A stretch of DNA of 64,000 nucleotides from a bacterium endosymbiont of Escarpia laminata (GCA_003660235.1 QGON01000057.1:42054-106053); one strand, 5' to 3'. Shown: positions 1 to 64,000, numbered from the stretch's first letter. Numbers and translations are program-made. The notes: a model not told the origin generated them from the letters alone.

Positions 1-777
1 CTGATCCCGCGATGCTTCAGCCTCCGTCTGACCCAACCGGACGTGATCTACGGTATGGCTGCCAATGGTGATTTCGGTGGAGCGTGAGATATCGCCTATC
101 TCGTCCCAGGTCAAAATGGCGGACCAGGGATCATCTTTGACAATCTGCCTGATGCTCATGCCACTCTGTTTTTCAAGTGATTCCGCCAGCTGATCGAAGT
201 AGTCGCGCATCTCTATGTCCGGCATATCGGCATGTTTCAGAATGCCGCGCAGCCGGGAATAGGATCGTGCCAAGGTGTCTCTGTTGGATTTGTCGATGGT
301 AACTTCAGTCTCTTTGTAGCGAATTGTTTCCCCATCGATGTCTGCAAACTGTAGCGCATAATCGAGGCGGTCGACCCAGAAGGGACGTTGCTCCTCAGTG
401 TGGCCGGTGGCGACATAGAAGACAGCAGGAACGCCATATTTCTGCAGTATCGGTAGCGCATGGGTCGCATTGTTTCTGTAACCGTCGTCGAAGGTAACGA
501 CGCAACAATTGGGCTTTGACGGCAGTCGTCCTTCCAGCATGGCTACAGCTTCATCGATAGTGACAAAGTTGTAATAACGACTGAAGAGCTTGAGGGTCTG
601 CTCAAGATATTTAGGTGCAAGTTGCGGCCGAAGCGGTTCCCATGAGGACGATTCCTCCTGGGTATCCATGACGCCGTGAATCGTAAAAATTGTAATTTTT
701 TTTCTCTTGAGGAAAAGCAAAGTCTTTAGGGCGCCAATCCGATACAAGATTTTTAGAATAGTCAGTTTAAGATTCAT
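1..777 (-). CDS. Polysaccharide deacetylase family protein (C-terminus truncated by window edge)
   Basis: Hand translation from ATG at 777: MNLKLTILKILYRIGALKTLLFLKRKKITIFTIHGVMD...CCVVTFDDGYRNNATHALPILQKYGVPAVFYVATG; TFDDGYRNN is the NodB-type deacetylase motif. Frame is open to the window start. Confidence 0.85.
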   Translation of the reverse strand, partial: MNLKLTILKILYRIGALKTLLFLKRKKITIFTIHGVMDTQEESSSWEPLRPQLAPKYLEQTLKLFSRYYNFVTIDEAVAMLEGRLPSKPNCCVVTFDDGYRNNATHALPILQKYGVPAVFYVATGHTEEQRPFWVDRLDYALQFADIDGETIRYKETEVTIDKSNRDTLARSYSRLRGILKHADMPDIEMRDYFDQLAESLEKQSGMSIRQIVKDDPWSAILTWDEIGDISRSTEITIGSHTVDHVRLGQTEAEASRDQ

Positions 778-958
778 CTTGTCCCTATATAAAAACGTGA
801 TCAGTGTGATTGCATGATGTTGGGCTTTCCAGAGCACGGCTTAACGGAATTTGTCCCGGAAGTTTTGTACTTTCCCTTACCCCGCCTCTTCCGGCAGTTA
901 ATCCCCGGATGATATTGGCGCTCTTTGGTAAATGGGTACTCTGACAGCTGCTCTCGGT

Positions 959-993
959 AAATTGTAAATATTTCTAACAAATTGTAAATATTT
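959..993. repeat. Two 15-bp direct repeats AAATTGTAAATATTT with 20-bp period
   Basis: AAATTGTAAATATTT read at 959-973 and 979-993. Confidence 0.8.
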
Positions 994-1224
994 ATAAATT
1001 CAGATAATAGCCTGAGATGCACCTTTTGTGTACAGGGGAAAGGAATGAGATTCAGAAGGCGTGTAAAGGATTCCCGGAGACCACGGGATCAAGCTTAATT
1101 TCAATTGTAACTATTCAACGATATTTCTAAACGCAGGTATGTCGCACGTAAAACGGCGCACACAACCCTACGGCACTTGGCGGATTCGATGGATCGAGAT
1201 GGCTGCAGTTCTGGTTTTTCGGTT

Positions 1225-2937
1225 TTATGCAGCAGCCTTGGGGTTTAGCTCCGGCAGGCGGTTGTCAATTCCATGTTTTTTTCCGCTGCGTCGAGTGCGG
1301 AGCAGAGGTATGCCGGGCCGTATCTCACGCTTGAATTCCCGTTTCCAGGCCTCGAAGTCGAGGGTAGTGTGGCCGTAGATTGCCTGGTCCAGATCGTGTA
1401 TGAGGCTACGCACCCGCTGAGGGTTGGATCTTGGCTGAAAATTGATGATGCGGTCCGCAATGCTCGCAAAGGGCGCTCTGGGAGGCATATCCATATGTTT
1501 GTTGGCCAGGAAACGCAGAGTGTAACCCCAGACTTCAGGATCGTTTTCCTGATCAACGCAACGTACGCAGAACCAGAAACGGAACGACAGCGGTAGCATG
1601 CCGACCAGTTGACGGCGCAATCGTTGCCACTTGGTGATTGGATTGAGGCAGGCAGTGGTGGCACGAAACTTCTTACTGAGCGGAGCGAAAGCCGGTGCCA
1701 TGTTCAGGAAAGGCCTCTTCAGTGCAATGGTAAGCGGAGCAAATGCAGCGGGAGGTTGCACCTCACGTTTTCTATTGGCGATCCAGACCGCCAGCCAGTA
1801 ACCGAAGATAATACCCAGTGCCACGCCCAGTGGGATCCAGAAGGCGGCGGGGGAGCCGGCTGGAAAAAATGTGCTCGTCTCGGTCAGGCCGAAAAGTCCT
1901 TTCCCCCTTAAACCACTACCGCTGACAGCCAAGGGTTTTACGGGCTCGGAGGCATGCTGCGGCATGCCTGTCCTGATATTCCACCAAGGTATACGCAACT
2001 CGGGTAGTTGCAGGTCACCGCCATGCTGGGGGACCAGCGTGAAGGTTTCGATGCGGCTTCCCAGAATCTTTTTGCCACTCTTGCTGAGATTGGTATGGGT
2101 GCGAGTCTTCTCCCGGTAAACCCGAAAGGCAGGGCTTTGCAGCTGGCGTTCGAGACTGGGCAGGAGATTGCCGGACGCTCCGATGGCCTTGATTTCAATC
2201 GTCAGGCTGGTTGGTTGCCCGGCAGCGAAGCGGGTGTTCTCCGGTAGTTTCGTTTTAAGGGTCAACTGTTCGAGCGGCAGCCAGGGATTGATGGAAGGAT
2301 CGGCATCTTTGACATCGAGTATCAGTGGCTTATCATTGGTCGCATCGAAAGCCTTGGGAGCGCTGCCGTATCCACTCATAGGTTCCAGTGTTCCAGTAAC
2401 GTGAAGCGGTGGAATCTCGATCTTTCCGGGACGCAGTGGCGTCACCTGGTAGATAAATCCGGTCACGATCTCCTGATTTCCTTTACGGGTGCGGGAGCTG
2501 GCTGTGGGGCCCTTGATCTTCTGGAAAATGAGCGCGTCGGTTTGCGGCAGTTGTGGTGTGGCGGTTTTGAGGTTGCCGTCACTGATGATGTTGAGATGAA
2601 GTAGCAGGTTCTCCTGCAGATAGGGGGTTCTGCCTGAGAGTTTGATCTCCAGGCGAGGCGGACGGGATTGTTGGCTGTAGTACGGTGTTTGGTTATATCC
2701 CGGGCGCTGCATGCCCGGCCAGCCACCAGGTCCGTACGAGGGGGGCTGCACGGTTGGCGGGGGAAGTTTCGGTGAGGGGGTGCCCTTACTGCGCTGGTCC
2801 GGTGGCGCATAATTCCACTGGCTGGCAGGGGGTTGCCAGGGCAAATAACCGGGGTAGCTGCCGGGCGCCGCTGCGATATTGGTCGCCAGCAGCAGCAATA
2901 GCAAAATGCCTGGAAAAGCGTGCAATCGTCTATCCAT
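1225..2937 (-). CDS. batD: BatD-like aerotolerance protein
   Basis: 570 aa, N-terminal signal-like segment, Pro-rich linker, BatD-type beta domains, C-terminal TM; terminal gene of the Bat operon. Confidence 0.85.
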   Translation of the reverse strand: MDRRLHAFPGILLLLLLATNIAAAPGSYPGYLPWQPPASQWNYAPPDQRSKGTPSPKLPPPTVQPPSYGPGGWPGMQRPGYNQTPYYSQQSRPPRLEIKLSGRTPYLQENLLLHLNIISDGNLKTATPQLPQTDALIFQKIKGPTASSRTRKGNQEIVTGFIYQVTPLRPGKIEIPPLHVTGTLEPMSGYGSAPKAFDATNDKPLILDVKDADPSINPWLPLEQLTLKTKLPENTRFAAGQPTSLTIEIKAIGASGNLLPSLERQLQSPAFRVYREKTRTHTNLSKSGKKILGSRIETFTLVPQHGGDLQLPELRIPWWNIRTGMPQHASEPVKPLAVSGSGLRGKGLFGLTETSTFFPAGSPAAFWIPLGVALGIIFGYWLAVWIANRKREVQPPAAFAPLTIALKRPFLNMAPAFAPLSKKFRATTACLNPITKWQRLRRQLVGMLPLSFRFWFCVRCVDQENDPEVWGYTLRFLANKHMDMPPRAPFASIADRIINFQPRSNPQRVRSLIHDLDQAIYGHTTLDFEAWKREFKREIRPGIPLLRTRRSGKKHGIDNRLPELNPKAAA

Positions 2938-3037
2938 CCTCTGAGAACCTCGGTGGTTTCCAGTATTTATTTGGTCTTTAATTTATAAGGTGTTGGAGTC
3001 AAATTTGTTCGACTCCAACCCAGGCTTATCTTGCGGG

Positions 3038-4399
3038 CTACCAGGGCCGCGTCTCAAAATCGCGGCCGCCTTTGCTGCGCAGATAGTCGTACTCTTGGAG
3101 TTTGAACTGTTTTTGCATCAGCTCTGCCGGGTCGCCTTCGACCTGTTCCAGCCACTGCTCCATCAGTGCCATGCCGCCACTCATGTGGGATTGACTGTCG
3201 TCACCGGGGCCGCCACCTTGCTGTTGGTCGGCATCAGGGGTCGACATATCACCCATCTGGTCGACTTGATCGACTGCTTCAGGGGTTGGTTGGCCCTGTG
3301 GCAGTGTTTCCGGGTCTTGCCTCTCCTCTCCCAGTCGGCCGACAGTAGGCTGATCCTGCTCTGCTGAATTTTCATCCGGTGATTCTCCAAGGCTAGCAGA
3401 CTTTTCCTCGGGCGATGGCTCTTTACCGGCAGTATCTTCCTGCGGTTCATCCTGCTGGTTGGCCTCTGCATCCTCTGCTTCGGACTGTTCCTGTTCGGAC
3501 TTCCCAGCTTGGTCGGTGCGGTCTTCCTGTTCGCCGCCTTCACCTTCGTCCTGCTGTTGTTCGCCGGCCTTGGGTTCTTCGGACTCCTCTTCGCCAGCCT
3601 CACCCTGCTGTTCAGGATCATCCTTCTCCTGCCCCGCTTTATCCTGCTGTTCGGTTTCGTCCTTTTGCTCACCGGACTGTTGGCCCTGCTGCTCGTCCTC
3701 GGATGAACCCTCCTGATCCTGTTCACCCTGCTGCTCGCCTTCCTGCTCTTCAGACTCTTCGCTTGAGGAGCCGCTCTGCTGTTGATCCTGTTGTTCTCCG
3801 CTCTCGCTCTCCTGCTCGCTTTCGGCCTCTCCCTCGCCCTGCTGCTGCTCTTCGCTCTGCTCGCCGGATTCCTGCTGTTCCTCGGATTCCTGCTCGCCTG
3901 ACTGCTGCTCTTCCTCCGACTCCTGCTCTCCCTCTTCCTGCTGTTTTTCCTGTTCCTCTTTTTCCTGCTCCGCCTTCTCTTCTTCGGTCAACTCATCCTC
4001 TTCGGGCTGCTCCTTGGCCATCAGGGTACGTGTAAGCGCCAGATTGTAGCCGGCATCCTCATGTTTGGGGTCATTCGCCAACACCGATTCATAGGCTTCG
4101 ACAGCGCCTGGATAGTCCTCCAACCTGAAACGCGCATTGCCCAGGTTGTAGCGTGCATCCTGCTCTACGTCGTCCCGCTCCACAGCGGCAAAACTTTCGG
4201 CCGCCGCCGCATACTCGCCCGCCCGGTATTGGGCCACACCACGGCGATAGGGGTCGCTGAAATCCTTTGCCGCCTCTTCATAGTGCCCCTGCTGATAGGC
4301 GTCCTCAGCGATCTGTTCGCTGTTGCGGAACCACTCGGCTTGTGTGGGGGCGCAAATCAGAAGCAGGAGGGGGAGAAGCGGGATAAGGCGCCTGTTCAT
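3038..4399 (-). CDS. batC: BatC-like TPR protein with long Glu/Gln/Ser low-complexity tail
   Basis: TPR repeats (YNLGNARFRLEDYPGAVEAYESVLANDPKHEDAGYNLAL) followed by about 280 aa of E/Q/S-rich sequence. Confidence 0.85.
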   Translation of the reverse strand: MNRRLIPLLPLLLLICAPTQAEWFRNSEQIAEDAYQQGHYEEAAKDFSDPYRRGVAQYRAGEYAAAAESFAAVERDDVEQDARYNLGNARFRLEDYPGAVEAYESVLANDPKHEDAGYNLALTRTLMAKEQPEEDELTEEEKAEQEKEEQEKQQEEGEQESEEEQQSGEQESEEQQESGEQSEEQQQGEGEAESEQESESGEQQDQQQSGSSSEESEEQEGEQQGEQDQEGSSEDEQQGQQSGEQKDETEQQDKAGQEKDDPEQQGEAGEEESEEPKAGEQQQDEGEGGEQEDRTDQAGKSEQEQSEAEDAEANQQDEPQEDTAGKEPSPEEKSASLGESPDENSAEQDQPTVGRLGEERQDPETLPQGQPTPEAVDQVDQMGDMSTPDADQQQGGGPGDDSQSHMSGGMALMEQWLEQVEGDPAELMQKQFKLQEYDYLRSKGGRDFETRPW

Positions 4400-5427
4400 A
4401 GGCCCCCCTCCGCTTGCTGGCGCCGAAAAGTGGGCAGCAACAGCAGTACCAGCGGAATCAGCATCCAGTAAAACCGCTCGTTCCAGATCCTGGTCTTCTC
4501 ATCAGTGGCTACCGCCTCTGTAGCGTCGGAGGCAGCGAGGGTGAGAAGGGTGCGGCTGTCATCATCGCGAAAGTTTGCCTGCAGATAGCGGCCGTTACCG
4601 GCTGCCGCCAACTCTTTGAGCAACGGCTCGTTGAGCCGAGATTCGATAATCTTGCCTGCGCGGTCGCGCATCAGGTCTCCCAGACCGGTCGGAGCGGGTA
4701 CCGGACCGCCGCCGCTGGTGCCGACGCCGAGCACATGCAGGCGGATGCCACTTGCCGCCAGGGCTTCGGCCCGTTTGGCCAGGTCGGGTTCATCAAAGTC
4801 GCCGTCGCTGATCAGCAGGATCGAGCGTCCGCCCTCGCTGGGCTGGCCTTTGAGCAGCTGTTCCGCCTTGTCCAGTGCAGTATGCAGACGGCTGCCCTGC
4901 AATCGAGTCAGGTCGGTGGAGAGAGCGGGCAGGGCGTTGAGGATGCTCTGGCCGTCTTCCGTAATGGGTGAGACGATGTGGGAGACTGAAGCGAAGGCGA
5001 TCAGGCCGATACGGATCTCCCGGTTGAGCTGTACCAGATCCTGGATCTCCTGACGGGCACGCCCCAGACGGGAGGGTTGCACATCGGCCACCTCCATGGA
5101 GCGGGAGATGTCCATCAGAATGATCAGGTCGCTGCCGGGGGTAAATGCCTCTACGTCAGTGTAGTCCCAGCGGGGGCCGGCCATGGCGATCACCGCAAGA
5201 ATCCACAACAGCGCCCAGCGGATGAAACGCCCCCAGCGTTCGTTGACCTCAAGTTCTCGTACACCGGTGAGGTGGGGCAACAGGTGTTCATCGGCGTATA
5301 GATGGATTGGCCCCTTGCTTGGGTGAGTGACGCTGAAGATCAGCCAGCCGAGTACCGGTAGCAGTCCAAGCAGGGCGAATAGCCACTCCGGGCGGGCAAA
5401 ATGGAAGGCTGCATCAGGCATAGCCAC
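4396..5427 (-). CDS. batB: BatB-like VWA domain membrane protein
   Basis: VWA MIDAS motif LIILMDISRSM; TM segments at both ends; overlaps batC start. Confidence 0.9.
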   Translation of the reverse strand: MAMPDAAFHFARPEWLFALLGLLPVLGWLIFSVTHPSKGPIHLYADEHLLPHLTGVRELEVNERWGRFIRWALLWILAVIAMAGPRWDYTDVEAFTPGSDLIILMDISRSMEVADVQPSRLGRARQEIQDLVQLNREIRIGLIAFASVSHIVSPITEDGQSILNALPALSTDLTRLQGSRLHTALDKAEQLLKGQPSEGGRSILLISDGDFDEPDLAKRAEALAASGIRLHVLGVGTSGGGPVPAPTGLGDLMRDRAGKIIESRLNEPLLKELAAAGNGRYLQANFRDDDSRTLLTLAASDATEAVATDEKTRIWNERFYWMLIPLVLLLLPTFRRQQAEGGL

Positions 5428-6493
5428 CTCCCTTCAAGGTGCGTTTGCGGCCCTCCGGAAAGAGTCCCATGACCAGCAGGCAGATAAGCCCGATGCCGAG
5501 GGGCCAGTGGTAGAGCGGTTGTGGAATGAAGATGGTGCGGGACTCCGCTTCGGTCTTCTCCAGCTCGTCGATACGCTGGTAGATCTTCTCCAGAGCCGCA
5601 GTGTCGGTACCCCGGAAGTAGGCGCCGCCGGAGGTTTCAGCAATCTGCCGCATCACCTCTTCGTTGAAGCCGAGGTCGCTGCGATAGATCAGCCGTCCGT
5701 TCTCCATGATCGGTACCTCTTCACGATCACTGCCGACGCCGATGCTGTAGATACGGATGCCTTCCCGAGCGGCTAACTGTGCCGCTTTCAGCGGGGGGAT
5801 GGTGCCTGCAGTGTTCTCGCCGTCGGCGATCAGCAACAGCACCCGCGAGCCTTCCGGGCGATCACGCAGTTTCTTGACGCCCAGTCCGAGGGCATCACCC
5901 ATGGCCGTACCATTGCCGGCGATAGTGGGAATTACATCGTTGAGCAGGCTGTTTACCGCCCTGCGGTCGAAGCTCAGAGGTGACAAAACATAGGCCTGAC
6001 TGCCGAAGATAATCAAGCCGATGCGGTCCCCCTGGCGTCCATCGATGAATTTGCCCACGACGCCTTTCACCACCTGCATGCGGCTCACCTGCTTGCCTTT
6101 GACAGTGAAGTCGAGGGCGTCCATGGAGTGGGAGGCGTCCACTGCCAGCATCAGATCGTAACCGGCAGTGCGATTCTCCGTGTAGGGTTCGAGCCACTGG
6201 GGGCGCATCAGCGCAAGCACCAGGGAGATCCAAAGCAGGATGAGCAGGATCCGGTAGAGCAGGGCGATGATGGGAGTGCCGGGACGGCGGGCCTGAAAGG
6301 CCTCCTGCAGATGTCCCAACGAAGGGTGGAGCAGGGTGGTCTGGTGACCCTCGGTCAACGTCTGTTCCTCACTCTTCGGACGCTGCCAGAAGAGTCGTGT
6401 CAGGAACGGCAGGACCAGCAGCAGCGCCATCCAGGGCCAGTGAAATTCAAACATGACAGGCTCCCTCACTGCTGACCCAGCGGATGGCGGCAT
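5414..6493 (-). CDS. batA: BatA-like VWA domain membrane protein
   Basis: DLMLAVDASHSMDALDF MIDAS motif; terminal TM; overlaps batB. Confidence 0.9.
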   Translation of the reverse strand: MPPSAGSAVREPVMFEFHWPWMALLLVLPFLTRLFWQRPKSEEQTLTEGHQTTLLHPSLGHLQEAFQARRPGTPIIALLYRILLILLWISLVLALMRPQWLEPYTENRTAGYDLMLAVDASHSMDALDFTVKGKQVSRMQVVKGVVGKFIDGRQGDRIGLIIFGSQAYVLSPLSFDRRAVNSLLNDVIPTIAGNGTAMGDALGLGVKKLRDRPEGSRVLLLIADGENTAGTIPPLKAAQLAAREGIRIYSIGVGSDREEVPIMENGRLIYRSDLGFNEEVMRQIAETSGGAYFRGTDTAALEKIYQRIDELEKTEAESRTIFIPQPLYHWPLGIGLICLLVMGLFPEGRKRTLKGGGYA

Positions 6494-6929
6494 CGATCAG
6501 GCGGCCAAGGGCGGCACGATCGGTATCGAGTCCTGGTGGAGCGTAGGGGAGTTGCAGCAGCAGTTTGCCATTCTGCTGCCAGTCGAAGTCGGATTTGTCG
6601 TTTTTCTTCAGCCACAGCAACCAGGTCTCTCCGGTCAGAGCCGCTGCATGGGGCCGGCCGCAGCGGGCGATGGCGATGCGGCGTAACAGTTCGGAGAGCT
6701 CCCCTGCCACCTCTTTGGTGGCCTGGGTTTTGAGTTTGCGTTTCAGTTGCAGCAATCGACGGCGGGCATCTTTTTGCCAGCGTCCGAGGGGATAGAGTCT
6801 GCGTTGACGCAGCAGCCACACGACGAGCAGAACGAAGAGCACGATGCCCAGCGCGGAGAGCCACCAGCCGATGGCCAGGGGCCACCAGGAGGCGGGGTCG
6901 ATTGTGTGGATGTCGCGCAGTGAGTCCAT
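6447..6929 (-). CDS. DUF4381 family protein
   Basis: MDSLRDIHTIDPASWWPLAIGWWLSALGIVLFVLLVVWLLRQRR; DUF4381 size and position between DUF58 and BatA. Start set at ATG 6929. Confidence 0.8.
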   Translation of the reverse strand: MDSLRDIHTIDPASWWPLAIGWWLSALGIVLFVLLVVWLLRQRRLYPLGRWQKDARRRLLQLKRKLKTQATKEVAGELSELLRRIAIARCGRPHAAALTGETWLLWLKKNDKSDFDWQQNGKLLLQLPYAPPGLDTDRAALGRLIDAAIRWVSSEGACHV

Positions 6930-6937
6930 ATCAATAA

Positions 6938-7849
6938 CTAGCGCGCGCCGAAGTGACGGGCGAGTGCGCGGGTCAGGGTGATGTGGATCTCTTCGTCGGT
7001 GCTGACGGGCATCAAGGGTACACCGAGACGATTGCAGAGTGCCTCGAGTGTGCTGCGGCGCCGCTGCCAAATCTCATGGTAGCGGTCACGGGCCTGTTGA
7101 TCACGGGTATCTATCTCTATCAGCTCCCCATCCGGCCCCGCAAAGGTGACCCTGCCCATCTCAGGGATTTCGCTTTCTGCGGGATCGTCTACCGGGATCA
7201 ATACCAGTGTGTGGTGTTGGCAGAGACGTCCCAGTGTCTGCTCCAGGTCGGCTATCTCCCGATTCATATCGGCAATAACGAAGATCAGCGATCCGGTGGG
7301 GGTACCCCGGTCCGCCTTCTGCAATGCTTCGGAGAGACAGTCGATCTGACGTTTCTCCTGGCTGCCCTCGGTAGTGAGGGAGTGCAGCAGGCGCCAGAGG
7401 GCGCGGCGGCCCTTGGTGGGACGGATATACTGCATGCCGATTCCGGCGTCGCCAAACAGCATGCCACCCACCCGATCATTGAGCCGCGAGGCTGCCCAGC
7501 CGAGCAGGGCCGCAGCCTTGGCGGCCTGAATCGATTTGAAGGTGCCGCGGGTGCCGAAGCTCATGTGTGGTCCCTTGTCCACACAGAGCACCACGCTGCG
7601 CTCCCGCTCTTCACGGAAGATCTTGAGGTGGGGAACATTGGTGCGGGCGGTGACGTTCCACTCCATATTGCGGATATCGTCGCCCTCCCGGTATTCGCGC
7701 ACCTCCTCGAAATCGAGACCGGTGCCACGGAACACTGATGAGTAGAGACCGCTGAAACTGGAGTTGACCAGGTGGTGCGAAGCCAGACCAAGGGTATGGG
7801 CCTGATGCCGCAGTTCCAGCAGGTCGTCGATATGGGGGTAGAGACTCAT
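6938..7849 (-). CDS. DUF58 domain protein
   Basis: GLDFEEVREYREGDDIRNMEWNVTARTNVPHLKIFREERE is a DUF58 signature. Start set at ATG 7849. Confidence 0.9.
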   Translation of the reverse strand: MSLYPHIDDLLELRHQAHTLGLASHHLVNSSFSGLYSSVFRGTGLDFEEVREYREGDDIRNMEWNVTARTNVPHLKIFREERERSVVLCVDKGPHMSFGTRGTFKSIQAAKAAALLGWAASRLNDRVGGMLFGDAGIGMQYIRPTKGRRALWRLLHSLTTEGSQEKRQIDCLSEALQKADRGTPTGSLIFVIADMNREIADLEQTLGRLCQHHTLVLIPVDDPAESEIPEMGRVTFAGPDGELIEIDTRDQQARDRYHEIWQRRRSTLEALCNRLGVPLMPVSTDEEIHITLTRALARHFGAR

Positions 7850-7880
7850 GGTGAGACGCTTCCTCTGACAACCGGCGGGA

Positions 7881-8837
7881 TTAAGGGATTGCGACCATGT
7901 CCAGCAGACGCGCCAGGAAGTCGTCTGTGGTGATGCCCTCGGCTTCTGCTTCAAAGGTCAGCAGGATGCGGTGACGCAGAATCGGCGGTGCCACAGCCTG
8001 AATATGGTGTGGGGCGACGAAATCCTCACCGTCGAGCCAGGCCCGGGCACGGGAGCAACGGGCCAGCGCGATACTTGCACGGGGAGATGCGCCGAATCGG
8101 CACCAGCGGGCCAGGTCGGTATCGTAGGCCTTGGGGTTACGGGTGGCCTGCACCAGATCCACGATGTAGCTGTTCAGTTTTGGATCAAGGTAGAGTTCAG
8201 CCGCTTCCTGGCGGATTGCGAACAGATCGTGCTGAGAGAGCTGCTTTGACGGGGGCTTGGGGGCTTCCGTCATCTGATTGCTGTCCAGTGCCAGAATCTG
8301 CAGCTCCTCTTCGCGGCTCGGGTATTCCACGTTTGCCTGCATCAGGAAGCGGTCGAGTTGGGCTTCCGGAAGATTGTAGGTACCTTCCTGCTCAATCGGA
8401 TTCTGGGTGGCCAGCACCATGAAGAGTTGCGGCAGCGCATAGGTCGTCTGACCGACGGTTATTTGCTGTTCCGCCATCGCCTCCAGGAGCGCGGACTGGA
8501 CCTTGGCGGGGGCGCGGTTGATCTCGTCGCCGAGCAGAATATTGTGGAAGATCGGTCCCTGGCGAAATTCGAACTCTCCCTTTTCGTGGCGGTAGATGTC
8601 GGTGCCGATAAGGTCTGAGGGCAACAAATCGGGGGTGAACTGGATGCGATGGAAGTCACCTTCGATCGCTTCGGCCAGCGCTTTGACTGCCGTTGTCTTG
8701 GCCAGCCCCGGCAGACCCTCCACCAGCAGGTGTCCGTCGCTGAGCAGGCAGATCAACATTGCGTCGATGAATTTTTGTTGCCCGATGATGCGGGAGGCCA
8801 AGTGTTCGCGGAGGGGGTCGAGGTCGGAAGGATTCAT
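7881..8837 (-). CDS. MoxR-family AAA+ ATPase
   Basis: LLVEGLPGLAKTTAVKALAEAI Walker A, GDEINRAPAKVQSALLEAM Walker B; start MNPSDLDPLREH at 8837. Confidence 0.95.
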   Translation of the reverse strand: MNPSDLDPLREHLASRIIGQQKFIDAMLICLLSDGHLLVEGLPGLAKTTAVKALAEAIEGDFHRIQFTPDLLPSDLIGTDIYRHEKGEFEFRQGPIFHNILLGDEINRAPAKVQSALLEAMAEQQITVGQTTYALPQLFMVLATQNPIEQEGTYNLPEAQLDRFLMQANVEYPSREEELQILALDSNQMTEAPKPPSKQLSQHDLFAIRQEAAELYLDPKLNSYIVDLVQATRNPKAYDTDLARWCRFGASPRASIALARCSRARAWLDGEDFVAPHHIQAVAPPILRHRILLTFEAEAEGITTDDFLARLLDMVAIP

Positions 8838-9099
8838 ACTACAGCTACTTTTATAATGGGTCGTTATCTGTCCATCACGCCTCCCGGCGCGCTTGCTGGC
8901 AGCCTGAGGCGTTGATGACAATCTTGTAATCACGCCATCCTGTCGCCAATTCGGATAAAGTGCAAGCAGTAGAAGTGTTGTAAGTTATTTGATTATTAGA
9001 ATTTTATTAATTATCTGTAGATGATTTCGTCCAGCTATCCGGGTTTTGCAGACTCCAAAATGCACTTTCGCCAACACCCTGATAATTATGATTGAACAT

Positions 9100-9350
9100 T
9101 GTGGAAAAGCCGCTTTTTCAATGTGTTGCCTGGTGATTTATTCACACAGCGCCTATTGCAGTTCCTGTGGCGGGGTATTTGTCAATAGTCAGGGTGTAAA
9201 AAAATTTGTACATTGATATTATCCTTTATATTCAGTTGGTTAGTAGATCGTTTATTTTTTTTACAATCTAAAGACAAGTCAATGTTTATGCGGGTTTCAG
9301 GGTGATGTCCCGATTTTTTCAACAAAGTTATCCACAGAAGATGTGCATAA
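9100..9350. other. DnaA-box cluster (candidate oriC or DnaA-binding locus)
   Basis: TTWTNCACA matches: TGTGGAAAA (-) 9100-9108, TTATTCACA (+) 9138-9146, TTATCCACA (+) 9328-9336, TGTGCATAA (-) 9342-9350; intervening 9181-9280 is 27% G+C by hand count. Confidence 0.6.
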
Positions 9351-9525
9351 GTGGGAAGTCGTTTTTCAAAGCGGGGTTACAGCTGTTTTCAAGCAATATC
9401 CTGATGAATATTCGCTAACGTATTGATTTAACTTTTGGGGGGGGATGCTTCTCAGGGGGAGAGTCTGTTTCCCGAAATATATCAAAAATCTGAAATATTG
9501 AGGCGTAGAGCGGCAGGGTTTTGGG

Positions 9526-9531
9526 TATAAT
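9526..9531 (+). promoter_or_regulatory. Candidate -10 element TATAAT upstream of typA
   Basis: TATAAT 34 bp before the GTG start codon; no -35 at good spacing. Confidence 0.35.
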
Positions 9532-9564
9532 CCCCGCTCTTTTTTTGGACCGGACTGTAATTCA

Positions 9565-11379
9565 GTGATCGAGAAGCTCAGAAATATCGCCATCATCGCG
9601 CATGTTGACCACGGCAAGACCACGCTGGTGGACGAACTGCTGAAACAGTCAGGAACCCTGGGGGAACGCTTCGGTAAAGTCGAGCGGGTGATGGATTCGA
9701 ATGACCAGGAGAGGGAGCGTGGCATTACCATCCTCTCCAAGAATACGGCGATCCGCTGGAACGACTACCGCATTAATATCGTCGATACTCCCGGTCATGC
9801 CGATTTCGGCGGCGAGGTGGAGCGGGTGCTCTCAATGGTCGATTCGGTACTGCTGCTGGTGGATGCTCAGGAAGGACCCATGCCGCAGACCCGCTTCGTC
9901 ACCCAGAAGGCCTTCGATCATGGTTTGCGCCCTATCTTGGTGGTCAATAAAATAGACAGACCTGGCGCCCGCCCCGAGTGGGTCATCGATCAGGTGTTCG
10001 AACTCTTCGATCGTCTTGGCGCCACTGACGAGCAGCTCGATTTCCCCATCGTTTACGCCTCGGCCATCAACGGCTATGCGGGTCTTGAGGAAGATGTAAG
10101 CGAAGGTGACATGACGCCATTGTTCGAGGCTATAATTACGCATTGTCCGGTGCCTGATGTGGACCCTGATGGTCCTCTACAGATGCAGATCTCCAATCTT
10201 GACTACAACAGCTACGTGGGCGCTATTGCAGTGGGCCGCATCGCACGGGGGACCATCCGCCCCAACCAGCAGGTGGTTGTGGTCAAGTACGACGGCGAGG
10301 AGCACAAGGCCAAGGTCGGGATTGTGTATGGATATCTGGGGCTTGAGCGGCACGAGGTCAAGGAGGCGGTGGCCGGCGATATCATTGCCATCACGGGCAT
10401 GGATGCGCCAAATGTCTCTGATACCCTCTGCGATCCGGATAATGTGGAACACCTGCCCCCCCTGAGCGTGGATGAACCTACCGTCTCCATGACCTTCCAG
10501 GTCAACGCCTCTCCCTTTGCCGGCAAGGAGGGCAAATACCTGACCTCCCGTCAGCTCAAGGAGAGGCTGGAGCGGGAGCTGATACACAACGTGGCTCTGC
10601 GGGTGGAGGAAGGTACCGATCCTGAGAAGTTCAAGGTCTCCGGTCGTGGCGAACTGCACCTCTCGGTGCTGCTTGAGACCATGCGCAGGGAGGGTTTTGA
10701 GCTGGCGGTCTCCCGTCCCGAAGTCATCTTTCGTGAGGTCGACGGTGAGGTTTGCGAACCCTATGAGCAGTTGACCGTTGATGTGGAGGAGCTGCATCAG
10801 GGAACCATCATGGAGGCTTTGGGCGCCCGCAAAGGTGAGCTTAAGGATATGGTGCCTGACGGCCAGGGGCGTGTGCGTCTCGACTATGTCATCCCTTCCC
10901 GTGGCCTGATCGGCTTTCAGACCGAGTTTATGACCAGTACCTCGGGTACCGGTCTGATGTATCACGTATTCGACCATTATGGGCCTGCTCAGCACGGTGG
11001 TATTGCGCCGCGTAAGAACGGCGTGCTGATCTCCAACGGTCAGGGTAAGGTGCTGGGGTTCGCTCTGTTCAACCTGCAGGAACGGGGCAAGATGTTCGCT
11101 TCACCGGGGGATGAGGTCTATGAGGGGCAGCTGGTGGGTATCCATGCGCGGGCCAACGATCTTGTGGTCAATCCGTTGAAAGGCAAGCAGCTCACCAATG
11201 TTCGTGCCTCAGGCAAGGATGATGCGATTATGCTTACAACGCCGTTGAAGTTTACCCTGGAACAGGCGCTGGAGTTCATCGAGGAGGATGAACTGGTGGA
11301 GATTACCCCCAGTGCGATTCGCTTGCGCAAAAAGCATCTCAAGGAGCATGAGCGGAAGAAAGCGTCCCGCGGCGGCTGA
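9565..11379 (+). CDS. typA: GTP-binding protein TypA/BipA
   Basis: GTG start; IAIIAHVDHGKTTLVDELLKQ, RGITILSKNTA, DTPGHADFGGEVER. Confidence 0.97.
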   Translation: MIEKLRNIAIIAHVDHGKTTLVDELLKQSGTLGERFGKVERVMDSNDQERERGITILSKNTAIRWNDYRINIVDTPGHADFGGEVERVLSMVDSVLLLVDAQEGPMPQTRFVTQKAFDHGLRPILVVNKIDRPGARPEWVIDQVFELFDRLGATDEQLDFPIVYASAINGYAGLEEDVSEGDMTPLFEAIITHCPVPDVDPDGPLQMQISNLDYNSYVGAIAVGRIARGTIRPNQQVVVVKYDGEEHKAKVGIVYGYLGLERHEVKEAVAGDIIAITGMDAPNVSDTLCDPDNVEHLPPLSVDEPTVSMTFQVNASPFAGKEGKYLTSRQLKERLERELIHNVALRVEEGTDPEKFKVSGRGELHLSVLLETMRREGFELAVSRPEVIFREVDGEVCEPYEQLTVDVEELHQGTIMEALGARKGELKDMVPDGQGRVRLDYVIPSRGLIGFQTEFMTSTSGTGLMYHVFDHYGPAQHGGIAPRKNGVLISNGQGKVLGFALFNLQERGKMFASPGDEVYEGQLVGIHARANDLVVNPLKGKQLTNVRASGKDDAIMLTTPLKFTLEQALEFIEEDELVEITPSAIRLRKKHLKEHERKKASRGG

Positions 11380-11399
11380 AGTCGGTCAGCGGCCCGGAT

Positions 11400-12602
11400 T
11401 CAGAAGAGATCTACATCGCCGCTCGACATTTCGTTGGTCTGCACTGATTTTTCCTTGAGACTGTCGAACTCCTGCTGAATCTGTTGCAGTATTGATGAGA
11501 GTTCTGTCAGGGGTGGCTCGCCCCCCTGATGGTGCAGCAGGATGCCGCTGATCTGGTTGGTTACTTCTGTGAGTCGCTCAAGCCGAAGGTGTGAGTGCTG
11601 CAGAATCTGCCGGCTCATGTCGTCTACCTGGAGTGAGGTGAATCCCGCAGCTACCTGTTGTTGGGTTTTCTGCGTGATGGCTGCAATTTGTGACGTATTG
11701 TTGCGCACGACCCGATTGATCGACCCCATGTCGTCCCACATTTGGCTCAATGCTGCCTGGGATGCGTCGATGGTTGAAATATCGGTAGAGGCTGATTTTT
11801 CCACAATGGAACGGATACTGTGGATGTCATCCTGCATCGCTGTTAATTTTTCCTTAATCTGGTTGTTGAAGTTGGTGGTGCGTTGTGAAAGGTTTCGCAC
11901 TTCATCTGCAACCACGGCAAAACCACGCCCGGCGTCACCGGCCCGGGCGGCCTCAATTGCTGCGTTTAGCGCCAAGAGATTGGTTTGTGCGCTGATGTCG
12001 TCCACTTCCTTGAGCAGACTGACCGCCCCATCTACATCCCCATTGATATTGGTAAAGCGGTCGACGATGGTTTTGTTGGCTTCTGTGACACCGCGAATGG
12101 TGGTGGCAAAATTGTCCACGATCTTTTCTGTTTCGTGCGCGAAGCTCTCGATGCCGGCGATCTGCTCGTTCTTCTCTTCTGATTTAACGGATTGAACCAA
12201 CTGATCGACCAGGCTGCTCAAGGTCTGCTCCTGACGGTTGCTTACGTCGCTGATCGTGGCGAAGTTATTGGATAGGCGGTTGATGGCATCGCTCACCAGA
12301 TTGGCGACATGGTTAAGGTCGGAATGCACCGCCTGAAACTGGGTGTTGACCTCCAGCATGGCCTGATCAAACAGGCTTTCGTACTCCACACTCTGCTGGT
12401 TTCTGCTTGCAGCAGCTTTGTCCATGGCCTCGGATTGACGTTGTTGCAGGAAATGGTGGCGGATAAAGCCTGCGACTATTGCGCTCAGTGCGACACCCTG
12501 GAAACCCAACCAGACCCAACTGTTATCGAGTAAGGTTTGGCTCACAATGCCTGCAAGCAAGGCGCCCAGTGCAATCCATGGATATGGGTATTTGGGATTC
12601 AT
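11400..12602 (-). CDS. Methyl-accepting chemotaxis protein (short N-terminal membrane anchor)
   Basis: MCP signalling hairpin [40 protein letters not shown]. Confidence 0.93.
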
Positions 12603-12765
12603 GGTAAAGGTCTTCCAGCTTCTGAATGACTAACCCAAACTGTTTTGTTTGCTTTGACCGGTACAGGGTTTGAGGGTACCAATTATCCCTGTGATCGGCG
12701 GGGGATATGTTTTCTTTAGCGCGGAGCTGGCGAAGGCAAATGTTAAGAGTGGGCGGATTTTGCAG

Positions 12766-12802
12766 AAAAGAAAAACCCCGGCGGCATTCCATGCTGTCGG
12801 GG
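12766..12802 (-). terminator. Rho-independent terminator on the minus strand
   Basis: RC reads CCCCGACAGCATGGAATGCCGCCGGGGTTTTTCTTTT: 5-bp GC stem plus inner GCAT/ATGC stem, then a U-tract. Confidence 0.75.
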
Positions 12803-12900
12803 CTTTAGTCGCCTGGTTGTGGTTGGCAAAGGTGTTCTCTCCGTAGCTGCGCCGTTCCTGCGCATTTCGTCGTTCCATCTGCATCCCTGCCGGCGACAGG
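12766..12900 (-). ncRNA. Candidate CsrA-sponge (CsrB/RsmY-like) sRNA
   Basis: Five ANGGA motifs in about 115 nt (AGGGA, AUGGA, AGGA, ACGGA, AUGGA); one in the loop of UGCGC-AGGAACG-GCGCA (12848-12864) and one in the terminator loop. Confidence 0.45.
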
Positions 12901-13062
12901 TATAGATTTACACAAAGCGGTGAGATTTCGTGTGGGCAATGACCTCATCTCTTGTAGGAATTTTCTGAACATTGTGACTGTTGCAGGTGAAATATGCGTG
13001 TTTCCCTGTGGGTTGTCAGGGTAAACTCTCGATTTCATGACAACTATCTATTCTAAAATCAA

Positions 13063-13500
13063 ATGATTGGACTGCTGCAGCGAGTGTCAAATGGAAGCGT
13101 GAAGGTGGAGCAGGAGGTGATCGGAGAGATCGGCCGTGGGCTGCTGGTGCTGGTTGGGGTGCAGAGGGACGATAACGAGGCCAGGGCCGACAGGCTGTTG
13201 GAGCGTCTGCTTGGTTACCGGGTATTCCCAGATGAAACCGGACGCATGAATCTGGGGTTGCGTGATATAGGTGGCGGTCTCTTGCTGGTGCCTCAGTTCA
13301 CTCTGGCGGCGGATACGCATAAAGGAAAACGCGCCGGATTTTCCACTGCGGCACCCCCTGCGATGGGGGAGGCCCTTTTTCTCTACCTGCTCGATCGTGC
13401 AAGGGAGACTCACGGGGATGTGGCGAATGGTCGCTTTGGTGCGGAGATGCAGGTGGAGTTGACCAATGAGGGCCCTGTGACCTTCTGGCTGGAAACCTGA
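13063..13500 (+). CDS. dtd: D-aminoacyl-tRNA deacylase
   Basis: MIGLLQRVSNGSVKVEQEVIGEIGRGLLVLVGVQ...LLVPQFTLAADTHKGKRAGFSTAAPP. Confidence 0.96.
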   Translation: MIGLLQRVSNGSVKVEQEVIGEIGRGLLVLVGVQRDDNEARADRLLERLLGYRVFPDETGRMNLGLRDIGGGLLLVPQFTLAADTHKGKRAGFSTAAPPAMGEALFLYLLDRARETHGDVANGRFGAEMQVELTNEGPVTFWLET

Positions 13501-13523
13501 GGTTCAGACAGGGTACCTCCGTC

Positions 13524-14996
13524 CTACTTCTTTGCCTTTCTGGTCGCCTCATGCAGGTCGAATGCCAATCGATATGCCGTATAGTATTTGACGATGTTGC
13601 GTGTATAGCGCACGGTCTCCTGGCCTACGATCCTGAGCGCCGCGTGCTCAACATTGAGGAACCAGCGGTCCCTGTCCAGCCCCATTTTTTCGGCTTTTGC
13701 GCGCATTTTGCGTACTTTCGCCGGGCCGGCATTGTAGGCGGCGAGGCTGAAAAAAACGCTGTCCTGCGGTGAGATGGAGGGATCGCTGAAGTAGTGTTTG
13801 CGTAGCCAGGCCAAGTATTTAATACCGGCGTGAATATTGTTCTCCAGCTTCTCGATGTCAGAAATGGCAACATGTTTGTCGGCGGCTGTCGCCTTGCGTA
13901 TCTGCATGATGCCGATAGCTCCGGAGGGATTACGCTTGCGCTGATCGAGTCCGGATTCCTGGTAAGCCTGAGCGGCAATGACCAGCCAGTCGAAATCATA
14001 CTGTTCGGCATATTTTTTAAAAAGGCTACTGACTCGATTCAGACGGTCATGTTCATTGGGTTCCAGGGGGTTTTTGATCCATCGGGTCTTTTCGTAGTAA
14101 CGCTTGAACATCATGTTGCCGAGCAGACTGCCCTTTTTGATCTTCCCGATATAGCCATTCAGGCTCTGCAGTAGTTTGGGGTTGTTCTTTCTTACCGCCC
14201 ACGCAAGCTGGCTGCCGGAATGGATAGGGTGTCCTGGATATAGCTGAATATTTTTCAGCACCTGTGACCAGATCCTGGCGATGTGGTCGTCGGCGACCGT
14301 GTAGTCGATGACCCCGGCGTTGACCATTTCAAGCAGATCTTCGGTCTGCAGATATTCACTCACTTCGATGATCTCGACCGGCAGCCGGTTTTCCCTGCGG
14401 AACCGTTGATTGAGCTGTTTAAGATGTGTGGCGTAGCTGCTGCCTCTCAGCAGATGGAGGGTCTTTCCCGCCAAGTCATTCAGGGAATTCAGGGGTGCGG
14501 TGGATTTCGCGGCTACGATGATCTCCTGCACGTTGGGTAGATAGGGTTTGGTAAATGCGACCATTTTTCTCCGCTCCGGCGTGATGGTCAGCCCGGCTGC
14601 GGCGATGTCCCCTTTGCCTGCGAGCAGAGAGGGCAGCAACTGATCGAAGGGAACAGGGATAAACACCAGGACGGTATTTATCTGGTTTCGCCTATTGTCT
14701 TTGTTGAGGTGTTCTTTATATTTCTCCAGCAATTCGGCTTCAAACCCTTTGCGGTTACCGTTGTGGAGAAAAAAACCGGTGCGGTTGTAACTGACCAGTA
14801 CCCGAATGGCGGCACGCGTCTGTATCTCATCGAGATCACCGGAGAATTGCCGGGTGACCGTATCGAGTATGGAAGAGCCATCCGCTGCTGAGAGGCTCAG
14901 TGGAAGGCAGATCAGCAGCAACAGAGTGACCAGCCGTCGAATGGCATTCAGGGAGTCGTTGCCTTGGAAAAATGTCGGCAAAGTGGCTGTTTCCAT
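13524..14996 (-). CDS. mltF: Membrane-bound lytic murein transglycosylase F (SBP_bac_3 + SLT)
   Basis: Periplasmic binding-like N-terminus (RVLVSYNRTGFF...) plus SLT domain AAQAYQESGLDQRKRNPSGAIGIMQI. Confidence 0.9.
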   Translation of the reverse strand: METATLPTFFQGNDSLNAIRRLVTLLLLICLPLSLSAADGSSILDTVTRQFSGDLDEIQTRAAIRVLVSYNRTGFFLHNGNRKGFEAELLEKYKEHLNKDNRRNQINTVLVFIPVPFDQLLPSLLAGKGDIAAAGLTITPERRKMVAFTKPYLPNVQEIIVAAKSTAPLNSLNDLAGKTLHLLRGSSYATHLKQLNQRFRRENRLPVEIIEVSEYLQTEDLLEMVNAGVIDYTVADDHIARIWSQVLKNIQLYPGHPIHSGSQLAWAVRKNNPKLLQSLNGYIGKIKKGSLLGNMMFKRYYEKTRWIKNPLEPNEHDRLNRVSSLFKKYAEQYDFDWLVIAAQAYQESGLDQRKRNPSGAIGIMQIRKATAADKHVAISDIEKLENNIHAGIKYLAWLRKHYFSDPSISPQDSVFFSLAAYNAGPAKVRKMRAKAEKMGLDRDRWFLNVEHAALRIVGQETVRYTRNIVKYYTAYRLAFDLHEATRKAKK

Positions 14997-15063
14997 CTCG
15001 TTCTCTAATGGTCGTTATGCTTGAATTAGCACCCAACTTATCCTTCCCTTGCGTCATAATCGA

Positions 15064-15083
15064 TACTGTATATAATAACAGTA
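15064..15083. promoter_or_regulatory. SOS box (LexA operator)
   Basis: TACTGTATATAATAACAGTA; core CTGT-N8-ACAG at 15066-15081, just upstream of lexA. Confidence 0.93.
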
Positions 15084-15108
15084 TGAATATAACCACAGGT
15101 CAAGCCCG

Positions 15109-15750
15109 ATGAAGTTGACGCCAAGACAGACAGAGGTCCTTGAGTTGGTTCGCACTCACCTGGAGGTGACAGGTTTTCCACCAACCCGCGCGGAGATTGC
15201 GAAGGCTCTGGGTTTCCGCTCTGTAAATGCAGCTGAGGAGCATCTGCGGGCACTTGCGAAAAAGGGGGCCATTGAACTGCTGAAAGGGCGCTCACGCGGG
15301 ATTCGGTTATTGTTGCCGGACGAGAAGGACGAAGGCATGCCCGTGGTTGGCCGGGTGGCGGCAGGCAGTCCGATTCTTGCAGAAGAGCATATTGAAGAGC
15401 GCTACCCTTTCTCTCCGGAGCTTTTTCATCCGCCGGCAGACTATCTACTGAGGGTGTCGGGTGCGAGTATGCGGGATGTGGGCATTATGGATGGTGACCT
15501 GCTCGCAGTCCATCGCACTTCTGAGGCGCGCAACGGCCAGATTGTGGTGGCGCGTCTGGATGATGAGGTGACAGTAAAACGGTTTCATCGCGATGCCCGG
15601 CATCGACATCTGGTGGTATTGTTGCCGGAGAATGCCGATTTTGAGCCAATCAGGGTTGATCTGCGGGAACAGCACTTAATGATAGAAGGGTTGGGTGTCG
15701 GTGTTCTGCGTCAGGGACTGGAGATTTCGAACCGTTTCAGGCGCACCTAA
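15109..15750 (+). CDS. lexA: LexA repressor
   Basis: [57 protein letters not shown]; peptidase S24 [23 protein letters not shown]. Confidence 0.97.
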
Positions 15751-15887
15751 AAGCGTCGTACCGTATATACTAGGACCCAGGAAGTATTGGACCTCCTGAG
15801 CGATTGCCGACGCTGTGTAACAGTTGAGATCTACACGGGTCGCTGTCGCTGTATTGTCGATTTTGTGTGGGCAGGGGAGACGGTTAG

Positions 15888-16577
15888 GTGCTGGGAGTTC
15901 TGTTACTGGGGTTTCTGATAGGCCTGCAGCACGCGATGGAAGCGGATCATGTTGCGGCAGTCGCGTCCCTGGCAACTCAAAACCGCACCCTTGCACAGAC
16001 AGCCAGGCAGGGTGTTGTCTGGGGTTTGGGACATGCCTTGACGCTGTTTCTCTTTGCTGGAGTGGTGCTGGTTTTCGACTTGATCATGCCTGAGTCTCTG
16101 GCTCGCACCCTGGAATTGACGGTGGGCGTGATGCTGATTCTACTGGGCGTTGATGTTTTGCGTCGTCTGATAAGTGAGAGAGTGCACTTTCACGCCCATA
16201 GTCACGGAGAACTGACCCATTTTCATGCTCACTCCCATCAGGGTGGCGGCGCGCATGATGTTGATCTGCATTTGCATAAACACTCTGAGCGGTTTCCCCT
16301 GCGAGCACTCTTTGTCGGCATGATGCATGGTATGGCGGGTTCCGCCGCGCTGATCCTGCTGGCGCTGGAGACCGTGGCGTCTCCTCTTGAAGGTCTGCTC
16401 TATATCCTGGTTTTCGGTTTTGGTTCAATCGCCGGGATGGGGCTTTTGGCGCTGGTGATCGGTCTGCCCATGCGGCTCTCATCCCGTTCTCTCACATGGG
16501 CGCATAACGGCCTGAAAGGGGGGGTGGGTTTTCTCACGGTGGGGCTGGGTGCTGCTGTGATCGTGTCGGTCATTTAA
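15888..16577 (+). CDS. UreH/NicO-like membrane protein with His-rich loop
   Basis: GFLIGLQHAMEADHVAAVASL plus HFHAHSHGELTHFHAHSH loop; about 6 TM segments. Confidence 0.7.
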   Translation: MLGVLLLGFLIGLQHAMEADHVAAVASLATQNRTLAQTARQGVVWGLGHALTLFLFAGVVLVFDLIMPESLARTLELTVGVMLILLGVDVLRRLISERVHFHAHSHGELTHFHAHSHQGGGAHDVDLHLHKHSERFPLRALFVGMMHGMAGSAALILLALETVASPLEGLLYILVFGFGSIAGMGLLALVIGLPMRLSSRSLTWAHNGLKGGVGFLTVGLGAAVIVSVI

Positions 16578-16719
16578 CGTTTTTTCCGTATCTGCTGACG
16601 GTGCATCACACTTTGTTTGCACGGGTGGATGGAACAAATTGCCAGATTCTCCAGCTCCGGTTAAACTCAACCGTTGATAACTCCCGAATTTTTCACAAAT
16701 TTCTGCAACGGAAAAACAT

Positions 16720-17814
16720 TTGGAAACGGTGCAAAAAATCAATCTGCTGGAGCTCGACCTTAAGTCGATGGAGGCTTTTTTTGTCGACCTGGGCTCAAAG
16801 GCCTTTCATGGCCGCAATGTGTTCAAGTGGATTCACAAACACGGTGTGGTTGATTTTACGGCCATGACCGATATCTCCAAGCGGCTGAGAGAACAACTGG
16901 AAGCCGCGGCAGAGGTGCGTCTGCCAAAACTGGTTTTCGAACAGCCATCCTGGGACGGCACCCGCAAGTGGGTACTGGAACTTGAGGATGGCCAGCGCAT
17001 CGAGACCGTTTATATCCCGGATGATGGGCGCAGTACCATCTGTGTCTCCTCGCAGGTGGGTTGTGCTCTGGACTGCTCCTTCTGCTCCACCGCCCAGCAG
17101 GGGTTCAACCGCAACCTGAGTGTGGCTGAGATTATCGGTCAGGTCTGGGTGGCGGCCCGGGAGCTGGGTCACTCCCCCACCAACGTGGTGATGATGGGCA
17201 TGGGCGAGCCACTGGCCAACTTCGAGCCTGTGGTGACCGCGATGGACATCATGCAGGACGATCTGGCTTACATGCTCTCCAAATACCGCGTGACTATCAG
17301 TACCTCCGGGATTGTGCCTGCCCTGCGGAAATTAAGGGATGTGAGCGACGTCAGCCTCGCCGTCTCCCTGCACGCGCCGGATAATGCGCTGCGTGATGAA
17401 TTGGTGCCGATCAACCGGAAATATCCTCTTGAAGAACTGATTCCCGCCTGCCGTGACTTTATAGAAGGTGATAAGCGGCGCAAGGTGACCTGGGAATATG
17501 TGATGCTTGATGGGATCAATGACAGCATCAAACACGCCAAGGCGTTGATTCGCCTGCTTGAGGGGACACCCTCCAAGGTCAACCTGATTCCGTTCAACCC
17601 GTTCCCCGGCAGCGACTACAAAACCTCACCGCCGGAACGTATCGAAGCCTTTCGCCAGCGGCTGAAACGCTCGGGTATTATTGCCATGACCCGCAAGACC
17701 CGTGGTGACGACATCGATGCCGCCTGCGGCCAATTGGTGGGTAAGGTGCGGGATCGTAGTCGCCGTGATCTCAAACGCAGGCAATCACAGCCTTTGCAGG
17801 TAAATCTCTCATGA
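16720..17814 (+). CDS. rlmN: 23S rRNA (adenine2503-C2)-methyltransferase RlmN
   Basis: Radical SAM CxxxCxxC (GCALDCSFCSTAQQGFNRNLSVAEIIGQVW), VVMMGMGEPLANFE; TTG start. Confidence 0.97.
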   Translation: METVQKINLLELDLKSMEAFFVDLGSKAFHGRNVFKWIHKHGVVDFTAMTDISKRLREQLEAAAEVRLPKLVFEQPSWDGTRKWVLELEDGQRIETVYIPDDGRSTICVSSQVGCALDCSFCSTAQQGFNRNLSVAEIIGQVWVAARELGHSPTNVVMMGMGEPLANFEPVVTAMDIMQDDLAYMLSKYRVTISTSGIVPALRKLRDVSDVSLAVSLHAPDNALRDELVPINRKYPLEELIPACRDFIEGDKRRKVTWEYVMLDGINDSIKHAKALIRLLEGTPSKVNLIPFNPFPGSDYKTSPPERIEAFRQRLKRSGIIAMTRKTRGDDIDAACGQLVGKVRDRSRRDLKRRQSQPLQVNLS

Positions 17815-18599
17815 AAGGTATAGGTGTGCTGCCTCTTTTCAGTGTGTTGTCAGTCGTGTTGTTGATGAGTGCCTGCGCCGGTCAGGAGACCAGGCAGGAA
17901 CAGGATAATATGGGAGATCTGGGGAGGAGCAAGCAGGAGAGCCCGGCCGATGTCTATTTACAGATGGGCATTGCTTATATGCAGGATGGCCAACCGGCGA
18001 TTGCTCTGAAGAAGCTGAAGAAGGGGCTTGCTGTTGATCCTGACAATGCCGAGATCCACAATGTAATCGCTATTCTCTACGAACGTTTGGGCGAGATGCC
18101 ATTGGCTGAAACGCACTATGGTACGGCTGTGAAACTGCAGCCGAAAAATCCCTATATCCATAACGCCCGCGGCAGTTTCTTTTGCAAACAGAAACGCTAT
18201 CAAGAAGCGAAGGATGAGTTCGAAGGCGCGGTGAGTAATCCGCTCTATCCCACTCCATGGGTCGCACTGGCAAATGCAGGGCTCTGCGCCGAAAGGGCTG
18301 GAGACAAGACCCTGGCAGAATCCTATTACCGGCGGGCGCTCTCCAGCAAAAAAGACTATCCGCTGGCGCTCTACCAAATGGCGGAAACCAGCCTGGAGCA
18401 GGGGAACTATCTGTCTGCACGGGGTTATCTAGAACGTTACAATTCAGCGGCTCAGTCAACTGCAGGATCATTGTGGCTTGGGGTGCGGATCGAGCATGCA
18501 TTGGGTGGCCGGGAGCAGGCCGCTGCATATAAAAAGCTGCTCAGGGACAAGTTTCCGGACGCCCCTGAGGTTCAGCTCCTCAACAAAATAGAACGATAA
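17811..18599 (+). CDS. pilW: Type IV pilus biogenesis/stability lipoprotein PilW
   Basis: Lipobox-like LLMSACAG, TPR repeats, position after rlmN. Confidence 0.88.
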   Translation: MKGIGVLPLFSVLSVVLLMSACAGQETRQEQDNMGDLGRSKQESPADVYLQMGIAYMQDGQPAIALKKLKKGLAVDPDNAEIHNVIAILYERLGEMPLAETHYGTAVKLQPKNPYIHNARGSFFCKQKRYQEAKDEFEGAVSNPLYPTPWVALANAGLCAERAGDKTLAESYYRRALSSKKDYPLALYQMAETSLEQGNYLSARGYLERYNSAAQSTAGSLWLGVRIEHALGGREQAAAYKKLLRDKFPDAPEVQLLNKIER

Positions 18600-19624
18600 T
18601 GAGTGTGCTTACCAATAGTGAAACTGAGTCGGAAGCGGCAGCAGAGCCCATTGAGGGTCCCGGGGCGCGTCTGCGTAAGGCGCGTCAGTTACACGGCTTG
18701 GACCAATCGACGGTTGCCGCCCAGCTTCATCTCAGTGAAGGGATGATCGAGGCCTTGGAATGGGACGATTTTGATGCCCTGCCTGGCACCGTTTTTGTCC
18801 AGGGTTACCTGCACAACTATGCACGTCTATTGAAGCTGCCGGAGGGGGAGATACTGGAGGCTTTTCTGGCTCTCTCTCCCGCTCAACAGAGCCATGGCTA
18901 TCCCAGCAGGAAAGTGGCGACAGTGGGAAAAGAGGTACGCAGCAGCCATGGTGCTGTGCGTATGATGACCTGGCTTATTGTGATCTCTCTGTTGGTGCTG
19001 CTGGGTATTTGGTGGCAGGGTCAGCTTGACTTGAGGTTGGGTGGTGATCCCGTTGATACCCTGGGTGAGGCGGTTCCTGCCATTGTGTCATTGCCGGAAA
19101 CACTGAATGATCCTGGCGTGTCAACGCCTAGCTCACTCCCTGCGCAGGAAGATGAGACGCCCGTTGAATCTGCAGAGACTGTCGCAGATTCTTTGGCAGA
19201 GGAGACGCCGAGTGAGGCTGAAGTGGCCGAGGCAGAGAGCGTGGCGGTCACGGACCAGGAGGTAGCGCAGGAATCCGTTGCCGTTCAACCGGAGGAGAGG
19301 GAAGAGGACGCAGTTACGGCGGTTGACGAACCACCTCCGGCGCCTGTTGAGATCCCGGTTTTAGCCTCCAGCGCCCCAAAGGTAGTGTTCGAATTTTCTG
19401 AACGTTGTTGGGCAGAAGTGCGCGATGCCAACGGCAAGGCGCGTATTTTTGGTGAGATTGCCGCTGGTACCACGCGTTTGCTTGATAAAGGCCCCGCCCC
19501 CTATTCGGTAGTGCTGGGTAAAGCATCGGGTGTCAGCATAACCGTTGACGGGGTCGCTTATGACCTTGAGCCGCATACCCGGGCGAATGTGGCCCGCTTC
19601 AGTTTCGATCCGTCAAATTTGTAG
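18599..19624 (+). CDS. rodZ: RodZ-like protein (HTH + TM + DUF4115)
   Basis: GARLRKARQLHGLDQSTVAAQLHLSEGMIEALE HTH, single TM, C-terminal DUF4115-like domain. Confidence 0.85.
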   Translation: MSVLTNSETESEAAAEPIEGPGARLRKARQLHGLDQSTVAAQLHLSEGMIEALEWDDFDALPGTVFVQGYLHNYARLLKLPEGEILEAFLALSPAQQSHGYPSRKVATVGKEVRSSHGAVRMMTWLIVISLLVLLGIWWQGQLDLRLGGDPVDTLGEAVPAIVSLPETLNDPGVSTPSSLPAQEDETPVESAETVADSLAEETPSEAEVAEAESVAVTDQEVAQESVAVQPEEREEDAVTAVDEPPPAPVEIPVLASSAPKVVFEFSERCWAEVRDANGKARIFGEIAAGTTRLLDKGPAPYSVVLGKASGVSITVDGVAYDLEPHTRANVARFSFDPSNL

Positions 19625-19644
19625 TTTGGATTATGTGATTTCCC

Positions 19645-19659
19645 CTGGCACTGTGCCAG
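19645..19659. repeat. Palindrome CTGGCAC-T-GTGCCAG
   Basis: Perfect 7-bp arms in the rodZ-hisS intergenic region. Confidence 0.75.
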
Positions 19660-19729
19660 TTTGTGCCATCCGTGTTAATCTACGCGGTTTTAACCGTTCC
19701 ACTTAAGCGATTACCGGTAGTTCCAGCCG

Positions 19730-21001
19730 ATGGCAAAAAACATCCAGGCAATCCGCGGGATGAAAGATATCCTGCCTGAGCAGACACCTCTGTGGCAGTT
19801 TCTCGAAGATACCGTCCGTTCGGTCCTTAGCCGCTATGGGTACGGCGAGATACGCATGCCCATCGTCGAGCTGACCGAGCTCTTCAAGCGCTCCATCGGC
19901 GAGGTGACTGACATCGTCGAGAAGGAGATGTATACCTTCGAAGATCGCAACGGGGATAGCCTGACGCTGCGTCCGGAGGGCACTGCTGGCTGTGTCCGTG
20001 CCGGTCTGGAACATGGCCTGCTGTTCAACCAGGTGCAGCGCCTCTGGTATCGTGGTCCCATGTTTCGTCATGAGCGGCCCCAGAAGGGACGCTATCGGCA
20101 GTTTCATCAGATCGGGGTGGAGAGCTTTGGTCTCGAAGGACCCGATATCGACCTGGAACAGATACTCATTACCCATCGTATCTGGCGTGAGCTGGGCCTG
20201 GATGGGCTGGAACTGCAGCTCAATACTCTGGGGACAGCAGAAGAGCGAACTGCCTACAAGGTTCTGCTGGTAGACTATTTTCGTAGTCGTATCGACGAAT
20301 TGGACGGGGACAGCCGACGTCGTCTGGAGAGCAATCCTTTGCGGATTCTGGATACCAAGAACCCGGATATGGTTGCAGTGGTGAGAGATGCGCCGACCCT
20401 GATGGAGCATCTTGGTGGCGCTTCCCGTGCTCACTTTGAAACCCTTTGCGCCGGTCTGGATGCGGCGGGAGTGGCCTATGTCATCAATCCCCGTCTGGTG
20501 CGAGGGCTGGACTACTACGCCCGCACAGTGTTCGAGTGGGTCACCACGCGGCTCGGTGCTCAAGGTACGGTTTGTGCCGGCGGACGCTATGATGGGCTGG
20601 TTAAACAGCTGGGAGGACGCCCCACGCCGGCGGTAGGTTTCGCCATGGGCCTGGAGCGGCTGATTGCCCTGCTGGAAGAGAGCGAGACAGCCAAGCGTCT
20701 GCCGCCGGTGGACCTCTATCTGGTGATGATGGGTGAAACTGCGCAACGTGAAGGAGTGCAGCTGGCTGAGCGCCTGCGGGATGAGCTGCCGGGCCTGAGG
20801 TTGATTGTAAACTGCGGTGGCGGTGGTTTTAAGAGCCAGTTCAAGAAGGCCGACAAGAGCAATGCCCGTTATGCCCTGATCTTTGGGGACGATGAACTGG
20901 CCAATGGAGAGGTGGGTCTAAAGCCACTGCGTGGCGAAGGCGAGCAGCAGCAGGTGAAATTGAGTGAACTGGCGGGCATTATTGCCGGTCTGACAGCGTA
21001 A
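19730..21001 (+). CDS. hisS: Histidyl-tRNA synthetase
   Basis: [45 protein letters not shown]. Confidence 0.97.
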
Positions 21002-21045
21002 AATCACCGGTTGGTGATTATTTTTGACTGAATAAAGGAAACCGG

Positions 21046-21672
21046 ATGAGCGTTTACCAGACTGAAGAAGAGCAGGTCGAAGTGTTAAAAAAGTGGTGGC
21101 AGGAGAACGGTAAATCCGTAGTCGCCGGCGTGGTGATTGGATTGGGCGCCGTATTTGGCTGGCAGTCCTGGGGAGAATATAAAGAGCGGGTTGGTGGAGA
21201 CGCCTCAGTCGCTTTCAACCAGATGATCACAGCTGTAGAAAGTGGTGACAGTGATTCTGCCAGCAAGCAGGCAGAGCTATTGCGCCTGGAGTACGAATCC
21301 TCGAACTATGCGGTTTTCGCAGCGTTGGCGCAGGCGCGTATCAAACTCGAGGCAGGGGACTCCCCGGCAGCCCGCTCACAGTTGGAATGGGCTATAGATA
21401 ACGCCTCTGAACCCGGTCTGAAACAGATCGCACAGTTACGGTTGGCGCGCGTTCTGTTGAGTGAGGGTGACCTGGATGGCGCTGCCGCTCAGGCGAAGGT
21501 CGATAGCGGGGCCTATGCAGGTGAATTTGCCGTACTACGGGGCGACATTGCCCTGGCCCGTCAAGATAATAACAGCGCCCGCGACGCCTATAGTCTGGCC
21601 CTTGCCAGTGGGGTGGGTAACAGCGCGCTGGTGCAGATGAAACTTGACGATCTGGCAGTGGAAACACCCTGA
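21046..21672 (+). CDS. yfgM: YfgM family translocon-associated protein
   Basis: MSVYQTEEEQVEVLKKWWQENGKSVVAGVVIGLGAVFGWQSW; hisS-bamB context. Confidence 0.9.
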   Translation: MSVYQTEEEQVEVLKKWWQENGKSVVAGVVIGLGAVFGWQSWGEYKERVGGDASVAFNQMITAVESGDSDSASKQAELLRLEYESSNYAVFAALAQARIKLEAGDSPAARSQLEWAIDNASEPGLKQIAQLRLARVLLSEGDLDGAAAQAKVDSGAYAGEFAVLRGDIALARQDNNSARDAYSLALASGVGNSALVQMKLDDLAVETP

Positions 21673-21679
21673 GGTCGTT

Positions 21680-22843
21680 ATGAAGCGCGTCTGGTTCTGG
21701 TTCTTTCTGCTCTCGCTGCTGTCTGGCTGTAGCAGTCTCTTTCCCGCCAAGGATAATGCAGATCCACCGGCGGAACTTGTGGATTTCACTGCGGCCCTGG
21801 AACTCGAAACGCTATGGCAGCTCACGGTGGGCGGCACCGACGGTAAGTTTCTTGAGATCGCCCCTGCAGTTGCTGATGAACATCTCTTTATCGCAGACCC
21901 GAAAGGCCGGGTGGTGGCGGTTGACCGTCTCAATGGCAAACAATTGTGGAATGTGGAGACCAAGCTGCAGGTGAGCGGTGGCCCGGGTGTGGGCAATGGC
22001 CTGGTGTTACTGGGTACTGCTGAGGCTGAACTGGTGGCGCTTGACGCAGCAGATGGCAGTGAGAAGTGGCGGCGCCGGGTCAGTAGTGAGGTGCTCTCGG
22101 TTCCTGCTGCGTCCCGGGGCGTTGTGGTGGTGCGCACTGTCGATGGACGGGCGGCCGGGCTGTCGGCTGATACAGGAGCCAGCCGTTGGACCTTTGACCA
22201 TTCGGAACCTGTTCTCACCCTACGTGGCAACAGTTCGCCAATCATCAATGAAGACCAGGTATTCATCGGCTTTTCCAACGGTAAGCTTGCCGGACTCTCT
22301 CTGGATAGCGGCACTGCCAATTGGGAAGCAACGGTTGCCACCGCGCACGGGCGGACCGAACTGGAGCGGATAGTGGATATCGACTCCGACCCGGTGGTGG
22401 TGGAGGGTGTCATCTACGCTGCCAGTTTTCAGGGGCAGGTTGCGGCGGTTTCCGAAAGCAGCGGCGTGGTGCTATGGAGGCGGGATATCTCGGTGCACGC
22501 TGGTCTGGATGCGGATTGGAGACAGCTCTATGTCACTGACGACGAAGACTCTATCTGGGCACTCGAAGCGGGCAACGGTGCGACCCTGTGGCAACAGAAG
22601 GCACTTCGCGCAAGAAAGTTGTCGGCCCCCGCGATTATCGGCAACTATCTGGTAGTGGGAGATTACGACGGTTATCTGCACTGGTTATCCCAGGAAGATG
22701 GCCGCATGGTTGCACGCATTCGTGTGGGCAGTGAGGGTATTCGCGCCAAACCCCAGGTGGTGGACGACATCGTCTATGTCTTTGACGACAGTGGAAAGTT
22801 GACTGCATTGCGCATACGTCTGCCCGCAACGGAAACCCCCTGA
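21680..22843 (+). CDS. bamB: Outer membrane assembly lipoprotein BamB
   Basis: Lipobox LLSGCSS, PQQ-type beta-propeller repeats; start set at ATG 21680. Confidence 0.94.
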   Translation: MKRVWFWFFLLSLLSGCSSLFPAKDNADPPAELVDFTAALELETLWQLTVGGTDGKFLEIAPAVADEHLFIADPKGRVVAVDRLNGKQLWNVETKLQVSGGPGVGNGLVLLGTAEAELVALDAADGSEKWRRRVSSEVLSVPAASRGVVVVRTVDGRAAGLSADTGASRWTFDHSEPVLTLRGNSSPIINEDQVFIGFSNGKLAGLSLDSGTANWEATVATAHGRTELERIVDIDSDPVVVEGVIYAASFQGQVAAVSESSGVVLWRRDISVHAGLDADWRQLYVTDDEDSIWALEAGNGATLWQQKALRARKLSAPAIIGNYLVVGDYDGYLHWLSQEDGRMVARIRVGSEGIRAKPQVVDDIVYVFDDSGKLTALRIRLPATETP

Positions 22844-22852
22844 GCCGCGGCC

Positions 22853-24250
22853 ATGCTTCCTGTTATAGCACTTGTCGGTCGCCCCAATGTGGGCAAGTCC
22901 ACGCTTTTCAATCGCCTCACCCGCAGCCGGGACGCCTTGGTGGCGGATCAGCCCGGTCTCACCCGTGATCGTAAATATGGCACCGGAAAGATGGGTGACA
23001 GCCCCTATGTGATCGTCGATACCGGCGGCATCAGTGGTAATGAAGGAGGGGTTGAGTTCCTGATGGAGCAGCAGGTGCGCCAGGCCATTGGCGAGGCGGA
23101 TCATATCCTCTTTCTGTTGGATGCCAGAGAGGGCTGTACCGGCAGTGACGAGACGATTGCCGCTGAGCTGCGCCGCACCGGCACGCCGATTACCCCGGTG
23201 GTGAACAAGAGCGAGGGTTTGGAGGTGGAGATGGCCGCTGCCGACTTCTTCTCCCTGGGATTGGGTGAGCCCTCAGCGATTGCCGCAGTTCACGGTCAGG
23301 GTGTGAATACCCTGATCAACCAGGTACTCGACACCCTGCCACCGGTGGAGACGCTGGACGAGGAGATCAAGGGGACGCAGATCGCGGTGGTTGGGCGTCC
23401 CAATGTGGGTAAATCGACGCTGGTCAACCGTTTGCTGGGAGAGGAGCGGGTGGTGACCTTCGACCAGCCGGGCACCACCCGGGACAGTATCTTTATCCCT
23501 TTTGTCCACGACGAACGTCCCTATACGCTCATCGATACGGCGGGTGTGCGACGGCGTGCGCGCATCACGGAAGCGGTCGAAAAATTCAGTATCGTCAAAA
23601 CACTGCAGGCCATCGAGCAGGCCAATGTGGTGCTGATGGTGCTCGACGCTCATCAGGGTGTGGGAGAGCAGGATGCGACGCTGGCGGGTCATGTGCTGGA
23701 GAGTGGCCGCGCACTCGTACTGGTGGTGAACAAATGGGATGGCCTCACACCCGACCAGCGTGAGCATATGAAAGAGGAGATTGGCCGGAAACTGCCGTTT
23801 CTCGGTTTTGCGCGGCTGCATTTCGTCTCTGCTCTGCACGGTTCAGGTGTGGGTGACCTCTACCAGCTGGTGGATCAGGCCTATGAAAATGCCATGCGGG
23901 ACATGGCGACGCCCGAACTGACCCGGTTGCTGGAGCTGCTGGTGCAGGAGCATCAACCGCCATCCGTGCACGGGCGGCGTATCAAGATGCGCTACGCGCA
24001 TCAGGGTGGAAAGAACCCGCCGATTATCGTGATTCACGGCAATCAGACCCAGCATGTGCCGAATCCCTACAAACGCTATCTGGTGGGCCGTTTTCGCGAA
24101 GCGATGAAATTGATCGGGACGCCGATTCGCATCGAGTTCCGCTCAGGCGACAACCCCTTTGAGGGCAAGAAGAACAAGCTGACCAATCGGCAGATACAGA
24201 AGCGCCAACGACTGAAGAGACACGTCAAACGCCAGGATCGGAAAAAATAA
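22853..24250 (+). CDS. der: Double-domain ribosome-biogenesis GTPase Der/EngA
   Basis: Two GTPase P-loops: [15 protein letters not shown] and [15 protein letters not shown]. Confidence 0.97.
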
Positions 24251-24279
24251 CTTTTAAAGAGTGCCTGCTGGCAGTGAGG

Positions 24280-24432
24280 TAGGTCGGGTTAGGCGCGAAC
24301 CCGCACGCAACTTGGATTTGGCACAACGTTTTTCTCGCGACGTAACCCGACAAAGCCGTGTCGGGTTACAATGCGCGGCAAGCCAAATGATGAATTTCAA
24401 GCTTGGTACAACGCGCATCTAACCCGACCTAC
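24280..24432. repeat. Nested palindromic intergenic element built on GTCGGGTTA/TAACCCGAC
   Basis: Outer arms TAGGTCGGGTTAGGCGCG (24280-24297) and CGCGCATCTAACCCGACCTAC (24412-24432); inner hairpin GTAACCCGAC (24342-24351)/GTCGGGTTAC (24360-24369). Confidence 0.85.
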
Positions 24433-24472
24433 AACTGGATCGCCCGATCCGCAAGCCTGATCGGGCTTACGG

Positions 24473-25894
24473 CTAGAAAACACCAAGATCGAGATAAGAG
24501 CGAGCCAACTTGCTTACCGCGATGTAATAGGCCGCAGTGCGGTAGTCCTCGATCTCCTCTTTACGGCAGCGAGTGTCGATGATCTCCTGCAGTGCCTGGC
24601 GCATACTGTCATCCAGACCCGAACACACCAGATCCTCCTCATTGGCCCCCTTCTCCAACTCACTTCTGATCCACTTCGGAACAGTCCGGCCGCTGGTCTC
24701 TTCCAGCGCTTGCAGGATATGACGCCCGCGGCTCTCATCGTAACGGCGTTCAAGGCGGCCGAAACGAATATGTGTGAGGTTCCGAATCCATTCGAAATAG
24801 GAGACCACGACACCACCTGCGTTGACATAGACATCCGGCAGGATGGTGATGCCACGGCTGCGCAGGATGCGGTCTGCCTCGAAGGTGATCGGACCATTGG
24901 CCGCCTCGGCGATCAGCTTTGCCTGGATATTCGGCGCGTTCTCTTCGGTGATGGCGGCTTCGACAGCGGCCGGGATCAGTATGTCGCACTCCATCTCCAT
25001 CACCTTGGCGCCATCCTCCTGGAAATCTGCCCCGGCAAAGCCCTCGAAGCCGCCGTGGGAACATTTATGGTAGAAGGCCTCCTCGATGTGGATGCCGTCA
25101 GGGTTGATGAGCGCCCCGTCGTGTTTGATGATGGCGATGATCTTGGCGCCGTCCTCTTCTGAGAGAAACTTGGCGGTATGGTAACCGACATTACCGAAGC
25201 CCTGAACGATGATGCGTTTCCCCTCCAGGTCGCCATTCAGACCTGCCTCATTGCACTCCTCCCGATGTCTGAAAAACTCCCTCAGGGCGAACTGCACGCC
25301 ACGCCCGGTGGCCTCGGTACGTCCCTTCAGACCGCCGTGGGCGACCGGCTTGCCGGTGACACAAGCTACGTAGTTGATATCTTCCGGGTAGAGGTGTTTA
25401 TAGGTGTCTGCAATCCAGGACATCTCCCGCTGGCCGGTGCCGACATCGGGAGCGGGTACGTTGGTGGCTGGATTGAGGAAGCCTTTGCTGGCGAGTTCCC
25501 GGGCAAAGCGGCGGGTGATAATCTGTAACTCATCCCGTGTATAGTTATTGGGATTGATGTGCAGTCCCCCTTTGGAGCCGCCGAAGGGGACATCCACGAT
25601 GGCGCACTTATAGGTCATCAGTGCTGCCAGAGCCTCCACTTCCATCTGATCCACTTTCTCGGAAAAACGGATGCCGCCTTTCGATGGCAGACGATGGATG
25701 CTGTGCACTGCGCGCCAGCCGGTGAACACCTCGATATGGTCACCGATCTTTACCGGGAAGCTGACCTGGAGTACCGAGGTGCAACTCTTGATGGCGTTGT
25801 CGACCCCCGGTGGCAGATCCAGGATTTGCAGTGCCCGGTCGACCATGTGATCGATGCTCTGACGAAAAGATAGGCCACACGGGACTTCGGTCAT
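24473..25894 (-). CDS. Glu/Leu/Phe/Val dehydrogenase (glutamate dehydrogenase)
   Basis: KGGIRFSEKVDQMEVEALAALMTYKCAIVDVPFGGSKGG; RIIVQGFGNVGYHTAKFL. Confidence 0.93.
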   Translation of the reverse strand: MTEVPCGLSFRQSIDHMVDRALQILDLPPGVDNAIKSCTSVLQVSFPVKIGDHIEVFTGWRAVHSIHRLPSKGGIRFSEKVDQMEVEALAALMTYKCAIVDVPFGGSKGGLHINPNNYTRDELQIITRRFARELASKGFLNPATNVPAPDVGTGQREMSWIADTYKHLYPEDINYVACVTGKPVAHGGLKGRTEATGRGVQFALREFFRHREECNEAGLNGDLEGKRIIVQGFGNVGYHTAKFLSEEDGAKIIAIIKHDGALINPDGIHIEEAFYHKCSHGGFEGFAGADFQEDGAKVMEMECDILIPAAVEAAITEENAPNIQAKLIAEAANGPITFEADRILRSRGITILPDVYVNAGGVVVSYFEWIRNLTHIRFGRLERRYDESRGRHILQALEETSGRTVPKWIRSELEKGANEEDLVCSGLDDSMRQALQEIIDTRCRKEEIEDYRTAAYYIAVSKLARSYLDLGVF

Positions 25895-26002
25895 TTTGGA
25901 AACTCCTGAATCCGGGAAACAATTTTGCTGTTTGAAGTCTAGTTGATGGCGCGAATACCATTCAATGTGGTGGACTACCGGGTTTGCCCCGACCTCTTGC
26001 GG

Positions 26003-26764
26003 CTACTGCTGCAACGTTCGGCCTCCATCGACGGGGATAATTTGGCCGGTGATGTAGTGTGCGTCCCGCACCAGAAACAGCAGGGTTTGGGCAATATCCT
26101 CAGGGCTGCCGGGGCGCTTCAGGGCCGTGCGGTTGAGGATCTGCTCCCTCTCATCGGAATCCAGGCTCTGTTCCGGCCAGAGGATGGCGCCGGGGGCGAT
26201 GCCGTTGACGCGGATCTCCGGTCCCAATTCGCGGGCCAGGGATTTTACCAGCATGGCGTTACCCGCCTTGGCGATGGAGTAGATCGGATGGGCCTTGAGT
26301 GGCCGTTCTGCGTGGATATCCACCAGATTGACGATGCAGCCGCCAGACACTTTCAGCAGAGGGGCGGCAGCCCGGGAGAGAAAGAAGGGGGCCTTGAGGT
26401 TGCTGCCGATAAGGTCGTCCCAGTCGGCCTCGGTGGCTGTCTCCAGCGGGGTCGGGTAGAAACTGGAGGCGTTGTTGACCAGCAGGTCGAGGCGGCCGAA
26501 GAGAGTCTTGGCAGCTTCAATCAACAGTGGCAGATCTGCGGTTTCATGCAGATCTGCTTGTGCGAGGGCGACTGATCCGGGGCGCTCGGTTTCAAGCTCC
26601 GCCTTTAGTCTTTCTGCGGCTTGGGAGGAGTTGCGGTAGTGCAGAACCAGGCTCATCCCTTCCCGGTGGAGGGTACGGGCGATTTGGGCGCCGATGCGGT
26701 GGGCGCCACCTGTGATCAGTGCGCACCTGCCGCTGAGTGGCGTGGTGATCGTTTTTTGCGTCAC
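26003..26764 (-). CDS. SDR family pteridine reductase
   Basis: ALITGGAHRIGAQIARTLHREG; LVNNASSFYPTPLE; YSIAKAGNAMLVKSLARELG. Confidence 0.88.
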   Translation of the reverse strand: MTQKTITTPLSGRCALITGGAHRIGAQIARTLHREGMSLVLHYRNSSQAAERLKAELETERPGSVALAQADLHETADLPLLIEAAKTLFGRLDLLVNNASSFYPTPLETATEADWDDLIGSNLKAPFFLSRAAAPLLKVSGGCIVNLVDIHAERPLKAHPIYSIAKAGNAMLVKSLARELGPEIRVNGIAPGAILWPEQSLDSDEREQILNRTALKRPGSPEDIAQTLLFLVRDAHYITGQIIPVDGGRTLQQ

Positions 26765-26823
26765 GCTCGTACTCCGTGGTTGAATGCGCCACTACTCTAG
26801 CGCATTACCCCGGTTTCTACATT

Positions 26824-28029
26824 ATGTCCGATTGTCTGCAGCCGCCGCACCACTCATCCCCCAACAGCCTGCCGTCCCCGGATGCCGCTGCACTGGCTGT
26901 CAGTGAACAGTTGGAGCGCAGGATTCGTGATGAAATGGAGCAGACGGGCGGTGCAATCCCCTTCGATCGGTTCATGGAACTGGCGCTCTATGCGCCGGGG
27001 CTGGGCTATTATGTGGCGGGCAGCCGCAAGTTTGGCGAGGCGGGGGATTTTATCACTGCGCCAGAGATCTCGCCTCTGTTCGCCCGCTGTCTTGCCCGTT
27101 CAGCACAGCAGCTACTGGCGGAGATCAACGGCGGGGCGATTCTGGAGTTCGGTGCCGGTTCAGGTCTAATGGCCGCCGATATGCTGGCCGAGCTCGAACG
27201 GCTGGATGCGCTGCCGCAGCGCTATCTGATCATGGAGGTCAGTCCGGAGTTACAGGCGCGGCAACGAGAGACCATAACCCGGCGGGTGCCGGAACTGTCG
27301 GCGCGGATCGAGTGGCTGGATCGTCTGCCGGATTCTTTCTCCGGGCTGGTAGTGGCCAACGAACTTCTCGATGCCATGCCGGCACACCGTTTTCGCATGC
27401 GCTCAGGGTGTGTGGAGGAGAGCTTCGTCGCCTGGGATGAAGCGGGATTTGTGGAGCGTTTCGAGACGGCTGTCAGCCCGGAATTAGACTCAACTATTGG
27501 GCGGATCCAGGCGACCAACGGGGAGTTGGCGGAGGGTTATGTCTCCGAGGTCAATCTGCGTCTGCATGGTTGGATGAAGGCTTTGGGAACTATGATGCAG
27601 CGCGGTGCCGTCCTATTGGTGGACTATGGCTATCCGCGCAGCGAATTCTTTCATCCGCAACGCACCAGCGGTACCCTGATGTGCCACTATCGCCACCGCG
27701 CTCACCCTGATCCTTTTCGCTGGGTCGGTCTGCAGGATATTACCGCCCATGTCGATTTTACCGCTGTCGCAGAGTCGGGTGTTGCAGCAGGGTTTGAACT
27801 GTTGGGGTATACCACCCAGGCGCACTTTTTGATGGCCAGTGGACTGGACAGCCTTCTGGCGGGTTCGGACCCCAATGACCTGGTCAGTCACATGGAACTG
27901 GTGCAGGGGGTGAAACGCCTGACCCTGCCTTCGGAGATGGGTGAAAGATTCAAGGTGGTGGGGTTGGGTATGGATGCTGGGCAGCGTCTCAGTGGCTTTA
28001 GCCTGAGGGACTTACGTGACCGACTCTAA
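26824..28029 (+). CDS. MidA/NDUFAF7-like SAM-dependent methyltransferase
   Basis: GLGYYVAGSRKFGEAGDFITAPEISPLF; ILEFGAGSGLMAADML; VVANELLDAMPAHRF. Start set at ATG 26824. Confidence 0.9.
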   Translation: MSDCLQPPHHSSPNSLPSPDAAALAVSEQLERRIRDEMEQTGGAIPFDRFMELALYAPGLGYYVAGSRKFGEAGDFITAPEISPLFARCLARSAQQLLAEINGGAILEFGAGSGLMAADMLAELERLDALPQRYLIMEVSPELQARQRETITRRVPELSARIEWLDRLPDSFSGLVVANELLDAMPAHRFRMRSGCVEESFVAWDEAGFVERFETAVSPELDSTIGRIQATNGELAEGYVSEVNLRLHGWMKALGTMMQRGAVLLVDYGYPRSEFFHPQRTSGTLMCHYRHRAHPDPFRWVGLQDITAHVDFTAVAESGVAAGFELLGYTTQAHFLMASGLDSLLAGSDPNDLVSHMELVQGVKRLTLPSEMGERFKVVGLGMDAGQRLSGFSLRDLRDRL

Positions 28030-28038
28030 CATCCTCCT

Positions 28039-28548
28039 CTAGGGTTGGATCACTGATTTTGCAGTTTCCCGGGGCTTTAGCTGGACCAAAGCCTCGTCAA
28101 TTGCGGCATCAAGGTAGAAGGAGAACATCTCCACCGTGTTGATGCCGATCATGCGTTTGCGTACCTCTGAGCCCTCCCCATTGAGAAACAGCAGCGTTGG
28201 GCTTAAATGGACATCGTATCCATGGACAAAATGGGAGGCATCCTCGCGTTGGCCCTCGAAGTTCGTGACGTCCTGGCCCAGGTCGATAAGGATTTCGCGC
28301 ATGATGATCTTCTCTTCATACTCCCCGCTCAACAACATCGGATGCAGTATTTCCTGTTTCATCAGGTCGCAGAATGGACAGTGGTCCTGAGAAACCATCA
28401 GGAGAATGGGGAGTTGCCGCTGGATGGAGAGCCTTCCATCCTTCTGTAGATCGGTGGTGATGGGGATACGGATTTCCTCGGTGGAGAATGCCAGGCAAGA
28501 GAGCAACAGAAAGAAGCCGGCAAGACAGCCGATTGTCAGGTTTCGCAC
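28039..28548 (-). CDS. Thioredoxin-fold secreted protein (CPFC)
   Basis: Signal-like N-terminus; DHCPFCDLMKQEILHPML; HLSPTLLFLNGEGSEV. Confidence 0.8.
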   Translation of the reverse strand: MRNLTIGCLAGFFLLLSCLAFSTEEIRIPITTDLQKDGRLSIQRQLPILLMVSQDHCPFCDLMKQEILHPMLLSGEYEEKIIMREILIDLGQDVTNFEGQREDASHFVHGYDVHLSPTLLFLNGEGSEVRKRMIGINTVEMFSFYLDAAIDEALVQLKPRETAKSVIQP

Positions 28549-28663
28549 GATATCTCCAAGCTGTCAGTGGGACGAACGCAGTATAAAGAAATCTGCTCTA
28601 ACCGTCCCGTAGGATGCCCTTGTGGAGATTATCTGTCAGTGGTGAAATGACTGAACCATACTC

Positions 28664-29218
28664 TTAGTGTGGAAAAGACTCCAAGTCAACCGGCTTGGCG
28701 GCTCCGGCAATGGCATCTGTTGGCAGCCCGATCTTCTGCATGGCTGTGCGGGAGTCTCTGAGCGCGCTGTCGAGCAGGTCCTCGTAGTTTTCCTTGCCGT
28801 TGAAGCCAGCGATGGGTGCTGTCAGAGGGTTACCATTGGGATCGAGAATTACCACCGTTGGGGTGGCAAAGACCTTGTAGCGTCTGGTGAACTGGCGGCT
28901 GCGGATTCGGCTGCCGTCAAAATCGGTGATTTTGCCGCCATTGCTGATGTTGTATTCCAGAATTGTGGCCTTTTTAGCGGCCTCTGGATCAGCGAGCATC
29001 GGTTTCAATACCTGCTCTTTGAGTAACTCGCAGTAGCCACAGCCATCGGCAGTGAATGCTACCAAAATCGGACTACCGGTCTTGGTGGCCTGCTTAGATA
29101 CGGCCTCCCAGTCAGTGGTGCTCTTGAGTTCTGTTGCGTTGGAGACTGAAAAGACCAACAGAAACAGCAAGGCTAAAAGTAATCGAAACTGCATGATCAT
29201 CCGAGTTATCAAATCCAT
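28664..29218 (-). CDS. Thioredoxin-fold secreted protein (CGYC)
   Basis: Signal-like N-terminus; DGCGYCELLKEQVLKPML; VFATPTVVILDPNGNPL. Confidence 0.82.
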   Translation of the reverse strand: MDLITRMIMQFRLLLALLFLLVFSVSNATELKSTTDWEAVSKQATKTGSPILVAFTADGCGYCELLKEQVLKPMLADPEAAKKATILEYNISNGGKITDFDGSRIRSRQFTRRYKVFATPTVVILDPNGNPLTAPIAGFNGKENYEDLLDSALRDSRTAMQKIGLPTDAIAGAAKPVDLESFPH

Positions 29219-29395
29219 GATTCACACATAAGAATATCATGAGACTTTAATATATCAACTATTTCTCAGGGTTTTTCCCTCTAACTGTGAACAGGGTTCA
29301 TATCACCGATATCTTTCTTTTCAGCTTGAGTGGATCGGTTATGAGTGAAACGGGAGGAGATTGTGCTATAGGCCCTATTATGTTGTCGGTTATCC

Positions 29396-30358
29396 TTAAC
29401 GGGCTGAGGTTGAACGGTAGCGCTGAAAACGGCCACGATAATTTTTCCCACCCAGATAGAGCGGCACGATTTCATCGATATCCTTGGGTTTGATACCCAG
29501 GTCGGGAAAACTATTCTCACTGCAGGTGCTATCCATTTGCAGGGAGAGGTAGTTGTCCTGAGAGAAAGGTTTACCGGGGAGGTGCTCCAGAAGGCGGGCT
29601 TGCAGTTGGGAGGTGCGATCTCCCAAACCGATGACTCGCCGCTTCAGATTAAGCATCTGTGCGGTATAGAGGACCAACTCCCGCAAAGAGAAACTGCGTG
29701 GTCCGCAGAGATCGAAATGTTTACCAAAGGTGTGACGATCTTTCAAAGCCCGGCTGAATGCTTCAGCCACGTCGCCAACATAAACGGGTGCGAAGCGGGT
29801 TTCAGGGCAGGCGAGGGGGAATATGCCGGGTGTGAAGCGCAGCAGCTGAGCGAAGCGATTGAAGAAGCTGTCTCCAGGGCCAAAGATGACCGAGGGACGA
29901 AAGCTGGTGACCTGCATAGAGGCGCTGCCGTGAGTGTGGGCGCGGTTTTCCCCCTCGCCTTTTGTGCGGAGGTATTGGCTGGTGCCGTTTGCCTCGCTGG
30001 CGTTTAATGCGCTCATGTGCAACAGTCTGGGAACCCCTGCGTCACGGCAGGCATCGACAAGAGTATCCACCAGTTCAACATGAATTTTTCGGAAGCTGCC
30101 CGTGTGGCTATCCTCGTTGAGTATGCCGATGAGATTGATCACCGCATCGCAATCCATAAACTGCCCCGCCAACGCTGCCCGGTCAAAGATGTCGGTAGTG
30201 GCGAGTTTGCAACCAGGGTAGATCTTGAGATGAGAGAAACGTTCGGGATGGCGGCTGACTATCTTACAGGCGGTACCCGCTTTGCTTAGCCGCCCCACCA
30301 GATGTTGTCCAACAAATCCGCTTCCACCGAGGATACAGACACGAACATCCGCCATCAC
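29396..30358 (-). CDS. NAD(P)-binding complex I NDUFA9-like protein
   Basis: VCILGGSGFVGQHLVGRLSKAG; SFRPSVIFGPGDSFFNRFAQLLRFTPGIFPLACPETRFAPVYVGDVAEAF. Confidence 0.85.
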   Translation of the reverse strand: MMADVRVCILGGSGFVGQHLVGRLSKAGTACKIVSRHPERFSHLKIYPGCKLATTDIFDRAALAGQFMDCDAVINLIGILNEDSHTGSFRKIHVELVDTLVDACRDAGVPRLLHMSALNASEANGTSQYLRTKGEGENRAHTHGSASMQVTSFRPSVIFGPGDSFFNRFAQLLRFTPGIFPLACPETRFAPVYVGDVAEAFSRALKDRHTFGKHFDLCGPRSFSLRELVLYTAQMLNLKRRVIGLGDRTSQLQARLLEHLPGKPFSQDNYLSLQMDSTCSENSFPDLGIKPKDIDEIVPLYLGGKNYRGRFQRYRSTSAR

Positions 30359-30483
30359 ATTCTCTCCATCTTTTTTATACTTGTAGTTGGTGAATAATGG
30401 ACCTGAACCGATAGTGGTTCAACTATCCTGTTTCTGTTTGATATTCATGAAGTTCCCCGTAGCAGAGTGAAGCCAAGGCACCG

Positions 30484-31299
30484 ATGGAGAATCTAACCCT
30501 GACATTTGGACTCTACCCGACACTGCTCTTCCTTATCCTGGGTGGTGTTGTGGGTATAGTTGCCGGTCTGTTTGGTGTGGGAGGCGGCTTGGTGGTGGTG
30601 CCTGCACTGATATGGGGATTGCCCCTGGTGGGGGTCGAGGCGGATCTGGTGGTTCATATCGCCGTGGGGACCTCACTCACAACGATAGTTTTTACCTCAC
30701 TGGCTGCTATTCGCGCCCACCAGAAACATGGCGCTGTGCTCTGGGGGCATGTCTCGCGACTGACACCGGGTATACTGGTGGGCAGTTGGCTTGGAGGGAT
30801 CGCTGCCGGTGCGATGGATGCGAATATGTTGCAGCGGGTCTTTGGTACCTTTGCCGTCCTGGTGGCGTTGCGGATGTTTTTTCTCGGCAACAGCAGCTCG
30901 GCATACCGCCTGACACAGGCGTGGCTGATGACTCTGGCAGGCAGTGGTATCGGCCTGGTGTCGGCGATCGTCGGCATTGGTGGCGGTACAATGACCGTGC
31001 CGTTGCTGTACGCCGGCGGGGTGGAGATGCGCAAGGCTGTGGCAACATCGAGCGCCTGCGGTCTGCCGATTTCTCTTGCCGGTGCCGCCAGTTTTGCGAT
31101 AACGGGTTGGGCCGTGGAAGGGTTGCCGGCGGGGAGTACAGGTTATCTCTATTGGCCGGTTGGCCTGATCATCGTAATGACCAGTGTGCTGACAGCACCA
31201 TTTGGTGCGGCATTGGCGCATCGGCTGCCGGCAGCGATTTTGAAACGGGTGTTTGCGATTTTTTTACTGTTGATGGGTATACGGTTACTGTTGGGATAG
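30484..31299 (+). CDS. TSUP (TauE/SafE) family permease
   Basis: GGVVGIVAGLFGVGGGLVVVPAL and second-half repeat GIGLVSAIVGIGGGTMTVPLL. Confidence 0.92.
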   Translation: MENLTLTFGLYPTLLFLILGGVVGIVAGLFGVGGGLVVVPALIWGLPLVGVEADLVVHIAVGTSLTTIVFTSLAAIRAHQKHGAVLWGHVSRLTPGILVGSWLGGIAAGAMDANMLQRVFGTFAVLVALRMFFLGNSSSAYRLTQAWLMTLAGSGIGLVSAIVGIGGGTMTVPLLYAGGVEMRKAVATSSACGLPISLAGAASFAITGWAVEGLPAGSTGYLYWPVGLIIVMTSVLTAPFGAALAHRLPAAILKRVFAIFLLLMGIRLLLG

Positions 31300-32091
31300 C
31301 AATTGTATCGCGGAGGGACTGGGCAGCTGAATCGGCATTTTGCGAAACAGCAGGAGTTGATTCTGAGTGCCTTTTAGCACCAGGCGCCCCTGGTTGTGGG
31401 CAAACTCATAGGCCTGGGTTTTGTTCGACTTGGGTTCGTGAATCAGGAGGCGGTTCTGGCCGAGCCTGTACTGTCCGTCAAAGTAGCGATCACGCTTGGC
31501 ATAGATTCGGAAATGGCCGTAGGCAAGAATCAGAACCATTCCACTCTGCCCTTTCCAGACACCATCCAATGGAGACTGGGACATTTTGAGCCGTTGAGCG
31601 GCGCTAGCAGGCGCGGTTTGCTGGTAAGGCTGAGCGTTGGACGTTGCAGGGGTAGCACCTCCAGTGACCTGGTTCCCCAGGTTCTGCATCTGTTCCTGTC
31701 CGGATTTGGCCAGAGCGGGGGCCTGCGACATCATGCCCTGCATCGGCTGTTGCGTAACAGATGGCATAGCTGGTGTAGCCATGCCCGGCATCATCTGCTG
31801 ACCTGGAATTGCACTCCCAGGCATGGTGTAGAGAGACCAGGGTGCGGGGGCCATATTCTGCCAGCTGTTGAAGGGCTGAAAGTTGTTGCCGGAGGACCAG
31901 TTGAACCCGTCATTCGGGTTGCTGTCCTGAGACTGATTGGCAATCTTTCCCATCGCATCCATCATCGACAGCATTGCCCGTGCCATGGTGTTTGATGTGG
32001 AGTTCCCACCCGCCATCACGAGCGGGGAGCAGAGGATGAGTAATAATAACTGTTTGTTGAATCGAAACATCTTTAGTCTGTGGTTGAACAT
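31285..32091 (-). CDS. Hypothetical secreted Met/Gln/Pro-rich protein
   Basis: Signal-like N-terminus, low-complexity M/P/Q/A centre, beta-rich C-terminus; 268 aa ORF convergent with the TSUP gene. Confidence 0.7.
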   Translation of the reverse strand: MFNHRLKMFRFNKQLLLLILCSPLVMAGGNSTSNTMARAMLSMMDAMGKIANQSQDSNPNDGFNWSSGNNFQPFNSWQNMAPAPWSLYTMPGSAIPGQQMMPGMATPAMPSVTQQPMQGMMSQAPALAKSGQEQMQNLGNQVTGGATPATSNAQPYQQTAPASAAQRLKMSQSPLDGVWKGQSGMVLILAYGHFRIYAKRDRYFDGQYRLGQNRLLIHEPKSNKTQAYEFAHNQGRLVLKGTQNQLLLFRKMPIQLPSPSAIQLLSQQ

Positions 32092-32328
32092 CAGGTCATC
32101 TCATTCTTGGACAGGGGTTGAGCGGCTGCGCCGCTCTTGTCAGGAAAGGCTAATGGTGGTTAGCTATGGGTCGAGCCGTCAATTGACTGCCGTAGCTGCT
32201 TTCTGTGATCCCGATACCGCAAATGGTAGCAGGGTTATTGGCAGATGATATGTCTGAATGGTTGAAAATAAGACGACAATAAATACCAAGACTCAAATTT
32301 GCTTGGGCGAGGGGAGAGAGTAGATTCA

Positions 32329-32778
32329 ATGAACACGCAACAACGATCTGATGGAGAGCGTAGAACCGGTACCCAGGAAATGATCGACAAACTGCTCGAC
32401 GAGCGTCAGGAGATGCTGGTGCTTTTTTGTCAGGTGGCCGGGCTCGAACCCTATTCACGGACGGAGTCATTGGAAAAACTTCTACAGACTTTTTGCCAGG
32501 TCCTGGTGGATTACACCGCCTTTGGTCATTTCGAAGTCTTCGGTCATATCAGTGATGGTTCTGAGAGACGTAGTCGTGTGATCAAGGTGGCTGAAGAGAT
32601 CTACCCCGGTTTTGTCGAGGCTACAGAAGCTGCGGTGAACTTCAACGATAAATATGACCTTTCAGACCATGAATTGGAACTCGACAAGCTGTCAAAAGAC
32701 CTCTCTTCTCTGGGAGAAGAGCTGGCGATTCGAGTCGAACTTGAAGACCGACTGGTTGCAACCATGTTGGCGCGCTGA
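32329..32778 (+). CDS. rsd: Rsd/AlgQ family anti-sigma factor
   Basis: MIDKLLDERQEMLVLFCQVAGLEPY...LLQTFCQVLVDYTAFGHFEVF. Confidence 0.85.
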   Translation: MNTQQRSDGERRTGTQEMIDKLLDERQEMLVLFCQVAGLEPYSRTESLEKLLQTFCQVLVDYTAFGHFEVFGHISDGSERRSRVIKVAEEIYPGFVEATEAAVNFNDKYDLSDHELELDKLSKDLSSLGEELAIRVELEDRLVATMLAR

Positions 32779-33007
32779 GCTTCCAAAATCCAAATAATGA
32801 GAACTTCCACTGAGTCATCAGGAATCCAGGTCATATTTCTGCGGGGATTCCCTACTTGTTGTCGACATAGATAGGACGAAAATAGCAGATCACTATCTGG
32901 TGTTGCTTGCCTGTCAGGGGACAATTTTCTGAACTATTCAACATTTGCGCAACATTTATATGGAATTGGTGTAACATCCGCTTAGTATCAAAAACAGCTT
33001 GGTGGGT

Positions 33008-35179
33008 ATGGGAAAACGACTGAAAAAGCTGTTTCATTGGCAGCCTGGGCGTGCAGAGTTCCTGTCGCCTTTAAGAAAGCTTACGCGCCCTGTTTTGCCG
33101 CTGGAAAGATTTCAGATCGGTATAGATAACACCCACATCGACATCTTCCTGAGCCCGAAGATCAGCGCTACCGCCAGTGAACTGGTCAGACGCATAGTCA
33201 ATGAGGATCTTGCCCGGAGCAATTGGGGCGAGGTGGGACCAGAAGCCTCCAGCAAAGATTTTGACGCTTTCAGAGATGCCTACAGCGGTTTGATGGAAGT
33301 GGTTGTAGAGCGGGTGCATGACCGTGCAGCGGCGACTGAAATCATTCAACTGTTGCATATGTCGTTATTGAAGCTCCTGCTGGAGTTGCCTGGTCAGGAG
33401 ATTAAACGTCTGCGGCATCAACTGCAGCAGGATTCCAGCAATTTCTCACCTCAGCTGGCAGGACGATCACTGGAGCTGCATGAGCGGGCCGTGGCGCTCG
33501 CAAAGCTTGAGCCGGGGGTCACCTATCGGACCCTGCGGCGTCTATTCAAGGTGGTTCAACGACAGGAATCGACCAGTTTGCGCAAGATGCGCAAGTCGGT
33601 ACTCGGTGCTTCCTGGATGGTTCCCAAGCTGGCACTCTTCAATCCTTTATTGCACCTGCCGAGTCTGACCTGCGAAGAGTATTTCATGAACCACTATCCA
33701 TTGCTTTGCATGGATAATGGCGAACAGAACTTTTTTGCCCTTACCAATCAGATTGTCTGTGATCTGTTTCAGAATTATCTGCCCGAGTGGGCTGTTGCGG
33801 CTGATGAGTTATCCGAGCGTAATGTTCCCCAGGGGCTTCGGATCAAGGAGCGGGATACCGGAGAGGGGATCTCCGGCTTTCTTGAAGGGCAACGTCTGCT
33901 TGAACAGGCGCTGCAGGATGAGGAATTCATGGTGCCGAGAACATCCTGGCTGGATGTCCCCGACAATATCGAACGCCTCATTCAACCCGTAGGCGGACAT
34001 TGGCTTTTCGGGCCTATGAATAAAGCGCCTCAGCCCAATGCGCCATGGCATGACAAAAACTGGCCGGAATTCCAGCAGCGTCTTGCAAGTGAGTTGTTTC
34101 GGCGTTGTCTCAGGGCTGATATTACGCGCCGAGCCGTTGCCTCCTACCGGGCGCCACGTCTCTATCGGCAGTTGGAAGGGCGCATACCTGTCAAGGAGGT
34201 CTACCAGTATCTGGCTGGTGTCATACCAAAACGGAAACTGGTGCGCCGGCTCAGCGCACTGCCCCAGAGTGAGAGCAGCAATGATATGATCAAGGCGCTG
34301 GACATGGTATCCAACCATATTCGGCGCATGTCCACGGCCAAACAGCAGGAGTATGTGGTTCGCTATATCCGGGATTTTCTGGGTTTTCGACGCGACCTCA
34401 AGCTCGCCTATTTCGTGAACCGGGCAATGGCACGGCTGAAATTGCTCTCCTCTCCAGAAGATATCAAGCTTTCGAAAGATAACGGCAGCCTCTACGACTA
34501 CCCGCTGCGTGCCGAGGTGGAGCCGGATGAACAGAAGATCCAGGCGCATGTGATCATGAAGGCGGATCTGCGAGGCTCCACTGAGATCACCAAACAGTTG
34601 TTGGCCAAGAGACTCAACCCGGCCACTCATTTCAGCATGAACTTTTTCGGGCCGATTACCAAGCTGTTGAATGATTTCGGCGCACAGAAGGTATTTGTTG
34701 AGGGGGATGCGCTGATCCTGACCATTCTCGAATATGAAGGTGCGTCTCCCCAGTGGATGAGCGTGGCAAATGCCTGTGGTATGGCGCGCAAAATCCTCTC
34801 CGTAATGGACACGCAGAACACGCAGAATCGCATGCATAATCTGCCGGAACTCGAACTGGGATTGGGCATCGCTTTCAGTGAGGATGCGCCAGCCTACCTC
34901 TACGATGAGCGCCGCAAGATTATGATTTCCCCTGCGATTAATCAGGCTGATCGGCTCTCCTCATGTTCGGCTGAGTTGAAGCGCAACCTGCAGTGGTCGA
35001 GACACAAGGGCCACCGGGTGGAAGTGATGACAGCACTTGGGCAGGATAGCGAAGCGGGCAGACTGTTACGCTATAACGTCAATGGTATCGAGCTTGATTC
35101 GCCAGCATTTTTTAAGCTTAAATCGGAGTTGGCGCTGCACAAAGTACGGTTACGGGATCGTGAAGGAGATTCACACTAG
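33008..35179 (+). CDS. Uncharacterized protein with C-terminal class III nucleotide cyclase-like domain
   Basis: C-terminal MKADLRGSTEITKQL...FFGPITKLLNDFGAQKVFVEGDALILTI...LGLGIAFSE...RRKIMISPAINQADRLSSC parallels the cyclase homology domain. Confidence 0.75.
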   Translation: MGKRLKKLFHWQPGRAEFLSPLRKLTRPVLPLERFQIGIDNTHIDIFLSPKISATASELVRRIVNEDLARSNWGEVGPEASSKDFDAFRDAYSGLMEVVVERVHDRAAATEIIQLLHMSLLKLLLELPGQEIKRLRHQLQQDSSNFSPQLAGRSLELHERAVALAKLEPGVTYRTLRRLFKVVQRQESTSLRKMRKSVLGASWMVPKLALFNPLLHLPSLTCEEYFMNHYPLLCMDNGEQNFFALTNQIVCDLFQNYLPEWAVAADELSERNVPQGLRIKERDTGEGISGFLEGQRLLEQALQDEEFMVPRTSWLDVPDNIERLIQPVGGHWLFGPMNKAPQPNAPWHDKNWPEFQQRLASELFRRCLRADITRRAVASYRAPRLYRQLEGRIPVKEVYQYLAGVIPKRKLVRRLSALPQSESSNDMIKALDMVSNHIRRMSTAKQQEYVVRYIRDFLGFRRDLKLAYFVNRAMARLKLLSSPEDIKLSKDNGSLYDYPLRAEVEPDEQKIQAHVIMKADLRGSTEITKQLLAKRLNPATHFSMNFFGPITKLLNDFGAQKVFVEGDALILTILEYEGASPQWMSVANACGMARKILSVMDTQNTQNRMHNLPELELGLGIAFSEDAPAYLYDERRKIMISPAINQADRLSSCSAELKRNLQWSRHKGHRVEVMTALGQDSEAGRLLRYNVNGIELDSPAFFKLKSELALHKVRLRDREGDSH

Positions 35180-35396
35180 CCGCTATTTGGATCGCCACGG
35201 CACGACACACTGGCTGGTGGTGCGTGAAGCACCGGTGTTGCTCTGGCAAGGTGATGTTACGGCAGGCCCCGAGCCGCTGGGGCGTCATTTCTTTGAAGTC
35301 GTCACTGAACTCAAACTGGTCGCCCGGGTCAAAGCCAAACTCAGTTCAAAGCATAAGGATTCACGTAACGGTCGGCAAACGGGTTCGGCCGGGTAG
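35160..35396 (+). CDS. Small hypothetical protein overlapping the cyclase-like gene
   Basis: GTG-initiated frame (M)KEIHTSRYLDRHGTTHWLVVREAPVLLWQGDVTAGPEPLGRHFFEVVTELKLVARVKAKL; 20-bp overlap with the upstream stop. Confidence 0.4.
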   Translation: MKEIHTSRYLDRHGTTHWLVVREAPVLLWQGDVTAGPEPLGRHFFEVVTELKLVARVKAKLSSKHKDSRNGRQTGSAG

Positions 35397-35767
35397 TTCA
35401 ATTCGGCCGGGTCCTCAGTGTGGTGATCTGCTGAGCCTCTATTCCTCTGCATGAATGTGCCCGCCCCGGGATAAGTGCATCTGCTGATTTTATTGCAACA
35501 AGAATATCCTCTGCACCGGATCATCAATGACAGTTGCTCCCTGATCCTGCCCGGTTATCACTATCCGAACCCCTCTCTAATGATCTGCTATATGAATATC
35601 GCTGAAAAAAGTTCCAGTAATTAACTTCTCATGAGTCCTGGATCTTCTCTTGTAATGTAAAGAAAGGCGCTTGTCTGCCGCAAAGAATAACAGAATTCAT
35701 AGATACGGAGCAGGCAATAAATAATCAATAGTTAATGATTATTTTATTTTTTGTCTGGCAAAAGGTT

Positions 35768-37732
35768 GTGTGTGGTATTGCGGGCATTGCTGCTAAATTG
35801 GTAAATGGTGCGGGAAATCTTGGACGGGTACGTCGCATGATTTCGCAAATCACTCATCGCGGCCCAGATGATGAAGGTTATTTTTTTGATTCCGGTATCT
35901 GCCTGGGGCATGCACGTCTTAGCATTATTGATCTGGACAGTGGCCATCAGCCAATAGCAAACGAAGACAAGTCGATCCTTGTTGTTTTTAACGGTGAAAT
36001 TTTCAATTACATTGAATTACGCTCTGACCTTATAAGGGCGGGACATCACTTTTCGTCCCTCTCCGATACTGAAGTGATAGTTCATCTTTATGAAGATTAT
36101 GGCGATGATTTCGTACATTATCTTAATGGACAGTTTTCCATCGCCTTGTGGGATAAAAATAAGCAGAAACTGCTTCTTGTACGGGATCGAGTAGGAATCG
36201 TTCCTCTCTTCTATACACATGTTGACAATAATCTGATTTTTGCCTCAGAAATAAAGGCAATTCTTCCTGCGCTCCACTCTTCCCCGAGCATAAATATTCA
36301 TGCCTTGGACCAGATAATGACGTTCTGGAGTTCCGTAGGTCAGGAAACGATATTTGAAGAAATTTATGAGGTCGAGCCTGGAAAGATGGTGGTATTTCAG
36401 GATGGCAAAATTGCTCACTCTCAATACTGGGAGTGGGAATTTACCGATGCGCATTATGATGAATCTGACCATGATTTGGCCGAACAACTTGAAGATCTGC
36501 TTGATGATGCAATTAGATTAAGATTGCGTTCAGACGTCCCTGTCGGGGCCTATTTATCCGGTGGTTTGGATTCATCAGTACTAACCTCGCTAGCTCACCG
36601 ACACAAGAAGGACAACCTGAGAACTTTTTCTATTGGTTTTGATGATAAAAGTTTCGATGAAAGTAGCTATCAAAAGGAGATGATCAAATATTTGGGAAGC
36701 GAACATAGTCATCTTTCATGCTCATATCAGGATATATCAAGTAACTTTTTGCAATCTATCTGGAATATCGAAGCGCCGATTTTAAGGACTGCACCAGTGC
36801 CAATGGGGTTGCTCTCCGGCATGGTCAGAAAACAGGGATATAAGGTTGTATTGACCGGAGAAGGGGCTGATGAGGTATTTGGCGGTTATGACATATTCAA
36901 GGAGACGAAGATCCGTCAGTTCTGGGCGAAAAATCCGGATTCATCCTTTCGTGCGGTATTGCTGAAGAGACTTTATCCATATCTGAATATTTCCCAACCC
37001 CAAGCCTTAGTTTACCTGAAAAACTTTTTTGGCGCAGGCCTGGATGACCCGAACTCTCCGTTTTTCTCCCATATTCCAAGATGGCTGACTACTGCAAAGA
37101 CCAAAGCGTTTTTTTCAGAAGATATCAATGCTCAGCTTTCAAAATCGGCTATCGATTCGATAAGCGAAAGATTTTCACCAGCAATGTCGAATATGGACGC
37201 TTTCCAAAAGGCCCAATTTATTGAGTCACGGATGTTGATGCCTGGATATCTTCTTTCATCGCAGGGGGACAGGATGTTAATGAAAAATTCGGTAGAAGGC
37301 CGTTTTCCATTTCTCGATCATAGGATTATCGAGTTTGCCAATGGCATACATCCGACAAAGAAGATGAAAGTTATCAATGAGAAATATCTGCTTAAGTTTG
37401 CCATGCGGAAACGTGTACCTGAGAAGATTATCAACCGATTCAAGCAGCCCTATAGGGCGCCTGATATCCCCGCTTTTTTCAGAGAAGACGGTGAGTCGGA
37501 TGTCACTGAACTATTAGGAACTGATTATATAAAGAAATATGGTTTTTTTGACGATAAAAAGGTATTGCGGCTAATTGAGAAAATCCGGCGCGGACGTGCA
37601 ACGAGTTACAAAGACAATATGGCGCTAGTCGGTATTTTGTCGACTCAGGCTGTTAACCACCTGTTTGTGGACAAACAAGTGACAGGGAATCAAATGTTGG
37701 ACATTAATGAGGGCATATCATATGGCTGTTAG
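35768..37732 (+). CDS. asnB: Asparagine synthase (glutamine-hydrolysing)-like amidotransferase
   Basis: CGIAGIAAKL, ISQITHRGPDDEG, LSIIDLDSGHQPIANED, VFNGEIFNYIELR, VPVGAYLSGGLDSS. GTG start at 35768 places the nucleophile Cys at position 2. Confidence 0.9.
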   Translation: MCGIAGIAAKLVNGAGNLGRVRRMISQITHRGPDDEGYFFDSGICLGHARLSIIDLDSGHQPIANEDKSILVVFNGEIFNYIELRSDLIRAGHHFSSLSDTEVIVHLYEDYGDDFVHYLNGQFSIALWDKNKQKLLLVRDRVGIVPLFYTHVDNNLIFASEIKAILPALHSSPSINIHALDQIMTFWSSVGQETIFEEIYEVEPGKMVVFQDGKIAHSQYWEWEFTDAHYDESDHDLAEQLEDLLDDAIRLRLRSDVPVGAYLSGGLDSSVLTSLAHRHKKDNLRTFSIGFDDKSFDESSYQKEMIKYLGSEHSHLSCSYQDISSNFLQSIWNIEAPILRTAPVPMGLLSGMVRKQGYKVVLTGEGADEVFGGYDIFKETKIRQFWAKNPDSSFRAVLLKRLYPYLNISQPQALVYLKNFFGAGLDDPNSPFFSHIPRWLTTAKTKAFFSEDINAQLSKSAIDSISERFSPAMSNMDAFQKAQFIESRMLMPGYLLSSQGDRMLMKNSVEGRFPFLDHRIIEFANGIHPTKKMKVINEKYLLKFAMRKRVPEKIINRFKQPYRAPDIPAFFREDGESDVTELLGTDYIKKYGFFDDKKVLRLIEKIRRGRATSYKDNMALVGILSTQAVNHLFVDKQVTGNQMLDINEGISYGC

Positions 37733-37967
37733 AGAAGAAATTAGGAGTTATGTATTGGATAACTACCTGTTTACCGATGACCAATCGAAGTTAGAGGACG
37801 ATAATTCGTTTCTTGAAACCGGCATTCTGGATTCAAATGGAGTAATGGAGATTATCTTTTTCCTGGAAGATGAATATGGTGTGTCTATTTCACAGGAAGA
37901 GATGATTCCGGAGAATCTGGATTCTGTTTCAAGAATTGTAAAATTTGTCGAATCGAAGAATGGATAG
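37722..37967 (+). CDS. Acyl/peptidyl carrier protein
   Basis: FLETGILDSNGVMEIIFFLEDEYGVSISQEEM; phosphopantetheine Ser in LDSNG. Start set at ATG 37722. Confidence 0.88.
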   Translation: MAVREEIRSYVLDNYLFTDDQSKLEDDNSFLETGILDSNGVMEIIFFLEDEYGVSISQEEMIPENLDSVSRIVKFVESKNG

Positions 37968-39504
37968 TCTCTTTCATCCTGAAAATTCGAATTTAGCATG
38001 GGCATTTGTAAATAATGCCCATGCGTATCTTAATTCTGATGCAGTGGTTTCCGGTAGTCGCCGGATAACCTATGCGGAGTTATTAGGAAATGTCGGTCAG
38101 GTAAAGGACTATCTGACAGAATATGAAATAAAAAAAGGGGCAAGAGTTGCTCTTTATCTTTCCAATTCACCGGAATATATCGCGATTTTCTACGGGGTGC
38201 TGGCAGCAGGTGGAACTGTAGTGCCATTGAATACCGGTGCAAAATCAAGAGATATCGATAACTGGGTAAGGCACTCCGGGGCGGATTGGTTTTTTTTCGA
38301 TGGCAGAAATAGAGAGGCCCGTATCACAATCCCTGAGCTGGGAAAAAAGGTTCGTTGTGTAGGAATAGGCAGCGCTGACTCAGATGGGTCTGGTTGGTTT
38401 GACTCAATCGATACGATTTCGGCAGATCCTAAATCATCATTGGATGTCGTTGCGGTAAATAATCGTGATCTCGCAATGATCATCTACACATCAGGCACTA
38501 CAGGTAGGCCCAAGGGTGTGTCGCTGAGTCATGGTAATCTGAAATCCAATTTCAGCGCAATAATAAAAGGATTGGGATTGTCCGCTTCCGACAGGATTTT
38601 GAGTGTACTGCCCTTCTATTATTCCTATGGGAACTCTGTTCTCAATACTCACTTGCTGACAGGGGGATGCCTGGTACTGGAGAAAAGCATGATGTACCCG
38701 CAGTTGATAGTGGATAAGTTTGATCAGGAAAATATTACCGGTTTCTATGGCGTGCCATCAACCTACGCAATTTTATTGAAAAGAACGAATCTCAAAGAGA
38801 AGAATTTTTCTGCGTTTCGTTTGATGGCTCAAGCAGGAGGGCCCATGCCGCCTGCACATATCAATGAGTTAAAAACATTGATTGGAGAGACAGATTTTTA
38901 TGTGATGTACGGGCAAACAGAAGCCAGTGCAAGATTAACCATTCTGGATGCCGGAAGTCTGAACGAAAGACTTGGATCGATAGGTAAGGCAGTTGATGGA
39001 GTGACTATCGAGGTAAGGAATAAAGATGGGCAGCTGGTTGAAAGTGGGGTGACAGGTGAGCTTTGCGCCTTCGGAAAAAATATTATGCCGGGTTACTGGA
39101 GAGACGAAGCCTTAACCAGTTGTGCCATGGTGGATGGCTGGTTACATACTGGTGATCTTGCGCATACCGACGATGAGGGCTTTCTCTATATCGATGGCAG
39201 GACTTCTGACATGATTAAATCCGGTGCCAACAGAATCAGTCCGAAGGAGATCGAAGAGATTATTTCTGAACTTCCGGATGTTGTCGAAGTGGCGGTGGTG
39301 GGGATGCCTGACGTATTGATGGGTGAGGCGATTAAGGCATTTATCGTTCTTGCGCCAGATGCTGAATTGGATCAGAGAATAATCCAGTCTTATTGTTTGA
39401 AAAACCTGGCTAATTATAAAGTGCCAAAGAAAATCTCCTTTATTGATGAGCTTCAAAAAACCCAGTCAGGGAAGGTGAAGCGCTACCTCCTCAAGGCGAG
39501 TTGA
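37960..39504 (+). CDS. AMP-forming acyl ligase (ANL superfamily)
   Basis: LAMIIYTSGTTGRPKGVSLSHGNL; YVMYGQTEAS; GWLHTGDLAHTDDEGFLYIDGR; C-terminal KTQSGKVKRYLL. Overlaps the carrier-protein stop. Confidence 0.92.
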   Translation: MDSLFHPENSNLAWAFVNNAHAYLNSDAVVSGSRRITYAELLGNVGQVKDYLTEYEIKKGARVALYLSNSPEYIAIFYGVLAAGGTVVPLNTGAKSRDIDNWVRHSGADWFFFDGRNREARITIPELGKKVRCVGIGSADSDGSGWFDSIDTISADPKSSLDVVAVNNRDLAMIIYTSGTTGRPKGVSLSHGNLKSNFSAIIKGLGLSASDRILSVLPFYYSYGNSVLNTHLLTGGCLVLEKSMMYPQLIVDKFDQENITGFYGVPSTYAILLKRTNLKEKNFSAFRLMAQAGGPMPPAHINELKTLIGETDFYVMYGQTEASARLTILDAGSLNERLGSIGKAVDGVTIEVRNKDGQLVESGVTGELCAFGKNIMPGYWRDEALTSCAMVDGWLHTGDLAHTDDEGFLYIDGRTSDMIKSGANRISPKEIEEIISELPDVVEVAVVGMPDVLMGEAIKAFIVLAPDAELDQRIIQSYCLKNLANYKVPKKISFIDELQKTQSGKVKRYLLKAS

Positions 39505-39505
39505 A

Positions 39506-40504
39506 ATGAGTACACAAGATATGAATGATATTTTTAAAAAGGCCCTGGACTTCGACAAAGAAAAAGACGTTGAAAAGACATCAAGCCGAATCAAGGAGAT
39601 CTTACGCGATAAACTCAAGAAGAGGGGGCTTGTGGTGGCTGTCTCCGGTGGAATCGACAGTTCCGTCTCGCTGGCATTGAGCATCGAGGCGATCGGAGTT
39701 AATAAGGTATATGCGCTACTGCTTCCTGAGAAGGACTCCTCGGGTGAAACCGGTGACAGGGGGCTTGAGCTTGTTAAGCACTTCGGTGTTGGATATGAAG
39801 AAAAAAATATAGCTCCAACATTGGAAGCGATAGGTTGTTACAGCGAGCGGGATGCTGCTATCAAACGGGTGATACCGTCTTATGATAATGACTGGAAATC
39901 CAAGATAGTGATTACCGGTGGCCTGGATGGGCGTTTTAACCATTTTCTTCTAGTGGCTCAGGCGCCGGATGGCACCATGCACGAGGAGCCACTTCGTTTA
40001 AAGGAATATCTGCAAATTGTCGCAGCGACCAATTTCAAGCAGAGAATAAGGAAAACTTTGGAATATTATCATGCGGATCGGCTTAATTACGCAGTAGTGG
40101 GTACTCCCAACAGACTGGAATATGATCAGGGCTTTTTTGTCAAAAATGGCGATGGCTCAGCTGATGTTAAGCCTATTGCCCATCTTTATAAGACACAGGT
40201 ATATGCGCTCGCTGAACACCTTGGCTTACCTGAAAGCATTCGCAACGCACCTCCCACCACCGATACATATAGTCTTTCCCAATCGCAGGAAGAGTTTTAT
40301 TTTGCCCTTCCCTATCAGAAAATGGATATTGCCCTTTGGGCGTTCAATCATGAAGTGGCGGCAGAAGAGTTGGCGATAGAGCTGGGTATGACGGCAGAGC
40401 AAGCCGCGTACGTTTATAAGGACATTAAGGCAAAGAGAAGGACAACTGCAAATTTACATCTTAAACCGCAGCTTATTGAGAAGGTTAAAGAGATCCAAAT
40501 CTAA
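39506..40504 (+). CDS. NAD synthase-like PP-loop amidotransferase (synthetase domain only)
   Basis: LVVAVSGGIDSSVSLALS; VVGTPNRLEYDQGFFVKNGDGSADVKPIAHLYKTQVYALAEHLGLP. Confidence 0.85.
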   Translation: MSTQDMNDIFKKALDFDKEKDVEKTSSRIKEILRDKLKKRGLVVAVSGGIDSSVSLALSIEAIGVNKVYALLLPEKDSSGETGDRGLELVKHFGVGYEEKNIAPTLEAIGCYSERDAAIKRVIPSYDNDWKSKIVITGGLDGRFNHFLLVAQAPDGTMHEEPLRLKEYLQIVAATNFKQRIRKTLEYYHADRLNYAVVGTPNRLEYDQGFFVKNGDGSADVKPIAHLYKTQVYALAEHLGLPESIRNAPPTTDTYSLSQSQEEFYFALPYQKMDIALWAFNHEVAAEELAIELGMTAEQAAYVYKDIKAKRRTTANLHLKPQLIEKVKEIQI

Positions 40505-40520
40505 TTCGGATTCAGAGCCA

Positions 40521-41585
40521 GTGAACTATTCAGTAATAAAGGCAAACCTTAAACAAGACAAGGAGGTGATAATCAAGTTTTGGAATGAAAACCATAATCA
40601 GGGCAGGGTGCTTGATCCTAAGTTCTCATGGATTTATGAGGGTAATCCGGATGGAGAGACACATGTATGGATGTTGATCCATCGTGATGATCAGGAAATA
40701 ATTGGATTGGCCGCAGTTTTTTCTAAGAAAGTTCTAGTGGGGGGGGTAGTGTGCAAAGCTGGAATCTCTGGTGATTTCTTTGTTCGGAAGGAACACCGCT
40801 CTCTCGGGCCTGCTTTGATGCTGATTGAAACAATCGTTAAATCGGAGGAAATCGCAGATATTGATTTTCTATACGGCTTTCCAAATGATGCGGCAAGACT
40901 GATATTCAGAAGAGTGGGATATAAAAAACTAGGTTTATTGGTCGGACGAGTAAGAATATTTCAATCGAAGAAGTATCTCCTTAATAAGGGGTTGCCTGAA
41001 TTTCTTGCCGGGATGATTAGCCCGTTAACGGATTCACTGATAAGAATTATGTCACCTGAAACATGGGATTTTGATTTTTTTCGACATTATTCAGAGATAG
41101 TGGATGAACTGGGCTCGGACTATGATGAGTTCAGAAGAGGTTTAAATATCTATAAATCAGTATCAGTTCCAAATAAAAGTTCAAAATATATGAACTGGAA
41201 GTATGGTCTGGATCCCTATCAGAGAAATAAATTTTTCTGTCTATATAAGAGGGAAGATAACTCTTGGGTTGGGTGTATTGCATTTAGCATCACAGACGGT
41301 TTTGCGGAAATACGTGACTTGGTTGTCAGCGATGAATATTCGGCATTGGATGACTTGGTTTACCGGTTTCTTGAGTACTCCAGAAAACTGGATGTACTGG
41401 GCGTAAGATACGTACTGCTTGAGAAAAGCAGGATGGAAAAGGACTTGTCCAGGTTTGATTTTTTTCCTCAAAAAAACCCAAGAGATATCGTTGTCTTGGT
41501 TAGAAACAAAGATCTGCTAACCAATGAAGTTTCAATATTGGATAGAAATAAATGGATCTTGTTTAATACGGACCAAGATACATAA
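40521..41585 (+). CDS. GNAT-like acyltransferase, apparently two GNAT-like halves
   Basis: N-terminal VVCKAGISGDFFVRKEHRSLGPALMLIE; C-terminal KYMNWKYGLDPYQRNKFFCLYKRE...AEIRDLVVSDEYSALDDLVYRFLEYSRK. GTG at 40521 avoids a longer overlap; the open frame extends to 40476. Confidence 0.7.
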   Translation: MNYSVIKANLKQDKEVIIKFWNENHNQGRVLDPKFSWIYEGNPDGETHVWMLIHRDDQEIIGLAAVFSKKVLVGGVVCKAGISGDFFVRKEHRSLGPALMLIETIVKSEEIADIDFLYGFPNDAARLIFRRVGYKKLGLLVGRVRIFQSKKYLLNKGLPEFLAGMISPLTDSLIRIMSPETWDFDFFRHYSEIVDELGSDYDEFRRGLNIYKSVSVPNKSSKYMNWKYGLDPYQRNKFFCLYKREDNSWVGCIAFSITDGFAEIRDLVVSDEYSALDDLVYRFLEYSRKLDVLGVRYVLLEKSRMEKDLSRFDFFPQKNPRDIVVLVRNKDLLTNEVSILDRNKWILFNTDQDT

Positions 41586-41639
41586 TTGCGTCTTTGTCTG
41601 TGTAAGGCTCCTGGAAAGCTAGCTGTAGGGACTTATCAC

Positions 41640-43649
41640 TTACCCCTCAACAGGCTCCTGCAAAATAATCGGTTTTAACCACTCCTCCGACAGGCTGAGG
41701 GGGGCTTCTCCCAACCTGTGAGAGTAGATGACAGTGTAAGCAAGTACGCGTTTCAAATACTCTCGGGTCTCCCGAAACGGAACTGTCTCGATCCAGACGT
41801 CGGTTGGCTGTGATTCTTTTGGCAGCCACTTCATTACGCGCCAAGGGCCTGCATTGTATGCGGCTGTAGCCAGTACTGGGTTGTTCTGCAGTTTCTGATA
41901 GATGCTCTCCAGATAGCTGGTGCCCAGTTTGATATTGACTCCGGGTTGCAGAAGATCCCGGGTTTTGAAGGGACCGTGCCGGGTGATTGTCGCTACATCG
42001 CGGGCGGTGCGGGGCATTAGCTGCATAAGGCCCAAGGCGCCGGCACTGGAACGGGCATCGGTCATAAAGGCACTCTCCTGACGCAGAATGGCGTAGATCC
42101 AGGCGTGGTCGATATCGAGACTCTTGGCCTGTTGGTCGATCAACGTCCTGTGGGTGAGGGGGAAACGGAGCTCCAGATCATTCCAGTGACGGATCTTTGC
42201 CAAGGTGAAAATGGCCTGAGAAGGCCAATCCCACTGCTGTGCCAGGCGGGCTGCGCCCTTGAGTTCATCGGTGCTGCGGTTACTCAGTGCCCAGTTCCAC
42301 TCACGACGTGCGTCGATGGGCCTGTGCAGAACTTTCAGCTCTCTTGCCCGCTGCATGCCGGGTTGACTGGCGATGCGATCCACTACGTCATCGGCGACAT
42401 CAATGGCTGCATGAGCCATGGTGAAGCGGGTACCCAGACGATTGGTTGCCATGAAGCCATAGTAGCTGCGGTTCTTCGCCAGTGTTTCGAGCAGTTGGTT
42501 GCCTTTCTCCTGCTGGCCAAGTTGTAATAGCGCCCTGGCACGCCAGTACCGCCAGCGCTCTTTCGAGCTGTCTGACTCGGGGAGGCCGGCAATGGTGGCG
42601 AGTACCCGTTCCCAGTCCTGGGACTCCAGGGCCTGACGGAACTGCTTGTCGGAGAGCTTCGGATCCAGCCGCAGATGCTTTGGCACAACCTGTTCGATTA
42701 TCCGGGAAAATGTCTCCCCGGATGTGTCCACCAGATTGGCGGCAAGTGTGCGGCCTACGGTGAGTTTCTGAGCATCTGTGAATTGTCCTCGCAGTTGCAA
42801 CGATTGCCAAAATTCGAAGGCCTTTTCGGGGTTATTTCGAGCAAGCCGTTGGACCCCGTGAACCAGAATCTCGTCCCGCATGGGGTGATTTTGCTGCAGA
42901 CGCTGATTCTGCATCAGCTTTTGTGGATGACGATGAATGTCGATCCAGAGGCTGACCCAGTTAGCCTCGCTGTTTGGCAGGAAACGTTTGAGATATCTTG
43001 CCAGACGAATCTGCCTGGCCTGCATGGCGAGGCTGATCCGCTGCCATACCAGCGTATCGGTTAATTCACCGGCATCATTCCACGCCTTGAACACCGGATC
43101 ACAGGCCTTTGGGCGGGAACGGCCGCTAAGCCAGACAGGTTCGATTTGAGTAAACGCGTGCTGTTGCTGGCCGGTTTCGATCAGTGCCCGCAGGCGGTAG
43201 CACTGGCGTTTTATACTTCCCCCCGGTTTGGCAAAATCGAGATAGGTTTTCCAGCGATGCTTGTCTGCCAACAAGTTCAGCCAGTTGTTACGCAGTCTGC
43301 TGCTAAGCGGCGTATCGGCATACTTATCTACGAATGTCCGGATGGTTTGGGGCTTCTGCCGTGCCAGATGCCGGGTAATCTCCTGGTATTCTAGATAGGG
43401 CTGCAGAGGATAGTCCTGCAGTTGATCCTTGAGTACCTGGTATTTTTTTAACTGGCCCTTTTTCAGAGCCTGTTCGGCGTCGAGAAACTGTTGTCGGGCC
43501 GCCTTGAGTTCTGGAGGGTCAGTGATAGTGGCTTGGGCGGGGCTGAGCCAGAGTGGCAGCAGAGAGAGAGCCGCGCATAACCATTGGATGAAACGCGATG
43601 GACGCCGAGTTTTAGGTCTGATTGTTTGAGGCATGTTCCGCTGCACCAT
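41640..43649 (-). CDS. slt: Soluble lytic murein transglycosylase
   Basis: SLT motif AILRQESAFMTDARSSAGALGLMQLMPRTA; ATAAYNAGPWRVMKWL; long alpha-helical U domain. Confidence 0.94.
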   Translation of the reverse strand: MVQRNMPQTIRPKTRRPSRFIQWLCAALSLLPLWLSPAQATITDPPELKAARQQFLDAEQALKKGQLKKYQVLKDQLQDYPLQPYLEYQEITRHLARQKPQTIRTFVDKYADTPLSSRLRNNWLNLLADKHRWKTYLDFAKPGGSIKRQCYRLRALIETGQQQHAFTQIEPVWLSGRSRPKACDPVFKAWNDAGELTDTLVWQRISLAMQARQIRLARYLKRFLPNSEANWVSLWIDIHRHPQKLMQNQRLQQNHPMRDEILVHGVQRLARNNPEKAFEFWQSLQLRGQFTDAQKLTVGRTLAANLVDTSGETFSRIIEQVVPKHLRLDPKLSDKQFRQALESQDWERVLATIAGLPESDSSKERWRYWRARALLQLGQQEKGNQLLETLAKNRSYYGFMATNRLGTRFTMAHAAIDVADDVVDRIASQPGMQRARELKVLHRPIDARREWNWALSNRSTDELKGAARLAQQWDWPSQAIFTLAKIRHWNDLELRFPLTHRTLIDQQAKSLDIDHAWIYAILRQESAFMTDARSSAGALGLMQLMPRTARDVATITRHGPFKTRDLLQPGVNIKLGTSYLESIYQKLQNNPVLATAAYNAGPWRVMKWLPKESQPTDVWIETVPFRETREYLKRVLAYTVIYSHRLGEAPLSLSEEWLKPIILQEPVEG

Positions 43650-43758
43650 CTCTTTTCCGTTATCTTTCCAATCATAGCATTTGCCACCCGGGAGGGAAGC
43701 AAAATGGAGGGCGATGAGATTGATTGATATTAAATGGATGACTGCCGGTTAGTGCTCC

Positions 43759-44985
43759 TCAAGAAGGGGTACGAGAATGATCCAGTAATTCGATCCAGTG
43801 CTTTACAGGAACCCTGGATTCAGCCTGCAGGTGATTCAGGCAGCCTATATTGGCGGTGGCGATGAGCGTTGGCCCACCTGCCTGAAGATTGCGGAGTTTG
43901 TTGCGTCTGAGTCTATCGGATAAGTCCGGCTGCAACAGGGAGTATGTGCCCGCAGAGCCGCAGCACAAATGGGCATCATCGACGGTTGTGAGGGTATATC
44001 CGAGGTCTAGAAGCAGTCGTTCAACAACCCCTTGCATGCCCAGTCCGTGTTGCAGGGTGCAGGGGGAGTGGAATGCGATGGGTGGATGTTGTGCGGAACC
44101 CAATGAGAATTGACTGAGGTCTTCATTCAGCAGCACCTCTCCTATGTCCTTGGTGGCAGCAGCGATTATTGAGGCTTTTTTCGCATATTCAGCATCGTCG
44201 CTCAGGAGTTGCGGGTACTCCTTGATTGTCTGCCCGCAACCACTGGCAGTGCTGATCAACACTTCGGCTCCGGCTTTCAGCAGCGGCAGCCAGGCATCGA
44301 TGTTGCGGCGCGCAAAATGTTTGGCTGCATCGTTTGCACCCAGGTGCAGGCTGACTGCGCCGCAGCATCCCGCTTCCGGCACCCTGATCAGACTGATGCC
44401 CAGCTGGTCCAACACCCGCGCTGTGCTGAAATTGATGACCGGGGCCAGCGAAGGCTGAACACAGCCGTCCAGTATGAGCATGCGGCGTTGGTGCCGCGCT
44501 TCGGGCCAATGACCGGTCCACTGTTTGGCTGGAATGGTGTATCGCAGACGTTTTGGCAGAAATCTTTTTATTGCCCGGGCAAGTTTCAGCAGTGCACCAA
44601 ACCGTTTGGGATAGGGCAGTGTCCAGATGAGCAGTTTATGGCGCAGGCTGTCCATGCCGGTTCGGGGCTTGATCCGCTCCAGGTGTTCCCGTCCTATCTC
44701 CAGCAGGCGGCTGTAATTGACGCCTGAGGGACAGGTGGTCTCACAAGAGCGGCAGGAGAGGCAGCGGTCGAGGTGCTGTTGTAGACTGTCAGTGGGAGTC
44801 GTACCCTCGAGCAGTTGCTTGATCTGATAGATGCGGCCCCGCGGTCCGTCCAGTTCATCTCCCAGCAGTTGGTAGGTGGGGCAGGTGGCGGTGCAGAATC
44901 CGCAATGTACGCAGCTGCGCAGGATCTGCTCGGCTTCCCGGCCATTGGCTGATTCAAGTGTCTGGGGGCTGAGTCTGGTCTGCAT
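43759..44985 (-). CDS. glcF: Glycolate oxidase iron-sulfur subunit GlcF
   Basis: CVHCGFCTATCPTYQLLGDELDGPRGRIYQIKQLLEG; CLSCRSCETTCPSGVNY. Confidence 0.95.
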   Translation of the reverse strand: MQTRLSPQTLESANGREAEQILRSCVHCGFCTATCPTYQLLGDELDGPRGRIYQIKQLLEGTTPTDSLQQHLDRCLSCRSCETTCPSGVNYSRLLEIGREHLERIKPRTGMDSLRHKLLIWTLPYPKRFGALLKLARAIKRFLPKRLRYTIPAKQWTGHWPEARHQRRMLILDGCVQPSLAPVINFSTARVLDQLGISLIRVPEAGCCGAVSLHLGANDAAKHFARRNIDAWLPLLKAGAEVLISTASGCGQTIKEYPQLLSDDAEYAKKASIIAAATKDIGEVLLNEDLSQFSLGSAQHPPIAFHSPCTLQHGLGMQGVVERLLLDLGYTLTTVDDAHLCCGSAGTYSLLQPDLSDRLRRNKLRNLQAGGPTLIATANIGCLNHLQAESRVPVKHWIELLDHSRTPS

Positions 44986-45105
44986 TGGTGAGGTCGAAGG
45001 GGAAAACTCCTATTTTGCGGATGATTGCGATCAAAACCAACTATTTTACCGATATACCCTGTGAATTCGACGGGAGTATCCCGAGCTGAGGGTGATATAA
45101 AATTG

Positions 45106-45642
45106 ATGCATCTAACCGACTGGTTGAGATATACAGGTTGGATCTCCCCCGCCCGGCGTCTGGAGTGGTTCCCGCCGTATCGAAGTATGGGGGTCAAAGT
45201 ATTGGCCCTGGAAAACGGTTGGCGCAAAGTCCGGCTTCTGCTGCCGCTGAATCGCCGAACCAGTAATCCCGGTGGCAGTATGTTTGGCGGCTCCATTGCC
45301 GCACTGGCGGATCCTATTCCTGCACTGTCCTGTAACAGGGTCTTTCCCGGTCACGCGGTTTGGACAAGGCATCTGGAAGTCGATTTTCGGCGTCCGGGTC
45401 TATTTGATCTGGAGTTGCGCTTTGACTTCGACGCGGACATCGAACAGCGGATTGCGGCGGATTTAGCCCATGGCCCACGGAGCGATCCCTGTTTTGAGTT
45501 CGGTTTCTATCTGCCGAATGGGGAGGTCTGCGCCTGGGTAACCAATCGGGTGGCTATCCGGCCGATGGATCAATCACGTAGCCGGGGAGGAGCGCTTCGC
45601 CAACGCCAGCCCCGGAACAGAATCAGAGAGAAGAATGTATGA
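45106..45642 (+). CDS. DUF4442-like hotdog-fold protein
   Basis: RSMGVKVLALENGWRKVRLLLPLNRRTSNPGGSMFGGSIAALADPIPA. Confidence 0.7.
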   Translation: MHLTDWLRYTGWISPARRLEWFPPYRSMGVKVLALENGWRKVRLLLPLNRRTSNPGGSMFGGSIAALADPIPALSCNRVFPGHAVWTRHLEVDFRRPGLFDLELRFDFDADIEQRIAADLAHGPRSDPCFEFGFYLPNGEVCAWVTNRVAIRPMDQSRSRGGALRQRQPRNRIREKNV

Positions 45643-46073
45643 GCGATGCAAAAGATAATTTCGATATGGAGATGAGCAGCGGCATCGCCGCATTCGAGGC
45701 GAAGTACTTTGCCCGTGCTTCGGAGATATTGTCACCGTTGGCCGACGACGGCAATTACGAAGCCCAGTATCGTATGGCGATTATGGCCCAAGGCGGCTTG
45801 GGGATGGTCGTCAACGCGTTGATGGCCTACAAATACATGAAGTCTGCGGCAGAGAACGGGCATGCCATGGCGCAACATGGGCTTGGTTTTATGTATCTCG
45901 AGGGAGAGTGTGTGGAACAGAATCCTGCCAAGGCGGCGGTGTGGTTCCGCCAAGCCGCTGATCAGGGACTGGCAGGCTCCCAAACTACGTTGGGCATGTT
46001 GTATGCGGAGGGGCGGGGTGTTGAAAAGGATCCGGAAGAGGCGCAGCGCTGGTACAAAAAGGCTGGGTTTTAA
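45639..46073 (+). CDS. Sel1-repeat protein
   Basis: Repeats AAENGHAMAQHGLGFMYLEGECVEQNPAKAAVWFRQAADQGLAGSQTTLGMLYAEGRGVEKDPEEAQRWYKKA. Confidence 0.9.
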   Translation: MSDAKDNFDMEMSSGIAAFEAKYFARASEILSPLADDGNYEAQYRMAIMAQGGLGMVVNALMAYKYMKSAAENGHAMAQHGLGFMYLEGECVEQNPAKAAVWFRQAADQGLAGSQTTLGMLYAEGRGVEKDPEEAQRWYKKAGF

Positions 46074-46149
46074 TGGTGGAGGTCGGAGTCTAAATCAGAT
46101 GGGGTATCACTGCACGAGAGTCCTGTCGCTCCGACCCCTGTGAAGTTCT

Positions 46150-47985
46150 TCAGATGATGGACCAGATATTGTCGAAGTCTGAGTCCTCGTCACTACTCCC
46201 TTCGGCTGACTGGTCGACCTGGTCAATATAGCTGAACTGAAACTGGGAGATAGTGCCGGTTGTCTCGAGTACCCGTTTAAGCTTGATCTTGCGATTGTTG
46301 CTGCCGTCATCCAGCTTCATTTTATTACCCACATTGAACGGGTAGGATGGGCAGATAAAACTGGCGGGCTGACCCGACGTGCCAACCTCCGGCAACAGCA
46401 GGCATTCGTGGGTCTGGGCATTCGGGAGATTCTCCCTTTGTGCTTCCACCGCCACGGCATAGGGCGCGATCATCTGCAGTCCAACCTGCAATGAATTTTT
46501 TTGCGTGTTCCTGATCCAGCGTACGATGCCGACCCCAAACTGACCGCTGGCGGAGGCTGACTGGATGCCGATCAATTCACCTACCTTGATTGCGGGCATG
46601 CGAGCGCCTTGCCAGGCGATACAGTACCCCCCTGCACTCTCATTGAGGGTGCGAAAGGTATGGGTTTGCGCACTGTTGTCGTTGTCACGGCCATTGCCCC
46701 AGATGGGAACCGCAGGCTCCGGTTCAGATTCGTCCCGTGAGCCGGGGCCAAACTCTTCAAAACCGCTCCTTCGTATATCGTTGCTCGGCTCAATGGGGAT
46801 AAGGGTGAAAGAAGAGTCGGCATCCAACATAGGATCGTTTAGTTTACCCCTGGTGGTTTGCTGGCCCATCCAGTTCACATCCTCCTGCAGACGGGCCTCG
46901 GTGCTGCTCTCGGGAGGTGTCCCGGGTGATTTGGTCAAATGGTAGATATCTGATAGTCCGACGGCTACCCGTAACTCGAAATTGAGTTTGGTGCGTACGA
47001 ATTCACGCTGAGGAATTGTCGTCCATAACTGAATCAGTTGCCTGAGTAGATGCTTATTTAACTGTTCAGTACCCACTAGTGAGGCACCCTCTTTAGCGGG
47101 AGCGGATGTATCGTCAAACTGCTCCCGCAGTTTGTCGATGAGTTCGCGTGTATCGAGTCTCAAACGATGTTTTTCGTTGGCTTGCCCGGCCAGGGATTCG
47201 TGAGACGGCGGACAGTCACTGTCCTGCTGCACGGTGAAAACGGCCTCTGGGGGCGCTTCCTGCTGTGAATAGAGCTTGGTAAAATGGTTCCACTCCTGCA
47301 GATTCCGATAAACCGTAAGATTATCCCGCTGCCGCATCTTGTAGGGCGATGCCAAGGAATAGAGCAGAATGCGCCGGTAGACCCCGTCGATGGTAGAGGT
47401 TTTGATGCGCTGCTCCATGTCATCCCTGACGGCAAGGCTGTTGACTTTGTATTTTTGTGCCAGTCGATGAAGCGTGTGCAGTTCTTTCCAGGTGTGGTGA
47501 GGGTAGGTGTCATAGATCAGGGCAGACTGTAACAGCACGCCAGAGAGGTAGTTGATGCCGCGATGGATGGAGATGGCCAGCAGTTTTCGATCCACCTTCT
47601 CGGGCGATTCCCGCAGCAGATCTTCAACGACGCACTTATAGGCAGTCGCAAGTTCGTTGGCGAGCTCGCGGCTTAATATCGCGATTTTATGGGATTTTTC
47701 GGAAAGGGGAAGCCCTGCGTCGATAAAGTGTTTGGCAAGATTTTCGCTGATGTAGTTGACCGGTTCCCGAAAGCCCTCGATGCTCAGCAGGCGGTTTTTT
47801 CCCGCGACAAGGGAACGGTTGAACTCGACGAGCGCCTTGAAGACTTGGCGGGAGGTCTCCCCAACATTGGCAACAGGCAGTCGATCAGCCCAGGTCTTGA
47901 CCTCTTTTGCACTCAAAAAGAAGGCGTTCCCTTTTGGCGGGACCTGTTCGGGGATACGGAAACCAAAGCGGCTTACTGTTGCCAT
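46150..47985 (-). CDS. Uncharacterized 611-aa protein, possible C-terminal PilZ-like domain
   Basis: Long ORF with C-terminal beta-rich segment TFRTLNESAGGYCIAWQGARMPAIKVGELIGIQ...VGIVRWIRNTQKNSLQVGLQMIAP resembling PilZ-type layout. Confidence 0.7.
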   Translation of the reverse strand: MATVSRFGFRIPEQVPPKGNAFFLSAKEVKTWADRLPVANVGETSRQVFKALVEFNRSLVAGKNRLLSIEGFREPVNYISENLAKHFIDAGLPLSEKSHKIAILSRELANELATAYKCVVEDLLRESPEKVDRKLLAISIHRGINYLSGVLLQSALIYDTYPHHTWKELHTLHRLAQKYKVNSLAVRDDMEQRIKTSTIDGVYRRILLYSLASPYKMRQRDNLTVYRNLQEWNHFTKLYSQQEAPPEAVFTVQQDSDCPPSHESLAGQANEKHRLRLDTRELIDKLREQFDDTSAPAKEGASLVGTEQLNKHLLRQLIQLWTTIPQREFVRTKLNFELRVAVGLSDIYHLTKSPGTPPESSTEARLQEDVNWMGQQTTRGKLNDPMLDADSSFTLIPIEPSNDIRRSGFEEFGPGSRDESEPEPAVPIWGNGRDNDNSAQTHTFRTLNESAGGYCIAWQGARMPAIKVGELIGIQSASASGQFGVGIVRWIRNTQKNSLQVGLQMIAPYAVAVEAQRENLPNAQTHECLLLPEVGTSGQPASFICPSYPFNVGNKMKLDDGSNNRKIKLKRVLETTGTISQFQFSYIDQVDQSAEGSSDEDSDFDNIWSII

Positions 47986-48056
47986 TGTCGACCGTACTGA
48001 CTCAAAGTGTGAAACGGCAGATGCCAGCGATTCCTGTCCAACTGCCGCGAATTTAA

Positions 48057-48115
48057 TGTCTGATCATGCCGTAATTCCAATTTACGGCAGAATGATCGAT
48101 TTCAATCCTCAGACA
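48057..48115. repeat. Inverted repeat TGTCTGA...TGCCGTAA...TTACGGCA...TCAGACA
   Basis: Paired arms read at 48057/48109 and 48067/48082. Confidence 0.65.
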
Positions 48116-48356
48116 CAGTAACTTCTGCGAGGTAGCCTCGCTTCAATAGTAGATTAGCGCACTATAGCCTGTATATCGTCCACTATTACGCATTCTTGAG
48201 CGATTTTAAAGTGTGAGATTGCTAAAAGATACTATAGTAGGAGTTTGATTGTAAGGGGTTTTTTATGTCTGAGTCCGGTTTTTGTGATCTTTTGCCAAAC
48301 GGCCTGGATGGTTGCTGTTCCCGAAGTTGTCCAGCAGAGAATGCAGGGTATTTCCC

Positions 48357-49016
48357 ATGATGGTCAAGTTGGTCAGTTTTGTACTTTGTCCCTATGTTCA
48401 GCGGGCAGTTATCGCGCTCAGGGAGAAATCGGTCGAATATGAGGTGGCCTATATCGATCTGGCACATCCTCCTGAGTGGTTTCAGGCAATTTCCCCGCTG
48501 GGAAAAGTGCCTCTTTTGGAGGTGGAGGATCAGGTTCTGTTTGAATCTTCGGTCATTATCGACTATCTGGATGAGGTGTTTCAGCCTCGCCTGCACCCTA
48601 TGGATCCACTACGGCGGGCACAGCATAAGGCATGGATCGAATTCGGCTCCGGGTTGCTGGTTGATCAGATGGAACTGGTATTGGCGCAAGATGAAACCAC
48701 TTTTCAAGAACGGCTGACACATCTGGAACGCCAGCTGAAACGCCTGCTTGCGCCTCTTGAAGCTGGCGTGTTTGATGGAGATGGGGTGTTTTCTCTGCTG
48801 GATGCGGCTTATGCACCGCTATTTATGCGTCAGGAACTGCTTGCGGAAATCAGGGTTGAGTTGGCAGGACTACTGCCACAGCCATTGCAATCATGGAGTG
48901 ATCGTCTGTTGGCAAGACCCTCTGTGAAAGGGTCGCTGGTGGATGATTTCCGGGAACGTTATATCGCTTTCTTTTCCGCCAAGGGATCCTGGCTGATGCA
49001 GCAGGCCGGGATTTAG
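48357..49016 (+). CDS. Glutathione S-transferase family protein
   Basis: KLVSFVLCPYVQRAVIALREKSVEYEVAYIDLAHPPEWFQAISPLGKVPLLEVEDQVLFESSVIIDYLDE. Confidence 0.9.
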   Translation: MMVKLVSFVLCPYVQRAVIALREKSVEYEVAYIDLAHPPEWFQAISPLGKVPLLEVEDQVLFESSVIIDYLDEVFQPRLHPMDPLRRAQHKAWIEFGSGLLVDQMELVLAQDETTFQERLTHLERQLKRLLAPLEAGVFDGDGVFSLLDAAYAPLFMRQELLAEIRVELAGLLPQPLQSWSDRLLARPSVKGSLVDDFRERYIAFFSAKGSWLMQQAGI

Positions 49017-49041
49017 CGTCAGCACTTAAAACTTATGACCA

Positions 49042-49113
49042 ACCACGAAGCGCACCAAGGACACGAAGAAAAATCGTTGTTGATCAATTTTTCACCTTCG
49101 TGTTCTTCGTGGT
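49042..49113. repeat. Imperfect inverted repeat built on CCACGAAG/ACACGAAG units
   Basis: CCACGAAGCGCACCAAGGACACGAAGAAAAA...TTTTTCACCTTCGTGTTCTTCGTGG, between convergent genes. Confidence 0.75.
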
Positions 49114-49157
49114 AGTCACTGTGTTTTTTGACGGACGCTAACTATCCGTATGGCACA

Positions 49158-49778
49158 TTATTTGGACTGGGACTGCTGTTTCACCAGTTCATCGATTATC
49201 TTGAACATCTTCGGATAGCTGCCGGCAAGGGTGGCGCTGGTTTTGTATTTACCGTTGATACCCACAGCGGGAACGCCATCCAGCTGAAAGCGTTGGGAGA
49301 GTTTTCGTGCCTGCTGAACCTTCACGAAGACGCCGAATGAGTTCCAGGCCTCGGTAAAATTCTGGCGGTCGACGCCATGTTCGACGGCAAAGTCGATAAG
49401 TGACTGTTTATCGAACAGTTTGCGGCGCTTGTCGTGAAGGGCTTCAAACAGGGGTACATGCAGTTTGTCCGTCACGCCCAGGGCCTCGGCGGCATAGAAG
49501 AATTGCGAGTGAACAGTCCAGCTTGGATTCAGCGGCGCGGGGACATGTCTGAACACAACGTTGTCCGGTTTCTTGGCCACCCACTCTTCCATCAGCGGGT
49601 CGAGGGTATAGCAGTGGGGGCAGCCATACCAGAAGAATTCCACCACCTCGATTTTGCCCTCAGGCACGGCAGTGGGGACCGGTGGCTCGATTGGATCCCA
49701 TCCCTCGCCCCATTCTGCATAGGCGGTTTGAAGCATGAGCAGTGCAAAAACAAAAAACAGACTTCTGATCCAGGGCAT
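49158..49778 (-). CDS. dsbA: Thiol:disulfide interchange protein DsbA
   Basis: VVEFFWYGCPHCYTLDPLMEEW; signal-like N-terminus. Confidence 0.93.
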   Translation of the reverse strand: MPWIRSLFFVFALLMLQTAYAEWGEGWDPIEPPVPTAVPEGKIEVVEFFWYGCPHCYTLDPLMEEWVAKKPDNVVFRHVPAPLNPSWTVHSQFFYAAEALGVTDKLHVPLFEALHDKRRKLFDKQSLIDFAVEHGVDRQNFTEAWNSFGVFVKVQQARKLSQRFQLDGVPAVGINGKYKTSATLAGSYPKMFKIIDELVKQQSQSK

Positions 49779-49929
49779 TGTTCTACCTTTGATATTTGGA
49801 GTTATTGAGTAAATTTGGGCTATCCAACATTTTTAGAGGGTGAGTTGGCGCTATTGTTCCCGAATTTCAGGCGTATTGGAACGGGATTCGGTATAATTCT
49901 CGTCTGTAGCGGCTTAACGGCACCTGAAC

Positions 49930-50172
49930 ATGGGGCGACAGCAGATTGATGATTGTGTGGAGCAACTCTGCCTGAAGGGGTGTGTTGCCGTGCGCAAGGA
50001 GATCAAACTGTTGACCCAGGGCGTGGTGTTGCCGGAGATCCGCGATCTGGATGAAGTTGCACGCAAAGCCGTACGCAGAGAGCTTGAAGCGATCATGGCA
50101 GTTTACGGTGATGCTTGTCCAATCGAGAGAGAAACAGATGGCTGGCAGGAAAAAAACACAACGACTGGGTAA
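49930..50172 (+). CDS. Small hypothetical protein upstream of the SET gene
   Basis: 80-aa ORF; overlaps the SET CDS start by 35 bp (possible translational coupling). Confidence 0.55.
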   Translation: MGRQQIDDCVEQLCLKGCVAVRKEIKLLTQGVVLPEIRDLDEVARKAVRRELEAIMAVYGDACPIERETDGWQEKNTTTG

Positions 50173-50476
50173 CCTGGTCTTCAAGGCACCCTCAACGATC
50201 CACGGTACAGGGCTTTTCGCCAAAGTGGATATCAACGAAGGTCAGCAGATAGGCTCCTATGAAGGTCCTACTGCCAAGCGAGACGGCACCTATGTACTGT
50301 GGGTATTCGAAGAGGGCGAGGAACCGGTGGGCCGCAGCGGCCGCAACCTGCTGCGTTACCTGAATCACGAAGATGAGGGTAATGCAGAATTTGACGGTTT
50401 CGATCTCTTTGCACTCAGAGACATCAACACCGGAGATGAGATCACCTGCGATTACGGTGGTTGGGAAGAGGAGTAG
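50138..50476 (+). CDS. Stand-alone SET-domain protein
   Basis: APSTIHGTGLFAKVDINEGQQIGSYEG...RNLLRYLNHEDEGNAEFDGFDLFALRDINTGDEITCDYGGW. Start set at ATG 50138. Confidence 0.88.
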   Translation: MAGRKKTQRLGNLVFKAPSTIHGTGLFAKVDINEGQQIGSYEGPTAKRDGTYVLWVFEEGEEPVGRSGRNLLRYLNHEDEGNAEFDGFDLFALRDINTGDEITCDYGGWEEE

Positions 50477-50510
50477 TTAGTGCCCTCCAGCAAGCGCTTA
50501 CTCCATCTGC

Positions 50511-52265
50511 TCAGGGATTGAGTGGTGTAAGGGCTGCCTGCTGTTCTCGTATCATCTTTGTGGAGAGGACGATCTTCCTGCGTAAAACTCCGGGATCGAA
50601 CTTGACCCAATCGCTACGCTCGCCCTGGCTGTAAAAGGTAAGATCCAGCGCGAGTATCGCCTCGGTAACCCGTTTGGGACAGCGGTGTGACAATCGATTG
50701 AGATTGCCTGGCGCCTTCTCCGGCCAGCGCAGCTCCCCCCATCTCAGCCAGGCATCCCTTGCGGCATCCCGGTTCTGATCGCGGTAAGCACCCTCCAGTG
50801 TTTTGATAGCCTCCTCAATCGACTGACGCCGTACGGCTTCTGCCGGATCGACTGCCGCAGTCTGCTGTTTTGATCGATGACGACTCATGAGCCATACCGC
50901 CAGAGTGGTGATCCAGCCTAGCGCCAGTACCCAAATGAGCCAGTGGGTCAACGGGTTGTCGGTTGACTCTGGAGTGACCGGCAGGTCGGTGGCTGCAGGT
51001 GCTGTTTCACCTGCAGCCGCTGGGGATCCGGTTCGTTTTGAGAGTGGCGGTGGGACTGAAGCAGTGCCCCCCAGAACCTCGATGTTGCGAGCAGGCAGAC
51101 GAGCGATCTTCCTCTGATCCGTCTCGGTGTTCCACCAGGAAATCTCGATGGCCGGCAGTTCGTAGTCACCGGGGTTCGCTGCCACCAATGTCACCTTGAT
51201 CTGGCGACTGCCTGTGATGCCTGCGCCGGAGAGATTGTCTTTCATCTCCGGTCTGTCGGGGTACCGCTTAACACCTTCCGGCAGATGCATATCGATGGCG
51301 GGTAGTTGTGCTGATGTCAGTCCATCGGCAAAGAGCATGATGGTACGGGTCAGGGGTTTACCCGCAATCTGCTGGTTATACGGAGCTAAACCTGTCTCAA
51401 CAAGCTGCAGATTCCTCGCCGGCAACCAGTGCCGGGCATTGAAGTTCGCCGGGATCGGTTTGATGTCAATGTTCACCGCATCAGAGACGGCGCGATAGAT
51501 GCGCCGATCCACCTTCTGGTTGCCAAACGGGCTGTTGAGCAGGTCATAGATGGAACTGCTGCGTCCGCCACTGCGTCCCGAGAAACGCACGCCATCGAGT
51601 CTCAATTGGCCGCTTTGATAGGCGAAGACCGCATAGCGCCGCTCCACCACCTGATAGTTTTCACCGGCCCGCTGGGGCTTGTATTGGGTCTCCGAGATGC
51701 GTCGGATAACGGTGTCCGGCAGATTGGGTTTTGGATCGGAGAGCTGTTCGCCCCGCACCCTCTCTCCCATAAAGAGCCGCAGGGTCAGGATGATCTCCTG
51801 CTGCAGATAGGCGCTGGTCTCACTCAGCTCCAGTTCGATAAAGACATCCGAACCAGGTACGCCGTTGCTCTCGCCCGTCCCCTCGTCTACCTGGAGTCTC
51901 AGTGGCGCTGAGGCTTCATTACCGACGGGAATCGGCGGTATCTCCAGACTGCCGGTGGTTTTTGGCAGCAAGGTCAGCTTGAGCCCACGGCTGCGCGACA
52001 CATTGCCATTGATCACGCTGATACTCTGCTGCTGGGAGCGCCCCAGGATCTCGAATTGGGCGTCGAGCACGGAGAGATCGGGTTGTGCTTTGTTCTCCCC
52101 TTTAATCTGAATCGTGAGCGAGACGGTCTCGTCCGCCGAGATGGCAGATCGGGAGAGGCGGGTGGTTACCTCGCCCAAGGCGCTCGAACTGCCTGCCAAC
52201 AGCAGCAGGGTGAGAATAATTAATCGATAAAGGGAGTATCTGAGAAAAAATGGAAACTGCATCAT
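50511..52265 (-). CDS. Second BatD-like protein, away from the Bat operon
   Basis: Signal-like N-terminus, TTRLSRSAISADETVSLTIQIKGE...LDAQFEILGRSQQQSISVINGNVSRSRGLKLTLLPKTTGSLEIPPI, TM near the C-terminus. Confidence 0.85.
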   Translation of the reverse strand: MMQFPFFLRYSLYRLIILTLLLLAGSSSALGEVTTRLSRSAISADETVSLTIQIKGENKAQPDLSVLDAQFEILGRSQQQSISVINGNVSRSRGLKLTLLPKTTGSLEIPPIPVGNEASAPLRLQVDEGTGESNGVPGSDVFIELELSETSAYLQQEIILTLRLFMGERVRGEQLSDPKPNLPDTVIRRISETQYKPQRAGENYQVVERRYAVFAYQSGQLRLDGVRFSGRSGGRSSSIYDLLNSPFGNQKVDRRIYRAVSDAVNIDIKPIPANFNARHWLPARNLQLVETGLAPYNQQIAGKPLTRTIMLFADGLTSAQLPAIDMHLPEGVKRYPDRPEMKDNLSGAGITGSRQIKVTLVAANPGDYELPAIEISWWNTETDQRKIARLPARNIEVLGGTASVPPPLSKRTGSPAAAGETAPAATDLPVTPESTDNPLTHWLIWVLALGWITTLAVWLMSRHRSKQQTAAVDPAEAVRRQSIEEAIKTLEGAYRDQNRDAARDAWLRWGELRWPEKAPGNLNRLSHRCPKRVTEAILALDLTFYSQGERSDWVKFDPGVLRRKIVLSTKMIREQQAALTPLNP

Positions 52266-52443
52266 GATTTCAAAGGCGTTGATTGATGACTCGCAGGAGA
52301 GACGTATTGCAGTGTTCATCGGCGATTAACACACTCCTGCACTTGTTTTTCAGACCAGGAATGTCGGTCGGAGTTCGATAACGATGACTCCAGGCGCCTC
52401 TCTCACTTATACTCATCGTTCTCACTGCCTACTATTCTACACC

Positions 52444-54165
52444 GTGAAGATCATTCGTCGCCCCACTGTCTCCCAAAGCAGTAACCTCTCCGCCAACATT
52501 CATCCTGTCTTGCGCCGGGTCTATCAGGCGAGAGGTCTGACCTCGGATGAGGATCTCGAACAGGGTCTGGATCGGCTGCTCCCGTTGGCTCCTCTTCTCG
52601 GTGTGGATGCGGCTGTCGACCTGTTGCATCTGCAGTTGGAAAAGGGCGGACACATTCTCGTCGTGGGTGACTATGATGCCGACGGTGCCACCAGTACCGT
52701 ACTCTCCCTGTTGGTGCTGCAAGCGTTTGGCGGGCAGCGGCTCTCATATCTGGTGCCGAACAGGTTCGAATACGGCTACGGCCTGACGCCGGAAATCGTC
52801 GAGCTGGCGGCTGAAAGGTCGCCGGAGCTGATTGTCACCGTGGACAATGGAATCTCCAGTCTGAAGGGTGTCGCGCGGGCGGCGGAACTGGGTATTCCAG
52901 TATTGGTGACCGATCATCATCTGCCCGGTAAATCGTTGCCAGACGCCGCCGCCATCGTCAATCCCAATCAGCCGGGTGATGGTTTTGGCAGTAAGAATCT
53001 GGCGGGTGTGGGTGTCATCTTCTATGTCATGGCCGCCCTGCGCAGCCGCTTGCGGGGGCTGGATTGGTTCAAAACCAAAGGGCTGCCCGAACCGAACATG
53101 GCCGAGTGGCTCGATCTGGTGGCGTTGGGTACGGTGGCGGATCTGGTGCCCCTGGACCGCAATAACCGCATCCTGGTGGAGCAGGGTCTGCGGCGTATCC
53201 GCGCCGGTCGCTGCCGACCGGGAATTCAGGCACTGTTGGAGCTTGCCGGCCGTTCCCTGCATCGTGCAGTGGCCTCCGATATGGGCTTTGCGGTGGGACC
53301 CCGCCTCAACGCCGCAGGCCGCCTGGAGGATATGGGACAGGGCATCGAGTGCCTGCTCACCAACGATCGCATTCTGGCCCGCCGCATGGCGGTCGAACTG
53401 GACCAGCTCAACAAGACCCGCCGCGAGATCGAACAGGAGATGAAGGAACAGGCGCTGCAGGCGCTGGAACAGCTCCATCTTTCCACCGAGGGCGAACTGC
53501 CCACCGGACTTTGTCTATTCCGTCCCGAATGGCATCAGGGTGTGATTGGTATTCTGGCCTCCCGTATCAAGGAGCAGTATCATCGGCCGGTGATCGCCTT
53601 TGCCGACGGCGGTGAGGGTATGTTGAAGGGCTCGGCCCGTTCAGTGCCCGGTCTGCATATCCGTGACCTGCTCGACCGGATCGCTGCCGCCGATCCAGGC
53701 CTGCTCGATCGCTTTGGTGGACATGCCATGGCTGCGGGCCTGAGCCTGAAACAGGAAAATCTGCCGCGCTTCAAAGCGGCCTTCGAACGTGAAGCCGCAG
53801 CGTTGCTGGATCCTTCCAGACTGGTGGGGGAGGTGATTTCAGACGGAGAGCTTGACGCGGCGGATTTCAATCTGGATCTTGCCCAGCAACTCAGGGTCGC
53901 CGGTCCCTGGGGACAAGGCTTTCCGGAGCCAACCTTCGATGGAACCTTTCAGGTGCGGCAGCAGCGTGTGGTCGGTGAACGCCATCTGAAACTGCGTCTT
54001 GCTCCTATGGGCGGACGTGAGAGTCTGGATGCTATCGCCTTCAATCAGGCGGACCTGGGAAAATTGCCCGGGCAGGTGCGGCTGGCGTACCGGCTCGATG
54101 TCAACGAATACCGGGGACAGATAACGCCCCAGCTGATAGTGGAGTATATCCAATTAACGAGTTGA
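52444..54165 (+). CDS. recJ: Single-stranded-DNA-specific exonuclease RecJ
   Basis: ILVVGDYDADGATSTVL; VTDHHLPG; GGHAMAAGLSL. GTG start at 52444 likely. Confidence 0.95.
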   Translation: MKIIRRPTVSQSSNLSANIHPVLRRVYQARGLTSDEDLEQGLDRLLPLAPLLGVDAAVDLLHLQLEKGGHILVVGDYDADGATSTVLSLLVLQAFGGQRLSYLVPNRFEYGYGLTPEIVELAAERSPELIVTVDNGISSLKGVARAAELGIPVLVTDHHLPGKSLPDAAAIVNPNQPGDGFGSKNLAGVGVIFYVMAALRSRLRGLDWFKTKGLPEPNMAEWLDLVALGTVADLVPLDRNNRILVEQGLRRIRAGRCRPGIQALLELAGRSLHRAVASDMGFAVGPRLNAAGRLEDMGQGIECLLTNDRILARRMAVELDQLNKTRREIEQEMKEQALQALEQLHLSTEGELPTGLCLFRPEWHQGVIGILASRIKEQYHRPVIAFADGGEGMLKGSARSVPGLHIRDLLDRIAAADPGLLDRFGGHAMAAGLSLKQENLPRFKAAFEREAAALLDPSRLVGEVISDGELDAADFNLDLAQQLRVAGPWGQGFPEPTFDGTFQVRQQRVVGERHLKLRLAPMGGRESLDAIAFNQADLGKLPGQVRLAYRLDVNEYRGQITPQLIVEYIQLTS

Positions 54166-54665
54166 ACGATTTTGATGAGGATGAGGATCTCGGCCCCAGC
54201 AAGAGCGAGATCAAACGGGAGATGCTGGCGCTGCAGAAGTTGGGCGGGCGGTTGACCCTGCTCTCCAAAAAGGAGTTGGACCGGATGCCTCTGAGCCCTG
54301 TTTTACTGGATGGGTTGGAAGAAGCCAAACGCATCAAATCGCATATTGCCCGTCGTCGTCACCTGCGGCGGCTCGGTAAGCTGCTGCGCCACGAGGATCT
54401 TGATGCCATCGAGCAGGTGATCGATGAGATCGATAACAAACACCAGGCGGGTGTGGCGCGCTTCCATAAACTCGAGCGTTGGCGCGATCAACTGATTGCG
54501 GGCGACAGTAGTGTCTTTGGCGAGTTTTTGGCCGAATATCCCGCAGCTGACCGTCAACACCTGCGGCAGTTGATCCAGGCAGTGAAAAAGGAACGGGAGA
54601 GAGAGAAGCCACCGGCTGCTTTTCGTAAGCTCTTTAAATACCTGCGCGAAGTTGCCGGGGTTTGA
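54162..54665 (+). CDS. darP: DarP/YjgA ribosome-associated protein (DUF615)
   Basis: SKSEIKREMLALQKLGGRL...ARRRHLRRLGKLLR. Confidence 0.92.
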   Translation: MNDFDEDEDLGPSKSEIKREMLALQKLGGRLTLLSKKELDRMPLSPVLLDGLEEAKRIKSHIARRRHLRRLGKLLRHEDLDAIEQVIDEIDNKHQAGVARFHKLERWRDQLIAGDSSVFGEFLAEYPAADRQHLRQLIQAVKKEREREKPPAAFRKLFKYLREVAGV

Positions 54666-55056
54666 TCTCGCAGAGAGTTAAGGCGATTTAAAGTTGTCGG
54701 GTTTTTTTACACATCTTGATAGGCGAGTTCATCAGAAATCCATTGGTTAATTTATATTGATAAAAAGGGAAAGGCGTTCTTCTGCACGCCGGCATCTCGT
54801 TCAACTTCGTTGCGCAGAAAACGTTAATATGAATCTGCTGATCAATAAATTCGTGTTAAATCAAATGGTTAATAGATTGTCGCCCATCTCCCAGTAAATG
54901 CTCCGGGGTGAGCTTGCTCTTGTTTGCAACTCAGCGGCAGCTTGCAAATTACCCTAAGTAATCTCGAAGGTTTTGCCGTCGAAAAACTTTACAGTTATTC
55001 ATATGTTGTAATTGTGAACTCACTTTACTTACTGTTCCATATGGGAAAAATATTCT

Positions 55057-55072
55057 TGGCCTGGTTTTTGCT
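55057..55072 (+). promoter_or_regulatory. Candidate sigma-54 (-24/-12) promoter
   Basis: TGGCCTGGTTTTTGCT: GG-N10-GC, matches TGGCACGN4TTGCW except two positions; 79 bp before the PEP-CTERM start codon. Confidence 0.65.
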
Positions 55073-55151
55073 TATGATTCTCCTTCGAAGTGCTTAAACA
55101 ATCAGGACACGCTGAAAATTAGTCCATCTGCGTACTAGGGAGAAAATAAAA

Positions 55152-56609
55152 ATGCATCTTAGAAAACTGGCAATAGGATTGCTGGCATTCGGTATCACCA
55201 CATCTGTACAGGCAATAGAATTGCTCGATGGCCTGGGTGGGAATCGCGGTTATGGTGACCAGGCGATGTTGCCAAATGACGACGGCTCCAGCAATCTGCT
55301 GGATCTTCCGTTCAATATTAATTTCTATGGAAATGAGTTCAGCTCTTTCTTTATCAACAACAACGGCAACGTTTCATTCAATAACCCGATCTCGTCCTAC
55401 ACGCCTGATCCTTTCCCGGTTGCGAACCAGCCTATGATCGCGCCCTGGTGGGGCGATGTGGATACCAGTCGTGATGGCCAATTCGGCGATGGTTTCGATC
55501 CGGATTTGCTGCCGACCGAAATATTCAACCCCAATGGTTTTGACCAGGAATTTGTTCCGGTTTCCGAGCTCCCCATCTTTCCTGGTGATCTCGGCATACC
55601 CGTATCCACCTTCGATGGTGTGGATTACATCCTCTTGGATGACGCTTTGGAGCTGGCCGGATTTTTCGAGGGAGGTTTTGACGGTCCTGGAAATTCTTTT
55701 GATACCGAATCGAACAATGTCTGGGTTGCTTCACCAAACGACAGTACCGTGGTCGTTACTTGGGACCAGGTCGGTTTCTTTCCTGCCGATACCTCCAAAA
55801 CCAATAACTTCCAGTTGGTGCTGAGAGACGCATCGGCCGAGACTGGTGTTGATGGCGATTTCGATATCGAGTTCCGCTACGACCAGCTCGAGTGGACCAC
55901 CGGTGACGCCAGTGGCGGCACTGATGGTCTGGGCGGCACCGAGGCGCAGGCAGGTTTTGATGCCGGCGACAACGCCAACTTTCTCGCCCTGCCAGGCTCT
56001 TTCAGCTCCGAAGTGCTGGAACTGCAAAACACCAGTAACGTCGGCCCCGATACCCCCGGACTCTGGGTATTCGCCATTCGCAACGGTGAACCGCCTGGTG
56101 CGACTCCGGTAAACCCGCTGATGCCGGTCGAGAGTCAGGATGGTTGGGACTTCGACTTTAATGTTGTCGTGGGCCAGCCCATCTTTATCGACCCCGACGT
56201 TGCTGTGGGTTATGACTACCAGATCGACAACCCGGCCACCATGCCTCTGTTTCAGACAGTTTTACTGCCCAGTGTCGGTGATGATCTGTTTGATATCTAC
56301 ACCTGGGACGGTACGGACTGGGTGCTTGCGGCAGCAGATTGGGCGGCTGGCTCGAGCTATGACTTCGGTGCTGGCGGTGTCGACCGTTTCCGTATTCTTG
56401 GTATCGAAATTGCCGAGATGCTCGACCCGACGGATCCCACTGCCTTCATCACCGGACTCACCTTTACCGGTTCCGGTGCTGTCGGCATGAGTCAGAATCC
56501 AATTACGGTGTTTGTCCCGCCGGTAACTGCCCCTGAACCTTCGGTGCTGATTCTGTTTGGCTTTGGTCTTGGTGCGTTAGGTTTTGTACGCCGTAGAAAA
56601 CGGGCCTGA
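55152..56609 (+). CDS. PEP-CTERM sorting-domain protein with nidogen-like N-terminal region
   Basis: C-terminus APEPSVLILFGFGLGALGFVRRRKRA; N-terminal signal; FFINNNGNVSFNNPISSYTPDPFPVANQPMIAPWWGDVDTS. Confidence 0.93.
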   Translation: MHLRKLAIGLLAFGITTSVQAIELLDGLGGNRGYGDQAMLPNDDGSSNLLDLPFNINFYGNEFSSFFINNNGNVSFNNPISSYTPDPFPVANQPMIAPWWGDVDTSRDGQFGDGFDPDLLPTEIFNPNGFDQEFVPVSELPIFPGDLGIPVSTFDGVDYILLDDALELAGFFEGGFDGPGNSFDTESNNVWVASPNDSTVVVTWDQVGFFPADTSKTNNFQLVLRDASAETGVDGDFDIEFRYDQLEWTTGDASGGTDGLGGTEAQAGFDAGDNANFLALPGSFSSEVLELQNTSNVGPDTPGLWVFAIRNGEPPGATPVNPLMPVESQDGWDFDFNVVVGQPIFIDPDVAVGYDYQIDNPATMPLFQTVLLPSVGDDLFDIYTWDGTDWVLAAADWAAGSSYDFGAGGVDRFRILGIEIAEMLDPTDPTAFITGLTFTGSGAVGMSQNPITVFVPPVTAPEPSVLILFGFGLGALGFVRRRKRA

Positions 56610-56638
56610 AAGTTGACTCAGTCGTAGGCTGAGGGAGA

Positions 56639-56677
56639 CAAAAAAGCCGCCGCTACGAAAGTAGCGGCGGCTTTTTT
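56639..56677. terminator. Strong bidirectional hairpin terminator
   Basis: AAAAAAGCCGCCGCTAC-GAAA-GTAGCGGCGGCTTTTTT. Confidence 0.92.
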
Positions 56678-56759
56678 AATCCCTATTGCATTGTTTACCC
56701 GCAGTTAGTGGGTGCGGCGTTTTCGCCGCTCCCACCATTCAATGGGGTAAGGGAATGGC

Positions 56760-57176
56760 TTACTGCTTTTCGATAGGTTTGCAATAATACTTTTTGGAGA
56801 AATGATTGAATATATGCATCTGCACAGGCGCCTTCATATCTTTCGGCTTCCCTTCCAGATAGACCAGAAACTCTTTCAGCAATTCGTTGATCTGTTTCCC
56901 CTCATCCAGGCAGACGAAGTTTCGTTTCAGTGCTTTTTTGTGCAGTAGCATATTGCCGACCAGATTCATTCCGCCGAGTGTCCCGCCCAGAAAACCTCCA
57001 CAGGATCCGGCATCGAGTGCACGGTTGACTGCCTGTTGCGCTGTCTCCTTTTCCAACGGGGTTGTGATGACCTCCTTGCATTTGTCGAGGTAATCCTGCC
57101 CGGAAAGCGCATAGGCATTTCCCGACAACATTAGAATAAGTGGCAAAGCAGTGAGTGAGCGATAGGTTCTTTTCAT
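56760..57176 (-). CDS. Rap1a/Tai-like small secreted protein
   Basis: Signal peptide then ALDAGSCGGFLGGTLGGMN...NFVCLDEGKQINELLKEFLVYLEGKP; start set at ATG 57176. Confidence 0.6.
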   Translation of the reverse strand: MKRTYRSLTALPLILMLSGNAYALSGQDYLDKCKEVITTPLEKETAQQAVNRALDAGSCGGFLGGTLGGMNLVGNMLLHKKALKRNFVCLDEGKQINELLKEFLVYLEGKPKDMKAPVQMHIFNHFSKKYYCKPIEKQ

Positions 57177-57362
57177 TTTTATAGCTTCCCTGATTGGTGT
57201 GGTGCGGTCAGCCATTTTTACACATTTTCTGTAACGCGAATAGAAGTCTTGAGAGGTAGGCTGGTTCCAGTGCAGCGGAACCGGCAATCCCACCAGGGCA
57301 GACAGAAATGCCCGATCCGCTACGCTTGATCGTGCCTAAGCTGAGCCGTAGCCACGCAAAGA

Positions 57363-58277
57363 TCAATGGGGCTGAAGTGTTGGTTTAGCCGGAACATTTC
57401 CCAATTGCCAGTTTGATATCGCCCAATCCCAGAAATCGTCGATGCCGGTAGGTCTCTCGTCGGGTAGAGGCTGGCCCAGATGGTGCAGTGCCTGTAGCAG
57501 CGCCGGTAGAGGATGTCGATTCTCTACCGGGGCATCCTTGTACTGTTTGCTCAGCTTTCGCCCGTTTGCATCCACCGCCAGCGGCAGGTGGGCATAGACT
57601 GGTGTGGGCAGTTCCAGCAGTTGTTGCAGGTGAATCTGACGGGGGGTGGATAGCAGCAGATCAGCGCCGCGCACAATGTGTGTGATCCCCTGCCAGGCAT
57701 CGTCCACCACTACAGCAAGTTGGTAGGCGTGGTAGCCGTCTGCACGGCGGATAATGAAGTCCCCTATGTCGCTGGCCAGGTTTTGCGTCACTTCTCCCTG
57801 GATCAGATCTTTGAACCCGAAAGGTTCGTCAAAGGTTCGCAGGCGGATGGCGCGACTTTTTTTGCCTGCGCCTAGTCCCCGGCTACAGGTGCCGGGGTAG
57901 ATAGTACCTTCGATGCCTGGGCGGGCGGCAAGGTTGATCTCTTTACGCGTGCAGCCACAGGGGTAGGCAAGATCGTCTCTGTTCAACGCATTGAGGGCGT
58001 GGGCATAGGCGCCGGTGCGGTGGCTTTGACGAATGATCTCACCTTCCCACTCAAAACCGAAACAGTCGAGGGTACGTAATATCTCATCGGCAGACCCTTT
58101 GATCTCACGGGTCTGATCGAGATCTTCCATGCGTACCAGCCACTCGCCATGGTTGGCCTGGGCATCAAGATAGCTGCCGAGGGCTGCCACCAGTGAGCCG
58201 AAATGGAGTGGTCCAGTTGGGGAGGGGGCAAAGCGGCCGCGGTAGGGCGAGTGCGGGTCTGTTTTGATGTGGTTCAT
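57363..58277 (-). CDS. gluQ: Glutamyl-Q tRNA(Asp) synthetase
   Basis: YRGRFAPSPTGPLHFGSLVAALGSYLDA; zinc ligands CGCTRKE; next to dksA. Confidence 0.95.
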   Translation of the reverse strand: MNHIKTDPHSPYRGRFAPSPTGPLHFGSLVAALGSYLDAQANHGEWLVRMEDLDQTREIKGSADEILRTLDCFGFEWEGEIIRQSHRTGAYAHALNALNRDDLAYPCGCTRKEINLAARPGIEGTIYPGTCSRGLGAGKKSRAIRLRTFDEPFGFKDLIQGEVTQNLASDIGDFIIRRADGYHAYQLAVVVDDAWQGITHIVRGADLLLSTPRQIHLQQLLELPTPVYAHLPLAVDANGRKLSKQYKDAPVENRHPLPALLQALHHLGQPLPDERPTGIDDFWDWAISNWQLGNVPAKPTLQPH

Positions 58278-58287
58278 GACAAGAATT

Positions 58288-58315
58288 AAAAAAACCGGCG
58301 TAAGCCGGTTTTTTT
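58288..58315. terminator. Hairpin terminator between dksA and gluQ
   Basis: AACCGGC-GTAA-GCCGGTT flanked by A-run and T-run. Confidence 0.88.
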
Positions 58316-58335
58316 ATACGCAGAGGCGGGCAGGT

Positions 58336-58779
58336 TCAGCCCATCTGTTTCTCCCGGATCTCATCCAGGGTCTTGCAGTCGATACACTGGCTGGCAGTGG
58401 GTCTGGCCTCCAGGCGGCGGATGCCGATCTCCACACCGCAGGACTCGCAGAATCCATAGTCGTGATTGTCGATCTGGGTGATCGTTGAATCGATCTTTTT
58501 GATCAGCTTACGCTCACGGTCGCGGGTGCGCAGCTCCAGACTGAACTCCGACTCCTGTGTGGCCCGGTCGTTTGGATCGGGGAAATTTGCCGCCTCGTCC
58601 TGCATGTGATGCACGGTTCGGTCGACCTCCTCCATCAAATCCGTTTTCCAGGCCCCCAGGATGGCGAGAAAATGCGCCTCCTGCTCTTCGTTCATGTACT
58701 CTTCGCCCTCAACGGGCTGATAGGGTTCAAAACCAAACGGTCCTGAACTCACATCTTTTTTGGCTATCTTCTGGGCCAT
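58336..58779 (-). CDS. dksA: RNA polymerase-binding transcription factor DksA
   Basis: [35 protein letters not shown] zinc finger. Confidence 0.95.
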
Positions 58780-59043
58780 TCACTGACTCCTGAATACCTC
58801 TTGAGTGAAGGGGCCTATCTATACCAGAAACCCAGTCGCTAGACAACAAAATGGCTGTCCCTTCAATACAATGTTTGCTTAACATTACCAGTATCGTCCA
58901 GATTGCCATTTTCTTTATGTGCTGAGTCAATTAATCGGACGATTCTTTCTCCCGGACTCAAAATTCCGTTTTTTTGCATGGGGGTGCAAGGTTGCGGTGG
59001 TTTGGGTAAGCTAGCGCGATTTGACTGATAGGTGAGTAGAGGA

Positions 59044-59811
59044 ATGGCTGAACTGGAAGCGTTGATTTTTGATGTGGATGGCACTTTGGCTGATACTGAA
59101 AAGGACGGTCATCGGGTGGCATTCAATCGGGCATTTGCCGATGCAGGGCTCGACTGGGAGTGGTCGGTGGCGCTCTATGGAGAGTTGCTGGCGGTGACCG
59201 GAGGTAAAGAGCGCATTCGTTACTATCTGGACGGTTTCAATACCGATTTTGAGCAGCCCTCAGATCTGGGTGATTTCATTGCCGATCTGCATAAACAGAA
59301 GACCGCCCACTACACCCGTATGCTGGCGGAGGGCGCGATTCCCGTGCGCAACGGGGTCAAACGGCTGCTGACCGAGGCGCGAGAGGCGGGCATGCGCATG
59401 GCCATCGCCACCACTACCACCCCGGCAAACGTAAGCGCACTGCTGAAGCACGCCCTGGATCCGGCTGCGGCGGGCTGGTTCGAGGTGATCGCTGCGGGCG
59501 ATATCGTACCGGCCAAGAAACCGGCTCCGGATATCTACACCTGGGCCATTGAGCAGATGAGCATATCTCCTGAGCAGTGCATGGCCTTCGAGGACTCAGA
59601 GAACGGCGTGAAGTCCGCTGCGTCTGCCGGTATCGGCTCAATATTGGTCACTACCAATGATTACACCGAGGATCACGATTTCAATGGTGCGGCGTTGGTA
59701 CTCGACCAGTTGGGCGACCCTGACGATAATTTTCGCGTGATCTCTGGTGATGCGGGTGACGCTGGCTATGTCGATCTTGCGCTGTTGAGAGCCTTTCACG
59801 GCCGGGGTTGA
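59044..59811 (+). CDS. HAD-superfamily phosphatase (CbbY/phosphoglycolate phosphatase-like)
   Basis: LEALIFDVDGTLADTEKDGHRVAFNRAF; AFEDSENGVKSAASAGIGSILV. Confidence 0.9.
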   Translation: MAELEALIFDVDGTLADTEKDGHRVAFNRAFADAGLDWEWSVALYGELLAVTGGKERIRYYLDGFNTDFEQPSDLGDFIADLHKQKTAHYTRMLAEGAIPVRNGVKRLLTEAREAGMRMAIATTTTPANVSALLKHALDPAAAGWFEVIAAGDIVPAKKPAPDIYTWAIEQMSISPEQCMAFEDSENGVKSAASAGIGSILVTTNDYTEDHDFNGAALVLDQLGDPDDNFRVISGDAGDAGYVDLALLRAFHGRG

Positions 59812-59846
59812 TACAGCGTCAAAACACCCTTGAAGGAGCCAGGAAG

Positions 59847-61025
59847 ATGATTCCCATTGCCGACAGGATGGCACGCATCAAGCCCTTCTATGTCATGGAC
59901 CTGTTGGCAAAAGCGCGCAGGTTGGAAGCCGAGGGGCGTTCGATCATCCACATGGAGATCGGCGAACCCGATTTTATCACTCCTGCCCCCATCATCCATG
60001 CGGGAGAAGCGGCCCTTGCGGCGGGTGAGACCCACTACACTCCGGCCAAAGGGTTGCCCGCTCTGCGGGAAGCGATCGCCAGATTCTATGCCAGCAACTA
60101 CAGGGTGGATATCGACCCTGACCGCATCATCGTAACGCCAGGGGCATCCGGTGCCCTGCAACTGGTGATGAGTGTGCTGATCAATCCCGGGGATAGCGTG
60201 TTGATGGCCGACCCAGGTTACCCCTGCAACCGCCACTTCGTGGAGCTGGTCAATGGCAAACCAGTGGGTGTGCCGGTTGGCGCGGATACGGGTTATCAGC
60301 TCACGGCGGAGATCGTGGAGACGGCATGGCGGCCGGATACCAAGGCGGTACTGGTGGCGACGCCCGCCAATCCCACCGGGACGCTGCTCACCCTGGAGGC
60401 ACTCACAGCGTTGCACGATACAGTCAGCCGTCTGGGCGGTCTGCTGATTGTCGATGAGATATATCAGGGACTGATCTACGATGCCGTTGGGGGAACCGCA
60501 CTCTCCATCGCCGATGATATCTTCGTTATCAACAGCTTCTCCAAGTTTTTCGGCATGACCGGATGGCGTCTCGGCTGGCTGGTGGCGCCCGAGGCTGCCG
60601 TCGACCCTCTTGACCGTCTGGCCCAGAATATCTTTCTTGCAGCCCCCACCCTGTCCCAGCATGCGGCGCTGAAGGCCTTTGAGCCGGAGGTGCTGGAGAT
60701 ACTTGAAGCGCGCCGGGTCGAGTATCTGCAGCGGCGGGATTTTCTGCTGCCCGCGCTGCGCGAGATGGGATTTGAACTACCCGTCACCCCGCAGGGAGCC
60801 TTCTATCTCTATGCGAACTGCGAGGCGGTCACAGATGATAGTCATGCCTTTGCCGAAGCGCTGCTGGAGGAGGCCGGTGTGGCCGTCACGCCTGGCCGTG
60901 ATTTCGGCTTCAACCGGCCCGAGGCGCATCTGCGGTTCGCCTACACCACCTCACTGCCCAACCTGGAGGAGGGAGTGGCGCGGCTGCGTAAATTTATCCG
61001 GATGCAAGGATATCCAGAAAGTTAA
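59847..61025 (+). CDS. PLP-dependent class I/II aminotransferase
   Basis: ANPTGTLLTLEAL; INSFSKFFGMTGWRLGWLVAP. Confidence 0.93.
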   Translation: MIPIADRMARIKPFYVMDLLAKARRLEAEGRSIIHMEIGEPDFITPAPIIHAGEAALAAGETHYTPAKGLPALREAIARFYASNYRVDIDPDRIIVTPGASGALQLVMSVLINPGDSVLMADPGYPCNRHFVELVNGKPVGVPVGADTGYQLTAEIVETAWRPDTKAVLVATPANPTGTLLTLEALTALHDTVSRLGGLLIVDEIYQGLIYDAVGGTALSIADDIFVINSFSKFFGMTGWRLGWLVAPEAAVDPLDRLAQNIFLAAPTLSQHAALKAFEPEVLEILEARRVEYLQRRDFLLPALREMGFELPVTPQGAFYLYANCEAVTDDSHAFAEALLEEAGVAVTPGRDFGFNRPEAHLRFAYTTSLPNLEEGVARLRKFIRMQGYPES

Positions 61026-61768
61026 GCGTCGCCGCCAGTGCTCTCCAGACGCTCTTTCCAGAAGACAGTGGCCCCGGCCACCGCCGCCGGCATGGCAACA
61101 AAATTCAGGATGGGCACCATCATCAACAGTGTGACAGCGCCGCCAAATGCCATCGCGGTAAAGCGGGCCTTTTTCAGGCGTTTGTGCTGATCCTTGAAGA
61201 GCAGGCCGTGATTACCCATCGGGTAGTCGCCATACTCGATAGAGAGAAACCAGGCACCGAAGGCCATCCATAAAAAGGGTGCAATGATGTTGAGCACCGG
61301 GATCGCGAAGAGAATCAGCAGAGGGATCGCCCGCAGCAAAAAATAGAGTATCTTGCGCAGTTCAGAAAACAGGGCAGGAAGAATATCCTTCATCACCTGT
61401 TTGATGCCGCTGCTCTCCTCCTGCAATCGGCCGCCGAGATAGAGCTCCACCTTCTCTGCCAGCAGGCCGTTGAATGGCGCGGCGATCAGGTTGGCGATGA
61501 CGGTAAAGGTGTAGAAGATGATTAGCAGCAGTGCCAGGGCGAAGATTGGCCAAAGCAGCCAGCGCAGGAAGGAGAGCCAGCTGTCGTCGGCGGGCAGAAA
61601 GTGATCCATCAGCAGGTCGAACTGGCTGATTCCCACCCCCACCAGCAGGCTGAAGACCAGGATGTTGATCAGCAGGGGGATGAGTACGAAGCGTCTCAGT
61701 CCGGGTTTGCTTATCAGGCTCAGGCCGCGCAGCAGATAGCCGACGCCGGAGAGGGGATTGTTTGCCAT
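61022..61768 (-). CDS. cysZ: Sulfate transporter CysZ
   Basis: GVGYLLRGLSLISKPGLRRFVLIPLLINILVFSLLV; multi-TM EI24/CysZ layout. Confidence 0.9.
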   Translation of the reverse strand: MANNPLSGVGYLLRGLSLISKPGLRRFVLIPLLINILVFSLLVGVGISQFDLLMDHFLPADDSWLSFLRWLLWPIFALALLLIIFYTFTVIANLIAAPFNGLLAEKVELYLGGRLQEESSGIKQVMKDILPALFSELRKILYFLLRAIPLLILFAIPVLNIIAPFLWMAFGAWFLSIEYGDYPMGNHGLLFKDQHKRLKKARFTAMAFGGAVTLLMMVPILNFVAMPAAVAGATVFWKERLESTGGDA

Positions 61769-61841
61769 GTCGCTTCGGTCTGTTTTGATAAAAGGCGGAT
61801 TTTAACAGAGTTAGAGATTCAATAACCAAAGGACAGAACCA

Positions 61842-62687
61842 ATGAAGTTTGTAGGCGCCCACGTCAGTGCCTCCGGCGGTGTTCAGAACGCCCCGTTGAA
61901 CGCTGAAAAGATCGGTGCGAGGGCCTTAGCGCTGTTCACCAAGAACCAACGTCAATGGAAGGCGAAGCCGCTGACCGATGAGTCGATAGAGGGTTTTAAG
62001 GCAAACCTCGAACAGGCCGGCATCGCCCCGGAACATGTGCTGCCCCACGACAGTTATCTGATCAATCTCGGGCATCCGGAGACCGAGGGGCTGGAGAAAT
62101 CCCGTGCCGCCTTTGTCGACGAGATGCATCGCTGTGAACAGCTCGGTCTGAAACTTCTTAACTTTCATCCCGGCGCCACCCTGCGAAAGATCGGTGAGGC
62201 GGAGAGCCTCGACCGTGTATCCGAGTCGATCAATATCGTCCTGGAGCAGACGGAAGGGGTGACAGCGGTGATTGAAAATACAGCAGGCCAAGGCTCCACC
62301 CTAGGCTACCGGTTTGAGCAGTTGGCCCGAATTATTGAAGGGGTGGAGGACAAGCGTCGGGTAGGTGTCTGTCTCGATACCTGTCACACATTCGTTTCCG
62401 GCTACGATCTGCGGACCAGTGACGCCTGCGAGCAGACCTTCGGTGAGTTTGAGCGCATCGTCGGTTTCAACTATCTGCGGGGCATGCACCTCAACGACAG
62501 CAAGCCCGACTTGGGGGCCAGGGTGGACCGGCACCATAGCCTCGGTCAGGGAAAGATCGGCTGGGACGCCTTTCGCTACATCATGAGTGATTCGCGTTTT
62601 GATGATATTCCCATGGTGCTGGAGACGATCGATGACACGATATGGCGAGAGGAGATACAGGCGCTCTATCAGTTTTCCACTGAATAG
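61842..62687 (+). CDS. nfo: Endonuclease IV
   Basis: [64 protein letters not shown]. Confidence 0.97.
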
Positions 62688-62931
62688 CGAACCAAGCTGC
62701 TAAACTGGAGGTCATCAACAACCCTCTAAATCAGGCACTGCCCCATACCTGATCAGATCCATGATACGCGGCTCCTGCCAAACAACATCATATCAACAAG
62801 CCTATAGAAACTGCGGAATTTGCGTTTACGCAATGCATGCCCGCAGGTAATTGTGGATGCTGTAGCCTTTAATAACCGGTTACAGATTCTCTCCGTTGAG
62901 CTGAATGCAGTAGCTGCTTACCGGAGAATTC

Positions 62932-63894
62932 ATGATGTCTAACCCATCCCGATTAGAGAATTTCCCCATCTCCTTCTTTTCCATTGTGATGGGGTTATGC
63001 GGGCTTTCGATTGCCTGGAGCACGTTTCAACGTGCGTTCGGTTTGCGTTTGAATGTTGATGCAGCACTGGCGCTGTTTGTCGCCGGTCTGTTTGTGGTGT
63101 TGCTTTTCTTCTATGTAAGAAAAATATTCCGCTTTCCTGATGCAGTTATCCGGGAATTACATCATCCCGTGAAGATGAATTTCTTCCCCAGTATCTCCAT
63201 CAGTCTGCTACTGCTCTCCATTGTCTCTCTGCATACGCTGCCTGTGGCCGCCGAACCTTTATGGTTGATGGGTGCTGTGATGCATATTGGATTCACGCTC
63301 TATATCATGAGTGTCTGGATTCATCATGATCAGTTCGAGATTCATCACATTAATCCTGCGTGGTTTATTCCGGTGGTCGGGAATGTACTGGTGCCTGTGG
63401 CAGGGATGCAACTGGGATATACAGAGGTTTCGTGGTTTTTCTTCAGTATTGGCATCGTCTTCTGGATCGTGCTGATGACGATCATCTTTTACCGGATCAT
63501 GTTTCATAGTCCGTTGCCTGAAAAACTGATGCCGACTCTGTTTATTCTTATTGCACCGCCGGCGGTGGGTTTCCTTGCATATATAAAATTGACGGGAGAC
63601 CTCGATGCGTTTGCCAGAATCCTCTACTATGTGGGGCTTTTTCTGACGCTCCTGCTGGTGACCCAATACCGGTTTTTTATCCGGATCAACTTTTTCCTCA
63701 CATGGTGGGCTTATTCCTTCCCTATCGCTGCGATTACCATTGCCACCCTTGTAGTGTATGAACATACCGGATCAGTCATGCATGCGGGATTGGGTTGGGT
63801 GCTTGTCACTCTGCTGACACTGCTGATCATTATGTTGCTCTACAGAACAGCGCGTGCCGTGAGTCGTCATATGATCTGCCGCCCGGAAGATTAA
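62932..63894 (+). CDS. SLAC1/TDT family transporter
   Basis: About 10 TM helices; ENFPISFFSIVMGLCGLSIAW and FFPSISISLLLLS. Confidence 0.85.
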   Translation: MMSNPSRLENFPISFFSIVMGLCGLSIAWSTFQRAFGLRLNVDAALALFVAGLFVVLLFFYVRKIFRFPDAVIRELHHPVKMNFFPSISISLLLLSIVSLHTLPVAAEPLWLMGAVMHIGFTLYIMSVWIHHDQFEIHHINPAWFIPVVGNVLVPVAGMQLGYTEVSWFFFSIGIVFWIVLMTIIFYRIMFHSPLPEKLMPTLFILIAPPAVGFLAYIKLTGDLDAFARILYYVGLFLTLLLVTQYRFFIRINFFLTWWAYSFPIAAITIATLVVYEHTGSVMHAGLGWVLVTLLTLLIIMLLYRTARAVSRHMICRPED

Positions 63895-64000
63895 CAAGTA
63901 AGATAACTATTCGGCTGAAGTTCCACTGAAATTCTTACCATCCTGAAAGTTGGCACTCAAGCCACCATGCGTAAGAGGAGTGAGACGAAAGTATTTTGCC

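Follow-up and report, generated by a model that had tools for sequence, protein, structure and literature searches.

Organization of the gene cluster

The window, a stretch of 64,000 nucleotides from a bacterial endosymbiont of Escarpia laminata, contains five intact genes that are tightly packed on the plus strand. The first gene (35768-37732) starts with GTG and encodes an AsnB-type glutamine-dependent amidotransferase of 654 amino acids (N-terminus MCGIAGI), in which a class II glutaminase is combined with a PP-loop synthetase domain. It overlaps by 11 nt with the gene of a discrete acyl/peptidyl carrier protein (ACP; 37722-37967, 81 amino acids) carrying a DS motif for phosphopantetheine, and this gene overlaps by 8 nt with that of an AMP-forming (ANL) acyl ligase of 514 amino acids (37960-39504; PF00501 and PF13193). 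After a gap of only 1 nt follows the gene of a NadE-like PP-loop amide synthetase (39506-40504, 332 amino acids; PRK00876/NF002048), a module-specific paralogue. The last gene, at about 40521-41585, encodes a double-GNAT N-acyltransferase of 354 amino acids; its assigned start is a GTG, and an alternative TTG start lies upstream at 40476. Upstream of the cassette lies a cyclase-like gene (32999-35179), and downstream, on the minus strand, slt (41640-43649). The tight packing described in an earlier reading of the sequence alone (hereafter the sequence-only reading), including the overlaps and the 1-nt gap, is borne out by these coordinates, and the family assignments made there agree with the Pfam (Asn_synthase/GATase_7, PP-binding, AMP-binding, NAD_synthase, Acetyltransf) and NCBIfam profile matches.

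Properties of the encoded proteins

The NadE-like protein scored 474.4 bits with NF002048 (cut-off 313), a model named NAD(+) synthase, and 146.9 bits with PF02540. Its AlphaFold2 model (pLDDT 88) was matched by Foldseek to the NH3-dependent NAD synthetases 2e18 (E-value 2e-15), 1xng and 3fiu and to the Francisella NMN synthetase. Across 60 homologues there is no variation in the PP-loop or in two further NAD synthetase motifs, GTPN (GT-N-E) and GDG..D. By its NAD_synthase domain, PP-loop and fold the protein belongs to the NadE family, and since the residues of NAD synthetases, of the NaAD-binding type, are kept, amidation of NaAD may still be possible. With NadE and the Francisella NMN synthetase it shares the fold, the PP-loop and the GDG..D motif, but it differs from them by a conserved insert, by a gene that is bound to a module, and by the occurrence of a separate NAD synthase alongside. 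The insert, of about 55 residues in beta structure (about 110-165), separates the PP-loop half of the protein from the other half, and its residues C111, Y112, R115, D116, P124, Y126, W130, K133 and N145 are invariant in the same number of homologues.

The NadE-like protein is neither the sole nor the principal NAD synthase of the cell. The genome of the window encodes a full-length glutamine-dependent NAD synthase (NF010588-type, 783 bits) on contig C53, and a separate NAD synthase was matched in all 27 cassette genomes tested, in 25 of them above the curated cut-off.

The AsnB protein scored 492.6 bits with TIGR01536 (asparagine synthase, glutamine-hydrolysing; cut-off 267.1), a broad model that also takes in non-asparagine amidotransferases. 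In an alignment with Escherichia coli AsnB (1ct9) its motifs are seen to be intact, namely the N-terminal Cys, NGEI, SDTE, SGGLDSS, GEGADEVFGGY and the KQ motif. With more specific models the scores were below the cut-off, so that the protein is assigned neither to the XrtA/PEP-CTERM amidotransferases (TIGR03108, 417.7 bits, cut-off 816.9) nor to the NAGGN amidotransferases (TIGR03104, 356.4 bits, cut-off 570.1). The genome encodes two other AsnB homologues. One, on contig C53, is a true NAGGN amidotransferase (969 bits), and the other is a second AsnB. Together with the 27 separate NAD synthases, these homologues indicate that neither synthetase of the cassette serves as a housekeeping enzyme, a possibility that the sequence-only reading had raised against itself.

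The ACP scored above the gathering score of PF00550 (21.5 bits). The nearest NCBIfam model was that of the ACP for OlsHI (NF052616), with 56.7 bits against a cut-off of 130, and the protein does not qualify as an OlsHI ornithine-lipid ACP. The last protein of the cassette matched Acetyltransf_1 with 26.6 bits, and its AlphaFold2 model (pLDDT 92) shows two tandem GNAT folds, as in double-GNAT acyltransferases. Over its full length, Foldseek retrieved N-myristoyltransferases and double-GNAT acetyltransferases such as 2hv2 and 2i00.

Conservation of the module

The NadE-like protein was searched against the contigs of the GTDB species set, which gave at least 589 confirmed stretches. In the best 80 of these at least 589 loci, the NadE-like gene is accompanied by a ligase in 76, by an ACP in 74, by an AsnB in 64 and by a GNAT homologue in 30. 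Because the best 80 loci represent the closest relatives, 21 loci from evenly drawn genomes were added, and here an ACP was nearby in 20, a ligase in 18, an AsnB in 17 and a GNAT in 4. Since the double GNAT occurs in only about a third of the loci, another transferase must serve elsewhere.

The exact five-gene order of the window was present in 18 of the 78 loci with enough upstream sequence, and the exact four-gene order in 27 more. Elsewhere the order is rearranged, e.g., NadE-AsnB-ligase-ACP in genomes of the phylum that do not belong to the class. The persistence of the four genes together despite such rearrangements indicates that their association is not merely shared synteny. They occur together across Alpha-, Beta- and Gammaproteobacteria and Myxococcota-type MAGs, where the alphaproteobacterial label is a guess for genomes that share the phylum but not the class. 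The pairwise distances between NadE-like proteins are correlated with the corresponding distances for AsnB (rho 0.54), ligase (0.35), ACP (0.31) and GNAT (0.84), and none of 300 permutations gave correlations as high. The search for gene order thus upholds the conserved unit of five genes that the sequence-only reading had proposed. It is well supported that AsnB, ACP, ligase and NadE-like protein form a conserved and widespread module, in which the double GNAT is optional.

In the open-access literature we found no paper on a polysaccharide module with NadE-like, AsnB and ACP proteins. Papers on polysaccharides of Rubrivivax, Thauera and Zoogloea describe several asparagine synthases, and in the passages found these are not accompanied by an ACP, a ligase or a NadE-like protein. 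None of the cassette genes is mentioned in the 2006 PEP-CTERM/EpsH paper. The module is apparently undescribed; AsnB, ligase and ACP genes of XrtA loci are already known as NCBIfam families, but the proteins of the window score under the cut-offs of those models.

Base composition, selection and acquisition

The cassette genes are richer in A+T than their surroundings, as had been noticed by eye. Their GC contents are 42.6% (AsnB), 37.0% (ACP), 44.8% (ligase), 45.6% (NadE-like) and 39.0% (double GNAT), i.e., 37-46% versus 53-57% in the flanks (cyclase-like gene 53.4%, slt 55.6%, glcF 57.4%). At third codon positions, GC is 39-47% in the cassette versus 62-64% in the flanking genes.

Comparison between congeners gave dN/dS values of 0.07-0.24 across all five cassette genes, which corresponds to purifying selection. 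The values for the NadE-like gene (about 0.07-0.08) are below those for the flanking slt and glcF (0.16-0.19), and for AsnB they are 0.08-0.10. That such selection acts on all five genes, and that distant genomes contain the same set, shows that the cassette is not a chance assembly.

The NadE-like gene is present in four of five congeners, always at the same position in the chromosome. In two of them (G004 and G005) the cassette is complete and has extra genes around it. Congener G003 has the whole cassette apart from a frame break in the GNAT gene and a contig end that falls within AsnB, and in G002 the AsnB and ACP genes and the 5' part of the ligase gene have been lost. The remaining congener (G001) has no NadE-like gene, and its slt match ends at residue 555. 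Synonymous divergence between the window and G004/G005 is 0.35-1.1 in the cassette, higher than the about 0.2-0.25 found for flanking genes. This is as expected under replacement or separate acquisition; faster synonymous evolution of AT-rich genes may also be the cause.

The NadE-like protein is encoded in 10 of 291 evenly drawn gammaproteobacterial genomes, spanning 10 families, and in 15 of 399 evenly drawn genomes of the phylum. This patchy distribution and the GC contrast fit the horizontal acquisition that had been proposed from the sequence. They do not extend to a recent event: with the cassette held at the same site by four of five congeners, and decayed in one of these, acquisition was not recent.

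Genomic surroundings

Among 146 sampled neighbours, the most common families were glycosyltransferases, polysaccharide deacetylases, hexapeptide acyltransferases, PrmC-like methyltransferases, XrtA/PEP-CTERM components and undecaprenyl-phosphate sugar transferases. Many relatives of the module, NadE-like gene included, lie inside XrtA/PEP-CTERM or other exopolysaccharide loci. The contrast with exosortase A polysaccharide loci drawn in the sequence-only reading is therefore wrong at the level of the module. The cassette of the window itself lies outside an XrtA exopolysaccharide locus, between the cyclase-like gene and slt, and the XrtA locus of this genome, with exosortase, PrsK, PrsR, PrsT and a tyrosine autokinase, is on contig C11. 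No glycosyltransferase adjoins the cassette in the window or in Thiodiazotropha-type loci, so that the case for a polysaccharide target is indirect here.

Several other genes recur near the module. A set of KAS III, ketoreductase and FabA-like dehydratase is added in several loci. An IorAB-like molybdenum hydroxylase was found in 7 and a methylmalonyl-CoA-epimerase-like VOC protein in 4 of the best 80 of at least 589 loci, the latter also in 3 others.

In two congeners, the nickel-pincer genes LarBCE adjoin the cassette. LarB acts on NaAD. A functional link was considered and rejected: as no Lar homologue was found near the module in any of the 80 other loci (the best 80 of at least 589), we attribute the adjacency to neighbourhood chance.

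Ligase subtypes and a PrmC-like methyltransferase

With 317.8 bits against a cut-off of 592, the ligase of the window is not assigned to the XrtA acyl ligases (ligase_PEP_1, TIGR03098), and a relative of the other subtype described below (L077, 426 bits) likewise remains under this cut-off. The ligases differ at the A4 position, which we take to be that of the Asp that binds the alpha-amino group in amino-acid adenylation domains. An alignment with an NRPS A domain, from locus L073, and other ligases showed Asp at this position in the A domain and Ser in the window ligase ('FYYSYGNS' type). The latter does not have the signature of an alpha-amino-acid-activating adenylation domain, and the Ser suggests that its substrate is probably a non-amino acid.

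Asp is present at the A4 position in 21 of 92 ligases. A PrmC-like methyltransferase is encoded beside 19 of these 21 and beside none of the 71 other ligases, counts in which the loci are not independent. All but two of the detected PrmC-like genes have the NPPY motif. On the tree of NadE-like proteins, ligase type and methyltransferase each change about 9 times, the methyltransferase never in the opposite way. Restricted to well-supported branches, the comparison comprises 5 independent pairs; on average 4.5 of these agree and 0 disagree (sign test p 0.0625-0.25, median 0.125). Our reading is that ligase and methyltransferase are swapped together while the NadE-like protein and AsnB stay constant. 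PrmC enzymes methylate the amide nitrogen of glutamine, consistent with an amide carried by an amino acid in the Asp-type subtype.

Proposed function and alternatives

We propose that the four-gene module, here with the optional double GNAT, makes an amidated acyl group that decorates a surface polysaccharide, a reading to which we give a probability of about 0.5. The module is seen in the co-occurrence of its genes, the separate NAD synthase, the neighbourhoods, the selection, the folds, and the coupling of ligase subtype with methyltransferase. Substrates, order of steps and acceptor can be suggested from what is known of the enzyme families. The ligase would activate a carboxylic acid by adenylation and attach it to the phosphopantetheine arm carried by the ACP. 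In the subtype of the window, this acid would lack an alpha-amino group and could be a dicarboxylic or hydroxy acid. AsnB would amidate a free carboxylate with nitrogen from glutamine, and the NadE-like enzyme may adenylate and amidate a second carboxylate, either on the acyl group or on an acceptor sugar acid. The double GNAT could then pass the ACP-bound acyl group on to an amine, most likely that of an amino sugar. The NadE-like protein is a dedicated part of this kit and probably adds amides to acid groups that decorate polysaccharides. We consider it slightly better than an even bet that a branch of the NadE family, which in many proteobacteria is annotated as NAD(+) synthase, was repurposed as a dedicated exopolysaccharide amide synthetase in a four-enzyme module. 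The ligase of this module would then be an exchangeable specificity cartridge, alone or together with a PrmC-like amide N-methyltransferase.

Parts of this scheme are known from other systems. In oxytetracycline biosynthesis, the AsnB-type enzyme OxyD amidates a thioester-linked dicarboxylic acid to give the malonamyl starter unit. We know of no NadE-like partner of OxyD, and unlike the module of the window it belongs to a polyketide pathway, so that the likeness serves as a lead only. In the synthesis of N-acetylglutaminylglutamine amide (NAGGN), an AsnB-type amidotransferase is linked with a GNAT-containing enzyme, but the AsnB of the window is below the cut-off of that family (356 versus 570 bits), and the true NAGGN amidotransferase of the genome is encoded separately, on contig C53. 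The XrtA/PEP-CTERM exopolysaccharide genes (TIGR03108, TIGR03098), with relatives of the module in their loci, likewise combine an AsnB-type amidotransferase with an ANL ligase and a carrier protein. The cassette of the window differs from these in that its AsnB and ligase are under the model cut-offs, the NadE-like protein is a constant partner, a PLP decarboxylase is absent and the location is outside an XrtA locus.

The nearest proven analogue is the Wbp/Vim system of Porphyromonas gingivalis, which performs AsnB-type amide formation and GNAT-like N-acylation on one polysaccharide-linked sugar. A uronamide is formed there by WbpS, and the same linking sugar of LPS receives an amino acid from the GNAT-like VimA (PMC7468200). 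In the passages found, no NadE-like enzyme or discrete ligase/ACP module is named.

This system also bears on the strongest alternative, in which AsnB and the NadE-like protein act on the sugar itself, in a WbpS-like conversion of nucleotide-sugar uronic acids to uronamides, and ligase, ACP and GNAT separately acylate an amine of the same sugar. The AsnB-type enzymes WbpS and WbqG are members of the XrtA amidotransferase family that form the uronamides of O-antigen and A-LPS, and VimA resembles the GNATs (PMC7468200). Further, the ligase subtype varies while the two amide-forming enzymes are constant. NAD synthetases bind a carboxylate borne on a dinucleotide, which makes a nucleotide-sugar acid a plausible substrate. 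However, the window AsnB is far under the cut-off of the XrtA amidotransferases, its gene in most loci overlaps or abuts that of the ACP, not sugar-nucleotide genes, and uronate dehydrogenases are not recurrent among the sampled neighbours. We regard direct sugar amidation as possible but doubtful.

We consider it rather improbable that the product is a diffusible amidated small molecule, i.e., a secondary metabolite. The absence of flanking glycosyltransferases in the window would agree with such a product, as would the NRPS/KS, KAS III, ketoreductase and dehydratase neighbours in related loci and the ABC-2 transporter, molybdenum hydroxylase and VOC neighbours in relatives of the window. Against this, polysaccharide genes dominate the neighbourhood sample and many loci lie within XrtA loci. 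The sequence-only reading had suggested an N-acylated, amidated small molecule or glycan decoration; of these two, we infer from the neighbourhoods that the glycan is favoured.

The idea that the NadE-like protein serves simply as the housekeeping NAD synthetase and AsnB as the asparagine synthetase, adjacent by chance, agrees with the name of NF002048 and with the TIGR01536 score, but we reject it as highly implausible in view of the separate NAD synthases in all 27 cassette genomes tested, the other AsnB homologues, the conserved specific insert, the nearly constant company of ACP and ligase, and the rarity of the NadE-like protein (about 3% of drawn gammaproteobacterial genomes).

Implications

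Relatives of the NadE-like protein are encoded in at least 589 candidate stretches of the GTDB species set, and the model that the protein of the window matches is named NAD(+) synthase. If the view of a polysaccharide-decorating module is true, this name misleads metabolic reconstructions, environmental exopolysaccharides would bear a new chemical group, and NadE enzymes would act beyond the synthesis of NAD and NMN. The coupling of ligase subtype with the PrmC-like methyltransferase predicts which acyl groups are N-methylated.

Integrity of the cassette and its flanking genes

The cyclase-like gene upstream of the window cassette (32999-35179) has an early stop when compared to congener G004, in which the reading frame of the counterpart runs about 75 residues further. 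In this region (35037-35396) the tail lost from the window gene is still legible in a different frame, so the truncation is due to a small frameshift.

The cassette itself varies in state among the congeners. In G002 (locus L114, 7822-13030) the cassette is undergoing decay: a deletion took AsnB, the ACP and the 5' portion of the ligase gene, the NadE-like and GNAT genes still being there. The double GNAT match of G003 is broken across two frames (L115, 9835-10897), by either a frameshift or an assembly error. In the cassette-free congener G001 (L113, 6563-8919), the glcF region is partly repeated in tandem and the slt match ends abruptly at residue 555.

In two congeners, the cassette (L117, 9292-15015; L116, 11210-16245) is bordered by the nickel-pincer cofactor genes LarB, LarE and LarC, and further flanked by genes for a VOC protein and a Tat-signal-like protein of 423-424 aa. 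None of these genes adjoins the window cassette. Elsewhere in the window's own genome, contig C53 carries a true NAGGN amidotransferase gene (L151, 32-3270; 969 bits to TIGR03104), and the protein preceding it has weak similarity to caprolactamase beta.

Recurrent neighbours of the module

A KAS III gene accompanies the module in L041, L055, L057, L064, L073, L091 and L094, in most of these loci together with an uncharacterised protein of about 380 aa that has no Pfam match. Some of them add a small ACP, ketoreductases and a FabA-like dehydratase, and the set resembles a mini acyl-building pathway. An NRPS-type adenylation-carrier-ketosynthase protein lies close to the module in L073 (14708-16945).

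Outside polysaccharide loci, a repeated neighbour is an IorAB-like molybdenum hydroxylase, present as a pair of 2Fe-2S and molybdopterin subunits or as the large subunit only (L116, 2331-4933; also L024, L027, L031, L034, L040, L045 and L052). A methylmalonyl-CoA-epimerase-like VOC protein is likewise found repeatedly within or adjoining the module (L120, 2740-3138; also L022, L034, L084, L097, L116 and L117), a possible hint of a branched dicarboxylic acyl thioester.
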